Under the pieces are notes generated by a model. It was given only the letters and a program-made list of their open reading frames with translations. It was not told where the DNA came from and searched no databases. A DNA stretch of 64,000 bases from a virus. This document shows, piece by piece, positions 1 to 64,000 of the stretch (positions are counted from its first letter, which is position 1; each line of letters opens with the position of its first letter). The DNA lies in the IMG/VR virus record IMGVR_UViG_3300032214_001346, positions 1 to 64,000 of that record; one strand, given 5' to 3'. Position numbers and translations under genes: made by a program.

Positions 1-366
1 ATTTTATTGCCTGTAAGCGGTTGTGTGGTTGAGATTACCCCTGTTATTGAAGGTTCTGGCAAGACTTTAACTAATATTGCCATGATTGGTATTGGAATAG
101 CACTGGTAACTACAGGTGTGGCTGCACCATTGGGGTGGTCATTAATTTATAGTGGTGCTACTGGATTGCTTAATTCTATTATTAATGGCAATCCTAAAGA
201 AGATGCTAAGTCTACTTTTTTTCAGTCCTCTGGTTTTAATACTAAAGAGGGTACACCTATTCCTTTGGTATTTGGTGAAGTATTAGTGAAAAACTTTCAA
301 GTAATTTCTTTGGAAATCACTTCAGAATTTGCACCGGGCTGGAAATATAAAACTGGTTCTAAATAA
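1..366 (+). CDS. Tail assembly protein I-like (5' end outside window)
   Basis: The frame is open from base 1, so the true start probably lies upstream. The visible part has a Gly/Ala-rich hydrophobic stretch (about residues 25-60), then an Asn-Pro segment and 'NTKEGTPIPLVFGEVLV', which resembles the C-terminal half of lambda gpI (a 'GNPVPVCYGRLIVGS'-type motif). Lambda gpI acts in assembly of the tail tip and is encoded just before J, which matches the next gene here. The family call rests on motif and gene order. Confidence 0.72.
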   Translation: MLLPVSGCVVEITPVIEGSGKTLTNIAMIGIGIALVTTGVAAPLGWSLIYSGATGLLNSIINGNPKEDAKSTFFQSSGFNTKEGTPIPLVFGEVLVKNFQVISLEITSEFAPGWKYKTGSK

Positions 367-379
367 TATTAAATAAGTT

Positions 380-2206
380 ATGGGATTTGCAAATAGAGCG
401 CTTTCTAAGAACCCAATTACTGACCCAATTACCGCAACTTCTAATGATTATGTCAAGTTGCTATTAGCTATTGGTGAAGGTGAGCTAGAAGGGATGACTT
501 CTTTATCTAATATCTATCTTGATAAAACACCGTTAATTAATAGTGATGGTTCAGCTAATTTTCTTGATGTATCTGTTGACTATAGCATCGGTGGACCCAA
601 TCAGTCTAATGATTCTTTTGTGACAAATTTGGGGATATCAAATAGTAATGTCAACACTGTTAATACAGAGATAAAAAATATTGGCGATGGGACGACAAGG
701 CAAATCTCAAATGCTGATATTACTGCGATTAAAGTCCGCCTAAGTCTTCAAATGCAGTACAACGATAAAAATGGTGATGTTAGAAAAACTGATTGTTGCT
801 TCAAAATTTTTATTAAAGAAGGGGGAGGTGCGTTTGTAGAAAGATACTCTACTTGCATCAACGCTAGGTACGCTGACCCAGTAACTTTTGAGTATTATTT
901 TCCTGTTGATCCTACTCAAAGCAGCTTTCAAGTCCGGGTGCAAAAAACTGTACCCAATGAACCGCCCAACCCTGACAACAGAGAAAGTAGAGAAAGTGTT
1001 AATCTGAAATGGATAGACTACTCAGAGATTAATAATGACCGGATTCTATTTACCAATACAGCATTACTAGCTTTACAGTTTCCATCTAAAACTTTCCAGT
1101 CAATACCGGAAATCTGGATGAAATTAGGTGGGATTAAATGCCGGATACCTAGTAATGCTACTGTCAACGCTGCTGATAGGGGAACGGATTTTAGTGGTAG
1201 TTGGAATGGTGGCTTTTATCTACCTGCTAAAGCGACTGCTGACCCGGCTTGGATTGTTTATTATCTATTAACTGAGCCTAGATTTAAGTTGGGTATCCCA
1301 GAGGAGTATATTGATAAGTTTGCTTTGTATCAATGCAGTATGTATAACAACGGGTATGTGGACAATGGCTATGGGGGATTAGAGAGAAGATTTTTGTTTA
1401 ATACGGTTTTAGGCACGGGTGGGCAAGAAGTAGTTATAGAGATGATTCGTTCTATCTGCTCTACTATGTATGCTAAACCTTATTGGAACGGCACGCAGTT
1501 AAGCTTTTGGCAGGATAGACCGACCACTGCATTACCGAAGATATTAACTAATGCAGATGTGGAGGAGGGTAAATTTGCTTACCAAACCAAAGAACTCAAC
1601 ACTGTAACTACTGTGGCCAAAGTATCTTATCAATCTACCATTGAGGACTGGGAACAAATACCAGAAATTGTAGAAGACCCAGCTTCTATTGATAAGTATG
1701 GAGTCCAAATTGAAGAATACGCTCTATTAGGAGAAACCCGGCGGGGGGCTGCTATTCGGTCAGGGAGAAGGACTATTTTTAGTTCTTTACCTAATAATAT
1801 ATTTCTGACCTGTAAAGTGCGTGCGCGGGCTATGTTCTTTCAACCCGGCGACGTAATTCAAGTGTCTGATAGTGCCAAAAACAAAGTCAGAATTGGTGGT
1901 TTAGTTTCTGCTGTAACTACCACTAAAGTAACTTTAGACGCGCCTATAACGTTAACATCAAATACTAATAAAAAAATATATTTAACCCTGCCAGATGAGA
2001 CAGTAATTGAAAGAACTATTACCAATGGTGCAGGAACTTTTACAGAGATTAATCTCGGTACACCATTGACTACATTACCGCAAATTCAATCACCATGGCA
2101 GATCATTGATACTAGCAATAAGGTACAATTGTACAGGGTCACTGATGTAGTCCCAGACTCAGAAAATAAGTCTTTATTTGAGATAACTGCTAAAACTTAT
2201 GGTTGA
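380..2206 (+). CDS. Tail tip / host-specificity protein J-like
   Basis: 608 aa. The N-terminus 'TDPITATSNDYVKLLLAIGEGELEG' followed by '..IYLDKTPL' is typical of the lambda J family, which forms the tip of the tail and binds the receptor. The protein is about half the length of lambda J (1132 aa) because the C-terminal fibronectin-like part is encoded by the next, overlapping gene. It sits 14 nt after the I-like gene. Structural virion protein of the distal tail. Confidence 0.88.
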   Translation: MGFANRALSKNPITDPITATSNDYVKLLLAIGEGELEGMTSLSNIYLDKTPLINSDGSANFLDVSVDYSIGGPNQSNDSFVTNLGISNSNVNTVNTEIKNIGDGTTRQISNADITAIKVRLSLQMQYNDKNGDVRKTDCCFKIFIKEGGGAFVERYSTCINARYADPVTFEYYFPVDPTQSSFQVRVQKTVPNEPPNPDNRESRESVNLKWIDYSEINNDRILFTNTALLALQFPSKTFQSIPEIWMKLGGIKCRIPSNATVNAADRGTDFSGSWNGGFYLPAKATADPAWIVYYLLTEPRFKLGIPEEYIDKFALYQCSMYNNGYVDNGYGGLERRFLFNTVLGTGGQEVVIEMIRSICSTMYAKPYWNGTQLSFWQDRPTTALPKILTNADVEEGKFAYQTKELNTVTTVAKVSYQSTIEDWEQIPEIVEDPASIDKYGVQIEEYALLGETRRGAAIRSGRRTIFSSLPNNIFLTCKVRARAMFFQPGDVIQVSDSAKNKVRIGGLVSAVTTTKVTLDAPITLTSNTNKKIYLTLPDETVIERTITNGAGTFTEINLGTPLTTLPQIQSPWQIIDTSNKVQLYRVTDVVPDSENKSLFEITAKTYG

Positions 2207-2867
2207 TTTTTATACTTTAGTTGAAACTAATATTGTCATTCCTGGTGATATTACTGTGGAAACTTTGCCAGTGGTTGCGTCACCACCAATTAATTTAAAA
2301 TCAGAATTGATTAAAATTAATTATGGAAACACTGATATTTATGCTTTATTAGCATCTTGGCAGCAACCTCGGAAAGAACTTATTAACAGCACTTTTACAG
2401 TTGCCAGCATGACTTTTTTGGAAACAACAGCGACAGTGACTACATCACAAAATCACAAATACAATACTAATGACTTAATATTAATTAAAGGGGCTACTCA
2501 ATCAATCTATAATAATTATTATACCATTACTAAAATCAGTAATAATCAATTTAGTTTTCCTTTTTCTGGATGGATCATTACCCCAGCTACGGGAACTATT
2601 ACCTGTACAAAAATAGTTAACGAATCTTACACCGACCGCTACAGTTTACAATACAAGAAAGCCCAAGATTCAGAATGGAGTAGTCCTCTTGAAACCTTTG
2701 AATTGTCAGCTAGATGGGATAACGTTAGTCCTGGGGATTATTATGTAAGAATAGCTGCTATTACTATTAATAATAAAGTTAGTGCTTATGTACAATCATC
2801 AATTGTTCCACAAGCGATCGCTGACTTTAGTAATGGAAATTATACAAGTTTTACAGGAGAGTTTTAG
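2199..2867 (+). CDS. FN3-type tail tip accessory protein (J C-terminal equivalent)
   Basis: 222 aa, overlapping the J-like gene by 8 bp. Residues about 145-205 ('YSLQYKKAQDSEWSS', then 'GDYYVRIAAI') look like a fibronectin type III repeat as found in the C-terminal half of lambda J. The middle has 'NSTFTVASMTFLETTATVTTS', a small beta module common in phage fibres. I infer that J has been split into two translationally coupled genes; the sequence shows no sign of a recent frameshift. Confidence 0.65.
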   Translation: MVDFYTLVETNIVIPGDITVETLPVVASPPINLKSELIKINYGNTDIYALLASWQQPRKELINSTFTVASMTFLETTATVTTSQNHKYNTNDLILIKGATQSIYNNYYTITKISNNQFSFPFSGWIITPATGTITCTKIVNESYTDRYSLQYKKAQDSEWSSPLETFELSARWDNVSPGDYYVRIAAITINNKVSAYVQSSIVPQAIADFSNGNYTSFTGEF

Positions 2868-3205
2868 TGACTGTACCTATCCTGATGCTACCACCAATTA
2901 AATGGGATTTTTCTATTAATAAAACTATCTTTCAACAAACTACAAAATTGGGAGATGGTTATAGTCAAATACTAACTGCGCCTAATTCAGTTAGAATAGT
3001 TTATGATATAGTTATTCCCAATTTAAATACCCAATCTAAAAATGATATTACGACTACTTTTAAGCAATACGGAGCTATTACTAGATTCAGATGGCGACCT
3101 AATGAATATTATGAATATAAAGAATTTATTTGTGATAAATGGAGCGTCACGAATCAAGGTACTTACTTATGGGAAATAACAGCAACTTTTAACCAACAAT
3201 TATAA
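2867..3205 (+). CDS. Minor tail protein M-like
   Basis: 112 aa, close to lambda gpM (109 aa). It has 'FQQTTKLGDGYSQI' near the N-terminus, 'FKQYGAITRFRWRPNEY' in the middle and 'WEITATFNQQL' at the end, matching the M family pattern (GDGYxQ, an aromatic W-x-P, a terminal xATFxQ). GTG start overlaps the upstream TAG by one base. In lambda, M lies before L and J; here it follows J. A second M-like gene lies at 60992. Confidence 0.75.
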   Translation: MTVPILMLPPIKWDFSINKTIFQQTTKLGDGYSQILTAPNSVRIVYDIVIPNLNTQSKNDITTTFKQYGAITRFRWRPNEYYEYKEFICDKWSVTNQGTYLWEITATFNQQL

Positions 3206-3229
3206 ACAAGGAACATTAACTATAAATCT

Positions 3230-4015
3230 ATGGCACAGCCTTATATTGGTTCTCAGGGAAGCATTGAATACAGAGAAGCGTCTGGTAATGGGACCTTAGC
3301 ATCACCTTATATTCCTCAGTTTTCTTTGTCTAGCTTACCAACAACAAGTTTAGGAATACCTGAAATAATTACTGATATTCCATCTGCTGTTATAACAAGT
3401 TCAATAACCACTTCTGCAATTACACCTAGTTTTGGGTGTAGTTATTTTGTCTCTTTTACTGTATCAGCAGTAACCGGAACAAATCCCACTCTTGATATTG
3501 ATATTCAAGAATCAGATGACAATGGTACTAATTGGTTCACTGTATATTCTTTTCCTCGTGTTACTGCTATTGGAACATATAGATCACCTAAGCTTGCTTT
3601 ATCAGGAAACAGAGTTAGATACGTACAAACACTTGGAGGTACATTTCCTTCTTTTACTCGCTTAGTTAACAGACTTCAAAGTTCAGATTCTATCAAAACA
3701 GTAAGGCAATTAATTGATCGTAGTATAGTATTAACTACATTGAATAGCACTACACCATTCTTAAACATTCAGAACTGTGATAGATTGCAACTAATTATTA
3801 ATATAGGTGCGGCTACTATCATTCCTAATTTGCAGGTACAAGGTTCAGACGATAATGGCACTAGTTGGTATGCTATTGGTTCAGCGTTAACAGCAGCAGC
3901 CAATTCAACTGTGTTTACTACTGTTAATAATATTAATGCCCAACTAATACGAGCTATAGTCACAAGCGCAGGTAATGAGGTTACAATGGGATATGTGTTA
4001 TTAAAAGGATTTTAA
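3230..4015 (+). CDS. Virion protein with two repeated beta domains
   Basis: 261 aa, function unknown. Two internal repeats are visible, each carrying 'SDDNGTxW' (residues about 96-103 and 206-213) within a beta-rich, Thr/Ser-rich context: one domain about residues 50-140, the other about 150-261. No Walker, Cys or membrane motifs. Its place between M-like and L-like genes implies a tail component, perhaps a decoration or adhesin domain. Confidence 0.6.
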   Translation: MAQPYIGSQGSIEYREASGNGTLASPYIPQFSLSSLPTTSLGIPEIITDIPSAVITSSITTSAITPSFGCSYFVSFTVSAVTGTNPTLDIDIQESDDNGTNWFTVYSFPRVTAIGTYRSPKLALSGNRVRYVQTLGGTFPSFTRLVNRLQSSDSIKTVRQLIDRSIVLTTLNSTTPFLNIQNCDRLQLIINIGAATIIPNLQVQGSDDNGTSWYAIGSALTAAANSTVFTTVNNINAQLIRAIVTSAGNEVTMGYVLLKGF

Positions 4016-4028
4016 TTGTGCAATTAAT

Positions 4029-4661
4029 ATGAGTTTAATTTCTGAAAATCAATTGTTAGATTCTGAGATTTTTATTGACTTAATTCAGGTCAAAACTTCA
4101 GAATTTGATATTAAGATTTGCAACTATGGAACGGTATCTTTTGGTGGTGTTTCTTACCAAGGATTTCCATGTCAGCTAAGTAGTTTTAGTCGTTCAGGTG
4201 AGAGTGTAGAAGCGCGGGCTTCCTTGACTATTTCTGACATCTCTGGACTAGTGGGAAATATCATTGATAATTATTCAGTCATTAAAGCAGAAGTGGTTGT
4301 TAAACAGACGTTACCGATGTTTTTGGATGGTCAACCCACAGCAGATGCTAGTCAGTTTTTCCCGTTGAATTTAGAGGTTAGTCAGTACACGGGTGAATAT
4401 CAAAATCAATTTGTGTTCACCCTTTCTCCTTATTCTTTAGAGAGAAAAAAATTACCTGCTAGGACATATTCAAGAAGATGTCAGTATATTCTTGGAGACG
4501 ATGATTGTCAAGCACCTAATAATAGAAGTTTTGATATTTCTGGCAACATAACAACCTTTGCTAATCGGGCTTGTCGCAAGGATTTAGACGCTTGTAAACA
4601 GTATCACGACAATACTTTAAGATTTGGTGGTTTTCCTTCAGTAAGTAGAATTAGAGGTTAA
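4029..4661 (+). CDS. Minor tail protein L-like (Fe-S type)
   Basis: 210 aa, against 232 aa in lambda L. Four cysteines in the C-terminal part (C151, C160, C182, C189) lie in 'RRCQYILGDDDCQA' and 'ACRKDLDACKQYHDNTLRFGG', the arrangement that binds a [4Fe-4S] cluster in lambda gpL. gpL links the tail tip to the tube. The N-terminal beta domain 'FDIKICNYGTVSFGGVSYQG' also fits. Strong match, but the position after J is inverted relative to lambda. Confidence 0.85.
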   Translation: MSLISENQLLDSEIFIDLIQVKTSEFDIKICNYGTVSFGGVSYQGFPCQLSSFSRSGESVEARASLTISDISGLVGNIIDNYSVIKAEVVVKQTLPMFLDGQPTADASQFFPLNLEVSQYTGEYQNQFVFTLSPYSLERKKLPARTYSRRCQYILGDDDCQAPNNRSFDISGNITTFANRACRKDLDACKQYHDNTLRFGGFPSVSRIRG

Positions 4662-4662
4662 A

Positions 4663-5145
4663 ATGGTACAAGTAACAGGGACTTTAGAGGTTAAAAATGG
4701 CTATATCAGGGTTAAGCCTAATGTACCTTTTATTGGTAGTTTATCAGGAGTTTCTGCTTATGAAATTAATGATGGATTGGTTGATATTCAATTAGCTCCC
4801 ACGCCCAATGATAGGGTTTATTTGGTTGATTATACTTTATCACCTGACGCGGCTTTTTTGCCTACAGAGAATTGGATTGTACCTGAGTATGATTGTGATT
4901 TAAATGAAGTCAGGGGATTAATAACTATTCATAGCCGAAATCTACAATTGCAAGTAGAAAACTTAACTTTGGTTAACAATCAATTACAGTTGAGTAACAA
5001 TCAGTTATTATTAGAAATAAGTAATCTTAAATTGGAGAACAGTGAATTGCAATCAAGAATAAAAACACTTATACCAGAGGAGATACATACAGACCAGAAG
5101 ACTTTAAATTCATCTTCTATTAATATTTTAAATAGATTTTTATGA
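4663..5145 (+). CDS. Fibre-cassette A coiled-coil connector
   Basis: 160 aa. The N-terminal half (1-95) is beta-rich; residues about 100-137 form a short Leu/Asn heptad coiled coil ('LQLQVENLTLVNNQLQLS'). The last residues 'SSSINILNRFL' match the end of the 305-aa protein at 10737 ('SSINILERFL'), and both are followed by paralogous genes through an ATGA overlap. Likely a trimeric stalk or connector at the start of fibre cassette A. No enzyme motif. Confidence 0.6.
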   Translation: MVQVTGTLEVKNGYIRVKPNVPFIGSLSGVSAYEINDGLVDIQLAPTPNDRVYLVDYTLSPDAAFLPTENWIVPEYDCDLNEVRGLITIHSRNLQLQVENLTLVNNQLQLSNNQLLLEISNLKLENSELQSRIKTLIPEEIHTDQKTLNSSSINILNRFL

Positions 5146-6215
5146 CTACTTTATCACCTCAGTTTAAAACTCAAACTTTGGACTTAGAACTAAAGAAGGG
5201 TGAATCAGCCCAGTTTTCTGTTGCCGTGACCGATTATGACTTGGATTTGCGCGGCTGTCTGATATTTGCTGAGATTAGGAGGTTGTTCCCAGGGTACAAC
5301 ATTATACCTAATATCACAGGAATAGTTACCAGCGGCAGCAATACCATTCAGTATCGGTATTACCCATCAATAGATAACAAAGCAATACTGCTGAACTCTT
5401 TACCTATCCGTCCAGGAGACTTGATTACTTTGGAGGGGTCTGGTATTACTGGCTCAAAAGTCGTTGCCGTTACTGATTCTCAGATAATTGTCAGCAATTC
5501 AGCTACGCGGGCAATTGGAGAGGGAAGACTGCTAGTGCGATCGCTTTCTTTAGCTTCGTTTACTGCTATTCCACATTTACCTAATATCACTGTATATGGT
5601 TCTGTATCCACTACTAGCCCCGCTACGTCATCTTCCATGACTGTATCGAACGTAACAAGAACTATTCCCAGTGGTACAACATTGATTTTTAACGATAGTG
5701 GTGCTATTGATCCAGTTGTACTGACAGCAAGCTTAGTACCAGGTTCAACGCTTGCTTATATAACACCGATTGGCTTCAGTATTGCATCTGGGAGTTTTGC
5801 TATAGTTGGAGCGACTACAGTAATTACCACTAACGGTGCAAATATTGGGGCGACTGGGATTAGTATAAACACTTTATCAGTGCCTATACCTTTGGGTACA
5901 TTACTAAATTTTGGTACTCGCACAGTTGATGGGTGGCAATATGTGGGTAGTGCCAGAACATCTGCTGCGGCTTTGGCGGGAGTAAATAGTTTAACAGTTC
6001 AGGCTTTAACTACTGCTATTCCTGGTAGTGCGATCGCATGGTTTGGAACTCACGCTTTCAATAGCTTTATTCTGGCCATAGATCCTGCAGATACCCAATT
6101 TTTGGAATCAGGAGAGTATACCTATGATGTTGTTTGCAGACAACCAGATGGGTATACGATTAGATTGATTCAAGGTAGTTGTACATTTACAGATCATTGT
6201 AGTGACGGAGTTTAA
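5142..6215 (+). CDS. Fibre-cassette A BppU-N-like baseplate/fibre adaptor
   Basis: 357 aa, paralogue of the protein at 11651. Residues 10-50 ('LDLELKKGESAQFSV', 'DLDLRGCLIFAEIRR') and the C-terminal 60 residues ('FILAIDPADTQFLESGEYTYDV') together resemble the N-terminal BppU domain of phage baseplates (Q/KGD...LTGA...G.Y.YDI). A Thr/Ser-rich beta insert of about 230 residues separates the two parts. Start ATG overlaps the upstream stop (ATGA). Probably attaches receptor-binding proteins to the tail tip. Confidence 0.6.
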   Translation: MTTLSPQFKTQTLDLELKKGESAQFSVAVTDYDLDLRGCLIFAEIRRLFPGYNIIPNITGIVTSGSNTIQYRYYPSIDNKAILLNSLPIRPGDLITLEGSGITGSKVVAVTDSQIIVSNSATRAIGEGRLLVRSLSLASFTAIPHLPNITVYGSVSTTSPATSSSMTVSNVTRTIPSGTTLIFNDSGAIDPVVLTASLVPGSTLAYITPIGFSIASGSFAIVGATTVITTNGANIGATGISINTLSVPIPLGTLLNFGTRTVDGWQYVGSARTSAAALAGVNSLTVQALTTAIPGSAIAWFGTHAFNSFILAIDPADTQFLESGEYTYDVVCRQPDGYTIRLIQGSCTFTDHCSDGV

Positions 6216-6217
6216 TT

Positions 6218-7798
6218 ATGGCAGATGTTACAGTTGGACGTTCAGTACCTTTGCAACCGGGTCCACAACCCTCAAGTAGCTCTATCTCTGTGGTTCAGGC
6301 GACAGATCACCCGCCTATTGCGGTATTTGATGCTTATGAAGGTGCTTCAGAAATTAAGCAAGATTTACTGGGTAATCCTAGATTTGGAACACCTCAATTA
6401 CTATTTGCCAATGTCAGGCGTTATGGAATTGATGATAAAATCTGGGCAACAAAATTAGACTCAAATTCGCAAGGTAAAGTGCAATTTGACCCTGGTAAAA
6501 GTGCAGCTAGATTATCAATTGCTAATGGGAACTTTGCCAGAACTTATGCTTCATTGCAAACTAAAATAAATTTTCCTTACCAACCTGGGCGGTCTATGGA
6601 TTGTTCCTACGGTATTCAATGTTCACGCGGTAGCGTTAATGAAAATATCGTAATTGAATATGGGGCTTTTGATAACTTTGATGGTTACGGATTCAGAATA
6701 GTTTATGAAAATGGCAAAGATAAAATGTTTGCTTTCAGGAGAACATTTTCTGGGGAAACATCTGGTTTATTAAGTAGAGAACAAATTCCTTATCTTGCTG
6801 GACATAATGACTTAATGGACATTAATGCCTACGAACAAATAGTAGAAATTAGTAACTCTACTGCTTCTGGATATGGGTCGTTTCCTTTAAATGGAAATAG
6901 ATTAGACGGGTCTGAATTAGGCGCGATTGATGTTAATGGAAATACTACTTCAACTGGCTATAAACTAAGCTTACACAACAGTGCATTGTCGGCGATGAAC
7001 TTGACGATGTTTAGAATTAGATATAGCTGGTACGGTGCATCCGGTGCGGATTTTTGGGCTTATGTGCCACTAAACAAAACGCCCAAACCAGGGCAACCAA
7101 GATGGGTGAGGATGCACAGTTTTCCAATTGGGGATACCTTGCAATTCCCTTCTTTAAAAAACCCAGACAAGCCGTTGACTTTTAGGATTTATCGGCGTGC
7201 AGATGCTACAGGATTACCAAATATCAATGCTTTCCTTTCAACTTTTGGAACTAGCTTTAGTATTGATGCAGGTGATCCATCTCCTGTAGAAATTTATAGT
7301 GCTGCTTCTCAAGTTGTATCACTTTCTAATACTAACCCAACCCCAATTATGGCAATCCAAATTAAGCCATATATCACGTCTTCAACTAATACTATTACCG
7401 CCACTTCTGTAAACACTCCCAATCAATTAAGAGCCTATCCTTTACAACTTAGTATTAGCTCAACAGCACAGGTGTCGTTTAGTTTAGTTAAAAATCCTAC
7501 TGTCACAGGCAACGCTTTCCCCACGCCTACAGCAGGTGATTTAAGCGGTATAAGTAATGCAACAACCTTAGGAACGGTAACAGCAGGTACAGGTAAAGTT
7601 TGCGGTACTTTCTATTGCGGTACAAATGATGGTGAGAATATTAATTTAACTGACATCTTTAGCTACAACAGGGAATATTTAGCTAGGGAGGCACAGGCTT
7701 CTACCAATACCCCAGGCGATACTTTGTACGTCGTGGCAACATTATTGACTGGAAATACAGCCACCGTATCCGCATCTTTAGTGTGGGGGCAACAATGA
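6218..7798 (+). CDS. Fibre-cassette A tail fibre protein 1
   Basis: 526 aa, paralogue of the 637-aa protein at 12773: both begin MADV.V.RS.P..PG, share 'YGID..W', 'F.YQPG', 'YGAFDNFDGYGFR'/'WGEFTRRDGYGWR' and 'FAFRRT'/'YFFRRT', and end in 'WGQQ'/'YGVQ'. Beta-sandwich, lectin-like composition with no catalytic motif. Presumably a surface-exposed tail fibre subunit. Confidence 0.6.
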   Translation: MADVTVGRSVPLQPGPQPSSSSISVVQATDHPPIAVFDAYEGASEIKQDLLGNPRFGTPQLLFANVRRYGIDDKIWATKLDSNSQGKVQFDPGKSAARLSIANGNFARTYASLQTKINFPYQPGRSMDCSYGIQCSRGSVNENIVIEYGAFDNFDGYGFRIVYENGKDKMFAFRRTFSGETSGLLSREQIPYLAGHNDLMDINAYEQIVEISNSTASGYGSFPLNGNRLDGSELGAIDVNGNTTSTGYKLSLHNSALSAMNLTMFRIRYSWYGASGADFWAYVPLNKTPKPGQPRWVRMHSFPIGDTLQFPSLKNPDKPLTFRIYRRADATGLPNINAFLSTFGTSFSIDAGDPSPVEIYSAASQVVSLSNTNPTPIMAIQIKPYITSSTNTITATSVNTPNQLRAYPLQLSISSTAQVSFSLVKNPTVTGNAFPTPTAGDLSGISNATTLGTVTAGTGKVCGTFYCGTNDGENINLTDIFSYNREYLAREAQASTNTPGDTLYVVATLLTGNTATVSASLVWGQQ

Positions 7799-9405
7799 CG
7801 CAAATCCACTTACCCGAAGACATTGGGGATACCCAATCTAAGGCTGGGGAAAAGCCAATTACAGAATCCTATCCCTTTGTTTTAGCTGAGGATGCGCTTA
7901 TACAATATGCCGGAGTTTTTCCTCCAATCTCCCCAGCAGAACTACTAAACCCAATCTATAAACCAACATCGGAAACAACGACAGATACATTTTCTTTAAA
8001 TAGGAAAGTCAAATTTTCCATCCTATTTAGAAACGTCTCTAATTACGACATTGAGCCTAACCAGTGGGGATGTCAAACTGGAGATGTAAGCGGACAATTG
8101 GGTACAGGTACAGTCAGCGTTACATGGTCTTATAGAGTCAATACCCGTGCTAGTTACACTTCCAATACAGAAGTAAAGTTTTTTCCCAGTCAAAGCGCGA
8201 TTGAACTTAAAAACTACCCAAATAGCGACGCTGGGATTACTCAACAATCTATCCTTTTTAGCACTCGCTATTTTACCGCTAGTGCTAATCCAATCATTCT
8301 GACAATGGCGGTAAAAGCATCATTATCAGATTCACCAAACTCAGTAAAAACCTGGGGTCTTTATTCTGTAAGTAGTGGCTATTTTTTCAGAATGAAAGGC
8401 AACGGATCTGCCAATAATTTTGTAGTAGGATATCGTTATTCTTTAGGTGGCACTCCTGTAGATATAGAAATCCCCCGCAGTTCTTTCAACGGCGACAAGC
8501 TGGACGGGCTAGGGAATAGCGTCCACGTCCAAACTTTTACAAACGTGGCGATGTTTGGGATTGAAGTTGGCACAGCAGGGATAGGGGCAAGATTCTGGGC
8601 TTATGTTGACGTTGGTAATAGTGCCAGATGGGTTTTGGTTCATAGTTTGTTGAATGATTCCGACTCTTCTCAAGACAGAATAACAGACGAAGAAGGCTGG
8701 CCTATTTGCTTCGAGAATATTAACTATGGCATATCTAGCACCACTCAAACATTAGCTAAATTTGGAGTATCAGTAACATCTATTGGTTCACCAACTGGAA
8801 CAACCGATGTTAATTTAGTGTCGGGAAACATAACAGCATCTTTATCTAAATCTCCCCAACCTATAGTGGGAATTAGAGCCAAAGACTTTATCAATTCTAA
8901 GAAGAACTCTAGTAATATTTTACCGATCACCTTAAGTGCGATCGCATCTTCAGGGACGTGGAGAATTGTATTAATTAAGAATCCCACAAAACCCACTAAT
9001 CCTGTATTGACATTTAGTTCAGCGAATTCTTTATCTGCAATTCAATTCTGTAATCAAAGCTTTTCAATTCAGTCAGGTACAATTTTAGGATCTTATTTAT
9101 TAGCAGGAAATAAACCTTTAAGTATTAACTTAGCTGATTTATTTGCACTAAACAAATCTTTCTTAACTACACAATACACAAATGACTTTAGCCCAACTGG
9201 CGACTTTGGACAGCAATTTGTACTAAATGCTGATGAGATTTGGGTATGCGTAGCTGAAGCTAGTATCAGCACAGCTTATTTAAAAGATATAGTTTGGGCA
9301 TCAACTTTAACTACTAATGCAACTCCTAGCTACGGTGATTCTAGTGCCAGTAGCCTTGATTTTAATGCCAGTATTTATGTAACTTTATCTGCACAGGAGG
9401 TGTAA
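7795..9405 (+). CDS. Fibre-cassette A tail fibre protein 2
   Basis: 536 aa from the ATG at 7795, which overlaps the upstream TGA (ATGA) and aligns with the start of the paralogue at 14686 (MTQIHLPEDIG / MEEIQKIYFPESFG); an in-frame GTG at 7783 is less likely. Shared blocks include 'NGDKLDGLGNSVHVQTFTN'/'FKDKLDGTGVSGLNVDFS' and 'FGIEVGTAGIGARFWAYV'/'FAIELGSFDGSGARFYIYA'. Beta-rich structural protein; no enzyme motif. Confidence 0.6.
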   Translation: MTQIHLPEDIGDTQSKAGEKPITESYPFVLAEDALIQYAGVFPPISPAELLNPIYKPTSETTTDTFSLNRKVKFSILFRNVSNYDIEPNQWGCQTGDVSGQLGTGTVSVTWSYRVNTRASYTSNTEVKFFPSQSAIELKNYPNSDAGITQQSILFSTRYFTASANPIILTMAVKASLSDSPNSVKTWGLYSVSSGYFFRMKGNGSANNFVVGYRYSLGGTPVDIEIPRSSFNGDKLDGLGNSVHVQTFTNVAMFGIEVGTAGIGARFWAYVDVGNSARWVLVHSLLNDSDSSQDRITDEEGWPICFENINYGISSTTQTLAKFGVSVTSIGSPTGTTDVNLVSGNITASLSKSPQPIVGIRAKDFINSKKNSSNILPITLSAIASSGTWRIVLIKNPTKPTNPVLTFSSANSLSAIQFCNQSFSIQSGTILGSYLLAGNKPLSINLADLFALNKSFLTTQYTNDFSPTGDFGQQFVLNADEIWVCVAEASISTAYLKDIVWASTLTTNATPSYGDSSASSLDFNASIYVTLSAQEV

Positions 9406-9407
9406 AA

Positions 9408-10220
9408 ATGCCCAGTTCAATTACAGCTAATTTATCTAGTTTTGGAATGTCTTATTTAAGTATATGGCGAATTTGGGGTGGTAGTAATGGAACGGCCACT
9501 TTCACAGCAAGCGGAAATGTATTTACAACTACTGCTACTATCCCAATGTCAACAGGGGACTTAGTGTATCTAGCTCAATTTGGTTACCCTCAGGCAACGA
9601 CAACAAGATACATGATTAAGTTGACCGCCAACACATTCTCCTTAGCAACTACACAAGTTTTAGCCAACGCTGGTACTGCTTCGGCTCTCCCTTATGTAGT
9701 TGCAGACACAGGCATCAGCAACGTGCCTCTTAATGGCAAGCAAGGTACTTTTGTCTCTCCCTCAGGAATTATACCTAGTGGAGTCACAAATTTTTTAATG
9801 TCTTCGTCTAGGTCTGCTCAATCTTTTGCCGTTACCGATAATGTTCAAATAGATTTTTCCGTATCTGTACCAATACAAACATTTAACCCGTTTAGTGCAT
9901 ATACTTTTTATAATTATGTCTTTGGGCTAAGAACAGATGCAGGTAATTATTCTTGCATCTGTTCTGATGATGGAGCTTTTTGGGTTGGCGATACTATCAC
10001 AGGATTTTCCGCTGATCAGCAAAAAACTTTAGCTACAACAACTTTTAGAATCACTTTACAAAATAGGCAAATAAGTATAGCAAACAGGCGCACTAATTCA
10101 ACTTATACAACACTGTTTACATCTTCCGTACTTTCTTTAAATTTATCAAATTTACGCTTTTTTACTAATCTCACTTTAGACGGACAAGCTTTTACCAACT
10201 GTACTATTACTTACTTATGA
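9408..10220 (+). CDS. Fibre-cassette A tail fibre protein 3
   Basis: 270 aa with a strong ribosome binding site (GGAGGT, 7 nt before ATG). Ser/Thr/Ala-rich; the segment 'NGTATFTASGNVFTTTATIPMSTGDLVYLAQFG' resembles small repeated beta modules in other fibres. It occupies the same cassette position as the 670-aa LRR protein at 17115, but I see no clear sequence similarity. Function beyond virion structure unknown. Confidence 0.5.
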   Translation: MPSSITANLSSFGMSYLSIWRIWGGSNGTATFTASGNVFTTTATIPMSTGDLVYLAQFGYPQATTTRYMIKLTANTFSLATTQVLANAGTASALPYVVADTGISNVPLNGKQGTFVSPSGIIPSGVTNFLMSSSRSAQSFAVTDNVQIDFSVSVPIQTFNPFSAYTFYNYVFGLRTDAGNYSCICSDDGAFWVGDTITGFSADQQKTLATTTFRITLQNRQISIANRRTNSTYTTLFTSSVLSLNLSNLRFFTNLTLDGQAFTNCTITYL

Positions 10221-10714
10221 TTACTCTTTTTATTCTGGAATCAATCACTGTTTTTAGCCCTGATTACACTATTCAATTAATAGGAAGTAATCAAACCAAT
10301 CAAGATAGATTATTCGCGGTTGACGGTGATTTAACAGCTTTTAAAACTGACTATCCCCAAGCCAAAGATTACTACGATGGCGACTGGTTTCTTAACTTTT
10401 ACCCTGACGCTGTTGGGGATACACCTCTAGAAAAATACTTAAACGCAATTAATGGAGTCACTATGTCTAGTCCGCCTAAATGGAATAATATTCTCCCCGC
10501 TTTGGCTAGTAGTTCTTTGTTTCTTAAAATACTAACTACTCAAAATCCTAATGCTTTTTCAGCATTACAGACGGTCGTTCAATATAGAAACATAGAATTA
10601 TTCCAAGTCTTAGCCAAAGCCACGCTAGAAGCTATTCCTGGAGGTTTAACAGAAGCGGAATCTCAAGAGTTGAATACAATATTGATTCAGAATAATTTTC
10701 CATTGATTAAATAA
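10217..10714 (+). CDS. Fibre-cassette A terminal protein, possible chaperone
   Basis: 165 aa, start overlaps the upstream stop (ATGA). Unlike its neighbours it is not Thr/Ser-rich: the N-terminal 60 residues are mixed alpha/beta and the rest ('LPALASSSLFLKILTTQNPNAF' onward) is predicted helical. Small helical proteins after a fibre gene are often tail-fibre assembly chaperones, so that is a possible role. I recognise no family. Confidence 0.45.
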   Translation: MITLFILESITVFSPDYTIQLIGSNQTNQDRLFAVDGDLTAFKTDYPQAKDYYDGDWFLNFYPDAVGDTPLEKYLNAINGVTMSSPPKWNNILPALASSSLFLKILTTQNPNAFSALQTVVQYRNIELFQVLAKATLEAIPGGLTEAESQELNTILIQNNFPLIK

Positions 10715-10736
10715 GTTTACTAGGAGATTTAAGCAC

Positions 10737-11654
10737 ATGAATGTAGTTGATGAATTAATGGTTTTTTTGACAACAGAATTGGGAGAATTTAAGCAAGAAA
10801 TATTGGATGAGTTTAAAAAGATCGATTTTAAACGGGACTTGGATTTACTTTCAACCAATAACCAATTGCATCTAGACAAAGAACAATTGCAATTAGAAGT
10901 AAGAGATATCAAATTAGCTAATAACCAATTATGCTTAGACAAAAAACAATTGGAATTAGAAGTAAGTGATATCAAATTAGCTAATGGTCAATTATGCTTA
11001 GACAAAGAACAGTTAGAATTAGAAGTAAGTGATATCAAATTAGCTAATGGTCAATTATGCTTAGACAAAGAACAATTGGGTCTAGAGATAGAGGAACTCA
11101 AACTAGCTAACAATCAATTATGCTTAGGCAAAGAACAACTGGGTTTAGAAATAGAGGAATTAAAATTAAACAACAATCAGCTATGTCTAGGCAAAGAACA
11201 ATTGGGTTTAGAAATAGAGGAACTAAAACTAGCTAACAACCAATTATGCTTAGACAAAGAACAATTGGGTCTAGAGATAGAGGAACTGAAGTTAAATAAC
11301 AATCAGTTATGCTTAGGCAAAGAACAATTGGGTTTAGAGATAGAGGAACTGAAGTTAAATAACAATCAGTTATGCTTAGGCAAAGAACAATTGGGTTTAG
11401 AAGTTGAGGAGTTAAAACTAGCTAACAATCAATTATGCTTAGGCAAAGAACAATTGGGTTTAGAAGTTGAGGAGTTAAAACTAGCTAATGAGCAGTTATT
11501 TTTAAGTAATGCACAGTTGCAATTACACAATAATAAGCTACAATTAGATAATAATAAGCTACAGATGGAGAATAAACAATTGATAATCAATTACAACACA
11601 CATATTAACGAGCCTAGTCAATCTTCTATTAATATATTGGAAAGATTCTTATGA
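10737..11654 (+). CDS. Fibre-cassette B coiled-coil stalk with 21-residue repeats
   Basis: 305 aa. After a 40-residue N-terminus, residues 41-250 are ten tandem 21-residue units of the form NNQLCLGKEQLGLEIEELKL, followed by a degenerate unit. Three heptads per unit with Leu at a/d positions predict a long parallel coiled coil, roughly 30 nm for about 210 residues at 0.15 nm per residue. The C-terminus 'SSINILERFL' matches the protein at 4663. Likely a trimeric stalk of a long tail fibre. SD 'AGGAG' precedes the ATG. Confidence 0.7.
   Translation: MNVVDELMVFLTTELGEFKQEILDEFKKIDFKRDLDLLSTNNQLHLDKEQLQLEVRDIKLANNQLCLDKKQLELEVSDIKLANGQLCLDKEQLELEVSDIKLANGQLCLDKEQLGLEIEELKLANNQLCLGKEQLGLEIEELKLNNNQLCLGKEQLGLEIEELKLANNQLCLDKEQLGLEIEELKLNNNQLCLGKEQLGLEIEELKLNNNQLCLGKEQLGLEVEELKLANNQLCLGKEQLGLEVEELKLANEQLFLSNAQLQLHNNKLQLDNNKLQMENKQLIINYNTHINEPSQSSINILERFL
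10857..11486 (+). repeat. Ten tandem 63-bp coding repeats
   Basis: Ten in-frame 63-bp units (21 codons each) with a few substitutions per unit, e.g. GVEEL/IEEL and LDKEQ/LGKEQ variants. High DNA identity between neighbouring units indicates recent unequal recombination, so copy number is expected to vary between isolates. The paralogous gene at 4663 holds only about one such unit. Confidence 0.9.
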
Positions 11655-12739
11655 CAACAGACTCAACTTTGCAACTAACACCGCAATTAGCCCCGCAGTT
11701 TGATACCGCTGTTTTAGATTTGAATTTTAAAAAAGGAGAGTCCGCCCAGTTTTCTGTAACTATTGCAGACTATAACCTCGATCTTCGTGGTTGTTTGGTA
11801 TTTGCAGAAATCAGAAAACTATCACCTGGATATAACCTTTTACAAGGCTTCACTGGTATCATTACTCAAGGTAGTGATACTATTTTGTTGCGTCAATATC
11901 CCACCACTCACGATAGATTCCAAGCTTTAAGTGCTTGCGGAATCCGTGCTGGGGATTTAATCACTTTGGAAGGATCTGGCATTACTGCTTCAAAAGTCTT
12001 AGCTGTGACAGATACCGCTTTGGTGTGTTCAACTCCAGCTACTCGGTCAATCAGCGAAGGTCGCTTATTTTTAAGGTCTTTATCATCAGCTTCATTCACT
12101 GCTGTTCCCATTTCTACATTTGGAGAGATTGCTGCTAATGTAACGGCTGGCACTGTCACTGTATCTTCATCACCGGCTACTGTTCCTGCTGGGAATACTT
12201 TGATGTTTCGTAAAGCAGATGGAACAGCCCAGCCTTTCGTACTATCACAGGATTTAATTGTTGGCGGTACTGTAATTTCTGGTGCAGGTACTGTAACTAG
12301 TGGTGCGATCGCAAAAGTGGGAGTACAAACCATCATTGTTAATGAGCAAATGGCTGTTAACGCTACTTCTATCACTGTATCACCTTTGTTAATGGGAATT
12401 GAAGCAGGGGCTTTGTTGAACTTTGCTATTAGAACCAGTGACGGGTGGCAATATGTAGGAAAAGCCATTACTTCCAGTGCTGTAGCCCACAGTGTCCCAA
12501 CCAGCCCAATTACTTCTATTCCTGTAGAAGCTTTGACATCAGCAATTCCTAAGAATGCGATCGCCTGGCACGGAAACACGCCTTTCAATTCTTTTTATTT
12601 AGCTATAGATCCAGCGGACACCCACTTTTTAGAATCTGGATTGTACGGATACGACGTGATTTGTAGAAAACCTGATGGATATACGATAAGATTGATACAA
12701 GGCAAAGTATCTTTGTCTGACCATTGGAGTGATTTGTAG
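11651..12739 (+). CDS. Fibre-cassette B BppU-N-like baseplate/fibre adaptor
   Basis: 362 aa, paralogue of the protein at 5142: 'KKGESAQFSVTIADYNLDLRG' near the N-terminus, 'IRAGDLITLEGSGITASKVLAV' in the middle and 'FYLAIDPADTHFLESGLYGYDV' at the C-terminus. Start ATG overlaps the upstream TGA. Same inference: split BppU-N-like attachment domain around a beta insert. Confidence 0.6.
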   Translation: MTTDSTLQLTPQLAPQFDTAVLDLNFKKGESAQFSVTIADYNLDLRGCLVFAEIRKLSPGYNLLQGFTGIITQGSDTILLRQYPTTHDRFQALSACGIRAGDLITLEGSGITASKVLAVTDTALVCSTPATRSISEGRLFLRSLSSASFTAVPISTFGEIAANVTAGTVTVSSSPATVPAGNTLMFRKADGTAQPFVLSQDLIVGGTVISGAGTVTSGAIAKVGVQTIIVNEQMAVNATSITVSPLLMGIEAGALLNFAIRTSDGWQYVGKAITSSAVAHSVPTSPITSIPVEALTSAIPKNAIAWHGNTPFNSFYLAIDPADTHFLESGLYGYDVICRKPDGYTIRLIQGKVSLSDHWSDL

Positions 12740-12772
12740 ATTTAATTATTCAAATATTTAGGAGAAAATATA

Positions 12773-14686
12773 ATGGCTGATGTAATTGTTTCTAGATCAA
12801 TTCCGATTGAACCCGGTCGCAAAACCGCAAATCAAAGTATTTCAGTAACTTTACCCACGGATCAGGCGGAACTATATGTAGTAGATGCGGCAACTTCACG
12901 TTCAGAAGTACGCGAATCTATGTTTGGTTTTGAAACCACTGAGCGTAGGCAATTTCTATTACAGGAACTCCCTTCTTATGGGATTGACTTGAATGTTTGG
13001 TCCAATACGGGAAACGTAAATTATATTCCTAGTATTGGTGGTATTGAATTGACGGTACCATCAACTAGTAGCTTTTCAACGCACCAAACACAATTTGCAT
13101 TTAAATATCAGCCCGGAAAACAGATATCCATATCACAAGCTGTACAGGTGGCTATGGGACCGGCGATCGCTAACTCTATCGTTCAATGGGGAGAATTTAC
13201 CCGGCGTGATGGGTATGGGTGGCGGCTAATGACAAAGGATAGAGGAGCAAACTTAGGCAGCACCACTATTCGTCCTTGGGACAATTATTTATACTTTTTT
13301 AGGCGAACATCAGCTATACCATCTTCAGTCCCTTCTGCAACAAAAGTCACTGCTGACGTAGTAGCGGGTATGTCTACCTCTAGCGCTCTAGGTGTATTGG
13401 TAGGGGATAGTTTATTATACCGGCCTAGTTATTTGGTTGGCGCTGATGGATTAAGCACTACTTATATTGATATAGACACCTGGGAGGAATTAGCTTATAC
13501 AAGTGTAGTTCCAACTCAAAGTACATTTAATTGTGATAAATACACTGGATTAGCAGGAGACGGGATTCCTGGGATTGATAACTCTAGGGGGACTAGTGCC
13601 AGACAAGTATCAGCAATTACTACTAGTTATGAAGTTACAGGTTGCACTACAACCAGCACTTCAACAACTGTAACTTGCAATACTACTGATGGGACGACAC
13701 AAGTGCTAAAAGTCGGCATGAGTGTCAGGGGAGCGGGAATACCAGCAGGAACAGTCATTAGACTTGTTAGCGGAACGGGAATAACTATAAGCAATGCAGC
13801 TACAGCAACCAGTACCACTGTTACTTTGTTTTTTAATGAAGTAGCGAATTTAGCTATGTTTTTGATTCAGCGTAGTTGGTATGGTGGTTCTGGTGGTCGG
13901 TGCTTAATCTATATGCCAGATCAGAATCCTCCTTACAACGGGGGGACACGCTGGGTTAAAGGGCATGAAATCAGAATTGGGGATACTTTACCTGTGGCTT
14001 CAATGTCCAGTCCTGATATGCCAGTGACTTACTTGATCGGGAAAAGAGCAGGAAATAGCACAGTTGATGGTAGTGCTTTCTTACGTCGCTTTGGTGTATC
14101 TGTATGGATTGATGGAGGTGATCCGCGTCCTGCCAAAATTGAGTCTGCTAGTGCCACTGGCGTGACTGTAAGCAATAGTGCTTATCATCCAATGTTGGCT
14201 TTAGCTATTAAGCCTTGGGTTTGGAATAAAGACGTAACAAGCAACAAAAGACCGCAACGCTCGCGTGTATATCCGTACAAGTTAATGGCTTCTTCTACTC
14301 AGAATACAGAACTTTACTTTATCAAGTGTCCTGTGAGTCAAGTAACGGCACTGGGTAGTGGTACTTCATGGTATTTAGGGCAATCTGCGAGCGATCATTT
14401 GAAAGTGGTGGCTACAACTAGAATATTCACAGGAACAATTGTCTCTACTTCAGGATATCCTAGCGGCGTTTCTGGAAAGTTGATCGGGGCATTTTATATA
14501 GGTGCGAATGAGTCTGTGGACATTGACTTATTAGAGATTTTTGATCCGCAAAGAGAACTTTTGGGAAGAGGAGAAACACCAATCACTGACGACACCCCAG
14601 GTGATTGTTTATTAATAATTTGCCGATCTTTAGTGGCTAGTACCAATGCGATCGCTTCTGTATCCTTGATTTATGGGGTGCAATAA
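12773..14686 (+). CDS. Fibre-cassette B tail fibre protein 1 with inserted module
   Basis: 637 aa, paralogue of the 526-aa protein at 6218. Extra length comes mainly from an insert at about residues 290-352 ('TTSTSTTVTCNTTDGTTQVL', 'VGMSVRGAGIPAGTVIRLV'), a module I recognise from many phage fibres (VGMxVxGxGIPxGT). Good SD (AGGAGAAAATATA-ATG). Surface-exposed tail fibre subunit by context. Confidence 0.6.
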   Translation: MADVIVSRSIPIEPGRKTANQSISVTLPTDQAELYVVDAATSRSEVRESMFGFETTERRQFLLQELPSYGIDLNVWSNTGNVNYIPSIGGIELTVPSTSSFSTHQTQFAFKYQPGKQISISQAVQVAMGPAIANSIVQWGEFTRRDGYGWRLMTKDRGANLGSTTIRPWDNYLYFFRRTSAIPSSVPSATKVTADVVAGMSTSSALGVLVGDSLLYRPSYLVGADGLSTTYIDIDTWEELAYTSVVPTQSTFNCDKYTGLAGDGIPGIDNSRGTSARQVSAITTSYEVTGCTTTSTSTTVTCNTTDGTTQVLKVGMSVRGAGIPAGTVIRLVSGTGITISNAATATSTTVTLFFNEVANLAMFLIQRSWYGGSGGRCLIYMPDQNPPYNGGTRWVKGHEIRIGDTLPVASMSSPDMPVTYLIGKRAGNSTVDGSAFLRRFGVSVWIDGGDPRPAKIESASATGVTVSNSAYHPMLALAIKPWVWNKDVTSNKRPQRSRVYPYKLMASSTQNTELYFIKCPVSQVTALGSGTSWYLGQSASDHLKVVATTRIFTGTIVSTSGYPSGVSGKLIGAFYIGANESVDIDLLEIFDPQRELLGRGETPITDDTPGDCLLIICRSLVASTNAIASVSLIYGVQ

Positions 14687-17112
14687 TGGAAGAAATACAG
14701 AAGATTTATTTTCCTGAAAGCTTTGGATCAGACCCCAAGGACACAGGCGCACAACCTTTGTCAGATCCAGACAGCCGACACTATAGCGTTACCTTGGCTA
14801 ATGATTATTTTATTGGGATTCAGCGAAGAAAAAACTCTGCTAATCTACCTGATAGTGAAGTGTCTTCTAGCCAATTTGGATTCCCCATTCAGGATGAGCG
14901 AATACTGCTATTTGCCGACACAAATGGATATGGGACAGACTCAACTAAATGGGATATTGGATTATCGCTAACTAACGAAGCAAACACTCCCAATAGCCAA
15001 AAACTATGGGGAGTGGGTGTAGGGCTGACCGCTGCTTATACAGGGATAGAATCTTACACTGAATACAAGGATAACGCTACTCAATTAATTATTGGGAACA
15101 GTACCACGACCTCCTCTAAATATGTTGTTTTGACCTCCAAACAGCTATTTGATTGCGATGCTGCAAATAATATTTTCATCAGCTTTGGCATTAAGATGGA
15201 GGCTTCGTCTATCGGCAATGGCGTGACCTTCAAAGCTGGTTTATTTAATTATCAATCTGGCTGGTTTATTCAGGTTCGAGACAATATTATTTCTGTCGTT
15301 CAAAGATTTACAATTGATGGAATCACCACTGAAAATAACTATGGGAGAAGCATCTTTAAAGACAAACTAGACGGCACTGGTGTATCAGGGTTAAACGTTG
15401 ATTTTTCCTTGGTAACAATGTTTGCAATTGAGCTAGGGAGCTTTGACGGTAGCGGCGCTAGATTTTATATTTACGCGCGAGACAACAATCAGAATGATCG
15501 CCATAGATGGATATTATTTGCAGATATCCCTACTAGTGAATATGTGCAAACTATTGAAAGAAATCCTATTCCTCTTCCTTTCAACTTTGAGATTGAAACA
15601 TCAGGAAGTACAGGAGGTATTCTTAGTCGCTATGGATGCTCGGTAATTAAACTGGGATCTGATACTTCACAATTAAAATTATTTAGCGCAGCCTCTAATA
15701 CTTTGCCCTTAATCCCATCCAAGGAAGTATTTGCTTTTGCAGTTTTAACCAAAGAATTGTACATAGATAAGCCTAACAATACGAAGATATTTCTTAAGTA
15801 TTTAAACGCGGTGTCTGACGTGCCAATAGAGATAATTTTTAGGCGATTAAAACTCACTAGCAGCAACATTGACAGTCTGAAGTTTAAACCTAGCTTGAGA
15901 GAAGAATATGATCCAAATAATTTAGTTTATTTGATTAGTGGCGATAAGCTATATTTTGTTTCTATTGCCAATCAATCTGCTGTTAAATCCGTTAATGTAT
16001 CATTGAATAATATTTGGTTTGATGCAGTCAAAGATTTGATTTTCGGCACACAAACAAATAGCAGTGATATTTTAATCATTAATGGGTCTACAGGGGTGAT
16101 CGTCGCTTCTGTAACAACGGGAAAGATTAATTGTCATGATGTGGTGATATCAGGAAATACTCTCTATGTTTCTCATCCGGGGAATGATCAAGTCACTGTT
16201 TGGAATATTGCTGATATTACAGCCATAACCCTTACCAGTACAATTGATGTAGGCGACGACCCGCGAGATTTGATTGTGGGAGACGGACGGGTATTTTGTG
16301 CTAATCGTACTGGTAATAGTATTTCTATCATTAGCACTATTGACAATTCAGTATCACAGACGATAACAGTCGCTAGTACACCTAATGCCATGATCCACAA
16401 CCGTGTTTCTTTGTATGTAGCTACTGGGGACAATAAAGTTTATAGGTATACCCGATCAGGTACAACTTATGCCGTAGATAGTGCTAGTACCTTTGATACA
16501 ATGGTAAATCCTGATTCTTTGGCATTTGTAGATACTGCTGAAATAATTTATATAGGGAGTAGTACAACAAAATCACTAAATATCAGAGATTTGAATGCGG
16601 CTACTCCAATCACCATTACTGAACAATTAAGTGCAAACACCATAGGACTAATAACGGATACCGACGGTAACATATACCTGTATGACAGCATCGGAAATGT
16701 CACAGATTTATTTTATGATAGAATATTTGTGACTTTATCTAGTCCGACAAGCACGTTGAAAGGAAACCTTTTAAGCAGCGCAATTACAGCAATAATTTTA
16801 CCTGGGCTACAACCTTTAGGCGATATCGTCTGTAGCTTTATTTCTAGCAAGAGTTCCCAGATATATTTAGAGCAATTCTTTCAAGAATACAAGGAATTTT
16901 TCAGCACGTCCTATGATTTGAATGGGGCTACAATCGCCCAAGATTTAATCTTAATTTTTCTGAAACATATTGGGGAAAATTTAAGTTTATTAGCTGAACA
17001 AATTATCTGGCTGGAAGGAACTACTGGATTAACTACTACTTACGGATCTGAATCATTGCATTTTTCTAATCCTGGATCGGCAACAGTATCATTAATAATA
17101 GGGCAAAATTAA
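14686..17112 (+). CDS. Fibre-cassette B tail fibre protein 2 with YVTN-like beta-propeller
   Basis: 808 aa; start codon overlaps the upstream stop (TAATG). Residues 1-410 match the 536-aa protein at 7795. Residues about 415-675 are absent from it and hold repeated blades such as 'ISGNTLYVSHPGNDQVTVWN', 'VGDGRVFCANRTGNSISII' and 'HNRVSLYVATGDNKVYRY', spaced about 40 residues: a YVTN/NHL-type beta-propeller. The C-terminal 130 residues return to fibre-like sequence. Propellers often bind glycans or proteins, so this may be a receptor-binding domain. Confidence 0.65.
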   Translation: MEEIQKIYFPESFGSDPKDTGAQPLSDPDSRHYSVTLANDYFIGIQRRKNSANLPDSEVSSSQFGFPIQDERILLFADTNGYGTDSTKWDIGLSLTNEANTPNSQKLWGVGVGLTAAYTGIESYTEYKDNATQLIIGNSTTTSSKYVVLTSKQLFDCDAANNIFISFGIKMEASSIGNGVTFKAGLFNYQSGWFIQVRDNIISVVQRFTIDGITTENNYGRSIFKDKLDGTGVSGLNVDFSLVTMFAIELGSFDGSGARFYIYARDNNQNDRHRWILFADIPTSEYVQTIERNPIPLPFNFEIETSGSTGGILSRYGCSVIKLGSDTSQLKLFSAASNTLPLIPSKEVFAFAVLTKELYIDKPNNTKIFLKYLNAVSDVPIEIIFRRLKLTSSNIDSLKFKPSLREEYDPNNLVYLISGDKLYFVSIANQSAVKSVNVSLNNIWFDAVKDLIFGTQTNSSDILIINGSTGVIVASVTTGKINCHDVVISGNTLYVSHPGNDQVTVWNIADITAITLTSTIDVGDDPRDLIVGDGRVFCANRTGNSISIISTIDNSVSQTITVASTPNAMIHNRVSLYVATGDNKVYRYTRSGTTYAVDSASTFDTMVNPDSLAFVDTAEIIYIGSSTTKSLNIRDLNAATPITITEQLSANTIGLITDTDGNIYLYDSIGNVTDLFYDRIFVTLSSPTSTLKGNLLSSAITAIILPGLQPLGDIVCSFISSKSSQIYLEQFFQEYKEFFSTSYDLNGATIAQDLILIFLKHIGENLSLLAEQIIWLEGTTGLTTTYGSESLHFSNPGSATVSLIIGQN

Positions 17113-17114
17113 TT

Positions 17115-19127
17115 ATGGCAACTAACACTTTAACCAGAACGGAATCAAGTAACGAATTATTTGTGTACAGATATACACAGCCTTCGGGGAGCGCTGAAGC
17201 TAGTGTAGTAAATTTGAGTATGCCTACAACAGGGTACAACAATCCTTTTAATGAATCAAGCGGACAGTGGCGAATCCTGAACTTACGGGTTGACGGGGGA
17301 AATTACAATGCGGAACTTGAGTTTGGATTTAAAAACAATGATACCAGCAAACCTTTATCTGGTATCTGTGGCTTTACCGTAGGACAACCACCGCTTTATG
17401 CTACCCACATCAATACTATTGCTAAAAGTATCGCTTATGGATTTATAAACAATCCTTTTACAGCTACTGATGGGCTGTATATTGTTCACGAAAATACTCT
17501 TGTGCAAGTAACTGGAACATTTGATATTGCTGCTTTACGTATCGTAATCAAAAATGGAACGGCTTCATACTACAGCGGGAACAGCTTGATATTAGAAAGT
17601 ATCATGGGCATTACTTCGTGTCCATTGTATGTTGCTGCTGCTTTAGGATACGCGGGAAACCAAGTTAGCGATATTGGCATTAGTGGTGCTAGTGGGTACA
17701 CGCTACCAGTCCCAGACTACACTAAAGAACTTTATTTTCTGTGTAGCGGACTAACAGCTACTTCACCACGATATCCAGGAAGGCTGGCTGATCCAGCAAT
17801 TGCAATAGGCTCACTAACCCATCTTGCAATTCGTACGTCTGCGGCTTTTACTGTTTCATATCCAGATGAAAATGTAAATATTGGTGCTTCAGCCGGAACT
17901 AATTACCAGATTCTTACTAAAGAATATTCTGGAGTTCCGTTTGTGATAAAATTAACGTTTGCATCCTTAGCAAATTTAACTGGATTACGCTTTGTCAATG
18001 GTGCGGCAGGGACGGGTACTTCTTTGTCTAGATCACTTGCTTCTTTGACTGGACTAAAAGAGTTGGAAGTCAGGGGAGGCACAGAGGGACGGACACTGGG
18101 CAAAAATACTTTCCCGACAGGATTAGAATCTTTATATCTTCATGGTAATCATGAGATTTCTAATCCATTAAATATTATGCCGGCTCTTAAATCTTTGCGA
18201 TATTTAGAGCAAAAAGAAAATACGACTTCAAATATTGAATTACTGGGATTTCCGAACTTACAATTATTAGAAATTCCTGTGGGGGCGGCTTGGGCAATAT
18301 CTAGTTTTGAGTCGCTCCAGAATTTCCGACTGATGTTTAATCCCATAAGAAACACCACTACTCATGGATTTTATGGCACTGCTTTGGTTAATGCGAATCA
18401 GTTTATTGTACTTACTAACTTAGCGATCGCTCAACAATCAGCAACGCTACTTTATGGGTGGCCAATTCAAAATTCTGGGAATAATTCTTTTATATCCAAT
18501 TTAAGCAGTTACGCCAGTCAAGTTAGTGGATTTCTTTCAAATTCTTCACGGGGTGATTCAATCACTATAAGCAGCAATGTAATTACTTTAACTATAACCG
18601 CAAGTATAACAACTGAAGTAGATAGCTTTTTAAGTGCTAATCAGTTTATCTTGCTAAAAAAATCAGATAATACGTTAAAGCAACTTAGAAAAATAGCTAG
18701 TGTAAACAAACCCAATAGCACTACATACACAATTACGCTAGACAGAGTCAAAATTGATATCACCTGCGGCACGGTGACTATAGCGGCAGGTACAGATGCA
18801 AATACTTTCGTGATGAGCGGTTTTAGTATTGCTGGCAGCATTGGCAACATTCGCGTGGGCGATACTGTGCGCGTTAGTTCTGTGACAATGCCAATATCAG
18901 GAACAGCAGCTCCGTCTATAGTTATTAGCAAAACAAATAATACAGTCACAGTCTTAAAAGGAACTAATGTGACTGATGGAATAGCTGCATCTGCATCAGC
19001 CACAGTAGTATTTGATTATGAGTTTTCAACCGGAAATTACCCCACTGCTGTAACTTCTCCCAGCGCAACTCCATCAGAAATTCATCTTTCTACAGGAACA
19101 AGAGCAATTTACCAATATTTAATTTAA
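17115..19127 (+). CDS. Fibre-cassette B leucine-rich-repeat fibre protein
   Basis: 670 aa. Residues about 1-200 are beta-rich and lectin-like; residues about 284-410 hold irregular leucine-rich repeats ('LTGLKELEVRGG', 'FPTGLESLYLHGNHE', 'MPALKSLRYLEQK', 'FPNLQLLEIPVG', 'FESLQNFRLMFNP'). The rest is Thr/Ser-rich beta sequence. Phage LRR fibre domains are uncommon; the context makes this a receptor-binding protein. Confidence 0.6.
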   Translation: MATNTLTRTESSNELFVYRYTQPSGSAEASVVNLSMPTTGYNNPFNESSGQWRILNLRVDGGNYNAELEFGFKNNDTSKPLSGICGFTVGQPPLYATHINTIAKSIAYGFINNPFTATDGLYIVHENTLVQVTGTFDIAALRIVIKNGTASYYSGNSLILESIMGITSCPLYVAAALGYAGNQVSDIGISGASGYTLPVPDYTKELYFLCSGLTATSPRYPGRLADPAIAIGSLTHLAIRTSAAFTVSYPDENVNIGASAGTNYQILTKEYSGVPFVIKLTFASLANLTGLRFVNGAAGTGTSLSRSLASLTGLKELEVRGGTEGRTLGKNTFPTGLESLYLHGNHEISNPLNIMPALKSLRYLEQKENTTSNIELLGFPNLQLLEIPVGAAWAISSFESLQNFRLMFNPIRNTTTHGFYGTALVNANQFIVLTNLAIAQQSATLLYGWPIQNSGNNSFISNLSSYASQVSGFLSNSSRGDSITISSNVITLTITASITTEVDSFLSANQFILLKKSDNTLKQLRKIASVNKPNSTTYTITLDRVKIDITCGTVTIAAGTDANTFVMSGFSIAGSIGNIRVGDTVRVSSVTMPISGTAAPSIVISKTNNTVTVLKGTNVTDGIAASASATVVFDYEFSTGNYPTAVTSPSATPSEIHLSTGTRAIYQYLI

Positions 19128-19128
19128 C

Positions 19129-20370
19129 ATGAAATTAGCAATTAAAACTAACAAGACGGCTGATATTACAGACTTAATCCCCAAGTTTGTTGTATTCTTT
19201 GATGCTTCTCTCCCAATCACTATTACAAAAGATGCAAATAATAAGATTTCTGGATGGCTAGATAGAAGCTTGAACGGATTTCATGCTGCTCAAACGACCC
19301 TTGCTTATCAACCCACTTACACATCTTTTGATGGCTTTTTTGGAATAGGATTTTCAAGCGTTAATAGTGTTAATAACGGCTTTTTGCAATTTACAGTTCC
19401 TGCAAACTTCTCTGTATCAAATGGGATTTTGTATGTAGCAACTGATAAATATTTATTGCCTCTGCGAATTAATATTGCTACCAGTGCGTCAGCAAGAACT
19501 TTTGAAATAACTGGAGGAATAGCGAATATTTTGACAGGGCTGATACTTTTCAATGGCACACCAACGTCCAGCGAAGACAGTAGGATAACGAGTTACTTAA
19601 GGCTTAAAGGCGCTAATAGGTTGCCATTAGCTAGTTTAAATATGGATTTTTGCGTGCAACCATCAAGCGTAAGCGGATTATACGGGGATCCTCTTTTGAG
19701 GCAAGTCAGCAGCTTAAATGCCTTAGGGATTTTGGATATGAATAGTCTCAACAACGTTACAAAAGCTTTTTTAGCTTTGAACAAAATAACTGAATTTCCT
19801 GTAATCGATAGTAGAAATATTACCAACATAAACCAAACATGGTTTGGCATGTCCGGGCTACAATCCTTTCCTGCATTAAATTTGAGTAATGTTACAAATG
19901 CGCGAAGTGCATTCTTGGGATGCACTGGAATCAGTTCTTTTTTTAATTCTTTCAGCAATTTATCAAAAGCTATTGATGTTGCCTTCGCCTGGAATGGCTG
20001 CACTAATTTAGTAAATTTTCCTGCCATGAACTTTGCAGCCGCCAATACATTTGAAAGTACCTGGACAAATTGCAAACTCAATATTGAGAGTGTCGATAAT
20101 ATCCTGATATCCATAGCGGCGGGATTGGCGAACAACCCCACCAAGATACTAGCAGCTAATGGCGGATCTTCTACGCTTACAGGCACAAATAATGCTGTTC
20201 CTGGGACTAGCAACAGGAGATTAAGCTGGGGTGCTAATGCTTGGGAATTTAATCTTTCTCAAATCAATGAAAATATCAGTGGAACTACTTATGATTTCAG
20301 AAGTGGAATCACAGGGCAACAGGCTAAAAATTGGTTAGCTGCAAAAGGATGGGCGATCGCAACTAATTAA
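19129..20370 (+). CDS. Fibre-cassette B terminal protein: LamG-like plus BspA/DUF285-like repeats
   Basis: 413 aa. The N-terminus 'VFFDASLPITITKDANNKIS', 'GWLDRSLNGFHAAQ' matches the opening of LamG/concanavalin-like domains in phage fibres (residues 20-150). Residues about 190-310 hold repeats such as 'LNALGILDMNSLNNVTKAF', 'FPALNLSNVTNARSAFLGC' and 'FPAMNFAAANTFESTWTNC', the BspA/DUF285 surface-protein pattern. C-terminus 'QQAKNWLAAKGWAIATN' is a usual fibre ending. Last gene before a terminator. Confidence 0.65.
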   Translation: MKLAIKTNKTADITDLIPKFVVFFDASLPITITKDANNKISGWLDRSLNGFHAAQTTLAYQPTYTSFDGFFGIGFSSVNSVNNGFLQFTVPANFSVSNGILYVATDKYLLPLRINIATSASARTFEITGGIANILTGLILFNGTPTSSEDSRITSYLRLKGANRLPLASLNMDFCVQPSSVSGLYGDPLLRQVSSLNALGILDMNSLNNVTKAFLALNKITEFPVIDSRNITNINQTWFGMSGLQSFPALNLSNVTNARSAFLGCTGISSFFNSFSNLSKAIDVAFAWNGCTNLVNFPAMNFAAANTFESTWTNCKLNIESVDNILISIAAGLANNPTKILAANGGSSTLTGTNNAVPGTSNRRLSWGANAWEFNLSQINENISGTTYDFRSGITGQQAKNWLAAKGWAIATN

Positions 20371-20380
20371 CCCATTAAAA

Positions 20381-20401
20381 AACCCGCTCTGTAGCGGGTT
20401 T
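20381..20401. terminator. Bidirectional terminator at end of tail operon
   Basis: AACCCGCT-CTGT-AGCGGGTT hairpin, with an A-tract on its left and TTTCGTTT on its right. It ends the rightward tail operon (stop at 20370) and the leftward gene whose stop is at 20418. Confidence 0.9.
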
Positions 20402-20417
20402 CGTTTATTACAATATT

Positions 20418-20762
20418 CTATTCCCAGTTGCTAACATCAATATCAATAATCTCTGTCTGTTTGTTGTTAAAAAGCTTACTGATTCTGTAGCTTATCTTGT
20501 GTTTAAGAATCACAAAGAAGTAGAAAGTCCGCCTAAACTTAAACAAAGGAAATGTGATTGCATCTATTATAGATACTAAAAAGTTTTTAGGCATTAAGCC
20601 CTGATAGCAGCAGTCGGCATAAACATCTACCATCTCCAAAGTGGAGCATCCACTGTATTGTGGGAATTGTCGCTTAAACTCATCTTCCCAGACTCCGAAC
20701 GCTTTCATGGGTTCATAAGTAAAAGCATACTGCACATACCACCAACCAAATCTCATTTTTTC
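20418..20762 (-). CDS. Hypothetical protein with hydrophobic C-terminal segment
   Basis: 114 aa from the ATG at 20762, chosen because AAGGA lies 8-9 nt upstream; the frame is open to 20843 but lacks such a site. N-terminus 'MEKMRFGWWYVQYAFTYEPMKAFG' is aromatic; a hydrophobic stretch 'NFLVSIIDAITFPLF' and 'FYFFVIL' could be membrane-associated. No family recognised. Follows a secreted micro-protein gene by 7 nt, so the two are probably co-translated. Confidence 0.55.
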   Translation of the reverse strand, partial: EKMRFGWWYVQYAFTYEPMKAFGVWEDEFKRQFPQYSGCSTLEMVDVYADCCYQGLMPKNFLVSIIDAITFPLFKFRRTFYFFVILKHKISYRISKLFNNKQTEIIDIDVSNWE

Positions 20763-20769
20763 CATTGTT

Positions 20770-20898
20770 TTAATCCTTACACTTTCCTTTTTTGATACAA
20801 TCTCCCGTTTGATCGTCACGGGCTGCCAGTGTGGGACTGGCAATATTAAGAATTGTTGAGATTGCTATTAATAGCAATGCAACCTGATATTGTTTCAT
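20770..20898 (-). CDS. Secreted 42-aa Cys-pair micro-protein
   Basis: 42 aa, too short for usual gene callers. It starts with a clear signal peptide (MKQYQ, hydrophobic core VALLLIAISTILNIA, cleavage at TLA-A), leaving a mature peptide of about 17 residues with two cysteines (CIKKGKC). Ends 7 nt before the SD-supported start at 20762. It could be exported or a small outer-membrane/spanin-like peptide; there is no lipobox, so a lipoprotein is unlikely. Confidence 0.55.
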   Translation of the reverse strand: MKQYQVALLLIAISTILNIASPTLAARDDQTGDCIKKGKCKD

Positions 20899-20922
20899 GG
20901 TCACAGTCACTTTCCTTGTGAT

Positions 20923-20957
20923 AAAGGTAGGTTTTGCTTGCCGGCGCACCTACCTTT
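20923..20957. terminator. Terminator hairpin
   Basis: AAAGGTAGGT and ACCTACCTTT, ten-base arms around a 15-nt GC-rich loop; T-run on the + side. Lies just beyond the stop of the leftward gene at 20963. Confidence 0.7.
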
Positions 20958-20962
20958 TTGAA

Positions 20963-21718
20963 TTATTTGAATAAAGCAACTTGCTTAGGCTGCTTCATCC
21001 AAATACTTTGATGCTGTTCCCAAGCGGCGGGCATTTGCTGTAACAATTGCCCGCCTAAAAGGTTGCCTCCAGATTTAGGAGTTCTTCCCCCAAGTTGCTT
21101 AAAGAAAAACGCTACTTGTGCTTGCTGACATTGATCACGAATTTCTTCAGCCCACTCAACTCTCATCGAACGGTGGCTTGGCCCAGATTCACCACCAACG
21201 ATGACCCAATCAATATCTGTCAGGTCAAGTTTTAATGAGCTTAATAATGGTTCACAAGACAGAAAACGTACACTTGCTGGCACTTGACGTAGCAGGTCAA
21301 CACGAGAAACGTAACTTTGGCTTTCTACTGATACACCTAACCAGATATTTTGGTGAAAATTTAAGCGTGGTGCCAACTCAACTAATCGTTCCGGTCTTTT
21401 AGTTAATATCTGATAGACATGATGAGGCGTGTCTTGAATCACGTCAAATACTGCTTGAACGAAATCCAAAGGTACTTTTTTATGGAATAAGTCACTCATG
21501 CTATTAACAAAGATTCTACTGGGAGTACGCCATCCCAAAGGCTCTTTCAGCCTTTGTGGATATAGCGTTAAGTCAAATCCGTTTTTAAAGGTTTTGGGGA
21601 ACCTTTTTGTTATTGTTTCTGCGTAACAATGTATGCAGCCTGGGCTAACTTTGTCACAACCTGTGGTAGGATTCCAGGTTTTATCTGTCCACTCAATACC
21701 AGTATTTATGCTAGACAT
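20963..21718 (-). CDS. DUF5131 / phage Gp37-Gp68 family protein
   Basis: 251 aa from ATG 21718 ('MSSINTGIEWTDKTWNP'); an in-frame GTG at 21748 would add ten residues. 'TGCDKVSPGCIHCYAE' gives the family's three-cysteine signature (CxxxxxxCxxC), followed by 'TLYPQRLKEPLGW', 'IFVNSMSDLFH', 'QILTKRPERL', 'WLGVSVESQ' and 'WVIVGGESG', all hallmarks of the Gp37/Gp68 group. The fold resembles radical-SAM barrels, and the Cys motif may bind a metal cluster; the biochemical role is unknown. Confidence 0.85.
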   Translation of the reverse strand: MSSINTGIEWTDKTWNPTTGCDKVSPGCIHCYAETITKRFPKTFKNGFDLTLYPQRLKEPLGWRTPSRIFVNSMSDLFHKKVPLDFVQAVFDVIQDTPHHVYQILTKRPERLVELAPRLNFHQNIWLGVSVESQSYVSRVDLLRQVPASVRFLSCEPLLSSLKLDLTDIDWVIVGGESGPSHRSMRVEWAEEIRDQCQQAQVAFFFKQLGGRTPKSGGNLLGGQLLQQMPAAWEQHQSIWMKQPKQVALFK

Positions 21719-21782
21719 AATTTTAATTATGGGGTGAAGAGCGATCACGTTGTGGTGCGATCGCTAAATCTCAATTGGTTAA

Positions 21783-22622
21783 TTAAAATCCGTAATCATC
21801 AACTACCGATGATTCATTCGTACTTGCTAGTTGTAAATCTTTTATCCGAGGAGTCCAGTCTTTAACGGATTCTTTGCTTATCTTAATGAAATCTGATAAC
21901 TCACTACCATTGGGTATTAAGTCGTCAATAGTGGCGGGCAAATACTGGTTTACTACGGATACCAGGGCAGTGTTAGGTGGAGTACCTCTCTCATCAGCTT
22001 CAAAAATAGGCTGATATATGCAGTGAGCGTGAAACAAATCGCCCATGATTTTAACAGGCTGTTTACGTGCATCTGCATAAGCTTTTTCCATATCAGAACA
22101 AAAGCCTCCGCGCAAAGTTTTCTTTTGTGGGTTAGCATTTTGCAGCCAACCCAACCCAAAACTAGCACCACTAGCACCACCAGCAGATATCAACAGCGGT
22201 GTTGTGTGACAAGGTTTATTTGCTTTGTCAAGCATGATCGACCAAAAGTAACTCTTGGTTTTGTAATCATCCCGATTGTCCCAAAACTGTGGACAATCTT
22301 TTAATTGTCCACAAATTTTAGACTCTTTTTTAGAAAAGATATAAACAGGAAGCCTGTGTATGATTAACAACCTAGGAGCAAGCGTGATATACATTTGCTC
22401 TACTACTTTAGAAGCAAACTCATGTTCTATTAAATCCCACTCATCAGGGGGGGAAAAACTTGCTAACTCTGCGTTAGCTTTTGTTATAGCGAAGCCGTAA
22501 GGCTTCATGCCTTTTTTTGTTATCTTTGGGTTTATGATCTGTGCGTAAGGTTGCACAGATAAAGATGTGGGGGCAAATTCTTGGGATTCAAAATCTACAG
22601 ATGTGTTCATTGTTTGAGTCAT
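21783..22622 (-). CDS. Cyanobacterial DUF5895-like protein
   Basis: 279 aa. 'SVQPYAQIINPKITKKGMKPYGFAI' at residues 22-46, an aromatic hydrophilic middle and C-terminal 'LFHAHCIYQPIFEADERGTPP' resemble a family I recall from cyanobacterial genomes and plasmids as DUF5895, with unknown function. Conserved Cys pairs are not arranged as a zinc ribbon. Placed in the leftward early region, where accessory DNA-metabolism proteins are common. Confidence 0.55.
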   Translation of the reverse strand: MTQTMNTSVDFESQEFAPTSLSVQPYAQIINPKITKKGMKPYGFAITKANAELASFSPPDEWDLIEHEFASKVVEQMYITLAPRLLIIHRLPVYIFSKKESKICGQLKDCPQFWDNRDDYKTKSYFWSIMLDKANKPCHTTPLLISAGGASGASFGLGWLQNANPQKKTLRGGFCSDMEKAYADARKQPVKIMGDLFHAHCIYQPIFEADERGTPPNTALVSVVNQYLPATIDDLIPNGSELSDFIKISKESVKDWTPRIKDLQLASTNESSVVDDYGF

Positions 22623-22693
22623 TGTTTTATTCTTTGATTAATTTATTGTTTTAAGTGTGCGGATATGAAGGCATCGCACCCAGCCTAGATGAT

Positions 22694-22855
22694 TCAAAAA
22701 GGGAGATAATCAGTGTCCCCGGTTCTTCTGTACTGCTCAAATAGAAATGGCAATGTAGAAGTTTTTACTACTGGGTAGCTCACTGTTATTCCCAGTATAT
22801 CCACTGTTTTTAAGTGGATATAAAAGGTTTCTTCGCACAAGTTGAATAATCTCAT
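22694..22855 (-). CDS. Hypothetical 53-aa protein
   Basis: MRLFNLCEETFYIHLK at the start; no family recognised. Reality is supported by an ATGA overlap with the stop of the upstream 55-aa gene, the same coupling that gene has with its own upstream neighbour. About 70 nt separate its stop from the start of the DUF5895-like gene. Confidence 0.55.
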   Translation of the reverse strand: MRLFNLCEETFYIHLKTVDILGITVSYPVVKTSTLPFLFEQYRRTGDTDYLPF

Positions 22856-23019
22856 TCAGCACTGTTGTGAAGTTTATTAATTACTCGCTGCCCCCGCTCA
22901 GTGCGGGGAACTCCATAATCATCAGCCCGCAGCACGACGGCTGCATTACGGGCTAGATTTTCATTTACTCCTGCATTCTGTAAGGCTTCTTGATAAGCTC
23001 TGGTTTTAGTCGTTGTCAT
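22852..23019 (-). CDS. Hypothetical 55-aa protein
   Basis: Begins MTTTKTRAYQEALQNAGVNE and continues 'VVLRADDYGVPRTERGQRVI'. Start and stop each overlap a neighbour by ATGA, so it is the middle of a three-gene translationally coupled set. Composition suggests a small helical protein; function unknown. Confidence 0.6.
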   Translation of the reverse strand: MTTTKTRAYQEALQNAGVNENLARNAAVVLRADDYGVPRTERGQRVINKLHNSAE

Positions 23020-23834
23020 CACACCAACTCCTTTCTTGTTAATTTTGCTAATGCTTTGGCGGCTTGCATTGGATCGTTATAATAGTCACTACCCAATGTC
23101 CACCCTCTATCAACATCTAGCCAGATATTGCCGGCTAAATGTCCTTTAACTCGGACCGTGTAGCGCTCACCCAGCGGATCTACGATCCGATTGTCTTCGA
23201 TATTGTAGTTGATATTTTCGATATCCTGAGATATAGGTAAAATCCTACCACTACCCCGCTCATCATCTATGTAATTAATTGCAAAGGCTTCCGCCTCTGC
23301 GTAAGTCAAAAAGCTTTCACATTTGTCAGAGAACTGGACTTCCCAGTTGCCATTGTCAAAGTTGTGACTAATGTTAGTCACAACAGTTTTACCTTGACAG
23401 ACTTCGGCGTAACCAAAGTCTATTTCATGAATTACTACCTTTTGGGTAACTTCTTGGATCTGACTTTCCAAGAGATCAACAATCTCTTGTTGAGAAACAG
23501 TCTGTTGCTCAACTATTTCAAAACGACTACTAGCCCAGCGTTCAGCAGCCATATAGGTGCGGAACTCATCTCTTATGATGTTTCCATCCAAGTCAATGAC
23601 AGAGTACCCTGCCAAGTCGCAGGAGTCCATTCCGTCGTTAAACTCAATAACAACCTGCTGTTTTTGATCTTCTACAGGCTGTAAATTAGCCTGGTGGGCA
23701 ACTATAGCGTCAGCCCAGGTAATTACCTGGCGTTTGTCACCAACTGGGGTGACTCCTAACTCTTTAGCTACCATTTTGCAGTAGCTAATGCCTTTCTTGA
23801 TTAAAAACTTGACAGAGAAAACTGGATATGTCAT
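23019..23834 (-). CDS. Hypothetical cyanobacterial early protein, SAP-like N-terminus
   Basis: 271 aa. Residues 13-48 ('KKGISYCKMVAKELGVTPVG', 'KRQVITWADAIVAHQ') resemble the SAP-like helix-extended-loop-helix motif seen at the N-terminus of many cyanobacterial phage and plasmid proteins. The rest (acidic, beta-rich, e.g. 'DGMDSCDLAGYSVIDLDGN') is unrecognised. Head of a three-gene ATGA-coupled set. Confidence 0.6.
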   Translation of the reverse strand: MTYPVFSVKFLIKKGISYCKMVAKELGVTPVGDKRQVITWADAIVAHQANLQPVEDQKQQVVIEFNDGMDSCDLAGYSVIDLDGNIIRDEFRTYMAAERWASSRFEIVEQQTVSQQEIVDLLESQIQEVTQKVVIHEIDFGYAEVCQGKTVVTNISHNFDNGNWEVQFSDKCESFLTYAEAEAFAINYIDDERGSGRILPISQDIENINYNIEDNRIVDPLGERYTVRVKGHLAGNIWLDVDRGWTLGSDYYNDPMQAAKALAKLTRKELV

Positions 23835-23928
23835 ACTAAACTATTCCTGTGTATAGGATAAAAACAAAGCGATCGCTTACTTCTTGGTCGGAGGGGCGGT
23901 CGTTTTTGTTTATATATCTAATATATCA

Positions 23929-24150
23929 TTACAAGATGGAACTGTCAAGTGGTTTTGAAAAATATTTTTTATTTTCCACAAAATCAGCCAGACCTCTTAA
24001 TACATCAGGGTTTCGCGCCATTTGCTCAATCAGATCATTGTTGTTAGTGCCTATATACTGTGCATAAGCACGATAGATTTGTTTAGCGTCATTAGTAATC
24101 ATGATTTGCTTAGAAGTCTTAGTTTCGCCGTATTTTGGCTTTCCGCTCAT
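23929..24150 (-). CDS. Small RHH-like DNA-binding protein
   Basis: 73 aa. Similar to the 68-aa protein at 30168: 'IYRAYAQYIGTNNNDLIEQMARNPDVLRGLADFVE' against 'VYQCYADHLCIAFGELIERIVRNPDVARGMAAFLE'. Length and pattern suggest a ribbon-helix-helix or related small dimeric repressor. Two direct repeats TGATAAAATCAA upstream could be its operator. Confidence 0.55.
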   Translation of the reverse strand: MSGKPKYGETKTSKQIMITNDAKQIYRAYAQYIGTNNNDLIEQMARNPDVLRGLADFVENKKYFSKPLDSSIL

Positions 24151-24176
24151 AAAATTCTCACTTTGTAATTGTGTGC

Positions 24177-24207
24177 TGATAAAATCAATTTAGCATGATA
24201 AAATCAA
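24177..24207 (-). promoter_or_regulatory. Tandem operator-like repeats
   Basis: Two exact copies of TGATAAAATCAA at 24177-24188 and 24196-24207, 19 bp apart, upstream of the small RHH-like gene at 24150. Spacing of nearly two helical turns fits binding by a small dimeric repressor, probably autoregulatory. Confidence 0.5.
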
Positions 24208-24257
24208 ATATCAAACGCCTATAGGAATAAAAATATGTTTATAGATATACAAATAAA

Positions 24258-24285
24258 AATACCCACTTTGATACAAGTGGGTATT
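24258..24285 (-). terminator. Terminator after dnaB
   Basis: AATACCCACTT-tgatac-AAGTGGGTATT, perfect 11-bp arms, followed on the minus strand by a T-rich run. Ends the initiator-dnaB operon (stop at 24313). Confidence 0.85.
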
Positions 24286-24312
24286 TAGTAATTATTTGCA
24301 CTTATTGATATA

Positions 24313-25662
24313 TCAATAACTTTGTTGAGCTAAATTCTTGAACTCTGAATATTGCCCATCAAAGAGTAACTTGTCTGTTCCTGTTTCAGCGTTGCGCGCC
24401 TTTGTAGTAATCAGTTCAGCTACACCTACATCTGTAGTTTCTTTATTGTAATACTCATCACGGTAAAGCATCATGATGACATCTGCGTCTTGTTCAATAT
24501 TCCCGCTTTCAGACAGGTCGCCCATGGTAGGTCTTTTGTCTGTTCGGCTTTCCGTGGCTCTGTTTAACTGAGATAAAGCCAATACTGGACAATTAAACTC
24601 TCCTGCTAATTCTTTAAGCATTCGGCTTGTATCCCCAACTTTAATCCGAAAGTCCCTATTATTGGACTTATCATTTCTAGCAAGCAGGGTGATGTGATCA
24701 ACCACAATCAGTCCTACATCGCCAGTTTTGGCCTTCTTTTGCCTAATCGTGTTCCGCATCTCCATCGGAGAAATACTAAAATTATCGCATATAAATAGCC
24801 TTGAGTCATGTAGTATTTGTGACTGAGTGAGATTAAAAAATTCGTTCCATTCACTTTGAGTAAGTTGATTTTTTACAAATTGATTCAAACAGGTTCGGGT
24901 TAGTTTGGCGGCTAATCTAGCCGCCAAATCTTCTTTAGATGTTTCTAGGGAGAATACGTAAACGTTTTTTAGCAGTACACTGGCAACGTGCCAAGCGATC
25001 GCCATACCACAGGCGGTTTTGCCCATACTGGGTCTACCCGCTAAGATATGCAGCAGTTTTTTATGCAGTCCTCCTAGACGGTTATCCAAGTCGTAAAACC
25101 CCATCTTGACAGGGGCAGGTCGTTCTCCCGCTTGAATTTCATACTTCTCTGTGTATAAAGATGTCACAGCATCACTGATGTGGATTAATTCTGATTTTGT
25201 TTGATTAGTGCTTATATCAAGAATCTTCCTTTGGCATTCTTCAATAGCTTCATGTGTCGGAACCCAAGTATCCCACGCTATTTTTAGCGATTCATTAAGA
25301 GTCTTGATTAATTGTCTGCGTTGGTATTTTTCCAGAACTAGTGCCGCCATAGCATCAATATTAATTGCAGATACTGTGCGGTCTACTAAAGTGGCTAATT
25401 TATTTCTGCCACCAATTCTTTCTAGTTGATCCTTGTCTCTCAGATAATTAGCCATAGAGAGTAAATCAGTGGGTTGGTGCTGTGCATGAAGTTGTAAAGC
25501 AGCTTTGTAAATCACTGCGTGTGCATCTATATAAAATGCTTCGGAAGGTAAAAAATCGCACACTCGTTGAATAGCTTCAGGATCTAGTAAAATGCCGCCT
25601 AAGACGACTTCTTCAGCTTCAACGTTTTGAGGGGGCAATAGAGTAATTTCTTGAGTAAACAT
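24313..25662 (-). CDS. dnaB: Replicative DNA helicase DnaB
   Basis: 449 aa from ATG 25662, chosen because AAGG lies 9 nt upstream and because 'LLPPQNVEAEEVVLGGILLD' is the normal DnaB N-terminus. N-terminal DnaB domain 1-100; RecA-like ATPase with Walker A GRPSMGKT (209-216), 'VYVFSLETSKEDLAARLAA' and 'VGLIVVDHITLL' (Walker B), and 'ALSQLNR'. Unwinds DNA at the phage fork. No intein. The preceding gene is the likely initiator/loader. Confidence 0.96.
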   Translation of the reverse strand: MFTQEITLLPPQNVEAEEVVLGGILLDPEAIQRVCDFLPSEAFYIDAHAVIYKAALQLHAQHQPTDLLSMANYLRDKDQLERIGGRNKLATLVDRTVSAINIDAMAALVLEKYQRRQLIKTLNESLKIAWDTWVPTHEAIEECQRKILDISTNQTKSELIHISDAVTSLYTEKYEIQAGERPAPVKMGFYDLDNRLGGLHKKLLHILAGRPSMGKTACGMAIAWHVASVLLKNVYVFSLETSKEDLAARLAAKLTRTCLNQFVKNQLTQSEWNEFFNLTQSQILHDSRLFICDNFSISPMEMRNTIRQKKAKTGDVGLIVVDHITLLARNDKSNNRDFRIKVGDTSRMLKELAGEFNCPVLALSQLNRATESRTDKRPTMGDLSESGNIEQDADVIMMLYRDEYYNKETTDVGVAELITTKARNAETGTDKLLFDGQYSEFKNLAQQSY

Positions 25663-25684
25663 GGTAGTTGACCTTAAATGTTTG

Positions 25685-26845
25685 TTATGCAGATGGTAAA
25701 TGCTTAGACCAATCAAAACGCGGTTGATTAATCAATGCGTAGTCGAGATACGCTCGATTCCAACTACGTTTGCTACAAAAGTCTTCTAAGCTTTTGCAAT
25801 TGATGTATTGCTCCCATACGGTTTGATGCTGGATTGGCTGCCAGGTTAATACAGCGTCAGGAAGGGGGACTAAAGCCATTTCTTTTTTAGTTTTGATGGA
25901 ATATTCCTTCCATCTGATTTCTAAGTTGTTATGGTCTTTTTTGAGGTGGCTGTAGACATTAGCCCGTGACTCATGGATATCAGTTCCAAATTTGCCCGCC
26001 CACTCCAAAGCGAACCATTGCCAAAAGTCATTATCCAGTTGGCCGTTTTTCTTCCATGGACCATCTGGTAGCCATTCCCATGCTATATCTTTTGCGCTTT
26101 TACGCGGTTTTCCAAATGGTTCAACCACATTTGCCTTGTCAAGACGCGCCGGGGCGGCGGGCGCAACTTTGTCCAATGAGAGATTTATCTGTTTACCCGA
26201 AATTCCTTCCTTTAAATCAGGAATAGCAGATATCTGTTCTACTCCATCTTGTTTTAAATCCTCTTTAGCGGGAGGAAGTCCGCTAGATACTTCTTCTTTA
26301 GATATTTCTTTCTTAAATACTTCTTGGAATAAGTATTTATTATGTGGCAGGTTTTCCGTAGCCGGATTTTCCGTAGCCGGATTTTCCGTAGCCGGATTTT
26401 CCGTAGCCGGATTTTCCGTAGCTGGATTTTCCGTAGCCGGATTTTCCGTAGCCGGATTTTCCGTAGCCGGATTTTCCGTAGCCGGAAAACCTGATTCCGG
26501 TTTTACCCTTGCTGTACGGGCTTTCTGAGTTTTTTTGCTTGGTTCGCTTGATGGTATTTCCCGAATAACAGATTTCCATCCTGCCATTCTTCCGTTTACT
26601 CGTGCTTGCTCACGAGTTAAATACCCAAACTTTTCTAATTCTTTTAATGCTGAACAAACAGATGTTTTTCCGTCAGATTCAGACTGGTCAGACAAATGTT
26701 CGGTATTAATCTCCCACCCATCAGGGTAGGAAAGCAATAAGTGATGTAGCCCACGCGCTTTGAAGCTCAACCGCGTATCTCTAATAGCCGCGTTGGCTAT
26801 TACTGTGTAATCTTTTGAATGCTGCACTCTTATTGTTTCCCCCAT
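25685..26845 (-). CDS. Replication initiator/helicase-loader-like protein with NPATE repeats
   Basis: 386 aa from ATG 26845, supported by GGAGG six nt upstream. Residues 1-95 form a winged-helix domain typical of phage replication initiators ('AIRDTRLSFKARGLHHLLL', 'SVCSALKELEKFGYLTREQ'). Residues about 121-165 are tandem NPATE repeats. The C-terminal 110 residues ('WEWLPDGPWKKNGQLDNDFW') probably contact the helicase. Directly precedes dnaB (22 nt). The layout (DNA-binding domain, repeats, interaction domain, helicase next) resembles lambda O and P. Confidence 0.75.
   Translation of the reverse strand: MGETIRVQHSKDYTVIANAAIRDTRLSFKARGLHHLLLSYPDGWEINTEHLSDQSESDGKTSVCSALKELEKFGYLTREQARVNGRMAGWKSVIREIPSSEPSKKTQKARTARVKPESGFPATENPATENPATENPATENPATENPATENPATENPATENPATENLPHNKYLFQEVFKKEISKEEVSSGLPPAKEDLKQDGVEQISAIPDLKEGISGKQINLSLDKVAPAAPARLDKANVVEPFGKPRKSAKDIAWEWLPDGPWKKNGQLDNDFWQWFALEWAGKFGTDIHESRANVYSHLKKDHNNLEIRWKEYSIKTKKEMALVPLPDAVLTWQPIQHQTVWEQYINCKSLEDFCSKRSWNRAYLDYALINQPRFDWSKHLPSA
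26352..26486. repeat. Nine 15-bp iterons inside the initiator gene (candidate origin)
   Basis: Nine tandem 15-bp units TTTTCCGTAGCCGGA, one with a C-to-T change (GCTGGA). They encode NPATE on the minus strand. By analogy with the lambda origin (iterons within the O gene) they may be the initiator binding site. A decayed copy of the region is at 56.9 kb. Confidence 0.6.
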
Positions 26846-26983
26846 CACACACCTCCATGGGCGTGCAACAGCGCACTTGTCTTATTGACAAAAATTGAAA
26901 AATGATTCATAGTTAAATTGCTCCTAAGAGATTTAAGAAATGGTAGGGGCTGTCCCTCGACTGTGTTCAGCAGTACGAGGGCT

Positions 26984-27184
26984 TTAATTTTCTGTCTGTT
27001 CTGCCAGTGCTTTGGCAAAGGCCAAAACCTGACTGGCAATACTGGGATTTTGATCAAGGCATTGGGCGATCGCTTTGATGTCGGCTTCCAAAATAATTGG
27101 AAGCTTGATGTTTTTTGTCTTCCCAGAACGCCACCCTGGTTTGAATTGGTGGCATTTCGGAGGGATAGCGTTTTTGTTTGCCAT
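26984..27184 (-). CDS. Small hypothetical, possibly DNA-binding
   Basis: 66 aa, MANKNAIPPKCHQFKPGWRS at the N-terminus and 'IKLPIILEADIKAIAQCLDQ' in the middle: a basic arm followed by helices as in small cyanobacterial RHH-like proteins. A 138-aa frame crossing it (26845-27261) is judged a shadow. 139 nt separate it from the initiator gene. Confidence 0.5.
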   Translation of the reverse strand: MANKNAIPPKCHQFKPGWRSGKTKNIKLPIILEADIKAIAQCLDQNPSIASQVLAFAKALAEQTEN

Positions 27185-27293
27185 TGGTTCTTTGATTCAA
27201 CATATTCAATATATCTTATTCCCTGGTAACTTGTCAATAGAAATAAAAAAGTTTTTTTCATACTCAGTAAGTCGGGTAAATATATGACAATAA

Positions 27294-27319
27294 AATAGCC
27301 ACTTGTTTAAGCGGCTATT
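27294..27319 (-). terminator. Terminator hairpin
   Basis: AATAGCC...GGCTATT with an inner CTT/AAG pair, just beyond the stop of the leftward gene at 27331; a T-rich stretch follows on the minus strand. Confidence 0.7.
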
Positions 27320-27330
27320 AGTTGATTGTT

Positions 27331-27552
27331 TTATGTAGTTGGTATGTAAGCTTCACACTTAATAGCTATTTGCTCAAAGATTAAATCTATTTTTTCCCTT
27401 AATTCATCTTTGTCATCTTTTTGACATTGCCAGAGATTAACCAAGGTTGTTATTGGGAATCGATCATCGTTGCAGTCTCCTTCGTAGCTATAAAATTCAT
27501 TGTTCTGTTCAATTAAAAACCCTGAGTAAATACAATTTAAGCAACTTTTCAT
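27331..27552 (-). CDS. Hypothetical 73-aa Cys-containing protein
   Basis: MKSCLNCIYSGFLIEQNN with C4, C7, and further Cys at about residues 27, 43 and 65, possibly a zinc-binding mini-protein. Its ATG overlaps the stop of the upstream 72-aa gene (ATGA). Last gene of the small-protein operon before a terminator. Confidence 0.55.
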   Translation of the reverse strand: MKSCLNCIYSGFLIEQNNEFYSYEGDCNDDRFPITTLVNLWQCQKDDKDELREKIDLIFEQIAIKCEAYIPTT

Positions 27553-27767
27553 GATTCACTAATTTTAATCTGATTTAAAGAGTAAGCCTTGTGTAATTTG
27601 CCATTGATAGAAACTTCCATGAAACTCCATTTAGAGCCTGTGGGGGCTAATTCTGGAGTATGGAATCCTTCAAATATTGCATCTATCCATCCATGATTGG
27701 GATGCTTGTATTTAATTTTGTCTCCTGTTTTGTAATTGGTTAGTTGCGGTTCTGTTTGTTTTGACAT
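27549..27767 (-). CDS. Hypothetical 72-aa beta-barrel-like protein
   Basis: 'NYKTGDKIKYKHPNHGWIDAIFEGF' suggests a small SH3/KOW-like barrel. Coupled to the next gene by ATGA. No family name can be assigned. Confidence 0.55.
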   Translation of the reverse strand: MSKQTEPQLTNYKTGDKIKYKHPNHGWIDAIFEGFHTPELAPTGSKWSFMEVSINGKLHKAYSLNQIKISES

Positions 27768-27808
27768 ATTATTAAAGAATGATGTTGTGTTTTCCTTTTG
27801 TCTCCTTT

Positions 27809-27831
27809 AAGTCCGCCTTGTCAGCGGACTT
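27809..27831. other. Stem-loop AAGTCCGC/GCGGACTT
   Basis: Eight-bp arms around a 7-nt loop. On the + strand it ends in TTTTTC and looks like a terminator, although no rightward gene precedes it; on the minus strand it lies in the 5' leader of the 72-aa gene and could be an attenuator. Confidence 0.5.
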
Positions 27832-27838
27832 TTTCTGT

Positions 27839-27946
27839 TTATTTATGGGATTGAATGATTAAATAACAAAGGGAAATAATTGTTATTAAGATTGTCTCAA
27901 TCCCAATGGTGTAAAAGCTAAAAAGCCAAATATTAAAGTGATTCAT
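27839..27946 (-). CDS. 35-aa single-span membrane peptide
   Basis: MNHFNIWLFSFYTIGIETIL followed by ITIISLCYLIIQSHK: essentially one transmembrane helix. Start overlaps the end of the 42-aa gene upstream by eight bases (ATG before its TAA). Small phage membrane peptides often modulate host functions; no specific role can be inferred. Confidence 0.45.
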   Translation of the reverse strand: MNHFNIWLFSFYTIGIETILITIISLCYLIIQSHK

Positions 27947-28061
27947 AGCTAGGCTCTTCCTGATCAAATAGTGATTGCTGTTTCCAATCCTTACGTTCAC
28001 CATCTAAATATTTGAATGCTTCGTTGACCACGTTTTTAATAAATAAGGTGTGGTCGGGCAA
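27933..28061 (-). CDS. 42-aa small protein (TTG start)
   Basis: TTG start with AAGGAAG six nt upstream; a stop precedes it in frame, so no longer version exists. Sequence 'LFIKNVVNEAFKYLDGERKD' and 'WKQQSLFDQEEP' is amphipathic and acidic at the end. Lies 18 nt after the stop of the 91-aa gene. Confidence 0.45.
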   Translation of the reverse strand: MPDHTLFIKNVVNEAFKYLDGERKDWKQQSLFDQEEPSYESL

Positions 28062-28079
28062 GCATATCTTCCTTCTATT

Positions 28080-28355
28080 TCACACTATTTCACACTTACC
28101 TGTGATTGTGATACTTGTACTTTCCTCTTGATATTCTATTTTACACTTACCTGTGATTGTGATATCTATACTTTCCTCTTGATATTTGATGGAAAGTCCA
28201 ATGATTTGCCTTTGCTCAAGCGAGATATTTGGGTCTAATCCAATTTCTTCAACTAACATTATTTCCAGTCCATCCAAGCCATTGTAAAACTCAATCCTTA
28301 TGCTTTCAGTATCTCCTCTTTTGGCTTTGATTTTGGTGATTTTCCGCTCATTCAT
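28080..28355 (-). CDS. Hypothetical protein with duplicated C-terminal segment
   Basis: 91 aa. The last 34 residues are a tandem duplication: 'YQEESIDITITGKCKIE' then 'YQEESTSITITGKCEIV', encoded by two direct repeats of about 51 bp at 28083-28184. Start overlaps the upstream stop (ATGA). Function unknown. Confidence 0.55.
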   Translation of the reverse strand: MNERKITKIKAKRGDTESIRIEFYNGLDGLEIMLVEEIGLDPNISLEQRQIIGLSIKYQEESIDITITGKCKIEYQEESTSITITGKCEIV

Positions 28356-28630
28356 GATGCTGTTCCTGTGTAATGTTTTAGTATTTCTATGTTAATAAAG
28401 ATTTGGGTTGGTGACTGGAGGTGTGGTGGCTTGTCTAGTTGAATGTAATAAAGCCAGTCACCTGTACTAATTTGCCTGATACCTGTACAAATTCCCCATC
28501 CTTTATTTGTGAGTAGGCGATCGCCGAACCAGTAAGTTGGTCTGGTTAATGTCTCCCATGGTTCTGTTTTAGATGGTCTAGGCAGTCCCTTTAAGTCTTT
28601 AGATGCTATTTTCAATGGTGGTATTTGCAC
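28352..28630 (-). CDS. DUF1392-like hypothetical protein
   Basis: 92 aa, GTG start. 'WFGDRLLTNKGWGICTGIRQ' and 'GDWLYYIQLD' resemble the cyanobacterial DUF1392 pattern (a small beta-barrel of unknown function). Overlaps the upstream 61-aa gene by about 30 nt and the downstream gene by ATGA. Confidence 0.5.
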   Translation of the reverse strand: MQIPPLKIASKDLKGLPRPSKTEPWETLTRPTYWFGDRLLTNKGWGICTGIRQISTGDWLYYIQLDKPPHLQSPTQIFINIEILKHYTGTAS

Positions 28631-28784
28631 GGTATTTAATGTCTATTGTTATCTTTTGGCGCATCTCTAAATCTCTTAGGCAAATGGTGATTTCATTAAG
28701 CGGATATTTTGGAAAATTATCAATGATTTCTTTCTGAGTCCGCTCAACTTTGGTAAATTCCATAATCTTTGATTCAAGTGTCAT
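28599..28784 (-). CDS. Hypothetical 61-aa helical protein
   Basis: MTLESKIMEFTKVERTQKEI, with 'YPLNEITICLRDLEMRQKI' suggesting a degenerate winged helix. Preceded by GGAAGAG directly before the ATG and overlapping the stop of the DinD/Bro-like gene. Confidence 0.5.
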   Translation of the reverse strand: MTLESKIMEFTKVERTQKEIIDNFPKYPLNEITICLRDLEMRQKITIDIKYRANTTIENSI

Positions 28785-29127
28785 CTCTTCCTTTTTGTTT
28801 CAAAAACTTGGTTGTAAAATATAGTTGCGCGTTAGCAGTGTTGTAATCCCAAGGGTCTAGATTCACGACTACTAAATAAGCTCCGTATTTTGAAAGTCTG
28901 AAGTCAAGGTGGTTGCGTCCAATTTTGCTACTTGGATTTGGGACAACTAATTTTAAAAGATGTTTCTGGGGAAATTCTTTTGTATTTTGAAGTAGTTGCT
29001 TGACTCTATCTATTGAGTGTTTGAATGTTGCCCAATTTGTGCTTACAAGAGGGGCTAATTCGCGGGCTAACCAGTATTCCCCGTCACCATCTATGTGGGA
29101 AATATCATCAAAAGGATTACTTTTCAT
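28774..29127 (-). CDS. DinD/BRO-like antirepressor-type protein
   Basis: 117 aa. 'GEYWLARELAPLVSTNWATF', 'IDRVKQLLQNT' and 'DFRLSKYGAYLVVVNLDP' follow the DinD/BRO-N-like layout (xEYWxARxLxxLLxYxxWxxF ... YxLSRYACYLIxxNxDP). In phages such domains occur in antirepressors that lift lysogenic repression. It is short, only one domain. Sits next to the control region with divergent regulators. Confidence 0.65.
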   Translation of the reverse strand: MKSNPFDDISHIDGDGEYWLARELAPLVSTNWATFKHSIDRVKQLLQNTKEFPQKHLLKLVVPNPSSKIGRNHLDFRLSKYGAYLVVVNLDPWDYNTANAQLYFTTKFLKQKGRDDT

Positions 29128-29290
29128 GCTGCAACCTTTTTAGTCCAATAGCCAAAAGATTTTCTACTAAAAGTCCAATTTCTTCATCATTTGTCACAGC
29201 CAAAATTTTGATTGTTTTATACAAATCTCGTGGAATCCTGATCATCGCTTTTTCCGATTGTGTTTGATTATTGATTAGTTTCTTTGTCAT
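29117..29290 (-). CDS. CopG/RHH-type regulator
   Basis: 57 aa from ATG 29290 ('MTKKLINNQTQSEKAMIRIP'). 'AMIRIPRDLYKTIKILAVTN', 'LLVENLLAIGLKRL' is a ribbon-helix-helix pattern (short beta strand then two helices). Upstream lies the palindrome at 29316-29330, so it or the divergent HTH protein is probably autoregulated. First gene of the leftward early operon. Confidence 0.6.
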   Translation of the reverse strand: MTKKLINNQTQSEKAMIRIPRDLYKTIKILAVTNDEEIGLLVENLLAIGLKRLQHEK

Positions 29291-29439
29291 AAACACTGTT
29301 TTACTTAGTATTATCTTGTGTGTAACACAATTTAATTGTAGCACATAATCTATTGTAATTTACAAAAGAAATATATAACTTTACGTTATCTTTATCATTT
29401 TTAATCTATTGTGTGATTATGTTATTGTGTTACACAAAT
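29291..29439. promoter_or_regulatory. Divergent lysis/lysogeny-type control region with two operators
   Basis: Between a leftward RHH gene and a rightward HTH gene. Two inverted repeats share half-sites TTGTGT/ACACAA: 29316-29330 (3-bp centre) and 29425-29437 (1-bp centre, ending 2 nt before ATG 29440); an extra half-site TTGTGT lies at 29409-29414. Such an arrangement is typical of repressor-controlled switches. Confidence 0.65.
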
Positions 29440-29790
29440 ATGAAAGCTACTAGAAAGATTTGGACTAAAAAAGGACTGGCTAAATTAGGTGGTATAGTCC
29501 GCAGATCCCGTGAGGCCAGACAATTGACTTTAAGAGAACTTGCTGACTTGAGTTCTACTGAAGGTAATTCGGTCCACTTCAAAACCATTAGCTGTATTGA
29601 AAATTCTTCTGTAATGCCCAACTTTAATACTCTTGAAGCGATCGCCTCATCAGGTTTAATTTTTGACGATAAAGGTAAGACTTTAGATATTTACGACTTC
29701 ATTGATATTGCATCTGAAACCGACAACAGCACAGATGAAACTACAGATATTTACGCAGACTTACCTCTTTTAAACAATATTGAGAATTAA
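29440..29790 (+). CDS. XRE-like HTH regulator (candidate repressor)
   Basis: 116 aa from ATG 29440; GTG 29413 and ATG 29419 are alternative starts and none has a clear SD. 'LGGIVRRSREARQLTLRELA', then 'VHFKTISCIENSSVMPNFNT' is a helix-turn-helix of the XRE/Cro type (residues about 12-60). C-terminus is acidic (Asp/Glu/Thr-rich). Positioned at the divergent operators, so it may be the prophage repressor. Confidence 0.65.
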   Translation: MKATRKIWTKKGLAKLGGIVRRSREARQLTLRELADLSSTEGNSVHFKTISCIENSSVMPNFNTLEAIASSGLIFDDKGKTLDIYDFIDIASETDNSTDETTDIYADLPLLNNIEN

Positions 29791-29793
29791 AGT

Positions 29794-30159
29794 ATGAAAG
29801 CAGGAAGATTAATCAAATCTATATGTAGCCGGGCTTCTAGTATGAATCAGGCTGCTAAAAAGTCTAAAGTTTCTCAAGGAACTTTGAGCGAATGGCAAGC
29901 GGATAAAGTGTCGCCTGGATTAGAGAAATACGTAGATTTGTGTTTGGCTATGGGTTGCCGTCCTGGTTTTGAATTGGATCAATATTTGGGTCTAGGTGCA
30001 GCAAAACCAAAAACAGCAGAAGATGTTTTAGGCGTAGCGTTGGGACTACCACCCATAGAACAGCAACGCTTAATCTCTTTAATTACTGCTAAGTATGTTG
30101 AATATTTAAGCGGTGAATTGAAAGATGAGATGATAGAATTAGCAGACATCAATAATTAA
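29794..30159 (+). CDS. XRE-like HTH protein
   Basis: 121 aa. 'SMNQAAKKSKVSQGTLSEWQ', 'SPGLEKYVDLCLAMG' is a helix-turn-helix; the C-terminal half is helical and could dimerise. Four nt after the candidate repressor and in the same operon, so likely a co-regulator. Confidence 0.6.
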   Translation: MKAGRLIKSICSRASSMNQAAKKSKVSQGTLSEWQADKVSPGLEKYVDLCLAMGCRPGFELDQYLGLGAAKPKTAEDVLGVALGLPPIEQQRLISLITAKYVEYLSGELKDEMIELADINN

Positions 30160-30167
30160 AGGAAATT

Positions 30168-30374
30168 ATGGCACGACCATCAGATTACGGTAAAAACAAA
30201 GTAAAAGTTACGCTTAGGCTTACTCCAACAGCTAGATGTGTATATCAGTGTTACGCAGACCATTTATGTATAGCCTTTGGTGAGCTAATTGAGAGAATTG
30301 TCCGAAACCCAGACGTAGCAAGGGGTATGGCTGCTTTTCTGGAGACTGAAAAAAAAGTTTTGGAAAAGGCTTGA
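30168..30374 (+). CDS. Small RHH-like protein, paralogue of 23929
   Basis: 68 aa; preceded by AAAGGAAATT. 'VKVTLRLTPTARCVYQCYAD' and 'LIERIVRNPDVARGMAAFLE' parallel the 73-aa leftward protein at 23929. Having one copy in each early operon suggests cross-regulation. The next promoter overlaps its stop codon. Confidence 0.55.
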   Translation: MARPSDYGKNKVKVTLRLTPTARCVYQCYADHLCIAFGELIERIVRNPDVARGMAAFLETEKKVLEKA

Positions 30375-30399
30375 CAAAATAATTCTATCCATACATAAT
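30371..30399 (+). promoter_or_regulatory. Strong sigma70-type promoter
   Basis: TTGACA at 30371-30376, 17-bp spacer, CATAAT at 30394-30399. Drives the 30436 gene and probably the telomere resolvase. Confidence 0.75.
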
Positions 30400-30419
30400 G
30401 GAAATATAGAAAAACAAAC

Positions 30420-30486
30420 GACGCGGGAGGGTGTGATGGACTTAGTAAAAAGAAGACAGGTATTGATCAATTTGATCTCCCGCGTC
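30420..30486 (+). promoter_or_regulatory. Long-range inverted repeat over a ribosome binding site
   Basis: GACGCGGGAG (30420-30429) and CTCCCGCGTC (30477-30486) are perfect complements 47 nt apart. The left arm contains most of the SD (GGGAGG 30425-30430) of the gene starting at 30436, and the right arm lies inside its coding sequence, so pairing would hide the SD. Confidence 0.6.
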
Positions 30487-31530
30487 GGGAGAGGACAACA
30501 AAACATCTACCGCTGGGTAGATGAGTTAATCAGTATTGACGCTCAGATTGAGCAACAGGAACAGGTACAAGAGGAGACAAAAAAAGTGACAACAGAATTA
30601 AAATTAGCGGTAGGGATGCAAATAGTTCACCCTCGCTGGGGCGAAGGAATTATATTTGCCGTAATGGGCAAAATGGTTTCAGTGGATTTCCCAGGAATGG
30701 GAAGAAAGCTGGTATCTGATACTTCAGATTTAAAAGCTGTTGACAAACAATCTAAACAGAACAAGCCACAACAACAGTCGCAAGTACAATCACAAGCACC
30801 AATTAAGTCACAACCCAAGATTGATACAAGTATAGAAGTCGCTAAACAGCAACTTCTAGCACTTGGTGTACTGGAAGAGTCTATTTCAATCCAGGACGGA
30901 CTTGTAGTGGTCCTAGGTGCTGATTGTAAACAGCATGAAGGAAAGTTTTTCTATTGGGACAAAACAGTGTTCCCTACTGAACACGATAAGGGTTATAAAA
31001 AAGATGCAGGCAATGTCCGCATCAATCCAGCACAGATTAAAAACTCCCAGAGAAAAGCCTGGGAAAACTATAAAATTGAGCAGGGCAAAAAACCTGCTCA
31101 ACCATTTGAAAAGTGGTTAAGTGGGAGGTTAACTAACCTCCCCAAACTAGTTATTAATAAAATTGATGCTGAACCTGCATCAATTTGGATCAAAGAAGAT
31201 ATAAACAAATACGTTCTGTTTATTAACAGAACGTCACGCCACGTTCAAGAACTATGTGCTGCTATTCGGCATGAAATGAATGGCACGGATAGTCAAGATG
31301 GGAAGTTTATGGTCTTCCTGGACAACCAGGAAGAAATTACCCTCGCCTCAAAAGGGAGCGAAGGATGGAAATTGAGTACTCATGTCACCCTAATGAAAAA
31401 AGAGGGTGACACCAAGAAGGAGTTTTACGTAAAAGATGAGGTTTTTGCACCCATCATGGAAAAGTTAAATGTAGCTGCTGAAAAATGCGGTGATTCTTTT
31501 AAGATGCCATTTGGGCTTCGCGTAATGTAA
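30436..31530 (+). CDS. Protein with PcrA/UvrD-tudor-like domain
   Basis: 364 aa from ATG 30436 (GGGAGG five nt upstream; GTG 30433 is the alternative). Residues about 58-93 ('VGMQIVHPRWGEGIIFAV', 'VSVDFPGMGRKLV') closely resemble the C-terminal tudor-like domain of PcrA/UvrD helicases, which contacts RNA polymerase. A Gln-rich linker (100-130) and an unrecognised C-terminal domain (135-364) follow. No helicase motifs. It may bind RNA polymerase or DNA; the function is unknown. Confidence 0.55.
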   Translation: MDLVKRRQVLINLISRVGRGQQNIYRWVDELISIDAQIEQQEQVQEETKKVTTELKLAVGMQIVHPRWGEGIIFAVMGKMVSVDFPGMGRKLVSDTSDLKAVDKQSKQNKPQQQSQVQSQAPIKSQPKIDTSIEVAKQQLLALGVLEESISIQDGLVVVLGADCKQHEGKFFYWDKTVFPTEHDKGYKKDAGNVRINPAQIKNSQRKAWENYKIEQGKKPAQPFEKWLSGRLTNLPKLVINKIDAEPASIWIKEDINKYVLFINRTSRHVQELCAAIRHEMNGTDSQDGKFMVFLDNQEEITLASKGSEGWKLSTHVTLMKKEGDTKKEFYVKDEVFAPIMEKLNVAAEKCGDSFKMPFGLRVM

Positions 31531-31552
31531 TATCTCACTAAAGTAAGTTGTA

Positions 31553-31602
31553 TTGCGACCTAAGCACGTCGGTAAACTGCTGTTGTAAATAAGGAGCAAA
31601 AA
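31553..31602 (+). repeat. Shared 5' leader, copy 1
   Basis: The leader 'TTGCGACCTAAGCACGTC' and 'AAACTGCTGTTGTAAAT' before the telomere resolvase is repeated with few changes before the gene at 32709, and the first codons (METTM) match too. The duplication implies shared control of the two genes. Confidence 0.7.
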
Positions 31603-32646
31603 ATGGAAACAACAATGATAGTAGCGGAAGTAGATGATGAGTATCAGGGTTGTCAAGGAAAAATCATTTTCATGGCAAATACTTACTATGCAAAATTAAA
31701 AAACTACACTTTGGAGCTACAAGTACAAAAAGTTTTGTTTCTACCTAGCTGGGTTGAGATTGTCACACCGTTCAAAGCTGAAATTGAAAATGAGTTTGGC
31801 ACTAATGCTAATTCGGTATGCAATGCCGTTAGCTCGGTTTTAAAAGGTATAGAAAGACGTGTGAACGCAGAAGCGAATCAATTCCCAGATGGTATGCTAA
31901 TTCAGCAATATCAACTTTTTTGCAAGTCTGTTAAATCCTTGATGAGCGAGTATAGTAAATCTAAGCGTGTAGAAGGACAAAAGAAATTAAATTTGAGACA
32001 GCAAAATACAATTGATGTTGAGGTCGCTTCGTTGCTTTTGTGGTCAAAAGCTAAGTTGCAAAACTTACCACGACTAGGTAAAGACTGGACTGAAGTAGCG
32101 ATCGCGCTGATGACCCTTACAGGTCGAAGGCAGTCTGAAATTATGTGTAGTGGTAGCTTTGAATACCTTGATAATAACTGGGTTATGTTTAGTGGACAAC
32201 TCAAAAAACATAGTTTAGAAAGTGCCGAAAGCTACAAAATTCCCATTTTAATGGGCGCTGCTAGAGAAGTAGTTGAAGGACTTAGGTGGCTGTCAGACTC
32301 GCGTAAGCGAGTACAGATTATAGATGGTGATGTTAGTGCTGCTGCTAAAAAGGCTCATGATATGTACAGCAGTTATCTAAGCGCGAGCGTCAAGGATGTG
32401 TTAGGTGCTTATGTAAAGACTGATGATAACTGGGTTCACGAAGGAAAAGATCGGAAAAAATGTCTTCTCTTGAGACAAATATACGGTCAAGTCGTCTATC
32501 CTTTGTTTTTTAGGGATAGTAGGCAAAAAATAAACCAAGCGTTAAATCAAATTATGGGACATAACAATAGCTTAGAAGCGGGTAGGAGCAGTGTCACCTG
32601 TTATGACGCAGATGTCGTAGTGATTGACATTGATAAATGTAAATAG
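31603..32646 (+). CDS. Telomere resolvase (protelomerase) of the hairpin-telomere type
   Basis: 347 aa with SD AAGGAG. 'ALMTLTGRRQSEIMCSGSF', 'WVMFSGQLKKHS' and 'YKIPIL' match the TelK/TelN/TelA signature (TGRRxxEI...FxGQxK...YxIPxL). Candidate catalytic residues R176, K201, R291, H320 and Y334; the R-to-K spacing of 25 equals that recalled for TelK (R275, K300). It would cut a palindromic site and reseal the ends as hairpins, giving a linear plasmid prophage. Shorter than TelN (about 630 aa) and TelA (442 aa). No integrase is seen in the window. Confidence 0.8.
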   Translation: METTMIVAEVDDEYQGCQGKIIFMANTYYAKLKNYTLELQVQKVLFLPSWVEIVTPFKAEIENEFGTNANSVCNAVSSVLKGIERRVNAEANQFPDGMLIQQYQLFCKSVKSLMSEYSKSKRVEGQKKLNLRQQNTIDVEVASLLLWSKAKLQNLPRLGKDWTEVAIALMTLTGRRQSEIMCSGSFEYLDNNWVMFSGQLKKHSLESAESYKIPILMGAAREVVEGLRWLSDSRKRVQIIDGDVSAAAKKAHDMYSSYLSASVKDVLGAYVKTDDNWVHEGKDRKKCLLLRQIYGQVVYPLFFRDSRQKINQALNQIMGHNNSLEAGRSSVTCYDADVVVIDIDKCK

Positions 32647-32652
32647 TTAGCT

Positions 32653-32708
32653 TTGCGACTTAAGTACGTCATTAAACTGCTGTTGTAAATACTGAAGAGC
32701 AAAATAAA
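32653..32708 (+). repeat. Shared 5' leader, copy 2
   Basis: 'TTGCGACTTAAGTACGTC' and 'AAACTGCTGTTGTAAAT' repeat the leader of the telomere resolvase gene, 1100 bp downstream, again followed by an ATGGAAACAACAATGA start. Confidence 0.7.
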
Positions 32709-33023
32709 ATGGAAACAACAATGACAGTAGATGGTTACAACTATACTTTAGTTGAATACGCTTACACAACAAACCAAGGAGACTTGGTTGGTTATTCCAA
32801 GTCCCATGACATTAAATTTGCTGGGGAAATTAAAGAAATACCTGATGATTGTGAGTGGCTGACACCACTCACTCCAGTTAAACGCGCCCCTCTGGGCGAC
32901 ACCTTCGTAATGGAAGATGGGGTGGATACTTATTCCAGACATTTCTTAGAGGAACAATTAAAAGAAGAAGAAAGTCTCAAAAGGCGTAGGATAAAGCCGG
33001 GCTGGCAGCCTTTTACCTTTTAG
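32709..33023 (+). CDS. Hypothetical 104-aa protein
   Basis: Starts METTMTVDGYNYTLVEYAYT; contains 'IPDDCEWLTPLTPVKRAPLG' and a charged C-terminus. No family recognised. Its leader and first five residues copy those of the telomere resolvase gene, so the two probably share regulation. Confidence 0.6.
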   Translation: METTMTVDGYNYTLVEYAYTTNQGDLVGYSKSHDIKFAGEIKEIPDDCEWLTPLTPVKRAPLGDTFVMEDGVDTYSRHFLEEQLKEEESLKRRRIKPGWQPFTF

Positions 33024-33042
33024 CGTCATCCCACCTGATGAT

Positions 33043-33061
33043 GGGCGGCTGGCTACCGCCC
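33043..33061 (+). other. GC-rich hairpin in intergenic region
   Basis: GGGCGG-ctggcta-CCGCCC between the genes at 32709 and 33122. It has no T-run and may be an mRNA-stabilising or attenuating structure. Confidence 0.5.
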
Positions 33062-33121
33062 GAAACTACCACCCCGGTAGTAGTGGGAAGCCTATTTACA
33101 TTACACCCACAGGAGACAGAC

Positions 33122-33349
33122 ATGGACGTTAAAGAATTTATTATTGCTAACTGGAAAAGCACTCAATCTCTTAACACCCTATTGGGTGTTGATTTTCCCA
33201 AAAATGACGAGTTTCACTTTGGTGAAACTCCCACAGAACAAGGAAGAATTGAAGTAAAAAACGGGAAGATTACCCGTGTCACTACATGGTCAGGTTTAAG
33301 CTGGTCAGCTAAATATGGCTACAGCAGTCCTGTTGTAGATGTCTTTTAG
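33122..33349 (+). CDS. Hypothetical 75-aa protein
   Basis: Start ATG 33122 is chosen for AGGAG eight nt upstream; the frame extends back to 33038 without an SD. 'MDVKEFIIANWKSTQSLNTL' then 'GETPTEQGRIEVKNGKITRV'. Small, mixed alpha/beta; function unknown. Followed by a hairpin. Confidence 0.55.
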   Translation: MDVKEFIIANWKSTQSLNTLLGVDFPKNDEFHFGETPTEQGRIEVKNGKITRVTTWSGLSWSAKYGYSSPVVDVF

Positions 33350-33357
33350 TGTTATTT

Positions 33358-33377
33358 GCGGATCATGAAAGATCCGC
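33358..33377 (+). terminator. Hairpin GCGGATC/GATCCGC
   Basis: Seven-bp arms, 6-nt loop, just after the 75-aa gene. No immediate T-run (TTTTTTA lies about 35 nt on), so it may be an attenuator. Confidence 0.45.
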
Positions 33378-33434
33378 ACTTAAAGCTTTTGCAATTCCCT
33401 TCTTGAGGGATATTTTTTATACTTGGAGTAACAG

Positions 33435-33752
33435 ATGAAAGTTGGAGATAGTTTAATTGTTTTAGACAAATCCTGGAACAAGACAAGAGGGCAGGTATCT
33501 CAAGGAATTATTGAAAAGATAGGACGGACATACTTCTATGTTCGTGTTGATTATGATCTAATAAAAGTTCAGATAGGGGATTTCCCTATTGTCGTCCAAG
33601 AGTACAATGCTGTATTATTTGATTCACAAGAATCATACAGCAACTACATTCAACACAAAGATAATCTTAAAAAACTTCAAGTTGCAACCAGAAAACTTGA
33701 TTTGCTGACACCGGATCAAATACGTCGCATTTTAGAAATAATAGAAGAGTAG
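33435..33752 (+). CDS. Hypothetical small beta-barrel-like protein
   Basis: 105 aa. 'MKVGDSLIVLDKSW', 'IEKIGRTYFYVRVDYDLIKV' suggests a KOW/SH3-like barrel in residues 1-55; the C-terminal half is helical ('LKKLQVATRKLDLLTPDQIR'). Three nt before the methyltransferase gene, probably co-transcribed. No family name. Confidence 0.6.
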   Translation: MKVGDSLIVLDKSWNKTRGQVSQGIIEKIGRTYFYVRVDYDLIKVQIGDFPIVVQEYNAVLFDSQESYSNYIQHKDNLKKLQVATRKLDLLTPDQIRRILEIIEE

Positions 33753-33754
33753 CT

Positions 33755-34423
33755 ATGAATCAATTAACACTCTTTGAAGAGCAGCTTACTGTCAGTGATG
33801 ACTTTACGAACGATGACTATGAAACACCTGACTGGTTAGCCAAAGCAATGGCTAATCTAGTCTTGCTTACAGACAGAGAGATTCTTGAACCATTTGCTGG
33901 TTCAGGTCAAATAGCTAAATACCTACCAAGCGATCGCTCAGTAGAGTGTGTAGAAATCAAGTATTCCCGATTTTTGCAAGGGAAAGAAAAAGCTAAGTTG
34001 GCTACATGGGTAAATGGTAACTTTTTTAGCGATATTTCTAAGTGTGGATGTGACCTTATCATCTCAAATCCACCTTTTTCTTTATGTGTTGAGGCGGTTG
34101 CCAAATCTTTGGAACTGCTTAATGATAGCCCCAATTCCCGTCTCTTGTTTTTGATGCCATTGGATTGGAATTGCTCTCAAGGAAGGGCTAAAGCGTGGGA
34201 ATCATTGGATGCACATATCCATCATGTCTACCCTATCGCCGACAGGATAGATTACCTGAAAGATGGTATTCCTATGAGCAAGCAACAAAAAATAGTTAAT
34301 GGTGTTCCGCAGTTCAAGAGTGGAAAGCCAGTCATGAACAGCGGTCGTCAATGTTACGATGCTGTTTTTGATATCCGTTTAAGCAAATCACGGTCAGCAT
34401 TAACACTAATTTTCAAGCCATAA
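33755..34423 (+). CDS. DNA adenine methyltransferase-like protein
   Basis: 222 aa. Motif I 'ILEPFAGSGQIAKYL' (about residues 43-57) binds AdoMet; motif IV 'NPPF' (about residue 105) indicates N6-adenine methylation. The order I then IV suggests the gamma/alpha type. No target-recognition insertion of note, and no partner restriction enzyme is adjacent, so it is likely a solitary methyltransferase for self-protection. Confidence 0.8.
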   Translation: MNQLTLFEEQLTVSDDFTNDDYETPDWLAKAMANLVLLTDREILEPFAGSGQIAKYLPSDRSVECVEIKYSRFLQGKEKAKLATWVNGNFFSDISKCGCDLIISNPPFSLCVEAVAKSLELLNDSPNSRLLFLMPLDWNCSQGRAKAWESLDAHIHHVYPIADRIDYLKDGIPMSKQQKIVNGVPQFKSGKPVMNSGRQCYDAVFDIRLSKSRSALTLIFKP

Positions 34424-34438
34424 GAGGAGCATAACACA

Positions 34439-34894
34439 ATGGACACGCTGTTAATCAGCTTACACCCTCGCCACTGTCAGAACATTCTCGCAGGGAACAA
34501 GACGATAGAGCTTAGGAAAAGAAGTCCAAGGAAAAGAAGTCCAAAAGCCATTAAGCCAGTTTTTTTCCCTGGCAACAAACAAGGACTGATTCCTAAATTC
34601 AAAAAAATATTGATTTATGAGACCAAGCCGACAGCAGCAATTGTAGGATTAACCACACCCACTGAGATAATTGAACACACTTGCAGCGAGTGGCATAAAT
34701 TTACAAGCGAATTATGCTTGTCTGTAAGTGAAATAGAGGAATATCTAGGCGGATATTGTGGATGGGGAATCAAAGTAGAAAACCCCCAGCTAATTACACC
34801 AATTCCACTTTCAAAAATGCGTGATTTAAACATCACGCCACCACAAGGGTACAGATATCTAAGTGACGAATTAGTTGAGCAACTACTCGCATAA
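34439..34894 (+). CDS. ASCH-domain protein
   Basis: 151 aa. 'LLISLHPRHCQNILAGNKTI', 'ELRKR' and later 'GYCGWGIKVENPQ' match the ASCH/PUA-like fold, usually RNA or nucleoside binding. A small tandem duplication gives 'RKRSPRKRSPKA' at residues about 23-34. Last gene of the rightward operon. Confidence 0.75.
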   Translation: MDTLLISLHPRHCQNILAGNKTIELRKRSPRKRSPKAIKPVFFPGNKQGLIPKFKKILIYETKPTAAIVGLTTPTEIIEHTCSEWHKFTSELCLSVSEIEEYLGGYCGWGIKVENPQLITPIPLSKMRDLNITPPQGYRYLSDELVEQLLA

Positions 34895-34936
34895 TGCTAT
34901 ACTATGGTATAGTAGTACCTACGAAACACTCATATA

Positions 34937-34976
34937 AGCGATCGCCTTTTCCGTTAGGCGATCGCTATTTTTTTTG
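34937..34976 (+). terminator. Terminator built from two HIP1 sites
   Basis: AGCGATCGCC-ttttccgtta-GGCGATCGCT followed by ATTTTTTTTT. Ends the rightward operon. Each arm contains the HIP1 octamer GCGATCGC. Confidence 0.9.
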
Positions 34977-35028
34977 ATTGTGGAAACACCAAAACCCTTG
35001 AAAATCAGGGCTTTAATTTTCTGGTTTT

Positions 35029-35216
35029 AATCGTGCCAATTGCCTGTCATTGGTTTAAATCTTTGTACAGCACTAAGTTCACGTTATGGCTTTAAAAATG
35101 CCCAACAACTAGCGGCATAATCCACTTACGATAGAATGAGCATCCGGCGCAATTGTCACCGGTTTAATTGAGTTATTTTGAAGGTAAAAACTTGGTTTTT
35201 TGTCACTGGCACGATT
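35029..35216. repeat. Non-coding segment bounded by 10-bp inverted repeats
   Basis: The interval between the terminators (34977-35244) holds no plausible ORF. AATCGTGCCA (35029-35038) and TGGCACGATT (35207-35216) are perfect inverted repeats around 168 bp with internal similar blocks (CAATTG...GGTTTAA twice). Could be a mobile-element remnant or a regulatory/recombination site. Confidence 0.4.
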
Positions 35217-35244
35217 GCTTAAGGACAAAATTCTTGAAAAAGAA

Positions 35245-35273
35245 AAAACCCTGTACATCAACTACAGGGTTTT
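35245..35273. terminator. Bidirectional terminator
   Basis: AAAACCCTGTA-catcaac-TACAGGGTTTT, perfect 11-bp arms with A- and T-runs on both sides, just past the stop of the leftward gene at 35287. Confidence 0.9.
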
Positions 35274-35286
35274 GTTTTAGTATCAT

Positions 35287-35787
35287 TTAATTGAGAAGGT
35301 TTCTGATTCCTTGGGAATATCCTTTCCCTTCCCCAAGGTTTTTCAAAATTTTCCATTCCTCTTCTGACAATTTAATTTGACGAGAAGTGCCGTCAATTTT
35401 TGGCTTATTGTTGTGGGAGTTGGGGTTTTTTCCTCTCCCATCAGGTACAGGGATTTTGACCGTTAGGGTTGTTTCACTAGTCCCATTACCATTTGGTTTG
35501 TCGTAGTCGTGAGACTTCTTGACTTCCTTTTTTATCTTTATTCCCGTTGGTACATGAGTATACCAATCAGACTTTTTACAATGATTCCAAAGCTTACCGG
35601 GATTTTCGTAAGCTTCTATCATATAGATATCGTCAGCGATATCTATATCTCCTAAAGCTGTCTCAATGACATCTGGGATATCATTGTAATTTCCAGAAGC
35701 TATGCTTTTAGCATAAGAATCTGAAAGTTTATTGTAGCTTGTGTAAGCGTAATATGCTGTGTACACAAAAGTGTCATATTTTGTCAT
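35287..35787 (-). CDS. Hypothetical protein
   Basis: 166 aa from ATG 35787, which overlaps the upstream stop (ATGA); the frame extends to 35808. N-terminal Tyr-rich helix 'MTKYDTFVYTAYYAYTSY', a Gly/Asn/Lys linker, and 'SRQIKLSEEEWKILKNLGEG' at the C-terminus that resembles a short DNA-binding helix (as in small RHH-like 'LSEEEWxxLxxLG...SxGIRxLL' tails). Possibly DNA-binding. Confidence 0.5.
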   Translation of the reverse strand: MTKYDTFVYTAYYAYTSYNKLSDSYAKSIASGNYNDIPDVIETALGDIDIADDIYMIEAYENPGKLWNHCKKSDWYTHVPTGIKIKKEVKKSHDYDKPNGNGTSETTLTVKIPVPDGRGKNPNSHNNKPKIDGTSRQIKLSEEEWKILKNLGEGKGYSQGIRNLLN

Positions 35788-36266
35788 ATGCTTACAATCC
35801 ATCCGCAAATAGCATTGCTGTATTTATGTCCTTCAACATCAACTGAAGGAATTTGACCAACTTTGAACTTAAATTCAATTGGCTCTTGGGAGTTTGCTCT
35901 TGCAGTAAACTCAATTATTGCCCCTACAGGCAATTCATACTCAGAAATACACCACTTTCCGTGGTTGCCTCTATTGCCAACTAATTCCCATTCTGGTTTA
36001 GAAAGTGGTTTTAAAACTTCGTAAATTGGCTTGCCATTAACTGTAACCATGGCACTGCGCCAGTTAGTCGTGTGAGATTCACGCCCGGTTTTTACTTGAA
36101 CTTTCATTGGTTGTGGTTGTGGTGTTACTTGTGTCATTGCCTCTAATTTTGCTTCTAATACACACAGTCGGTCAACGAATGAGCGCAAGCCATTCTTTAT
36201 AGCTCGCAAACAGGCTTGAATTTGTCCTTTGATGGTACGAATTTTAAAAGAGATGGTAGCAGTCAT
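35784..36266 (-). CDS. Hypothetical protein with N-terminal helical segment
   Basis: 160 aa. Residues 1-45 form a basic amphipathic helix ('RTIKGQIQACLRAIKNGLRS'), reminiscent of the N-terminus of the 146-aa protein at 55900; the rest is beta-rich ('SAMVTVNGKPIYEVLKPLSK'). Translationally coupled to the next gene. Function unknown. Confidence 0.55.
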   Translation of the reverse strand: MTATISFKIRTIKGQIQACLRAIKNGLRSFVDRLCVLEAKLEAMTQVTPQPQPMKVQVKTGRESHTTNWRSAMVTVNGKPIYEVLKPLSKPEWELVGNRGNHGKWCISEYELPVGAIIEFTARANSQEPIEFKFKVGQIPSVDVEGHKYSNAICGWIVSI

Positions 36267-36385
36267 TTCTTTAACCCCTGTATTTGTTCATGTTTCTATA
36301 ATAGGGGATAAAGAAAATAATGTCAATACAGAAATTAAAATAATTTTAAGATACAGGATAATTAAAAGCACGCAAGTAAATACAA

Positions 36386-36420
36386 AAATCCCCAATCCTT
36401 GATAGAAGAACTGGGGATTT
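36386..36420 (-). terminator. Terminator hairpin
   Basis: AAATCCCCA...TGGGGATTT, nine-bp arms and 17-nt loop; T-run on the minus strand. Lies 3 nt beyond the stop of the gene at 36423. Confidence 0.7.
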
Positions 36421-36422
36421 AA

Positions 36423-36884
36423 TCAACCTACTTCATCTGGTATGTATTTATCGTTGTATGTTTGAATTATTTGACAATATCTAAGCGCACTTTGAGGGCT
36501 ATATTCATAGATACTTTTTGCTTGTTTAATTTGACCGGGTAGCATATCAGGGAACTGAATTAAAATGTCAAGTATTGGTAGCTTAACTTTCTCTTTTTTC
36601 AGCATCAAGCTAAGTCTTTTTTCAACATCTTCTCTGGTTCTTTTAAGCGCAATTCCGACTTGTGCAATGTGGCTGTTTTCAATTTCTTTCATTAAAGTTC
36701 TGTCTTCTTCAGTAGTCCATTTTCTTGGTGTAGTTAATTCTCTTTTTGGAACTACAATATTAATATGTCCCTCCACAATTCTTCTTCTGTAATACCGGAC
36801 TTTCTTTAATTCAATTCCCAGTATCTTGGCAGCTTTGGGGCATTTTTCACGTGCTATAATTTCTAATTGTTCTTTGCCGATCAT
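36423..36884 (-). CDS. SANT/Myb-like HTH protein
   Basis: 153 aa. N-terminus 'REKCPKAAKILGIELKKVRY' and the middle 'RKWTTEEDRTLMKEIENSHI', 'GIALKRTREDVEKRL' resemble Myb/SANT-type helices (W..EED..L). Likely a DNA-binding regulator. Six nt after the vMAP-type HTH gene, so co-transcribed. Confidence 0.6.
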   Translation of the reverse strand: MIGKEQLEIIAREKCPKAAKILGIELKKVRYYRRRIVEGHINIVVPKRELTTPRKWTTEEDRTLMKEIENSHIAQVGIALKRTREDVEKRLSLMLKKEKVKLPILDILIQFPDMLPGQIKQAKSIYEYSPQSALRYCQIIQTYNDKYIPDEVG

Positions 36885-36889
36885 GATAG

Positions 36890-37453
36890 TTACTGATGTT
36901 CAATATTTGTCTCGCTGTAGTAGCTATTGAGAATTTTAAATAGTTCTAATAGCGCGTCTCCTGATAATTGTTCTTGCCGACTTAAGTGTAAGATTGTCTT
37001 AAATGAATTGGTTTCTAGCTCACTTAAACTGAGGATAACTGGATATTGAGTCTTGAGGATTAAGACATTATTCTTAACATCAAATTTCCAGAATGTAGAT
37101 ACATTAATTAGTATTTCATTCTGATTGAATTTGAGGATGTCACGATTAAAAACGACTGCTTCTTTAATGTTGTGACAAACATTAAAGGTGTTGTCTATTT
37201 CACCACCCATTACTGAATCCAAAACAGAAATTAAGTTTGAGCGGGTAACTTTAACTTTGTGTTTTTGTCCTATCAATCCATAGAGTTCTCTGGATACAGA
37301 GCCAACATAACCATCGTCGTAACTTAACTTTTCCGCTATTTCTATGTAAGTCTTTCCGTCGCAAAGAAGGCTCACGATGTCTCTCTCTATAGTGCTAAGA
37401 GATTTGTGTCGTATATTCTCAGAAAGGGCATTAATGTAATTGATATATTTCAT
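36890..37453 (-). CDS. vMAP-type HTH regulator
   Basis: 187 aa from ATG 37453 (TTG 37459 possible). Residues about 15-70 'LSTIERDIVSLLCDGKTYIE', 'IAEKLSYDDGYVGSVSRELY' match the N-terminal HTH of cyanobacterial vWA-MoxR-associated proteins (L..QE.il.g.w.gktY..IA..lgy..gyv). The C-terminal domain is unrecognised. Perfect inverted repeat AGCAACAAAAA lies 19 nt upstream, probably its operator. Confidence 0.7.
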   Translation of the reverse strand: MKYINYINALSENIRHKSLSTIERDIVSLLCDGKTYIEIAEKLSYDDGYVGSVSRELYGLIGQKHKVKVTRSNLISVLDSVMGGEIDNTFNVCHNIKEAVVFNRDILKFNQNEILINVSTFWKFDVKNNVLILKTQYPVILSLSELETNSFKTILHLSRQEQLSGDALLELFKILNSYYSETNIEHQ

Positions 37454-37471
37454 GATCAAAGTTGTTAAAAA

Positions 37472-37498
37472 AGCAACAAAAAAGAGGTTTTTGTTGCT
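37472..37498 (-). promoter_or_regulatory. Perfect 11-bp inverted repeat (operator/attenuator)
   Basis: AGCAACAAAAA-agagg-TTTTTGTTGCT between the vMAP-type regulator and nblA. Best read as an operator of the divergent pair. Confidence 0.65.
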
Positions 37499-37629
37499 AA
37501 TGGTGACAAACCTGTTAACTTTATTCGAGATTTTATTAGCTTAACTTTTATTTATTAAAATGTCAATTATTCAATTGGCAACAATAAAAATATCTGCAAT
37601 AATAATTAGTAGTTTCAAGGATTAATATT

Positions 37630-37809
37630 ATGGCTGAATTATCAATTGATCAGCAGTTTCAGTTAGCTGCTTTTGAACTTCAAGTAAAGCAAATGTCGCG
37701 GGAACAAGCACAAGAATTTCTGATTAATTTGTTCAAGCAATATCAAACTCAAAGGGCAGCTTACATTGAACTTCTGGGACATCAGTGGGGCATAAGCTAT
37801 ATCCCATAA
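37630..37809 (+). CDS. nblA: NblA phycobilisome degradation protein
   Basis: 59 aa. 'LSIDQQFQLAAFELQVKQMS', 'REQAQEFLINLFKQYQTQRA', 'AYIELLGHQWGI' matches NblA throughout (S.EQQF.l..Fe.Qv..ms.eQA..fL..Ly.Q...r...Y..ll.hqWg). Cellular NblA tags phycobilisomes for Clp proteolysis during starvation; phage copies are known from freshwater cyanophages such as Ma-LMM01 and PaV-LD. SD AAGGA about 10 nt upstream. Indicates a phycobilisome-containing host. Confidence 0.94.
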   Translation: MAELSIDQQFQLAAFELQVKQMSREQAQEFLINLFKQYQTQRAAYIELLGHQWGISYIP

Positions 37810-37869
37810 TTGGTTTTTAGTCCCACTGTTTGCTGTTATATTTTTTGTGGGACTAATTTATGTGTTTAT

Positions 37870-38136
37870 ATGCTTTACGTAATTGAATCTAGTAACAACT
37901 TATATAAGATTGGCATCTCTAATAATCCGATTAAACGACTTAACCAATTGCAAGTAGGTAATGGTGAAAAGTTAAAGATGGTTGCCATGCTGAATGTACA
38001 GAATGAAAAAATTACTGAGAAAAGAATACACTCAATGCTATGGCAGAATAAAAGTATTTTTGGTAGAAATAATGAATGGTTTAATTTAAATAATGAGCTA
38101 TTAAATTGGTTATTGGAATACTTACAGACTTGTTAA
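37870..38136 (+). CDS. GIY-YIG/T5orf172-like protein
   Basis: 88 aa from ATG 37870; TTG 37810 would add 20 residues. 'LYVIESSNNLYKIGISNNPI', 'KRLNQLQVGNGEKLKMVAML' and 'EKRIHSMLWQNKSIFGRNNE', 'WFNL' match the T5orf172/MUG113 group (YxIxxxxxxYKIGxsxxPxxRLxxLQ...E...H..f...r..gEWF.l). Related to GIY-YIG nucleases; could be a DNA-binding or nuclease domain. No full GIY motif, so activity is unsure. Confidence 0.75.
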   Translation: MLYVIESSNNLYKIGISNNPIKRLNQLQVGNGEKLKMVAMLNVQNEKITEKRIHSMLWQNKSIFGRNNEWFNLNNELLNWLLEYLQTC

Positions 38137-38140
38137 GAAA

Positions 38141-38169
38141 TAAGGAACTACCTTCCTGTTAGTTCCTTA
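38141..38169 (+). other. Hairpin after the T5orf172-like gene
   Basis: TAAGGAACTA-ccttcctgt-TAGTTCCTTA, ten-bp perfect arms; no T-run follows, so termination is uncertain. Confidence 0.5.
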
Positions 38170-38223
38170 CCAAGGATTTATCTTGAATGTACAACCAAAT
38201 TATAATATATTTTATTTAAAAAA

Positions 38224-38243
38224 ATACCCCAATGACGGGGTAT
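38224..38243 (-). terminator. Terminator of the leftward operon
   Basis: ATACCCC-aatgac-GGGGTAT with TTTTTTT on the minus strand, beyond the stop of the gene at 38250. Confidence 0.85.
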
Positions 38244-38249
38244 AATATT

Positions 38250-38744
38250 TTAAGCAATCTTTAAAAACGCATCCAGTGTTTTGCTAGGCACGGGCAGATG
38301 AGTGTGGAACTCTAGCCCGTGTTTTTCCGCCCATCTTCTCAGTGTCCTGATGTGAGGCGATCGCCCCACCTGATGATTTAACCACAAAGGTACATCACAG
38401 CCTTTGATACCTTCAATAACAATTTCATCACCTAAAGCCTGTCCTAATGCTGCTTTAACTCTTGGCTCATTTAAGCGAGTAATTATTTGCTTGAGGGTGA
38501 CACCAGACTTACATCCAACTGGGGGCTTATCACCTCGCTTTTGTTCCCTGCGAATATACGCCAACATCATTAACCACTGGCAATGAGTTTTGCTAATCAA
38601 TACTTCATTATCATTGGGAGTTTTGCGACCGTCGGGAACTTTGCAAATATGCTTGTATTTCCGCCAGGTGCGATCGCAGATGGGGCTACCGTATAATTTA
38701 ACGCAAACAGCCCGCACCCATAACTCAGGATACACATTACTCAT
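38250..38744 (-). CDS. Hypothetical phage protein with C-terminal HTH-like segment
   Basis: 164 aa from ATG 38744 (TTG 38753 possible); overlaps the upstream stop by eight bases (ATGAGTAA). 'RSPHIRTLRRWAEKHGLEFH' near the C-terminus looks like a helix-turn-helix, as does 'GSPICDRTWRKYKHIC'. Function unknown, probably regulatory. Confidence 0.55.
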   Translation of the reverse strand: MSNVYPELWVRAVCVKLYGSPICDRTWRKYKHICKVPDGRKTPNDNEVLISKTHCQWLMMLAYIRREQKRGDKPPVGCKSGVTLKQIITRLNEPRVKAALGQALGDEIVIEGIKGCDVPLWLNHQVGRSPHIRTLRRWAEKHGLEFHTHLPVPSKTLDAFLKIA

Positions 38745-38958
38745 AACTAGCAATCCTCGTTATCAATTCTTGCAATGCTCTATAGGAATAGCTCCCGCTG
38801 CGGTAATCTTTCGCTGCTTGCTCAAGTTCATCGGCTAATATTTCACTAGCAGAAATAAGTGCTAAGGCTTCTAAGACTTTTGCTAAATCATATAAGTCAA
38901 AGTCGTTGCAGTCGGACTCTAAATACTGTAAAACACTTAACAAAGGAATTTTCCACAT
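38737..38958 (-). CDS. Hypothetical 73-aa helical protein
   Basis: ATG 38958 is preceded by GGAGG six nt upstream. 'MWKIPLLSVLQYLESDCNDF', acidic and helical. No family. Overlaps the next gene by ATGAGTAA and follows the HAD gene closely. Confidence 0.55.
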   Translation of the reverse strand: MWKIPLLSVLQYLESDCNDFDLYDLAKVLEALALISASEILADELEQAAKDYRSGSYSYRALQELITRIASYE

Positions 38959-38960
38959 AC

Positions 38961-39449
38961 TTACCTCCAATCGTTAGCCCAAATAAAATTAATCCCAGCG
39001 TTTTTGGCGCATTGCTCATCTTCTACCCTGTCTCCCACCATTAAAGCATCTTCCAATGGCAATGAACAGCAATCTTCAATGAACTGCATAAGCATACCTG
39101 GGGAAGGTTTACGATAATTGCGCCCTGGCTTTAAATTAACTACATTTCCGTGTGGATAGCATCTATACCCATTGCTACCGTCAAAAGTAGTACAGAAATT
39201 AATACATTGTAGTTGTGGTAATAATTGCATTGTGTACATTTGTTCTTTGATGCAGCTATTTAATGTCTTTTTACGCGCTTCTACACCTGCTTGGTTAGTC
39301 ACCCCTACAATAGTCCAGTCTGAATATCGGGTTATTGTTTCTCCTACCCCAGGTATTAATTCTTGATCGTAAGGGTCGTTAATAAATGTTGCCCCTGATT
39401 TAGTTTGCCGTACAGTGCCGTCTAAATCTAAGAATAAAATTTTACTCAT
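38961..39449 (-). CDS. HAD-family phosphatase (PNKP 3'-phosphatase / HisB type)
   Basis: 162 aa from ATG 39449 (GGAG seven nt upstream). 'ILFLDLDGTVRQTKSGATFI' gives the DxDGT nucleophile motif; 'GVTNQAGV' the second motif; 'RKPSPGMLMQF' the Lys; 'ALMVGDRVEDEQCAKNAGI' the acidic motif. The subgroup includes polynucleotide 3'-phosphatases and D,D-heptose/histidinol phosphatases; nucleic-acid repair is the likelier phage role. Overlaps the upstream gene by ATGAGTAA. Confidence 0.85.
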   Translation of the reverse strand: MSKILFLDLDGTVRQTKSGATFINDPYDQELIPGVGETITRYSDWTIVGVTNQAGVEARKKTLNSCIKEQMYTMQLLPQLQCINFCTTFDGSNGYRCYPHGNVVNLKPGRNYRKPSPGMLMQFIEDCCSLPLEDALMVGDRVEDEQCAKNAGINFIWANDWR

Positions 39450-39819
39450 TGGCTTCTCCATTAACTAAATTTAGTCTCTTTTGCCGTCCTACTGCTTTGT
39501 AATGCCCAAATTCTTTAATCTGGATGTCTTTCTCAGAGACTCCAAATTCTTGGGCTTTTTCTTGTTCATGCAGCTTGACTACTTGCTGTTCCTGTCTCCA
39601 AAGGGATGCGATCGCCATTTCCAGTCCTTCTCCCATGCCCACGCCGTAGCAAGCAATCACTCTTAAAAGTTTACGCTTAAGTTCAGCAGGGACTTTGGCG
39701 CGTACTTCCCGTCTAGCATCGTCCACAACTTTGCGTCCGTTAATCATGCCTCGATCAGGATGTGCTGCAATATCAGCTTGCAATTGTTCTCTTGTTTCTG
39801 GTTTTTCGCGTTTAGTCAT
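39442..39819 (-). CDS. Hypothetical basic protein
   Basis: 125 aa. Charged, 'VVDDARREVRAKVPAELKRK' and 'LLRVIACYGVGMGEGLEMAI' may form an RHH-like or helical DNA-binding unit. First gene of a four-gene leftward operon in which each stop overlaps or abuts the next start. Function unknown. Confidence 0.55.
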   Translation of the reverse strand: MTKREKPETREQLQADIAAHPDRGMINGRKVVDDARREVRAKVPAELKRKLLRVIACYGVGMGEGLEMAIASLWRQEQQVVKLHEQEKAQEFGVSEKDIQIKEFGHYKAVGRQKRLNLVNGEANE

Positions 39820-39887
39820 TTATTCACCTAATTATTCTTCTTTCACTAATAGCACACTAATAGCGGAATATGCTATTTTTATTTTAA

Positions 39888-39920
39888 ATCCTCCTAGAAG
39901 CTGAAACCAACTAGGAGGAT
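39888..39920. promoter_or_regulatory. Inverted repeat between divergent genes
   Basis: ATCCTCCTAG-(13 nt)-CTAGGAGGAT in the 131-bp interval between the leftward 39819 gene and the rightward 39951 gene. The right arm is SD-like but 30 nt from the ATG. Operator or mRNA structure. Confidence 0.5.
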
Positions 39921-39950
39921 ATTGACCCCGTACACAGGAGCTAATAAATT

Positions 39951-40193
39951 ATGGCACGAGTTAAGGTGATTGAGGATATTTTACCGAAACAAGAAGCGAG
40001 AAAAGCCGGTTTTTCCCCAGAATGCCACGGATACCAGAATTTCTGCATTAATTACATTGACAGGAAAATCAACGAATACTATCAAGGGACTGGGATTCAG
40101 CCGCCAACATTATCCACAATCCAAGCTTGGTTTTATAAAGACAACATCCCAGACTGGGCTGTGGTCATGTTCAAAAAAAACTTGCTAGTCTAA
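39951..40193 (+). CDS. Small HTH-like protein
   Basis: 80 aa, AGGAG about 11 nt upstream. 'TGIQPPTLSTIQAWFYKDNI' suggests the recognition helices of an HTH. Possibly a regulator of the membrane-ATPase cluster that follows. Ends just before a long imperfect hairpin. Confidence 0.5.
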   Translation: MARVKVIEDILPKQEARKAGFSPECHGYQNFCINYIDRKINEYYQGTGIQPPTLSTIQAWFYKDNIPDWAVVMFKKNLLV

Positions 40194-40194
40194 C

Positions 40195-40263
40195 ACCCCT
40201 TTAAATAGAAGTCAATGATTTATGGGATTTACCAGATATCTATTGACGCTCTATTAGAGGGGT
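40195..40263 (+). terminator. Long imperfect hairpin, likely terminator or attenuator
   Basis: ACCCCT...AGGGGT ends with imperfect inner arms (AAATAGAAGTCAAT against ATTGACGCTCTATT), about 25 bp in total, followed by TTTTATATT. Ends the 80-aa gene. Confidence 0.6.
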
Positions 40264-40320
40264 TTTATATTGAGGACATACCAGACATGACCCGGACATG
40301 AGACGGGAAAACAATATGAG

Positions 40321-40590
40321 ATGAATCTACCAAAGTTAAGTCGTAAAGAAGCGGGTGATCGTTTAGGAGTAGGAGAAAGACAGGTACAGCGATATTTAAA
40401 AGTTGCGGTTCAGTATTTAAGTTCATTTAGTTCTTTTATTGACCCAGTAACAAACCAGTTAAACGGTAGCCCACTTACTGAAAAAGAAGTTAGCAATTTA
40501 GAGGAAATACAAGCTTTACTACGTAAGTACAAAAACTCTAAAAAAAGTAAAGAACAAATAGCAAGTGAGTTAAGCAATGGCAAACATTGA
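40321..40590 (+). CDS. HTH protein heading the membrane-ATPase cluster
   Basis: 89 aa. 'LSRKEAGDRLGVGERQVQRY', 'LKVAVQYL' is a helix-turn-helix (residues 6-30); the rest is helical and basic. Overlaps the start of the next small gene by 14 bases. Could control the operon or bind DNA as part of it. Confidence 0.6.
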   Translation: MNLPKLSRKEAGDRLGVGERQVQRYLKVAVQYLSSFSSFIDPVTNQLNGSPLTEKEVSNLEEIQALLRKYKNSKKSKEQIASELSNGKH

Positions 40591-40738
40591 AGTAGTAGTC
40601 CTAATCCGTAAATTAGAAAATGACGGTAGCTACACTGAGTGGCAAGCAAGACCCGGTTTTAACGCATTTAACGCTAAAGCAAAGAAAGAAATTCAACAAA
40701 TGATAGGAGTCACAGGAGCTAATTATGAACGTATTTGA
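40577..40738 (+). CDS. Hypothetical 53-aa protein
   Basis: MANIEVVVLIRKLENDGSYT, then 'EWQARPGFNAFNAKAKKEIQ'. Overlaps both neighbours (40321 gene by 14 nt; 40725 gene by 14 nt), which supports it. Function unknown. Confidence 0.5.
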   Translation: MANIEVVVLIRKLENDGSYTEWQARPGFNAFNAKAKKEIQQMIGVTGANYERI

Positions 40739-41294
40739 TTTGATTAAGCAGTATCTAAAGAATCCCATTTCTGATGAACAATTAGCAGTAAAAGCTGAGT
40801 CTATCGCTAATGAAGTGGGAATTAATTTGGCTAGTATTTACAACGCAGAAGCTAACACATTTGATGAAGCTACTGCTAGATTTATTGCCGAAGAAGTGGA
40901 TAAAGCTAATAATTTACCTGCTGTCGTTAATAATGACACTCAGTTAGCGACAACAGAACCCAAAAAGAAGGGTAAAAAAAGCGAGATTAGTAACACCAAT
41001 ATGCCCAATGCAAATGGTGTTGAAGCACTAAGACCTGCTGTTCAGAATTTGAAAACAGCAGTTGAGTCTGAAACTAAAGAAATCATCCAAGTATTTGATA
41101 GTAACTGTGGAAGAGTTGAGAGTGCGGTAACAGCTAAAATTATGCAACGCTGCCAACAAATCAACCCAAATATCATTGCTAAAGTGTCCAGTGAGTTGGA
41201 GGGATACACAAATCAGTCTGCATCCTTTCGCCAACAGATTGGATCAATCTTCGATGAGGCTTTTGAAGATATCATCAATTTTGAAGCCGTCTAA
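40725..41294 (+). CDS. Hypothetical helical protein of membrane-ATPase cluster
   Basis: 189 aa, SD AGGAG. Mostly helical; middle 'TEPKKKGKKSEISNTNMPNA' is a basic linker. 'AVQNLKTAVESETKEIIQVF' and the next 60 residues form a coiled-coil-like region. No membrane span and no family. Confidence 0.5.
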   Translation: MNVFDLIKQYLKNPISDEQLAVKAESIANEVGINLASIYNAEANTFDEATARFIAEEVDKANNLPAVVNNDTQLATTEPKKKGKKSEISNTNMPNANGVEALRPAVQNLKTAVESETKEIIQVFDSNCGRVESAVTAKIMQRCQQINPNIIAKVSSELEGYTNQSASFRQQIGSIFDEAFEDIINFEAV

Positions 41295-41298
41295 TTGG

Positions 41299-41433
41299 AT
41301 GATTGCAGCAGTATTTATTCAGTTCTTTATTCTATCAGGAATAGTGGTTTATGCAATTTCCCAGCCACCTAGAAATACAGGAGGAAGTAATCAGTCCACA
41401 ACCAGTGGAACTTACGTACAAGCCCAGCGGTGA
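41299..41433 (+). CDS. 44-aa single-span membrane protein
   Basis: MIAAVFIQFFILSGIVVYAI forms a transmembrane helix, followed by a polar tail. Overlaps the next start (41351) out of frame. The operon is rich in such proteins, but the call is tentative. Confidence 0.45.
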   Translation: MIAAVFIQFFILSGIVVYAISQPPRNTGGSNQSTTSGTYVQAQR

Positions 41434-41716
41434 ATTTACTTTAAAGGGTTCTCCTGCGCTCAATGCAATTGATAGATTGATAATTTCATCGGACTATCAC
41501 AAAGACCAAGACCGTCGCCTCAAGTCAGAGTTAGAGCAACGCATAAGCGATGAAGCCAAAATGACAAATGCCATGACTATTACCTTTTTAGGCTTGGCAA
41601 CATTAACTTTAATCCTCTGTGCATTTTTAAGCATTAACAAATCAACTAACCAGGAGCATAAACAATGTTTGACAACATTTTCGCCGGACTCGCAACTCAA
41701 GAAAAGACACAATTAA
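41351..41716 (+). CDS. Membrane protein of the cluster
   Basis: 121 aa with AGGA nine nt before ATG. Helical cytoplasmic part ('ISSDYHKDQDRRLKSELEQR'), then one transmembrane helix ('AMTITFLGLATLTLILCAFL'). Overlaps the next gene's start (41665) by about 50 nt. Confidence 0.55.
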   Translation: MQFPSHLEIQEEVISPQPVELTYKPSGEFTLKGSPALNAIDRLIISSDYHKDQDRRLKSELEQRISDEAKMTNAMTITFLGLATLTLILCAFLSINKSTNQEHKQCLTTFSPDSQLKKRHN

Positions 41717-42102
41717 CTGGGATGGGCGCTGATGTCACAAAAATTGGTGATATGGGTGCATCGCTAACTAGAATCAAGGAAACCATGAAGTTGCCAGCAG
41801 GAGTTTCCGCTCAACAAGTCCTTCAAGAAGCTAGAAACACTGGGGAAATAGAAGCCCAGTTGGCACTGGCTAAAGATATTGCAACTAGCAGAAGTCAGCA
41901 GATGGATCAGTTGGTGAGACTTCATGAAATAAATGTTCAGCACACGCAGAAAGTGATGCAAGTTGATGAACGTCTAAGAAGTATCCAGGCTAATCACGGC
42001 AAAGCTGTGTCTAGGTATCAATTAGGCGCGGCGGAAACTCAAGTTAATTTAGACGGGTTTCAAACAGTCTACGAAGTTCAAGCAAAGGAAATATTTTCAT
42101 GA
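41665..42102 (+). CDS. Soluble helical protein of the cluster
   Basis: 145 aa, SD AGGAG. 'VSAQQVLQEARNTGEIEAQL' and 'QMDQLVRLHEINVQHTQKVM' predict long helices. Coupled to the next gene by ATGA. Perhaps a scaffold of the membrane complex; no family. Confidence 0.55.
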   Translation: MFDNIFAGLATQEKTQLTGMGADVTKIGDMGASLTRIKETMKLPAGVSAQQVLQEARNTGEIEAQLALAKDIATSRSQQMDQLVRLHEINVQHTQKVMQVDERLRSIQANHGKAVSRYQLGAAETQVNLDGFQTVYEVQAKEIFS

Positions 42103-42581
42103 TTTTTAAGAGGAATAGTGAAGCGGACGCTACCCTATTCCAATTCTTTAATAAAGTTGGTTGGGGCGTGCTTTTATACAATGCTTACACCCTTTACCCC
42201 TACTTTTATGACTTATTAAAGAGTGCGGAATATTGGCAAAGAATATTTGCAAGTGCTGTAGCAGTGGCTTTGATTTTGGGGATTGAATTGTCAGTAACGA
42301 CAGTTATATTTGATCCTAAAATGCTAATCAAAGTGTTAACAAAGCCTAAAGCAGATCAGGAAGTAAAGAAGATATTTGATACAGTTTTTTTTGTAGGATT
42401 AATAATTTTTCTGCTCGTAGCATCTTACACATTTTGGACTGATTATCAAATCAATTTGAAGCAATTAGGCAATCCTTCTGCTATGTTTTTAAGGGTTCTT
42501 TGTGGAGTATTTGTTGTTGGTAGCGAATTGGCTTTTGGCTGTGCAAATGTATTTGATTTAGCAAGTAAGGAGAATGATTAA
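42099..42581 (+). CDS. Multi-span membrane protein
   Basis: 160 aa with about four hydrophobic helices ('WGVLLYNAYTLYPYFYDLL', 'FASAVAVALILGIELSVTTV', 'TVFFVGLIIFLLVASYTFW', 'MFLRVLCGVFVVGSELAFG'). No transporter signature. Part of the membrane-ATPase cluster. Confidence 0.6.
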   Translation: MIFKRNSEADATLFQFFNKVGWGVLLYNAYTLYPYFYDLLKSAEYWQRIFASAVAVALILGIELSVTTVIFDPKMLIKVLTKPKADQEVKKIFDTVFFVGLIIFLLVASYTFWTDYQINLKQLGNPSAMFLRVLCGVFVVGSELAFGCANVFDLASKEND

Positions 42582-42582
42582 A

Positions 42583-42678
42583 ATGCCAGTAACAGATATC
42601 AAAAGTGTAATCACAATATTACTAATTGCATTGTTCTTAAGCATGATTTTGTATTTGCAATATGACATGAGGAGGTAA
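42583..42678 (+). CDS. 31-aa membrane peptide
   Basis: MPVTDIKSVITILLIALFLS, then MILYLQYDMRR: one transmembrane helix and a positive tail. AAGGAG about 9 nt upstream; its last codons supply the SD (GGAGG) of the next gene. Confidence 0.5.
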   Translation: MPVTDIKSVITILLIALFLSMILYLQYDMRR

Positions 42679-42681
42679 GTG

Positions 42682-42969
42682 ATGAATAAGTTATTGTATG
42701 GCGGTTTACTATTTTGTGGGTATGCAACTTTCCAGCTTTTAGGCTTTTTAATAAAAGCTTATCCTTCTACTGCCGGCGGTGCGATCGCACTGATTCTTTT
42801 AGGATTGTTATTGATACTAATTGCTGGTTTTAATAATTGGTTAGGGTTGTATCACAGATATCACGGAGCAATGAGTAAAAACTTAACTTTAGTGGGGTTT
42901 GCCCCTATTTACATCTTTGGTGGTTTAGTTCTATTTGCAGTCATGGTAGGTTTATATGCAGCATCTTAA
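42682..42969 (+). CDS. Three-span membrane protein
   Basis: 95 aa from ATG 42682 (GGAGG six nt upstream). Helices 'LLYGGLLFCGYATFQLLGFL', 'AGGAIALILLGLLLILIAGF' and 'FAPIYIFGGLVLFAVMVGLY'. Ends in 'YAAS' and overlaps the next gene in the same way as the 168-aa gene overlaps its own follower. Confidence 0.6.
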   Translation: MNKLLYGGLLFCGYATFQLLGFLIKAYPSTAGGAIALILLGLLLILIAGFNNWLGLYHRYHGAMSKNLTLVGFAPIYIFGGLVLFAVMVGLYAAS

Positions 42970-43462
42970 CTCAATTTTAAAACGCTTAGAAGCCTTGTCT
43001 TCTGAATACCCTGAACATATCATACTTGATGATTATTGGCTAGATGATCTATGCGATAGTTTGGTGACACAAAAACAAAACTCAAGTCAAAACCAGCGTT
43101 TTCAACTAATAGTAACTGGGGAATTTTGTATTGGTAAATCAGCATTGATTGAGATAATTCAAGAGAGAACTGGTTTACATGGAGACGACATTTTGGAAAG
43201 ACAAAGACCGTTTGATGACGGACTCACTAAAAAACAGCGAGAAAACATCTCTTTTATTGCCATGGGTACTCGCGTGATGAGGTACTTCTTGTGCAGCCTT
43301 AATTACTGGGATATCAAACCAGAATTAGGCTTGCTGTTTGAAAAAGCATGGGATTTGCTTGACAACAAATATATTCCTTGTGCATTGGTAATTCCTACAA
43401 ACAAGGACCCTTACATAACATTAGCTCTTAACTTACCAAAACCTTCTTATGCAGCATCATAG
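42956..43462 (+). CDS. Truncated paralogue of the HerA/FtsK-like ATPase
   Basis: 168 aa. 'LSSEYPEHIILDDYWLDDLC' and 'QRFQLIVTGEFCIGKSALIE' align with 'LASQYPEYVRIDDEWVDELC' and 'HHFSFWGETQSGKSTLAGVF' of the next protein; the C-terminus 'CALVIPTNKDPYITLALNLP' aligns with 'YALVVPTRGSPFIALIPVFD'. About 130 central residues, with Walker B, are missing. The P-loop (GEFCIGKSAL) may still bind nucleotide; a regulatory subunit is possible. Confidence 0.6.
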   Translation: MQHLNSILKRLEALSSEYPEHIILDDYWLDDLCDSLVTQKQNSSQNQRFQLIVTGEFCIGKSALIEIIQERTGLHGDDILERQRPFDDGLTKKQRENISFIAMGTRVMRYFLCSLNYWDIKPELGLLFEKAWDLLDNKYIPCALVIPTNKDPYITLALNLPKPSYAAS

Positions 43463-45020
43463 TAACCCATTTTCAAAAGATAAAGACATTTATTCCAAGT
43501 TGATAAATGTTGAGCGGGTTTTAATGGGAACTCTTGCAGCTACAGCAATAGCAGGTACGTTTACCCCAGTGATATTTGCCCCAAACTTAAATAGTGAAGT
43601 TAAGCTAATTCAACAGTTACTTGGGCTTTTTTCAGGTGCGTGTTTTACCGCTGAAGTCTACCGACGCAAGCATAAAGAGAAGTTCTACAAGTCTATTGAA
43701 GATGCTAGTCACGCTATTATCAAAGAGGAACTCAAAGGCACGTTTACCTTTGAACAATGCAAGAATGCTATTCAATCTAAGCGTGAGTTGGCAGGGTACA
43801 TAAATGGACTTCCAGAAATGGAACGACCCCGCTGGATGCAATCTTATGGGTTACAAGGCTTAGTTGAGTTGCCACAAGTACAGCAAGCGGTTATTGATGA
43901 GCCTAGACAGTTACCAGGTTCTCGTGCCGTGGCTAATCCTGAAATAGCGACAGTGGATGAAAAGATGGTTCAATCAATTATCAATCCCAGCACCCGACAA
44001 TTACTGGAAGAATTAGCGTCTCAGTATCCTGAATATGTACGGATAGATGATGAATGGGTTGATGAATTGTGTGAAAGTTCCGCTAGACAGAAGATGAGCG
44101 AACGTGCTAACCACCACTTTAGCTTTTGGGGTGAAACTCAGTCAGGAAAGTCTACTTTAGCAGGTGTTTTTATCAATAAGATTGCTGCTAAGTCACAAGG
44201 ACCAGCTTATGTGTTTGGTTCAGACCCTAAGAACTATTTAACAGCTTGGTTGTGTAAATTTAGCCGCAAGTTTGATGGTTTCAAAACCAATCTAGATCAA
44301 TGGGTTACGTTTGCCACAAAAGTTATAGATGCACGTCAGGATGAGTTTAAAAACAACCGCAAGGGTGAAGGATTAGGTGAAATATTCCTGATTCAAGATG
44401 AAGTTAATGTGGTATTTGGTGAAGGGAAAGGACTTGTTGGACAAGTGCCGAAAGACACAGCAATGAACCTTTGTGCTATGTGGAATTATATTATTAACTT
44501 CACCGCTGCTATGAAGATTCACGGTATTTTTATGGGACAAAACCCATTGAGTACCTACACTGGTTTTAGTCGTCCTGCGCTTAAAAATATCTGCTTTTTG
44601 GCACTAGGTAAAGTGTCTAATTACGTTTTAACTAAGATGCCGGAACTCTTAAACGTGAAGTCAGAAATATCTGATTTGTTTAGTCAAGTGTGTGAACTTT
44701 TAGACAAAGAACAGGTGAGATACGCCTTAGTAGTCCCTACCCGTGGTAGTCCTTTTATTGCTTTGATTCCTGTATTTGATATTGATGCAATGGAACAAAC
44801 TAGTGGTGATCAAAGTGAAGATGAGGGTGAAGCCCAACCGCAGGAAAACACAGCGGACTATTATCAAATATTGACTAAATGGTGCAAGGAAGTCTTGAAA
44901 AGGCAACCTACAGCAGATGAGTTAAAAGCAGCATGGAAACATTTAACCCAACAGGAATTAAACGATAAAGGTGTTGAGTTATTAATGGCGAAATTAAAGG
45001 AGGGACTGGAAGATGAGTAA
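43449..45020 (+). CDS. HerA/FtsK-like membrane-anchored ATPase
   Basis: 523 aa. Two N-terminal membrane segments (about 25-43 and 55-70), a linker, then a RecA-like domain with Walker A GETQSGKST (228-236) and Walker B 'EIFLIQDEVN' (311-320); 'MKIHGIFMGQNPLSTYTGFS' carries a sensor-like Asn/Gln. C-terminal acidic region (440-523). Probably translocates DNA or a polymer at the membrane, with the surrounding small membrane proteins as partners. Not a terminase. Confidence 0.65.
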   Translation: MQHHSNPFSKDKDIYSKLINVERVLMGTLAATAIAGTFTPVIFAPNLNSEVKLIQQLLGLFSGACFTAEVYRRKHKEKFYKSIEDASHAIIKEELKGTFTFEQCKNAIQSKRELAGYINGLPEMERPRWMQSYGLQGLVELPQVQQAVIDEPRQLPGSRAVANPEIATVDEKMVQSIINPSTRQLLEELASQYPEYVRIDDEWVDELCESSARQKMSERANHHFSFWGETQSGKSTLAGVFINKIAAKSQGPAYVFGSDPKNYLTAWLCKFSRKFDGFKTNLDQWVTFATKVIDARQDEFKNNRKGEGLGEIFLIQDEVNVVFGEGKGLVGQVPKDTAMNLCAMWNYIINFTAAMKIHGIFMGQNPLSTYTGFSRPALKNICFLALGKVSNYVLTKMPELLNVKSEISDLFSQVCELLDKEQVRYALVVPTRGSPFIALIPVFDIDAMEQTSGDQSEDEGEAQPQENTADYYQILTKWCKEVLKRQPTADELKAAWKHLTQQELNDKGVELLMAKLKEGLEDE

Positions 45021-45216
45021 TCAGTTGAAAGGATTTGTGTTACAGGCTGATCAAGGATTGATTCACAGAGATACCAGCATTTTTAATGTTGTATTTACAT
45101 CCAGGATTAGTGAAGCTTATCTATTTGATTCAGTACGAGAAATTGATGTGTTCAAAGCAGTAAGGGGACTACAATCAACGCCATTAATTTGTTATCAAAT
45201 CCATCAGCAAACATGA
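45013..45216 (+). CDS. Hypothetical 67-aa protein
   Basis: Starts MSNQLKGFVLQADQGLIHRD; overlaps the ATPase stop by ATGAGTAA. No family recognised. Last gene before a terminator. Confidence 0.55.
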   Translation: MSNQLKGFVLQADQGLIHRDTSIFNVVFTSRISEAYLFDSVREIDVFKAVRGLQSTPLICYQIHQQT

Positions 45217-45230
45217 TAAATAATTGCAGT

Positions 45231-45265
45231 CAAAAAGAGTATAAAATATCTATGTACTCTTTTTG
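45231..45265 (+). terminator. Terminator of membrane-ATPase operon
   Basis: CAAAAAGAGTA...TACTCTTTTTG, perfect 11-bp arms with 13-nt loop. Confidence 0.75.
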
Positions 45266-45288
45266 AAAAATGCAGTTTAAGGGTTGCT

Positions 45289-46134
45289 ATGTCAAGTTAT
45301 CAACAAGTATTAGACTTTTTAAAAGCACGAGGTGGAGTTGTTAATTTAAGAGAATTAAGACAATTTCCCAATAGTATTGTAGATACATTACATTTGCACC
45401 AATATATAGAAATAACGGGAAAGATCGGCTGTCATGAAGTATGTTTAATTTGTGATAAATTTGAAGCTAAAGACGATAAAAAACCGCAACCAACCCAAAC
45501 TATCATTAAGCATAAAGAACCCCCTCAAATCCCAAAAAAAACTAAAGTAAAGCCTCAACCAAAAATTAGTAACAATGACAGACTTGAGCGTTGCCAACAA
45601 GTAAGAAATTCTATCTTTAGTGAGATTAAAAATGCACATAAACCCATGTCTGCTATGGAGTTGAAAGATAAGTTTCCACAGATTAGACCTAGAGCGATCG
45701 CCTATCATTTAAAGAGATTAGAAAAGGAAAGTTTGGTATGTTCTATTGATTGGAATACACGGTTATGGACTAATACGGAAAGGGAGTGCCTACTTCATGA
45801 AATTATAGGTACTTATATTGGTAGGTATGAAAACAAGAACGCTGTTTTAGATGTTTTGAAAAATGCAGATGAAGCAATGTCAGTGACAGGTATTTTACGT
45901 AAGTTACCACCAAATCAATGTAGCGGGACCACTTTAAGAAAGATATTAGAATTGTTCATCACAAGGGGTATAGTCAGGGCAGGAAGCTATGTCAAAAGTA
46001 ATATTGTGTACTTTGCTCTTATTGATAATTCAATAGCTTTATCCCACTTAAATCAACTAATCAAATATAAGAAGAGAAGGTTAAATTCTCAGTTATCATT
46101 ACCCCTCAAAAACAGCTATGAAGACCATAACTAA
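45289..46134 (+). CDS. Tandem winged-helix protein (281 aa)
   Basis: At least three wHTH units: 1-55 'VLDFLKARGGVVNLRELRQF', 105-165 'IFSEIKNAHKPMSAMELKDK', and 180-245 'AVLDVLKNADEAMSVTGILR'. The first unit and overall plan match the 413-aa protein at 47170 ('IIDFIKVRGGVINLRELSHF'). A Lys/Pro-rich linker at about 60-95. Likely multi-site DNA binding. Confidence 0.65.
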   Translation: MSSYQQVLDFLKARGGVVNLRELRQFPNSIVDTLHLHQYIEITGKIGCHEVCLICDKFEAKDDKKPQPTQTIIKHKEPPQIPKKTKVKPQPKISNNDRLERCQQVRNSIFSEIKNAHKPMSAMELKDKFPQIRPRAIAYHLKRLEKESLVCSIDWNTRLWTNTERECLLHEIIGTYIGRYENKNAVLDVLKNADEAMSVTGILRKLPPNQCSGTTLRKILELFITRGIVRAGSYVKSNIVYFALIDNSIALSHLNQLIKYKKRRLNSQLSLPLKNSYEDHN

Positions 46135-46276
46135 AGTCACTGTTAGTGAATTAATCAAAAGTGCTGTCAAGTCTTTAGACGCGCTTTCTCAGCATCCAGA
46201 ATTAGCAGACAATTCCACTGTTGAAACTGCTATTAATTTAGTTCTCAAATTAAAGGGTCAAGTCAAATATGAGTGA
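46118..46276 (+). CDS. Hypothetical 52-aa protein
   Basis: MKTITKVTVSELIKSAVKSL, acidic helical C-terminus. Overlaps both neighbours (17 nt upstream, 8 nt downstream as ATGAGTGA). Confidence 0.5.
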   Translation: MKTITKVTVSELIKSAVKSLDALSQHPELADNSTVETAINLVLKLKGQVKYE

Positions 46277-46490
46277 AATATCTTACGCATTGTGTCACGA
46301 ATTTAAGCAAGCTAGGGATAACTTAGTCATTGATAAATTTCATGCTGTTCAGTCTTCCATTACTGTCAAGAAATGGTGGCAAATTGTTTTTAAAAACAGT
46401 GATGGATTAACAACTATTAAGCACGGATTATCCCAAAAGAAGGCAGAAAAATTAGCTAATGAACTGAACAAATTAATTGATACTAAATAG
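46269..46490 (+). CDS. Hypothetical 73-aa protein
   Basis: 'SSITVKKWWQIVFKNSDGLT' and 'LSQKKAEKLANELNKLI' give a small alpha/beta fold of unknown function. Coupled to the 52-aa gene. Confidence 0.5.
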   Translation: MSEISYALCHEFKQARDNLVIDKFHAVQSSITVKKWWQIVFKNSDGLTTIKHGLSQKKAEKLANELNKLIDTK

Positions 46491-46527
46491 TAAAATACGA
46501 TTATTATTTACTATCAAAAAACCAGCA

Positions 46528-46926
46528 ATGTCTACCAAATACGAAAAGAAAAGTAAGTATCAGCAACGGAAAATGGCAGAGAAGAAAAAGATACAGAAGC
46601 AAAAAGTGGACTACGATAAACGCTATGGTAGTTCTAGGAAATACCGGAAACAGTGTGCGATCGCCCATAAGTCAACCCATGGTTTATGTTGCGTATGTAT
46701 GGTTAGAAAATCAGATGAGATACATCATGCTTACTATGGGAAAGATGCAATTGGGGAGTCTACATTTCCGGTTTGCTTATCTTGTCATCAATCTATCTGC
46801 CATAGCCCCAAGAATTGGATTAGAGACGGTAGCAATCCATTGTGGAAAAACAGGAATACTTCAGAATTTTTGCAGCGATTAAGATTAGGATATCAATTGC
46901 TCTATGAAGGCATAAATCTGATATAA
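46528..46926 (+). CDS. HNH-type zinc protein / endonuclease-like
   Basis: 132 aa from ATG 46528. Strongly basic N-terminus (1-45); 'HGLCCVCMVRKSDEIHHAYY' then 'FPVCLSCHQSICHSPKNW' fits an HNH core with CxxC pairs and a central HH. Could be a homing-type or packaging nuclease; catalytic His placement is plausible but not certain. Confidence 0.7.
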   Translation: MSTKYEKKSKYQQRKMAEKKKIQKQKVDYDKRYGSSRKYRKQCAIAHKSTHGLCCVCMVRKSDEIHHAYYGKDAIGESTFPVCLSCHQSICHSPKNWIRDGSNPLWKNRNTSEFLQRLRLGYQLLYEGINLI

Positions 46927-47166
46927 TTATTTCAACAGGAATTGATACATAAGGTCAAGATAGGTTTCCACAGCCTATCTTTTTTTGTGCTACAATAAAG
47001 GAGGTAGATGCTCATAAATAATAATGATGCAAGATCAAGATAGGTTTCCCATAGCCTATCTTTTTTATTAATTATTGTTATTTAAAAAATACTTTGATAT
47101 AATAATATGATGATAGGTTTTTTGAGGTTTACCTGTGACTTGATGGGGTCGTCCCCATCTTTTTTG
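46922..47166 (+). ncRNA. Three consecutive promoter-terminator mini-units (candidate small RNAs)
   Basis: Extended -10 elements TGATATAAT (46922-46927 core), TGCTACAAT (46991-46996) and TGATATAAT (47098-47103) are each followed within about 35-45 nt by an intrinsic terminator: AAGATAGG/CCTATCTT at 46957-46981 and 47037-47062, and GATGGGG/CCCCATC at 47142-47159, each with a T-run. No ORF of note. Predicted RNAs of about 55-65 nt. Confidence 0.45.
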
Positions 47167-47169
47167 TTA

Positions 47170-48411
47170 TTAATTATTTAAAAAATAAAGAGTATGCCGT
47201 CCTTTAATGCAGGAATACAAAACTCCTGTGGACTTCATTTGTCGTAACACTCTGTGGATATGTGGAAGGGAGTAATCATTAATTAAGTCGCTTAAAATGC
47301 TTTGAGCGTGATGGTTATTGTTTTTGATGGACTCAATAACTTGGTCCCTTAATGTGTATCCAGAAACTTTGTTTAGGCTTTCCATGGCGGAAGAATTAGA
47401 CTTGAGGGCAATATGTAAAGAGTATCCGGTGCGCTTTAACTCAATTAGTCCTTTATTTTTTAGCTTGTGTATAACAACCCAAGCGGATTTACGTGGTATT
47501 TGGGATTGTGCGGATATACCACGAATCCCCAAAGCAATGCTAGTATTTTCTAACACGCTTAAAATTCTTTCAGCAACTTTCTGTGAACCGGGTCGGGGTG
47601 TCCAGTCCCCAAATAGATGAGAGCGATCTGGGGTGGTGTAGTATTTGATATTATTCTTGGTAACACGACTACAGCACAAGACCCCTTTGCGGGCGAACAG
47701 TGATAAGTATGCAGATATGGTTTTGATGTTAGTGGATTCTGGTAATAGCGATCGCACTTGCTGTAATGTCATTGGCGAGTCGGAATCAACGACAATCTCT
47801 AGTACCCTGTGTTTTAGATTTATGTCTTTAGCTGTGGCTAATTTCTCTTTTAAAGCGGCTGCAGTGGCAGGAACGGGAATTGGTTCAGGTTTAGGTTTCT
47901 TGGGCTTTCTATTCAATCCTGCCAGTAATTCTTTTCGGTCGGGCGTGGTGTAGTGCCTAAACATCTTTCTATTTTCACTGCAAACTATAATTCCGGCTTT
48001 AACAAGTGCTGATAAGTAAGCGCAGATACTATCAGGATTACACTGGATTAGTTGTTCTTTAATCTCACTGGCTGTCACTGGATAATCAGCGTTTTTAATA
48101 ACACTAAATATCTTGTTTTTCAGAGAGAAATCATTAGCCTCTCTCTTGGTTTTTTTCTTTTCTACCAACTTATTTTCAATGACTTGATGGTGCTTTCGTA
48201 CTTCTTCTTTTGCTGTTATTCCATCATATTTCTTGGTGAATTTATCCAATAAAGTGACTTCAATGCCACTACTTCCCCGACTGACTTTGATGCATCCTTC
48301 TAACTGTAAAGCTTCAATATCTTTGCGGTTAAAGTGAGAAAGTTCGCGCAGGTTAATTACTCCTCCACGAACTTTAATAAAGTCTATAATTCCATTTTGG
48401 TTTATCAACAT
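47170..48411 (-). CDS. Tandem winged-helix protein (413 aa)
   Basis: Five or so wHTH units: 'IIDFIKVRGGVINLRELSHF' (1-55), 'IFSVIKNADYPVTASEIKEQ' (100-160), 'VLEIVVDSDSPMTLQQVRSL' (200-265), 'ILSVLENTSIALGIRGISAQ' (275-335) and a final one with 'DQVIESIKNNNHHAQSILSD'. Paralogue of the 281-aa protein on the other strand. Possibly a multivalent transcription or nucleoid protein. Confidence 0.65.
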   Translation of the reverse strand: MLINQNGIIDFIKVRGGVINLRELSHFNRKDIEALQLEGCIKVSRGSSGIEVTLLDKFTKKYDGITAKEEVRKHHQVIENKLVEKKKTKREANDFSLKNKIFSVIKNADYPVTASEIKEQLIQCNPDSICAYLSALVKAGIIVCSENRKMFRHYTTPDRKELLAGLNRKPKKPKPEPIPVPATAAALKEKLATAKDINLKHRVLEIVVDSDSPMTLQQVRSLLPESTNIKTISAYLSLFARKGVLCCSRVTKNNIKYYTTPDRSHLFGDWTPRPGSQKVAERILSVLENTSIALGIRGISAQSQIPRKSAWVVIHKLKNKGLIELKRTGYSLHIALKSNSSAMESLNKVSGYTLRDQVIESIKNNNHHAQSILSDLINDYSLPHIHRVLRQMKSTGVLYSCIKGRHTLYFLNN

Positions 48412-48426
48412 CCGCTTACACCTGAT

Positions 48427-49257
48427 TTACTTTTTGTCCTTAATAGCTTCATTGATTATAGCAGCTAAGTCCTCTAATTTGGACTCATAGTAATCGGTGT
48501 TTTGTTGATATTTGAATATTGAATTAAACAACATTAATTTATTCCACTCAGCGAATAAGAACCCAGCAAAAGTATTCTTATAAAAGAATAAATGAATGGC
48601 GAAACGACCAGTTCCCCTTTCTGCTAACCAAGTCTCACAAGTCTCATTGTTGGTACAATAAAAATATTTTTGGTTATCATTAATCATTGGTAAAACAGCG
48701 TAGTCAAAAAAATGTTTATTGATTGGTGATTCATGAGCTAAGGAATATTTACCATCCGAAGATACTTCCAAGAACACTGTATGATCTCCTTCATACTCCT
48801 TAAACATAGATAGCCTAGTTGCATTTAGTTCCTTTCTCGTGCGCTTCATTTCTTGAGTAATTCGTAGTACCTCTTCAGAGGAAATATTATCAAAATATTT
48901 TTGATTACTCATTATTTCCAATAAAACATCTTTAAACTGATAAATAATTGTCTTAACCAAAGTCTCACCTGTTAAGGACAGCACAGCTGTAAATAAGCAT
49001 CCAGATACAACAATTAAAGCTTTGATAATATTCAGTGATACAACAGCTTCATGAAAATCTTCATAATCAGATTTTTGATAATTCTCCTGTACTTTTATCG
49101 GTTTTTGTGAATTAGCTTGATAGACTTGTACCTGCTTAGATAATCCTTCTGTGTTATCAAAGGCTTTCACTTGACGTGATGTAATGGTGACATGAATGAA
49201 GCCTTCAATCCCAATTAATAAAAACATTAACCCGTACAATATTTTTTTCTTTTTCAT
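48427..49257 (-). CDS. Two-span membrane protein
   Basis: 276 aa. Helices 'ILYGLMFLLIGIEGFIHVTI' (6-25) and 'IIKALIVVSGCLFTAVLSLT' (77-97), then a long cytoplasmic domain of about 170 residues. The end of that domain weakly resembles the domain of the 53592 protein. Function unknown; superinfection exclusion is one possibility for such phage proteins. Confidence 0.6.
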   Translation of the reverse strand: MKKKKILYGLMFLLIGIEGFIHVTITSRQVKAFDNTEGLSKQVQVYQANSQKPIKVQENYQKSDYEDFHEAVVSLNIIKALIVVSGCLFTAVLSLTGETLVKTIIYQFKDVLLEIMSNQKYFDNISSEEVLRITQEMKRTRKELNATRLSMFKEYEGDHTVFLEVSSDGKYSLAHESPINKHFFDYAVLPMINDNQKYFYCTNNETCETWLAERGTGRFAIHLFFYKNTFAGFLFAEWNKLMLFNSIFKYQQNTDYYESKLEDLAAIINEAIKDKK

Positions 49258-49276
49258 GGTAATTTACCTATAATTT

Positions 49277-49294
49277 TTACTTAATTATAAGTAA
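49277..49294 (-). promoter_or_regulatory. Inverted repeat operator over -10 of 49257 gene
   Basis: TTACTTA-atta-TAAGTAA; the minus strand contains TATAAT at the centre, so the repeat overlaps the -10 of the membrane protein gene. Confidence 0.5.
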
Positions 49295-49438
49295 GTAAAA
49301 GTCCTTACAAAATTCCTGAAAACGTTGTAAGTGTGGACATTCCACAAAAAATGTTATTATTATGTTTCATAATTATTTAAGATTTTAAAGAAATATTTAT
49401 CTTTTGGTGGTGCTTTTATTATCATTAAAAACAACAAA

Positions 49439-49455
49439 ACCGCTACGTGAGCGGT
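49439..49455 (-). terminator. Terminator
   Basis: ACCGCT-acgtg-AGCGGT; on the minus strand it runs into TTTTGTTGTTTTT. Ends the gene whose stop is at 49505. Confidence 0.75.
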
Positions 49456-49504
49456 AATGTTGCGGCAGTCCTACGACGACCCCTAGGCTGTGCCTATTTG
49501 GATT

Positions 49505-50668
49505 TTAGTACATACTTGATTGGGTTTCATTGTTTACAAGTGAAGCGCAAATATCGTACATCTCAGCCCATACGTAATCATCTTTTGCAATTGACGACAA
49601 AGGCTGTCCTGCGTATTTTACTTGCATAGATACGTGAAAATATCTAGTTAACATTTTTTTGATCAAGCTTATCTTGGTTTTCTCGCTTACTTGCAATCTA
49701 TAATCTCCTGTTTCAGTTTTTTCTACAAAAACTCTAAAACCAGACATTATCGGAAAAACCAAGGATTGCTGAGTTATCACACAGGTAAGTATTTCATGGT
49801 TAGGCAACTTGGTATATTTCCTAGCGTCGTTTCCACTTTTTGTAAACCTTGTTCCTGTAGCACTAGAATGATGCTGTTCCTCTAGTCTTTTGAATATTTT
49901 AGACTGAAGATCTATAGCGTCGTGAACTAACGAAAAAAGTTTTTTTGGTATTAAGTCTCGATGTACAGAATTAGAAGCCTGTATTGAAAGTTTTGGATGC
50001 TTTTTTTTGTTGGTATTGGATGGAGAATAACTTGGATCTAGTGCCCAAATAAGGCTGTAAATTCTGGCAATTGTACAGCACCCATCAACATTTGTTGTTT
50101 GCACTCCAAATTGCCCTTCATGATAAATAATTCTGTACCTTTCAAGTTCTGGTTTTATCCAGTCATAGTCACCGCTATAATTTGCTAAACTCATTTTTGA
50201 GACGGCTTTACTGGTATTTAGTGCGATCGCCTTTTCTTTTAATTCAATTTCATCAAAACCTGAATAGATTATGATGTTTACAAAAACTTGAGAAATATCT
50301 ATCTCTTTAAAATTAGCAGCCATGCAAAAAGCTAATAGCCGATGACCGCCATCTAACAATCCATCGGAATCTTTAAACGTCAATCTAATCAAACTTGCAG
50401 TAATTTTTGAGCAATCAGCAGCAAGATGAAGCGGCGAACTGATAACCGAAACGCCCTTTTTCAAGGATTCAATTATTGATTCGGTAACAGAGTTTTTTAT
50501 CGGTCTTCTTACGTTGGCAGTTAGTGGAATTTTCCACAAAAGATGAGATTCGTTTTTACTGTTAGCTTCAACTAAATCCTTAAGAGTAGTTGATACGTGA
50601 TACTCTTTTCCCTGTTGAACTGGAAATTCATTTAACGACCGGAACTTTAAGTTAATAACGTGTGGCAT
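49505..50668 (-). CDS. AIPR/DGQHR-like protein
   Basis: 387 aa. 'DGLLDGGHRLLAFCMAANFK' (around residues 103-122) and 'ELKEKAIALNTSKAVSKMSL' follow the pattern of AIPR and DndB-type proteins (xDGqHR/NGgQT ... in.l.tN..q.v). AIPR proteins belong to abortive-infection phage resistance; DndB regulates DNA phosphorothioation. In a phage it could protect the prophage against other phages. The assignment rests on motifs only. Confidence 0.55.
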   Translation of the reverse strand: MPHVINLKFRSLNEFPVQQGKEYHVSTTLKDLVEANSKNESHLLWKIPLTANVRRPIKNSVTESIIESLKKGVSVISSPLHLAADCSKITASLIRLTFKDSDGLLDGGHRLLAFCMAANFKEIDISQVFVNIIIYSGFDEIELKEKAIALNTSKAVSKMSLANYSGDYDWIKPELERYRIIYHEGQFGVQTTNVDGCCTIARIYSLIWALDPSYSPSNTNKKKHPKLSIQASNSVHRDLIPKKLFSLVHDAIDLQSKIFKRLEEQHHSSATGTRFTKSGNDARKYTKLPNHEILTCVITQQSLVFPIMSGFRVFVEKTETGDYRLQVSEKTKISLIKKMLTRYFHVSMQVKYAGQPLSSIAKDDYVWAEMYDICASLVNNETQSSMY

Positions 50669-50691
50669 AATTGAATTATAGGTTAGTTGGT

Positions 50692-50723
50692 TTCACATCA
50701 ATAAAATATTTTATTGATGTGAA
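50692..50723. promoter_or_regulatory. 32-bp perfect palindrome (candidate telomere-resolution site or operator)
   Basis: Half-site TTCACATCAATAAAAT is followed immediately by its exact complement, no spacer. It lies 24 bp upstream of the AIPR-like gene's ATG, and part of it could be that gene's -35. Long spacerless palindromes are the substrates of telomere resolvases such as that at 31603, but also typical of operators. Confidence 0.6.
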
Positions 50724-50783
50724 TTTACTTATAATAATATCATAAATTAATTTATTTGTTAAAAAAATAAACGGTTTTAAAAG

Positions 50784-50809
50784 TACCCACTAATACGCTT
50801 TAGTGGGTA
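50784..50809. terminator. Recurrent terminator family, copy 1
   Basis: TACCCACTAA-tacgct-TTAGTGGGTA. The same hairpin recurs at 52620, 54843 and 57759. Confidence 0.85.
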
Positions 50810-50816
50810 GCCTTAA

Positions 50817-51605
50817 TTAAATTACGTCAACCACAGATGGATACCACTGTAGGGACTGGACGGTTTTATTATGTCCTTTAGCTGTATCCAAAACTATTTG
50901 AGAATACTCTTTACCCTCTTCCGTTGGCAACCACAACGGGCTAGAACTGCTGGTATTTTTAGTTTGCATCCCTTTTTCCATCAAGAGTAAATTCATCCTT
51001 CTAGCGGAAATTTCTAGCCCTGTTTTTTGAGCATAAAGTTCTGCCAATTTACCAGGGCGCACCAGTTCCTTCTCTACAGGAATGCCTAAGAGGGTTTTTG
51101 ATTCTTCCATGGCAGATGCTAACGCAGGATAGCTTTTGGCAATCTGATTAGCTTTGACCCCTGCTATTAAACGTGAGTCTATGGCTGTACAAGCAAATAC
51201 TAAATCTATCGCTGTACTTATTTGTTGCATTTCCGGTTGCATGGGAGTCACACCCGGATAACTACCTGATTTCCTGATCGCTGGCAATACTTGTGATGTT
51301 ACCCACCGCTTAAACTCTTTAGCTTGTGGTTTATGACTTCCAAAAATACAAGCGTACAATCCAGACTCATTAATGATTGAAACCTTGAAAGTATTGCTGC
51401 TAAAGGATTCCGCCAAAATGGCGGAATCTAATTTTTTGGGATTAATCACATCCTTGTCTTCAGTATCTACGAGGTTCAGCATTTTTGATAAATCGGCATA
51501 ATCAAAAATTTCTGCAACATCTTTAGCTACAAACCAAGGTTCGCCGTCAATCATCAAAACGCGGACTTGGTTGTTATTAAAATTAAAAGCTGTTAAAGTA
51601 GTCAT
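50817..51605 (-). CDS. BRO-N antirepressor
   Basis: 262 aa. 'VRVLMIDGEPWFVAKDVAEI', 'FDYADLSKMLNLVDTEDKDV', 'INESGLYACIFGSHKPQAKE', 'FKRWVTSQVLPAIRKSGSYP' is the complete BRO-N domain (1-115), followed by a C-terminal domain with 'IPVEKELVRPGKLAELYAQK' (antirepressor-type). Such proteins lift repression during induction. Preceded by a structured leader. Confidence 0.9.
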   Translation of the reverse strand: MTTLTAFNFNNNQVRVLMIDGEPWFVAKDVAEIFDYADLSKMLNLVDTEDKDVINPKKLDSAILAESFSSNTFKVSIINESGLYACIFGSHKPQAKEFKRWVTSQVLPAIRKSGSYPGVTPMQPEMQQISTAIDLVFACTAIDSRLIAGVKANQIAKSYPALASAMEESKTLLGIPVEKELVRPGKLAELYAQKTGLEISARRMNLLLMEKGMQTKNTSSSSPLWLPTEEGKEYSQIVLDTAKGHNKTVQSLQWYPSVVDVI

Positions 51606-51629
51606 AGTTGACCTGTTAGTTAGGTTGAC

Positions 51630-51680
51630 CCCAGCGATAAGACTTCATGGGTGGCTGTATCCACCTTTTGAAGTGCTGGT
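51630..51680 (-). promoter_or_regulatory. Structured 5' leader, copy C (before the BRO gene)
   Basis: On the minus strand: ACCAGC, then ACTTC, a GGTGG/CCACC hairpin, GAAGT, CTTATC, GCTGGG. Stems P1 ACCAGC/GCTGGG, P2 ACTTC/GAAGT, P3 GGTGG/CCACC, with a 6-nt 3' bulge. The transcript should begin at the first base, since TATAAT lies 6 nt upstream. Confidence 0.65.
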
Positions 51681-51739
51681 ATTTTAATTATAACACTTAA
51701 TCGCAAATATAACTACACTTATTGATATAATAATTATGT
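51673..51739. repeat. 67-bp divergent-promoter repeat, copy 1
   Basis: Matches 53489-53555 with one mismatch. It contains two extended -10 boxes: TGTTATAAT leftward (51687-51692 core, minus) and TGATATAAT rightward (51726-51731). Drives the BRO gene leftward and the methyltransferase rightward. Confidence 0.75.
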
Positions 51740-51759
51740 ATTTTATTGATAGCCAGGGC

Positions 51760-52616
51760 ATGATTAATCAGATAATTCATGGTGATTGTTTTGAAGTTTT
51801 GAAAGATATTCCTGATGGTTCTATTGACGCTGTAATCACAGATCCGCCTTACATGACAACTGATTTAAACTTTGATAAAACAGGCTTTGATGTTGACTTA
51901 TTCTTAAAATTATTATTACCAAAACTTAAAAGTGATGGACAATTAGCTGTATTTGGGAGTATTGAATTACTTGCTAAGTTTAGCGGTATTTATCCTATTA
52001 GATGGTCAGGAATGTGGCTGAAACAAAGCGGAGTAATGAGAACTCATACAGCCAAGAAACCTATGAGCAAAAGCGAACCTTACTGTATATTTGCTCACCC
52101 AAAACATAAAGTATCAAACCTTGTTTATAACAAAATATTATTGCCAGGAGAGCCTTATGAAAAAAACAAAAAAATACTGGCTATATTAGAGACGGCAAAA
52201 ATCAAATAGATAGAGCAAATACTTCTGCATGGACTAAGGACGGGTATATCTCAAAAAACCTGGGTACAAGACAACAAACAGATGTTATTGAAGCACCAAA
52301 TAAAAGTTGCTTAAAACACCATGAAAGAACCATTCACCCCACACAAAAGCCTGTAGCACTGATATCTACATTGGTTCAGTGGATAACCAACCCCGGCGAT
52401 TTAGTCCTTGACCCATTTGCTGGTAGTGGTACAACGGCACTAGCCTGTAAAGAACTTGGTAGAAACTATATCTGCATTGAGAAGGAACGGGAATATGTTG
52501 ATATTATTCATAAACGCTTAAACACTCCCATTACTGAGAGAGGCTTAACTGTAGAGGAACAGGTAGAGATTGAAGAGAAGACTAAGCCACCTTATCAGCA
52601 GTTGTCATTGTTTTAA
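51760..52616 (+). pseudogene. Frameshifted beta-class DNA methyltransferase
   Basis: ATG 51760 has AGGG upstream (51736 is an alternative). The first frame to 52209 holds motif IV 'AVITDPPYMTTDLNFDKTG'; the second frame (52371-52616 visible as ORF, open from the shift) holds motif I '[20 protein letters not shown]'. Order IV then I is beta class, total about 285 aa. The -1 shift is at the run A7-C-A7 (about 52160-52175). An A-AAA-AAC slippery heptamer lies in the correct frame there, so programmed frameshifting, a real lesion or an assembly error are all possible. Confidence 0.7.
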
Positions 52617-52619
52617 AAA

Positions 52620-52645
52620 TACCCACTAAAGCGTATTAGTGGGTA
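52620..52645. terminator. Recurrent terminator family, copy 2
   Basis: TACCCACTAA-agcgta-TTAGTGGGTA between the convergent methyltransferase and Rha genes. Confidence 0.85.
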
Positions 52646-52651
52646 TGGGAA

Positions 52652-53419
52652 TTATTCACCAATTAATCTTTGTCTAGTATCTCCAAATATTAAATCAATG
52701 ACTTCATCCAATGAATCAGGTGCAACATACTCACTAGTAGAGTGCCTCGTAACGGGTATTAATAAATCATCACGGTTCATGTTCCGTAATTTATCAGCTA
52801 CCCATTTAAGCGAAGGTATCTTTTGTCCAGTACGCTTTTTAATTTCTGCTTTGAGTTGATCAGCAGTCAGGATTTTGGATACTTTACCCGTTTTTAGTTG
52901 CACAATCTCAGTAGCCAAAACTTCAGACTTGACAATCTGATCTGACATCCCTCTTAATGCTAAAACTGTTTCTTTGCCGTGCATAGTGAGCATAGACGAG
53001 TCTATTTCTTTGCCTTTGTTAATTTCCTTGGCAACTGCTAACTGAAGTTCTAGCTCACGGATACGCTCTGACTGTTGGGGAATAACGGTTTTTATGACGG
53101 CTTTAGCATCTTTAAATGCTTTGACCAGCGATCGCTTACATTGTCTAACCTTATCAGTGTTTTTGGATAAAGTCATTACGTAAGTAGCTTGGTCTTCATT
53201 CAAATAACAGAAAACGGTTGTATTCTTTGCACCGACTGAGTTTATTGCAGTTCCGTTTTCAAATCGGAGGTATCCAAACTCTTGAATTTCTGTCCAGTAT
53301 TTCTTGATTGTTCTAACAAATGATTCATGCTCAATACTTAGCTCCCTGGCAATGAGTCGGGAATCAACAACCAGTTTACCATTTCTGTCAATTACGTCAA
53401 TTTGTGTTAAACTATTCAT
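52652..53419 (-). CDS. Rha-family phage regulatory protein / antirepressor
   Basis: 255 aa from ATG 53419 (GAGG five nt upstream; GTG 53425 alternative). 'LVVDSRLIARELSIEHESFV', 'RTIKKYWTEIQEFGYLRFEN' and 'CYLNEDQATYVMTLSKNTDK', 'VRQCKRSLVKAF' is the Rha domain (residues about 15-110). C-terminal 100 residues are of the antirepressor KilAC/P22_AR type. Expected to act in induction control together with the BRO protein. Confidence 0.88.
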   Translation of the reverse strand: MNSLTQIDVIDRNGKLVVDSRLIARELSIEHESFVRTIKKYWTEIQEFGYLRFENGTAINSVGAKNTTVFCYLNEDQATYVMTLSKNTDKVRQCKRSLVKAFKDAKAVIKTVIPQQSERIRELELQLAVAKEINKGKEIDSSMLTMHGKETVLALRGMSDQIVKSEVLATEIVQLKTGKVSKILTADQLKAEIKKRTGQKIPSLKWVADKLRNMNRDDLLIPVTRHSTSEYVAPDSLDEVIDLIFGDTRQRLIGE

Positions 53420-53445
53420 ATCCACCTCTTATTTTTAAGTTGATT

Positions 53446-53496
53446 ACCAGTGACATAACCGTTAGGAATGTTGATACCGTTCTTAACGGTGCTGGT
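53446..53496 (-). promoter_or_regulatory. Structured 5' leader, copy B (before the Rha gene)
   Basis: On the minus strand: ACCAGC, ACCGT, 23 nt, ACGGT, TATGTC, ACTGGT. Stems P1 CCAG/CTGG and P2 ACCGT/ACGGT (extendable by TA/TA). A second, competing pairing (ACCGTT with the nearer AACGGT) makes the element potentially bistable. Same length and arrangement as the leaders at 51630 and 63890. Confidence 0.6.
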
Positions 53497-53555
53497 ATTT
53501 TAATTATAACACTTAATCGCAAATATGACTACACTTATTGATATAATAATTATGT
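53489..53555. repeat. 67-bp divergent-promoter repeat, copy 2
   Basis: One mismatch to 51673-51739. Drives the Rha gene leftward and the 53592 gene rightward, with both extended -10 boxes conserved. Confidence 0.75.
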
Positions 53556-53591
53556 GGTACTTAATGATTTTTGCAAAAGGGAATAAGCTTT

Positions 53592-54179
53592 ATGGAAGTA
53601 ACATTAATCGCTTTAATCTTAATATCATATTTAGTCTACTTACTGCATTTTAAAATAATTCCATCATTGCAAAGATTAGATAAGAAAGTTTTTAAAAACA
53701 AGAACAGACCCAAGTTATCCCCAAATCAAGAATCAGAAATTAAAGGATATATGCGGCAGATATTAGCAACTACAAGCTTTAATCGTGTGTCCCTTTATTT
53801 CTTAGACTCACCATACATAAACAACAATCTTATTCAAGCAGACTCTTACACATTATGGATAGAAGCGTCTAAATCTATTCCTATGCGAAAAGACACTAAA
53901 TTATCTTTTGCTTATATCAGTGAAGAATTTAACCGCATGATACAGGCAAAAATAACTCATAAATATTATAAAAACGCTAAAGAGGGTCTAATATGTCAGG
54001 TGTGGTTGCGCGATCGCCATACTGTCAGCTATGGGATATATATAATCAATGACTGTTCATTTTTGTTACTGGAAATTGCTATTACTCAACTTCCTAAATT
54101 ATTTTATATTTTATTGAGACACAATAAACACGGGGATTATGTTAGTCCGTGTTCTGCGGTAGCCCGTGTTTTACGGTAG
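53592..54179 (+). CDS. Membrane-anchored protein of unknown function
   Basis: 195 aa from ATG 53592 (AAGGGA nine nt upstream). N-terminal membrane anchor 'VTLIALILISYLVYLLHF', then a cytoplasmic domain of about 150 residues with 'FNRVSLYFLDSPYINNNLIQ' and 'TLWIEASKSIP'; layout is weakly like a GAF/sensor fold. The same plan (membrane anchor plus domain) is seen in the 48427 protein. Confidence 0.55.
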   Translation: MEVTLIALILISYLVYLLHFKIIPSLQRLDKKVFKNKNRPKLSPNQESEIKGYMRQILATTSFNRVSLYFLDSPYINNNLIQADSYTLWIEASKSIPMRKDTKLSFAYISEEFNRMIQAKITHKYYKNAKEGLICQVWLRDRHTVSYGIYIINDCSFLLLEIAITQLPKLFYILLRHNKHGDYVSPCSAVARVLR

Positions 54180-54183
54180 CTGA

Positions 54184-54327
54184 TCAGCCATAAGCAGCTT
54201 CACTCATGTCTTCCCCAATGCAGTAGCCATAAAAGTATTGCTCGTTGTCTCTTGTTCCTTCTGGGTAGGGATTATTGTAAGGTTGATTGTTGAACCCAGC
54301 ATCATATCCTTCTTCGTATGCAGACAT
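54184..54327 (-). CDS. 47-aa small acidic protein, Rmf/CrpP-like
   Basis: MSAYEEGYDAGFNNQPYNNP, then YPEGTRDNEQYFYGYCIGED. The pattern GYDAG...NPYPEGT...Y.YGY..G resembles small Rmf/CrpP-type proteins, which include a ribosome-hibernation factor. The ORF is supported by its conserved pattern and compactness; an SD is not obvious. Confidence 0.5.
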   Translation of the reverse strand: MSAYEEGYDAGFNNQPYNNPYPEGTRDNEQYFYGYCIGEDMSEAAYG

Positions 54328-54517
54328 AGTTTTTCTCTACTTTCTATAGAATTAATGTAGTTTCCTGCTTTTCATAGGGAAACATAACAATTATTGTATC
54401 ACGAATAATTATAATTATTTAAAGTTTTATGGTAGCTATGTTATGAGTGTTAGCTGCTAGTTTTAATCCGGCTTTCAAAAGTAAGTTAATATTAAATTAA
54501 TGATTTTGGGTATAATT

Positions 54518-54829
54518 ATGACACAATCTTTGTATTTTTTTAATAATAGCAAAGTTACTCCTGAAAAGGTTGAATTAAGGTCGCCTTTGTCTTGCATTAG
54601 TGCTTATGAAGAAACTTTAGAATCTCTTTTGTGTACGGCTGATTATCTTTCTCCTGTTTCCACTAGCTTTATGATGAATGACGCTGTGTGGGGGGCTATT
54701 GAAGGGATTATCAGAGATCAAATATCAGCGTTAAAACTTTCTCTTGAGGAACAATTTGATCTGTTGCAAGACCATCAAGTTCTTGGTAATTTGTTTAGGC
54801 ACAATTTATTACTGGTAACTGTTTATTAA
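54518..54829 (+). CDS. Hypothetical protein
   Basis: 103 aa from ATG 54518; ATG 54500 would add six residues. TATAAT (54511-54516) lies directly before the ATG, so the gene might be leaderless or start further inside. Acidic helical protein ('AYEETLESLLCTADYLSPVS') without a recognised family. Confidence 0.45.
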   Translation: MTQSLYFFNNSKVTPEKVELRSPLSCISAYEETLESLLCTADYLSPVSTSFMMNDAVWGAIEGIIRDQISALKLSLEEQFDLLQDHQVLGNLFRHNLLLVTVY

Positions 54830-54842
54830 TAAACAGTGTATT

Positions 54843-54868
54843 TACCCACTAAAGCGTATTAGTGGGTA
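54843..54868. terminator. Recurrent terminator family, copy 3
   Basis: TACCCACTAA-agcgta-TTAGTGGGTA between convergent genes 54518 (+) and 54880 (-). Confidence 0.85.
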
Positions 54869-54879
54869 GTGGAAATAAG

Positions 54880-55299
54880 CTACTTCACTGGATACCATGT
54901 ATCAGATCGCCGCTGCTCTTGCCATGCCAGCTTTGACAAAGTGGCTTGTAAATAAGAAATTGCCTTCTTTTTAGCATCCTCTTCATATACGGCATAGACG
55001 TAAAATCTATATACGTCTTCGAGAAAAGAATAGCCCTCTTCAGATGAATTTATTCCAATCCATCCTTTGGAGACATATACAGGGTATTCCTCTTTAGCAG
55101 GAATTTTTACCGTATACGGAGTTTCATTATGCTTCGGCAATTCTGGAATTGTCAAGACTTCCAATTCTTCAATCTGTGCTGACTCATCATCTTTAAATCC
55201 CCACAGGACTTTTGCTCTTTCTGCATCTTCCATGGATGCGAAAGCACCGTGAACTTGGTAATCGTCGTATTCACCAGATGTGAGTAGGTATACTTGCAT
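54880..55299 (-). CDS. DUF7336-like phage protein
   Basis: 139 aa. 'QVYLLTSGEYDDYQVHGAFA', 'SMEDAERAKVLW' resembles a small phage/plasmid family I recall with this N-terminus (VYLLxxGEYSDY.v.gvf...e.A). No catalytic motif. Coupled to the next upstream gene by ATGA-like overlap at 55299. Confidence 0.55.
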   Translation of the reverse strand: MQVYLLTSGEYDDYQVHGAFASMEDAERAKVLWGFKDDESAQIEELEVLTIPELPKHNETPYTVKIPAKEEYPVYVSKGWIGINSSEEGYSFLEDVYRFYVYAVYEEDAKKKAISYLQATLSKLAWQEQRRSDTWYPVK

Positions 55300-55550
55300 T
55301 AAATTAACTCCAATAAAATTGTTAGTGCTGATTGGATGCTGTTGATTGCATCCTTGATTAATGCCCGCTTTTGGGTTGCGGGTTTATTTGGTTTAGAAAC
55401 TAACAACTCATCATTAGCTATTAGTTTCATGAACTTAGAAATGTTGGGGTCTTCACCCCACGTACAGCCAAACTCTAAAGCTTTATTCTCTAGCTTGGCT
55501 TTGTCTTCCATTGAGACGGAGAGCGTAATGCTCTCCTGTTTCCTGGTCAT
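55299..55550 (-). CDS. Small RHH-like protein
   Basis: 83 aa. 'ESITLSVSMEDKAKLENKAL', 'EFGCTWGEDPNISKFMKLIA' gives the beta strand plus helices of a ribbon-helix-helix. Its start overlaps the stop of the upstream 112-aa gene (ATGA). Confidence 0.55.
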   Translation of the reverse strand: MTRKQESITLSVSMEDKAKLENKALEFGCTWGEDPNISKFMKLIANDELLVSKPNKPATQKRALIKDAINSIQSALTILLELI

Positions 55551-55885
55551 TGCAAATAAATTTCAACTTCTGTCCCTTTGTCGCGTAGATAAGGCGCAAA
55601 GCTTTCTTCATCTTCACCCAATACAATACAGGCGTTATTTACAGCATCATGAATGCTACAATCCATGAAAACTTGATGCTTGTAATACGTGGCTTTCATT
55701 ATGCTATTCTGTACCATTGTCAGAACCAGGGCTGATAATGGTGTACCACTTTTGCTGTACTGAGATGAGAAGTACAAATCTTCATCCCTTTTGACTTCAT
55801 AATTTAATCTATTTTCTAATGCTTGAGCCATAAACTTGTCATGCGCCAATTGCGCTAATTGCGATTCGTTTTCCCACCTAAACAT
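55547..55885 (-). CDS. Hypothetical protein
   Basis: 112 aa. Helical N-terminus 'ESQLAQLAHDKFMAQALENR' and acidic C-terminus 'LGEDEESFAPYLRDKGTEVE'. Middle of a coupled operon (55900, 55547, 55299, 54880). Function unknown. Confidence 0.55.
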   Translation of the reverse strand: MFRWENESQLAQLAHDKFMAQALENRLNYEVKRDEDLYFSSQYSKSGTPLSALVLTMVQNSIMKATYYKHQVFMDCSIHDAVNNACIVLGEDEESFAPYLRDKGTEVEIYLQ

Positions 55886-55899
55886 AAGTGTCCTTTTTA

Positions 55900-56340
55900 T
55901 TACAGGATTTTACTTGCGCCTATACAGTAACCGATTATCCGGTCACTCCATCCCAGTTTTTCCATCTCCTGAATGGGTGCAAACTGACTCATCCAATCCC
56001 AAGGATCAGACGGTCTGATTTTTAACCCAATCAATTCAGGAATTAATCTGAGCATTTCAGGTTTCCAATACCTTTGCAGACAGCCACCGACCTTAATAAA
56101 GGCCTTTTTAACTTGTTCCTCTGAATATGTGGGAACAAGAAAGTCCATTAAGTTCAGTTGCACTGGGGTGGTGACAGACTTAAGAGGGGGTTGAACAGCA
56201 GCCTCTATACTTGCAAGCTTATTCTCGCAGTCAATCAGGGCAATAATGTACTTACGAGCATTCCTAACGCCTATAGCTATTTGGTTTCTCAGCCTGGCGA
56301 TCGCTGACTTTAACTTTTTAACGATAAGTGCAACACCCAT
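55900..56340 (-). CDS. Hypothetical protein
   Basis: 146 aa. The first 45 residues form a basic amphipathic helix ('KKLKSAIARLRNQIAIGVRN') like the 160-aa protein at 35784; the C-terminal half 'VGGCLQRYWKPEMLRLIPEL' is mixed helix and strand. First gene of a four-gene leftward operon. Confidence 0.55.
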   Translation of the reverse strand: MGVALIVKKLKSAIARLRNQIAIGVRNARKYIIALIDCENKLASIEAAVQPPLKSVTTPVQLNLMDFLVPTYSEEQVKKAFIKVGGCLQRYWKPEMLRLIPELIGLKIRPSDPWDWMSQFAPIQEMEKLGWSDRIIGYCIGASKIL

Positions 56341-56497
56341 GGTACAATACTCCTAATCACTTGGTTAATAGAGGCTTGGGCTGTCTCCCTTGTCTCTATA
56401 TTTATATCATTACACAATATTTTATCCTTGTCAATAAGAAATTGTCCGTATTTTAATATATTTTGTACTGAATTTTTAAAGTTGTAAATTGTACAAT

Positions 56498-56785
56498 ATG
56501 AAAAGAAGTAAGCGACGTAACCGACATCAACTAAAACAGCAACTAAGGAAATTAGATGCGATCGCGCTTAAACAAATCCATAGGAGCTATAACCTTTCTT
56601 CGGCTTCCTGGGGTGGTAGTCGTTGCCCTGGATGCGGAATAAGTATTCGACCGTGCCAACTGCTTAACGCTGATTTTAGCCGGACTTTAGTAGATGAACA
56701 CAGTAGATGGGTTGGGCATATTTCAGGGCATTTTCTACCTTGCAAAAAAGTTAAACGCTGTCCCGGCGAAAGGGATTGGTTTTAA
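56498..56785 (+). CDS. Small basic zinc-ribbon-like protein
   Basis: 95 aa from ATG 56498. Basic start 'MKRSKRRNRHQLKQQLRKLD'; 'GGSRCPGCGISIRPCQLLNA' gives a CxxC motif, with further Cys at 'FLPCKKVKRCPG', so a zinc ribbon is likely. Probably nucleic-acid-binding. Confidence 0.55.
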   Translation: MKRSKRRNRHQLKQQLRKLDAIALKQIHRSYNLSSASWGGSRCPGCGISIRPCQLLNADFSRTLVDEHSRWVGHISGHFLPCKKVKRCPGERDWF

Positions 56786-56898
56786 AGTTTCGGGAATTGA
56801 TATTATTTTTGCCATTAAAGGGATTGATTATAGTTGCATGATGTGAATCATCGTTTTCAATAATCCAATGTCTTTAATGGCTATTTTTATCCACAATC

Positions 56899-57218
56899 AG
56901 GTTTTCCAGCTACGGAAAAACCACAAGCGGAAAAACCAGCTACGGAAAAACCACAAGCGGAAAATCCGGCTACGGAAAATCCGGCTACGGAAAATCTGCT
57001 ATATAATAAATATCTATTCCAATAAGTATTTAATTAAAGAATTATCTAAAGAGGAAGTATCTAAGCGGAATGCCCCTCATAAGAGGATTTAAGAAAAGAA
57101 CTAACACAACAGATATCTGTTATTCCTGGCTTAAAGACAAATATTTTTAGAGAACAGATAAATCACTCATTGGATCAGGTTATGCCCGCCCGCCGCGCTT
57201 AAAAATGACAAGAAGCTA
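56899..57218 (+). pseudogene. Decayed fragment of a replication-initiator gene
   Basis: In one frame it reads GFPATEKPQAEKPATEKPQAE, ...NPATENPATENLLYNKYLFQ, then frameshifts and stops, and 'ELTQQISVIPGLK', 'FREQINHSLDQVMPA'. This parallels the 25685 initiator's repeat, 'NLPHNKYLFQEVF', 'VEQISAIPDLK' and 'KQINLSLDKVAPA'. The N- and C-terminal domains are missing. A leftover of a second, related replicon. Confidence 0.7.
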
Positions 57219-57318
57219 TAGATAGTAAAGCGTAAATTACATCACTCAACTACAATCAAGTACCTTCATGGCGGAAATAACACCAATTCCTGTAATTCCT
57301 GTTTCTCCTATGAGTCCA

Positions 57319-57337
57319 CTTGCAATTAACCCAGTTC
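57319..57337 (+). other. Solitary 19-nt match to the CRISPR repeat (possible anti-repeat)
   Basis: CTTGCAATTAACCCAGTTC is identical to the first 19 nt of the + strand repeat. A + strand transcript would be complementary to the crRNA repeat's 3' half, as in a tracrRNA anti-repeat; alternatively it is a leftover array end. Confidence 0.45.
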
Positions 57338-57389
57338 AGGTGTCTTTATTTTAGTAAAGAAAGCCTTGAAAGCCTTATATTCTCGATCC

Positions 57390-57473
57390 GTTAAAAGTAA
57401 CGTTGGAGTCGTTAAAAGTAACGTTGGAGTCGTTAAAAGTAAGGTTGGAGTCGTTAAAAGTAACGTTGGAGTC
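57390..57473. repeat. Four tandem 21-bp units
   Basis: GTTAAAAGTAACGTTGGAGTC repeated four times, one with AAGG for AACG. In the minus frame they encode TTPTLLL repeats in a short ORF (57326-57508) that I do not trust as a gene. Lies inside the decayed replication region. Confidence 0.75.
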
Positions 57474-57569
57474 GTTGAATTTAAGGTTTCATCTATATTA
57501 TTAAACAATCTTAATTAACAGTCTTAATTAACAATCTTTAGCTTAAGCGTAAATAAAAAAGCTTCTTTA

Positions 57570-57731
57570 AGAAAAGAACTAATACAACAGATATCTGTTA
57601 TTCCTGGCTTAAAAGTAAATATTTTTAGAGAACAGATAAATCACTCATTGGATCAGGTTATGCCCGCCGCCGCGCTTAAAAATGACAAAAAGCTAATAGA
57701 CTTTGGTTCAGAATTTATAAAGCAATTTTAA
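57570..57731 (+). pseudogene. Second decayed copy of the initiator 3' region
   Basis: Reads 'KELIQQISVIPGLKVNIFRE', 'QINHSLDQVMPAAALKNDKK', 'LIDFGSEFIKQF' then a stop. Nearly the same DNA as 57090-57218, so the 3' end has been duplicated around about 350 bp of other sequence. Confidence 0.65.
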
Positions 57732-57758
57732 AGCGTACTTATTGAATAAATAAAAAAA

Positions 57759-57784
57759 TACCCACTAAAGCGTGTTAGTGGGTA
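57759..57784. terminator. Recurrent terminator family, copy 4
   Basis: TACCCACTAA-agcgtg-TTAGTGGGTA, just beyond the stop of the leftward gene at 57808. Confidence 0.85.
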
Positions 57785-57807
57785 TCAGGTTGAAACCTAC
57801 AATGCAA

Positions 57808-58011
57808 CTATAACACTGTTGAAACAGCCAAGACATCATTCATGTCTTGTCCATAATATTGAACTTCAGCGGTTCTCCGTCCAAAGCGAATATCCGCGTT
57901 TCCGCCGAAGGCTCTAATTTTCCCTGCGGACATCTTGACGTACACCTGGTTATCGTCCGTTAGGGAAAAATACCCGCAGACTGGTACATCTTTAAATTGT
58001 CTAAGCTTCAT
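57808..58011 (-). CDS. Hypothetical 67-aa protein
   Basis: SD GGAG nine nt upstream. 'MKLRQFKDVPVCGYFSLTDD' and 'YVKMSAGKIRAFGGNADIRF' suggest a small beta protein. It lies between the decayed initiator copies and the CRISPR array; whether it belongs to the CRISPR system is unknown. Confidence 0.6.
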   Translation of the reverse strand: MKLRQFKDVPVCGYFSLTDDNQVYVKMSAGKIRAFGGNADIRFGRRTAEVQYYGQDMNDVLAVSTVL

Positions 58012-58223
58012 TGTTTTGTCTCCTTGTCTCCTGATTTATAAATATAGTCTATCTTATTTTTTGTTTACTGTCAAGTGGTTTTAGAAAATATTTGTTTCGC
58101 TTGCTTGCTTGAATTCTTGCAATTAACCCAGTCCCTCAAGTCCGGTTTCACCACGCTGAAACACAATTTAATACTTTAACTTACACCTTGCAATTAACTC
58201 AGTCCCTCAAGGTCGATTTCACC

Positions 58224-58259
58224 TTTACCCCTATTATAGCATTATTTCTTATTAGGAAA
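58224..58259 (-). repeat. 36-bp direct repeat, copy 1
   Basis: Identical to 58612-58647. On the minus strand it holds TGCTATAAT (-10 core 58233-58238) with TTGTTT 18 bp upstream, so it could transcribe the two left-hand repeats. Spacer-sized: it immediately follows the repeat at 58187-58223. Confidence 0.75.
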
Positions 58260-58353
58260 CAATTGCTCAAGTACCCGTCCTACAGTAGTTCCTAACCACT
58301 GACCACCGCGTTTTGAGGGTATGTTTTTATTGTTTAAATAATCTGCGATCTAG

Positions 58354-58593
58354 CTAAAAATCAACTCTACCATCACTGTTTAATTGGAATGTTTCGGCGT
58401 AGTCCTTGGCGATGAAACTGCTTATTAAGTCTACAGTGGTTACTTCGTTCATGGTTTTGTCGTAATACTGAGCATAATCTGATATGGTTTTATAGGCCAC
58501 TATTAGGTTTATGGCACTAGCTTTTAGTTCCGGGTTGTTCCAATCTGTCTTGTTGATGAACGCCAATTCTTTGCTGATATCCATTAATTCCAT
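58354..58593 (-). CDS. 79-aa protein inserted in the CRISPR array
   Basis: MELMDISKELAFINKTDWNN, then 'AINLIVAYKTISDYAQYYDK' and an acidic C-terminus; helical, no family. It has its own extended -10 promoter (in the 36-bp repeat) and a leader hairpin AGGGGTA/TACCCCT. Insertion appears to have split a spacer or duplicated a 36-bp block. It could be a CRISPR accessory/inhibitor or simply a passenger. Confidence 0.6.
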   Translation of the reverse strand: MELMDISKELAFINKTDWNNPELKASAINLIVAYKTISDYAQYYDKTMNEVTTVDLISSFIAKDYAETFQLNSDGRVDF

Positions 58594-58611
58594 AGCTTTT
58601 AAGGGGTAGGT

Positions 58612-58647
58612 TTTACCCCTATTATAGCATTATTTCTTATTAGGAAA
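58612..58647 (-). repeat. 36-bp direct repeat, copy 2
   Basis: Same sequence as 58224-58259; one nt before the repeat at 58649. Serves as promoter of the 79-aa gene. Confidence 0.75.
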
Positions 58648-59019
58648 TCTTGCAATTAACCCAGTTTCCCAAGGTCGGCTTCACCAATTAAATAGCACCG
58701 GCACTAATGATGAGATAAGAGTCTTGCAATTAACCCAGTTCCCTAAGGTCGGTTTCACCTTCTGAATATTGAATCTTTGATAGAAGCTAACTTGCAATTA
58801 ACCCAGTTCCCTAAGGTCGGTTTCACCAACTCGATGTTTTTTATTCCTGATTTTGAATCAAATCTTGCAATTAACCCAGTTCCCTAAGGTCGGTTTCACC
58901 CAAACCGGGAGGGTTGATGGAATTTAGGTCGACACTTGCAATTAACCCAGTTCCCTAAGGTCGGTTTCACCTTTGAAGCTCAAAAAAAGAGATTAGAGTT
59001 GAATTTTCTTGCCTTGCAA

Positions 59020-60783
59020 TTAACCCAGTTCCCTAAGGTCGGTTTCACCTGCCGTATCCCAGATCGTAAGCTGTGTAAAGGTTTCATCCCCTGATTGCGC
59101 GGATCTCTTATTTTTCTTTGTTCCAGGTTTTTGAGTTTTCGCTGAATTAGCTGAAATGCTTATTGGGTAAGGTGCGCGGGTGCTTGGTAAATTGTCAAGG
59201 TTCGGATTGCTTACGGTGTCTACCTTTGAGGTTGTTTTCACGGCTTTAGAGGTTTTTACATCCCCCCTTCCGCGCTGAGTTCCCCTTTCGGGGTTTAATT
59301 GGGAGGAATATCCATCCTCCGGTGGTGCTTGCACACCTTCCTGGTGACATCCCGTATTGGAATCAGAGCCAGGCTTTCGGGTTTCCCCATGTTCCCACGC
59401 CCAAGCGCGGTACACTGCTGATAATTGTTTTTTGCCTTTGAGCAAGATGTTCTTAGCTGCATTAGAATCACGTCCTTCTGTGTGACCACATTCTGTACAG
59501 CGGTGAGTTCTTTGGCTCAATGCTTTCTTTATTTTAGCACCACATTTTGAACAGTCAACCGTAGTGAAATGAGCAGCAACTTTTACAAACTCTCTATCAG
59601 TATCTTTACACTTTGTTTCAATTTTACTGATTAAATCACCCAGTGCTGAATCAGCAAAACTTTTGTTTAACCCAGCTTTACGTTTTGCACCGTTTTGTTC
59701 ATAGCCATTGCCGTCCTCACGTTTCTTGGCTTTGGGCTTACGGTTCAGGTTTTGTATCTTTAAGTCTTCCATCACAATCCCAGAATACTCACGCACAACT
59801 TTAGTAGATAACTTATGGTTAAAAGCGTTACGGCTGCGGCGGATCTTTTCATGGTGTAAAGCTATTTTTTGATAGGTTTTCTTCTGATTACATCCTCCCT
59901 TTTGTTGCCTAGACGCTTTACGCTGTAACCGTCTTAGCTTTGCTTGTTGTTTCCTAAATAGCTTAGGCGGTTCTATTTCTCTCCCCTGATCTGTGGTGAT
60001 AATTGATAGTAAACCCGGATCAATTCCTACTGCTTTATCAGATTTTGGTAATGGGTCATTGGGGATATCAACGCATACATGAAGATAGTAACCTGATGGT
60101 TCTTTAACTATTCTGGCAGGACCCCATTCTTGCCAGTCATATCTATCAAATAATCCTTTAACTTTAATTTTACCAAGTTTAGGGAACTGGACATAGCCAT
60201 TATTTGAGCCGGGTATTTTTTCCGGTTTTAGTTCTTTGGATAAACCCCCAGCATTGAGATTAACAAGTGACTTGATTTTATCATTTCTCCCTTTGAATTT
60301 TGGCTTTCTACCGGGGTGTTTTGGGGTAACGTAAGCTTTCCATGATTTCTTTAAAGAATCAATTACCCCTGCCTTAAATTTAGTGGGAACATCTGCCATA
60401 AAGTCGGGAATATTGTCACTCCTATAAAATTCACATTGTCCATATTTATCAGGGTTTTCAATATTCAAATGTTGTCTAATTTCACAGTAAGGATGACCGC
60501 TTTTAGGTCTGATGACACCTGTACCGACTAAGCGGACTTTTTCCCACTTCTCAGTAGACTTACCTTTCTTGTCTTCAGTAACAACCTTTCGCCATTTCCA
60601 CTGCAAAACTACACCATCAGGAATAATGCGATCGCTTATTTCTTTCTCTCTATAATATTTCTGTCTTCCTGCTAGTTTGAGTGACAGCCCTGTATTCCAA
60701 ACCCACTTGAGTTTGTCTAGCCATTGATTAATCGTTTGTACCTGTGCAACCGTGGGGTCAAGTTTAAATTCAAAAGTTTTCAT
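59020..60783 (-). CDS. TnpB-like / type V-U-like CRISPR effector
   Basis: 587 aa. TnpB core 1-450: N-terminal 'MKTFEFKLDPTVAQVQTINQ', RuvC-I 'AVGIDPGLLSII' (D255), RuvC-II 'IVMEDLKIQNLN' (E339), zinc finger C411/C414/C429/C432 and RuvC-III 'GRDSNAAKNIL' (D439). All catalytic acids are intact. A low-complexity C-terminal tail (450-587) runs straight into the CRISPR array, the stop codon being inside its first repeat. No TnpA is adjacent. Type V-U effectors (V-U2 is recalled from cyanobacteria) are the closest idea; a plain IS605 TnpB is the alternative. Confidence 0.85.
   Translation of the reverse strand: MKTFEFKLDPTVAQVQTINQWLDKLKWVWNTGLSLKLAGRQKYYREKEISDRIIPDGVVLQWKWRKVVTEDKKGKSTEKWEKVRLVGTGVIRPKSGHPYCEIRQHLNIENPDKYGQCEFYRSDNIPDFMADVPTKFKAGVIDSLKKSWKAYVTPKHPGRKPKFKGRNDKIKSLVNLNAGGLSKELKPEKIPGSNNGYVQFPKLGKIKVKGLFDRYDWQEWGPARIVKEPSGYYLHVCVDIPNDPLPKSDKAVGIDPGLLSIITTDQGREIEPPKLFRKQQAKLRRLQRKASRQQKGGCNQKKTYQKIALHHEKIRRSRNAFNHKLSTKVVREYSGIVMEDLKIQNLNRKPKAKKREDGNGYEQNGAKRKAGLNKSFADSALGDLISKIETKCKDTDREFVKVAAHFTTVDCSKCGAKIKKALSQRTHRCTECGHTEGRDSNAAKNILLKGKKQLSAVYRAWAWEHGETRKPGSDSNTGCHQEGVQAPPEDGYSSQLNPERGTQRGRGDVKTSKAVKTTSKVDTVSNPNLDNLPSTRAPYPISISANSAKTQKPGTKKNKRSAQSGDETFTQLTIWDTAGETDLRELG
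59282..59320 (-). other. Stable hairpins inside the effector's 3' coding region
   Basis: On the minus strand, GGAGGA-tggatat-TCCTCC (59320-59302) and CCCC-GAAA-GGGG with a GNRA tetraloop (59293-59282). Structured 3' tnpB sequence is typical of omega RNA overlapping the gene, so this may be a scaffold RNA for the effector. Confidence 0.5.
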
Positions 60784-60817
60784 GGTAAAATAGATGCGTG
60801 GGTATGTTGGACCTACT

Positions 60818-60860
60818 CCTAGTGGTGGATTGATGCTGAGAACATCACCACGCGACTAGG
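60818..60860 (-). promoter_or_regulatory. 5' leader hairpin of the effector gene
   Basis: Minus strand: CCTAGT-cgc-GTGG-TGATG-ttctcag-CATCA-at-CCAC-c-ACTAGG, three stacked stems in 43 nt, beginning at about the predicted transcription start. Similar in build to the antirepressor leaders, but without their conserved bases. Confidence 0.55.
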
Positions 60861-60884
60861 TTTAAATATTATAGCATTTAAACC
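60859..60884 (-). promoter_or_regulatory. Effector promoter inside an inverted repeat
   Basis: GGTTTAAAT-attatagc-ATTTAAACC encloses the minus-strand extended -10 TGCTATAAT. Repressor binding here would shut off the CRISPR effector; no clear -35 is seen. Confidence 0.5.
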
Positions 60885-60961
60885 AAATATATGACATTGA
60901 GGCAATTGAAACAGAAACTTTACGCTACAATAATAATGTCAAGCTCAGATATATTAAGGGT

Positions 60962-60982
60962 GCTGTCAGTAATGCTGACAGC
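60962..60982 (+). other. Hairpin upstream of the M-like gene
   Basis: GCTGTCAG-taatg... CTGACAGC, eight-bp arms, ten nt before ATG 60992. Could mask the start or stabilise the mRNA. Confidence 0.55.
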
Positions 60983-60991
60983 TTTATCATT

Positions 60992-61321
60992 ATGTTCCCA
61001 AATGCGCCTAGTTCTCTTAAAATCAGTTGGGATAATGCCATAAGTTTTGAAGCAAGTTTCTTATCTCAAAACTACCAGGGTGGTGTGGATGAGAAAGGGA
61101 ATAGAAACCAGCTTAACCAGGTGGTCGGTACGCAGACTTTGACCTTGACCATTGATAGTTTATTTACTTATTCAGAGATTGATACTTTTTTAACTAATAA
61201 TTTAAGTAAGCCTTTCTACTTTAATTCCACTTTGTACCGTTGCGAGACGTTTAAGTGGACACCATCTAGCGATAAGGTGTTTAAGTTGGAACTGAGTTTA
61301 ATTCAAATATTTAGACCTTAA
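60992..61321 (+). CDS. Minor tail protein M-like, displaced copy
   Basis: 109 aa, the length of lambda M. 'SLKISWDNAISFEASFLSQN' at the N-terminus, 'YSEIDTFLTNNLSKPFYFNS' and the end 'KWTPSSDKVFKLELSLIQIF' resemble the M fold (charged beta strands with a final beta ladder). Weaker than the copy at 2867. Isolated from other tail genes and next to the CRISPR effector. Confidence 0.5.
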   Translation: MFPNAPSSLKISWDNAISFEASFLSQNYQGGVDEKGNRNQLNQVVGTQTLTLTIDSLFTYSEIDTFLTNNLSKPFYFNSTLYRCETFKWTPSSDKVFKLELSLIQIFRP

Positions 61322-61437
61322 TCAAGTCTAATCGGGCTATATATTCAATAAAAATTATAAGATATTTCTACTGATATTGTGCATAACAATTAATTATATG
61401 TAATTATTAAAAATAAAAATGTTGAGGTTTTAATACT

Positions 61438-61992
61438 ATGAAATGGGAAAAACTACCAAAACCTTGGACTAAAGAACAGTGTCGCCGTCGCTACGTTGAA
61501 AGTGAAGAGGATATAGGTATTAGAAAACTGGCTGTCGAGGCTGGCTTGGGTAAGGGAACTGTTGAGGTATGGGTAAGACGAGAATTATGGGTAGACCAAA
61601 GGCGACAGTACCAAGACACCCTAAAGACAACTATTCAAGTTAAAACTATACAGAAAGCATCTGAGAAAATATCAGATGAACTCTCTCAAATTGTCATTGA
61701 AAATTACAAAGTACACAAACTTGCTAGGGATTATGTGGCTAAAATAATTGAGGTTAAAGCTAGACAATTGGCAGAAGATTTAGAACTGACGGGAGAAGAA
61801 AGAAAGAAAGCAATTTCTCTACATAGCGCACCTGAAACAAATCAATGGTCACAGGCATTGCAGCGGTCAACAAGTGCCATTAATGAGACTAGAGGGATTA
61901 AATACTTTGTTGATGTCAACGCAGCTGCTGATAAGCTATCTAGGGAAGGCTACCAAATTATTGATCCAAGTGAAGATAATGAAGATATTTAA
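61438..61992 (+). CDS. Terminase small subunit-like protein
   Basis: 184 aa. N-terminal HTH 'IGIRKLAVEAGLGKGTVEVW', 'VRRELWVDQRRQYQ', then a helical region ('ISDELSQIVIENYKVHKLAR') as in small terminases (pac-site binding and oligomerisation). It begins a rightward operon; the large subunit may lie beyond the window. A regulatory HTH protein is the alternative. Confidence 0.6.
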   Translation: MKWEKLPKPWTKEQCRRRYVESEEDIGIRKLAVEAGLGKGTVEVWVRRELWVDQRRQYQDTLKTTIQVKTIQKASEKISDELSQIVIENYKVHKLARDYVAKIIEVKARQLAEDLELTGEERKKAISLHSAPETNQWSQALQRSTSAINETRGIKYFVDVNAAADKLSREGYQIIDPSEDNEDI

Positions 61993-62290
61993 GATTTTTG
62001 ATTTTACTGGACATGGTGCGATCGCTATTGAGCATGGAGAAACTGTATATAAGGCAATTCATTACCACTTACTACGTAATGAGTTGGTGCAATTGGATTT
62101 TACAGGAATTGAGATTTTAGGTACTGCATTTGTGGGAGTTGCCCTAAAGCAACTCCTGAGGGATATTTCCCAGGAAAAAGTGAATGGCTTAATTGAGTTT
62201 ACTGGACTCAGTGATGATAAACGTGATATGATACAGCGTGTAATGAAAAAAGCGTATAAGTGGTACTTTGATGAACAAAATCAAGCGTAG
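61979..62290 (+). CDS. DUF4325 (STAS-like) protein
   Basis: 103 aa from ATG 61979, overlapping the upstream gene by 14 nt. 'HYHLLRNELVQLDFTGIEIL', 'GTAFVGVALKQLLRDIS' and 'LIEFTGLSDDKRDMIQRVMK', 'KAYKWYFDE' fit the DUF4325 pattern (STAS-like fold). Often seen next to restriction or defence genes in bacteria; here between packaging and methyltransferase genes. Confidence 0.75.
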   Translation: MKIFKIFDFTGHGAIAIEHGETVYKAIHYHLLRNELVQLDFTGIEILGTAFVGVALKQLLRDISQEKVNGLIEFTGLSDDKRDMIQRVMKKAYKWYFDEQNQA

Positions 62291-62807
62291 CCAGATAGAA
62301 GAATGGGATATTGATCGGCTGTCTCCTTATGAGAACAATGCTAAGTTGCACCCTGATTCTCACATTGAACAGATAGCTAACTCCATTGAGGAATTTACTT
62401 TTCTCGACCCGGTGGCAGTAGATGAGAATGGTGAAATACTAGAAGGTCACGGTCGGCTTTTAGCAGCCAAGAAACGGGGTGATAGTACAATTCCCGTAAT
62501 TCAAGTTACTGGGCTGTCAGATGCTCAAAAAGTGGCATATCGGTTAGCACATAACAAACTGACCATGAACACTGGATTTGATCCTGATATGTTGAAACTG
62601 GATTTTGAGTTTCTACAGGATAGTGAATTTGATCTGGGTTTAACGGGCTTTGGGGAATTGGAATTAAGTTTTCTGGATGATGAACAGGAAGAGGAAATTA
62701 ATGAACCTTACAGCCCAAAATCGTCAACCAAGGAAGTCAATGTAGATGAGTTTGAATTTGACCACAAGTGTCCTAAATGTGGTTTTCAGTACAATGATAA
62801 AAAATGA
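62271..62807 (+). CDS. ParB-like nuclease-domain protein
   Basis: 178 aa from ATG 62271. 'DIDRLSPY ENNAKLHPDSHI' and 'IEEFTFLDPVAVDENGEILE', 'GHGRLLAAKKRGDSTIPVI' are the ParB/Srx core (LxPYxxNxxxHP...I...GFxxPixVdexgxiixGHgRlxAak). C-terminal zinc pair 'CPKCGFQYND'. Common in phages beside DNA methyltransferases. Confidence 0.85.
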   Translation: MNKIKRSQIEEWDIDRLSPYENNAKLHPDSHIEQIANSIEEFTFLDPVAVDENGEILEGHGRLLAAKKRGDSTIPVIQVTGLSDAQKVAYRLAHNKLTMNTGFDPDMLKLDFEFLQDSEFDLGLTGFGELELSFLDDEQEEEINEPYSPKSSTKEVNVDEFEFDHKCPKCGFQYNDKK

Positions 62808-63847
62808 ATAATCCCCACGCCTGGTACTTAAAAGATTTGAAGCTTATACCCCAAAATGGACTAAAGGTAATGTCAACTTTTAGTTGCGGTGGTGGTAGTT
62901 CTTTAGGCTATAAACTAGCAGGCTGCAATGTCATTGCTGCTAATGATATTGATCCGGAAATGGCTTATCATTATCAGCTAAATCTTAATCCTCAACATTA
63001 TTTCTTGTGTCCAGTCAAAGACTTAATCAAGAAACAGTTGCCCAGTGAACTCTATCACTTAGATATATTAGATGGCAGCCCTCCTTGTTCTAATTTTTCA
63101 GTATCAGGGAACAGAGAAAAGGACTGGGGGAAGAAAAAACACTTTCGGGAAGGTCAAGCTGTACAGGTTCTTGATGACCTGTTCTTTGATTATTTAAACT
63201 TAGTTCAAAAGCTAAAACCCAAGGTGGCGATCGCTGAAAATGTCAAGGGGTTAATATTAGGTAATGCTAAAGGTTACTGCAAACTCATTATTGACAGATT
63301 CAAAGCTATTGGTTACAGCCCCCAACTATTCTTAGTTAATGCTGCGGACTGTGGTGTACCGCAGAGACGAGAACGGGTATTTTTTATTGCACTACGCAAC
63401 GATATTCATAAGCCTAAGCTGATATTAGCACCTAAGCACCGATGGGTTAGCACGGGAGAAGCCACTAGTGATTTGCAAGTGCTTACACAGGATGAAATTA
63501 AAGAAACCCGTCCTAGTCCCAACGATATTAAGTGTTGGGAGCATACACGCAAAGGTGATATGTACAAAACTTTTTTATTAAAGACAGAGAAACGTAATGC
63601 TTGCTTTAACAATATTAGGTTAGATGATAGTTGCCCTGCTAGTACGCTTAGTTCTACACCGGAACTATATACGCACTGGGATGTATGCAGAAAACTAACT
63701 TATAGAGAATATAAACGCTTAGGCTCATTTCCAGATGATTATAAAGCCAGAAGTACAAGGATAGGTAAATATATGATAGGTATGAGTGTACCACCGCGCA
63801 TGATGGAAAAGGTAGCACAAGCGGTAATTAGTCAGTGGTTATTGTGA
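62804..63847 (+). CDS. C5-cytosine DNA methyltransferase
   Basis: 347 aa, ATGA-coupled to the ParB-like gene. Motif I 'MSTFSCGGGSSLGYKLAGCN', motif IV 'DGSPPCSNFS' with catalytic Cys, motif VI 'IAENVKGLI', motif VIII 'CGVPQRRERVFFIAL' and motif IX/X 'KLTYREYKRLGSFPDDY'. Methylates cytosine C5, presumably at a sequence shared with the host to protect phage DNA. Confidence 0.93.
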   Translation: MNNPHAWYLKDLKLIPQNGLKVMSTFSCGGGSSLGYKLAGCNVIAANDIDPEMAYHYQLNLNPQHYFLCPVKDLIKKQLPSELYHLDILDGSPPCSNFSVSGNREKDWGKKKHFREGQAVQVLDDLFFDYLNLVQKLKPKVAIAENVKGLILGNAKGYCKLIIDRFKAIGYSPQLFLVNAADCGVPQRRERVFFIALRNDIHKPKLILAPKHRWVSTGEATSDLQVLTQDEIKETRPSPNDIKCWEHTRKGDMYKTFLLKTEKRNACFNNIRLDDSCPASTLSSTPELYTHWDVCRKLTYREYKRLGSFPDDYKARSTRIGKYMIGMSVPPRMMEKVAQAVISQWLL

Positions 63848-63852
63848 GTTTT

Positions 63853-63964
63853 TTGGCAATGTATTAAAAGCTGTGCTATAATAATTGAAACCAGCACCGT
63901 AAAGAGTGTAGTAGCACTCAGAACGGTTGTATCGCTGGTTAACATTTCACCCGTAAGAGCGGGT
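63853..63964 (+). promoter_or_regulatory. Promoter and structured 5' leader, copy A
   Basis: -35 TTGGCA (63853-63858), 18-bp spacer, extended -10 TGCTATAAT (core 63877-63882). Leader 63890-63939: ACCAGC, ACCGT, a GAGTG/CACTC hairpin, ACGGT, TGTATC, GCTGGT. A second hairpin ACCCG/CGGGT at 63949-63964. Same design as leaders at 51630 and 53446. Confidence 0.7.
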
Positions 63965-63973
63965 TAATCTGTC

Positions 63974-64000
63974 ATGACTAATTTAGCATTAATCGTTGAA
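63974..64000 (+). CDS. Start of a gene cut by the window end
   Basis: ATG 63974 begins MTNLALIVE. The two other genes that follow this leader type are antirepressors, so this may be another, but nine residues prove nothing. Confidence 0.45.

Follow-up and report, generated by a model that had tools for sequence, protein, structure and literature searches.

The telomere resolvase-family gene analyzed here is very probably an accessory gene of one lineage in a family of ~97-kb cyanophages. It lies in a window of 64 kb, the whole stretch of DNA analyzed, which is the first part of a 93,412-bp IMG/VR virus record. Our reading is that a plasmid-type resolvase was captured by the phage, is possibly impaired in rejoining, and may act in trans on plasmid telomeres. 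We assign this whole reading a probability of about 0.55, because the trans mechanism stated in it lowers it from the much firmer standing of the accessory origin alone. Most likely, the phage itself does not form a linear prophage with hairpin ends.

The gene and the codons of its active site are located as follows.

31603..32646, plus strand: telomere resolvase-family gene, 347 aa (PF16684, E=4e-24; TelA, TelK, and ResT as the top structural matches)
32128..32130, plus strand: codon of Arg176 (catalytic Arg I), invariant in the alignments
32203-32205, plus strand: codon of Lys201
32464..32466, plus strand: codon of Leu288 (third catalytic position), Leu in both phage copies
32473..32475, plus strand: codon of Arg291 (catalytic Arg II), from the alignments
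32560-32562, plus strand: codon of His320
32602..32604, plus strand: codon of Tyr334, the presumed nucleophile, which lines up with the nucleophilic residue in every relative

The ORF is made up of a core-binding and a catalytic domain, and the ~100-130 aa N-terminal extension seen in the plasmid relatives is missing. The PF16684 match spans residues 160-323, with 85.5 bits (E=4.3e-24, Pfam) against a curated cut-off of 27 bits. An earlier note had identified the protein as a telomere resolvase from the motifs TGRRxxEI, FSGQLK, and YKIPIL, all of which were found in the ORF, the first as TGRRQSEI, with R176, K201, R291, H320, and Y334 at the positions it gave. Its claim of a TelK-like spacing from R to K was borne out, since the alignment to TelK (2v6e, E=1.1e-5) was gap-free through the R-to-K segment. 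When the AlphaFold2 model, whose mean pLDDT of only 67.8 indicates moderate confidence, was searched with Foldseek, all eight PDB matches at E<=0.001 were TelA, TelK, or ResT, and lambda Int came next in the ranking (E=0.025). The best structural matches were thus not ordinary tyrosine recombinases, and the identification stands. A genome scan with P0001 as the sole query gave no matches, and the sequences in the mixed-clade alignment A1 had diverged too far to serve in it. A second copy of the gene, with 88% identity, was found on the contig G001, indicating that the locus is not an assembly chimera. Between these two copies, the only phage-borne ones known, dN was 0.061 and dS was 0.465 (dN/dS ~0.13), and the ORF was intact in both; the gene is under purifying selection.

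The catalytic residues R176, K201, R291, and Y334, plus H320, are kept in the phage enzyme. However, both phage copies have a leucine at position 288, three residues before R291, which the earlier note had missed. Among the remaining aligned resolvases, this position is almost always H, K, R, or Q (the Fischerella p6 group is misaligned here), and it is His in the closest plasmid enzymes. A functional His, Lys, or Tyr three residues before Arg II is a typical, if less strictly conserved, resolvase feature, and Leu288 departs from it. The equivalents of Leu288 are Tyr363 in TelA (PMC3558466), Lys in TelK, and His305 in Flp. In the step-arrest recombinase Flp(H305L), where the His of the third catalytic position is likewise replaced by Leu, the cleaved intermediate accumulates (PMC4381057; PMC11381328), presumably reflecting a stronger defect in joining than in cleavage. 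Flp(H305L) is a mutant made in the laboratory, from another family of tyrosine recombinases, and serves as a lead to the possible behavior of the phage enzyme, which, by this analogy, may be impaired in rejoining. Cre His289 variants retain activity (PMC4381057), so Leu288 may also be harmless or compensated. The N-terminal ~100 residues of TelA are dispensable for hairpin formation in vitro (PMC3558466); therefore, the N-terminal loss need not inactivate the phage resolvase.

HIP1 sites (GCGATCGC) occur 51 times in the 93.4-kb contig, compared with 0.44 expected, and this abundance supports the cyanobacterial host proposed earlier. The genes that frame the genome and its replication are listed below.

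380-2206: J-like tail protein, at the contig start
24313..25716, minus strand: DnaB-like replicative helicase (phrog_19, E=7e-100)
25685..26848, minus strand: O/DnaD-like replication initiation protein (phrog_4707, E=7e-32)
67153-68652: terminase
near 71.6-74.8 kb: head genes
79787-93304: ORF of 4,505 aa, read as the tape measure, at the contig end

In close relatives, the two contig ends are joined by about 3.4 kb, from the tape measure to a gpI-like gene, indicating that the contig is permuted and covers nearly all of a ~97-kb genome. Possible traces of a temperate ancestry are the Rha, BRO, and antirepressor-like genes. The absence of an integrase noticed earlier held over the whole 93,412-bp record (no PF00589), although it carries no weight, because 21 relatives without the resolvase are also without an integrase. 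ParA/ParB families were not found among the phage ORFs scanned.

Other features of the phage and its relatives were recorded alongside. A CRISPR array and an adjoining effector gene are present.

58116-59049: CRISPR array with eight 37-bp repeats in two blocks
59020-60783, minus strand: Cas12u2 (C2c8, type V-U2) effector (PADLOC, E=1e-166)

The related phages G315 and G312 have 28 and 19 CRISPR repeats, respectively, and one spacer matches the tail region of relatives exactly over 17 nt. The relatives G315 (L199/L200) and G307 (L197/L198) have, near the CRISPR region, an additional TnpB/Cas12-like gene that is more distantly related (26% identity). Stem-loops of the family ATACCCACT...AGTGGGTAT lie beside gene ends at 50784-50809, 52620-52646, 54843-54868, and 57754-57785, and some of them coincide with breaks in the homology between phages, as would be seen at recombination points. 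A replication-gene segment carrying 15-bp repeats (TTTTCCGTAGCCGGA) is present twice, at 26150-26514 and 56905-57207; the two copies have diverged and are inverted relative to each other, and the latter is located in a non-coding region.

The accessory origin is read from the surroundings of the gene, which are as follows.

30433..31530, plus strand: upstream flanking gene, 365 aa, without Pfam or PHROG match, with homologues in G001 and L156
31553..31624, plus strand: leader copy 1, comprising the upstream region, the start codon, and the first resolvase codons (METTMIV), 85% identical to 32653-32730
32653..32730, plus strand: leader copy 2, that of the resident small gene, from the leader comparison
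32709..33023, plus strand: resident small gene, 104 aa (8274-8585 in L156 and 3547-3864 in L157), which adjoins the homologue of the 30433 gene in relatives without the resolvase

PF16684 was detected in none of the 21 relative contigs (9-118 kb, up to 118.6 kb), and neither was the PF00589 integrase. Most of these contigs are fragments, so that single absences of the resolvase are weak; eight of them, however, span the resolvase locus and lack the gene. In L156, the site is empty and both flanking genes adjoin directly. A leader of the 31553..31624 type also stands before the small gene in both L156 and L157, and in L157 the resident small gene opens with the same seven codons (METTMIV) as the resolvase. 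The insert is therefore flanked by two copies of one phage leader. The simplest history, which is well supported, is that an N-terminally cut resolvase was captured behind a duplicated phage leader, and the direction of capture was probably from a plasmid lineage to the phage.

If the phage used the enzyme on its own ends, as the earlier note had proposed in calling it a linear, hairpin-ended phage-plasmid, a tel site would be expected beside the gene. Our ungapped-palindrome scan recovered the tel adjoining the resolvase gene in N15 (26/28), phiARM81ld (40/40), VP58.5 (40/40), and Valp1 (35/39), and a tel beside the resolvase gene was also found in several IMG/VR phages. With the same scan, no telomere palindrome above the shuffled-sequence range was found near the resolvase gene in either the focal phage or G001. 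The plasmid-type telomere described below was likewise missing, with no CATCGATG in the 93.4-kb phage contig and no plasmid telomere half-site at <=1 mismatch. The sole significant perfect palindrome in the focal phage, and the gene beside it, are the following.

50691..50722, strandless: perfect 32-bp palindrome, significant and conserved in G001, a probable operator of gene 49505-50668
49505..50668, minus strand: gene of 387 aa that forms a mobile cassette (about 49417-50809) together with the palindrome and has a 93% identical homologue next to the palindrome in G300

This palindrome was rejected as a telomere because it is bound to its gene, with which it is jointly lost in G307/G315, and occurs in G300 as well, a contig on which no resolvase was detected; it is probably an operator-like part of the gene cassette. 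Two other candidates were terminator-like: the palindrome at 24271 (TACCCACT...AGTGGGTA type) directly follows the DnaB stop, with similar elements after other genes, and that at 64824 is a stem-loop ~12 bp past a stop codon. A telomere hidden in the ~3.4-kb contig gap is unlikely, since the sequence that closes it in relatives contains no palindrome. At 93306-93412 of the record (L003 13306-13412), a 25-bp perfect tandem repeat, GGTAGGGGTCAACAGATACCAGAAC, runs for 4.3 copies directly after the tape-measure stop and is missing at the equivalent place in L126; its resemblance to the subtelomeric GGGGT repeats of Fischerella was too weak to use.

In a tree of 54 resolvase sequences, some on long branches, the two phage copies were sister (100/100) to the resolvases of Fischerella p8, Nostoc linckia, Tolypothrix, and G208, a further cyanobacterial genome, and stood apart from the N15 and Vibrio-phage enzymes. 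The sister enzymes of Fischerella NIES-4106 plasmid8, the Nostoc linckia z4 contig, and Tolypothrix PCC 7712 unnamed12 share 32-42% identity with the phage enzyme over the core-binding and catalytic domains. Unlike the phage enzyme, they have both His at position 288 and the N-terminal extension, and their replicons carry CATC-GATG (hyphen at the center of symmetry) or terminal inverted repeats near the gene, neither of which is present in the phage. Three replicons of the sister clade (Fischerella, Tolypothrix, and Pelatocladus) contain perfect inverted repeats centered on CATC-GATG, with the half-site GATGA(C/G)(C/T)GGGGTG. Fischerella plasmid8 has the 40-bp palindrome TTACGTACACCCCGGTCATC-GATGACCGGGGTGTACGTAA at both its start and end, in the Tolypothrix plasmid, perfect inverted arms of 3.7 kb flank ...CACCCCACTCATC-GATGAGTGGGGTG..., and a 14,262-bp contig of Pelatocladus is centered at ...CACCCCGGTCATC-GATGACCGGGGTG.... 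The Fischerella and Tolypothrix plasmids were both deposited as circular. Considering that three separate records share one dyad next to related resolvases, these repeats are probable hairpin telomeres that were read through by the assembler.

PF16684 was carried by 52 of 293 genomes drawn from one cyanobacterial order. A second resolvase clade goes with another telomere, ATTCCTTGTTCTCT-AGAGAACAAGGAAT, which, in this form or a closely similar one, was found in several genomes at the ends of contigs, one of them a linear contig of 29.7 kb that looks complete, and also on a terminase-bearing contig. In the latter (L095, G220:C19), a perfect telomere palindrome of 122 bp lies at a distance of ~0.7-1 kb from small and large terminase genes at 7959-10499; the palindrome also occurs on resolvase-bearing plasmid contigs of another species. 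L095 is a probable hairpin-ended cyanobacterial phage element; there may thus be such an element, although the focal phage is not one. Telomere palindromes or long terminal inverted repeats were also observed in L005, L007, L043, L100, L110, L221, and L224, which are cyanobacterial plasmid records or contigs, some deposited as circular, and are probably hairpin-ended linear plasmids. In the freely accessible literature searched, cyanobacterial telomere resolvases received passing mention only, and no terminal hairpins were found in a linear element of Anabaena variabilis (PMC4148955).

From these comparisons, we propose the following course of events. One cyanophage lineage would have taken the resolvase from the lineage of hairpin-ended cyanobacterial linear plasmids; the N-terminal part would have been lost and the rest put under a duplicated phage leader with its upstream region, RBS, and start codon. 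The phage enzyme may then bind the palindromic GATGAnnGGGGTG-type telomeres of host linear plasmids and probably cuts them through Tyr334. With Leu288 in the active site, rejoining may be poor, and the telomere junctions of replicating plasmids would thus be blocked or broken, which may help the phage against co-resident plasmids or their defense genes. Family membership, accessory status, the empty site, the sister relation to plasmid enzymes, the missing tel in the contig, Leu288, and purifying selection are shown by the data; the direction of capture, target, trans action, poor ligation, and benefit are inferred. Taken as a claim of its own, that a ligation-impaired resolvase is a weapon attacking or blocking the hairpin telomere junctions of competing host linear plasmids is conceivable but doubtful. 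Weak points of the whole reading are the ~3.4-kb gap, which could hide a tel site, though relatives span it without one, the small number of phage copies (two), and the fragmentary state of several relative contigs.

That the phage lysogenizes as a linear plasmid and forms hairpin ends at its own tel is improbable. The intact R/K/R/H/Y residues and the purifying selection would suit it, as would the missing integrase, the hints of temperate ancestry, and the possibility that a tel might lie in the unseen gap, at which the contig ends in 25-bp tandem repeats. The N15-like phage-plasmids N15, phiARM81ld, VP58.5, and Valp1 likewise encode a telomere resolvase. In them, however, a tel immediately precedes the gene, and ParA/ParB-type genes and a large replication protein are present; none of these was found in the focal phage, itself without an integrase. 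TelA of Agrobacterium and TelK/TelN of phiKO2 and N15, with which the phage enzyme has the catalytic-domain family and fold in common (about 17-18% identity to TelA/TelK in structural alignment, with the R-K spacing of TelK), each act on a palindrome of their own replicon. A scan that finds tel in controls gave none near the gene in either phage, ParA/ParB were not found among the ORFs scanned, 21 relatives without integrases lack the resolvase, an empty site exists, the gap is bridged in relatives without a palindrome, and replication genes are of the O/DnaD-like and DnaB type. The earlier proposal of a hairpin-ended phage-plasmid is thus not upheld.

Alternatively, the enzyme might bind DNA as a cap, or inhibit the Mre11-Rad50 (SbcCD) of the host, and in this way protect replicating phage DNA, which we consider unlikely. 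TelN offers a precedent independent of resolution activity, inhibiting Mre11-Rad50 of E. coli without catalysis and without the TelN C-terminal domains (PMC12624138), and Leu288 would be tolerated if catalysis were unneeded. However, TelN protection in vivo requires sequence-specific binding of telomere DNA (PMC12624138), no such site was seen in the phage, and the nucleophile and other catalytic residues are all kept. It is rather unlikely that a working enzyme resolves host linear-plasmid telomeres normally, to the benefit of a co-propagating linear plasmid or satellite. The sister relationship to plasmid enzymes, the tolerance of Cre for loss of the equivalent His, and the purifying selection agree with such mutualism, whereas Leu at position 288 occurs in no other aligned resolvase and an associated satellite was not found. 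A recently acquired, selectively neutral passenger gene would be consistent with the absence from relatives and with the two known copies, but dN/dS ~0.13 over a dS of 0.47 and an intact ORF in both make it very improbable.

Telomere resolvases are known for finishing the ends of their own replicon. If the captured-resolvase reading is true, an accessory cargo resolvase with an altered active site, in a phage without a visible telomere, would represent a new use of the enzyme. Candidate telomere sequences are now on hand for linear plasmids of cyanobacteria, of which two had been deposited as circular. Given these candidates and the presence of PF16684 in the 52 genomes, the end maintenance of cyanobacterial linear elements is now directly testable.
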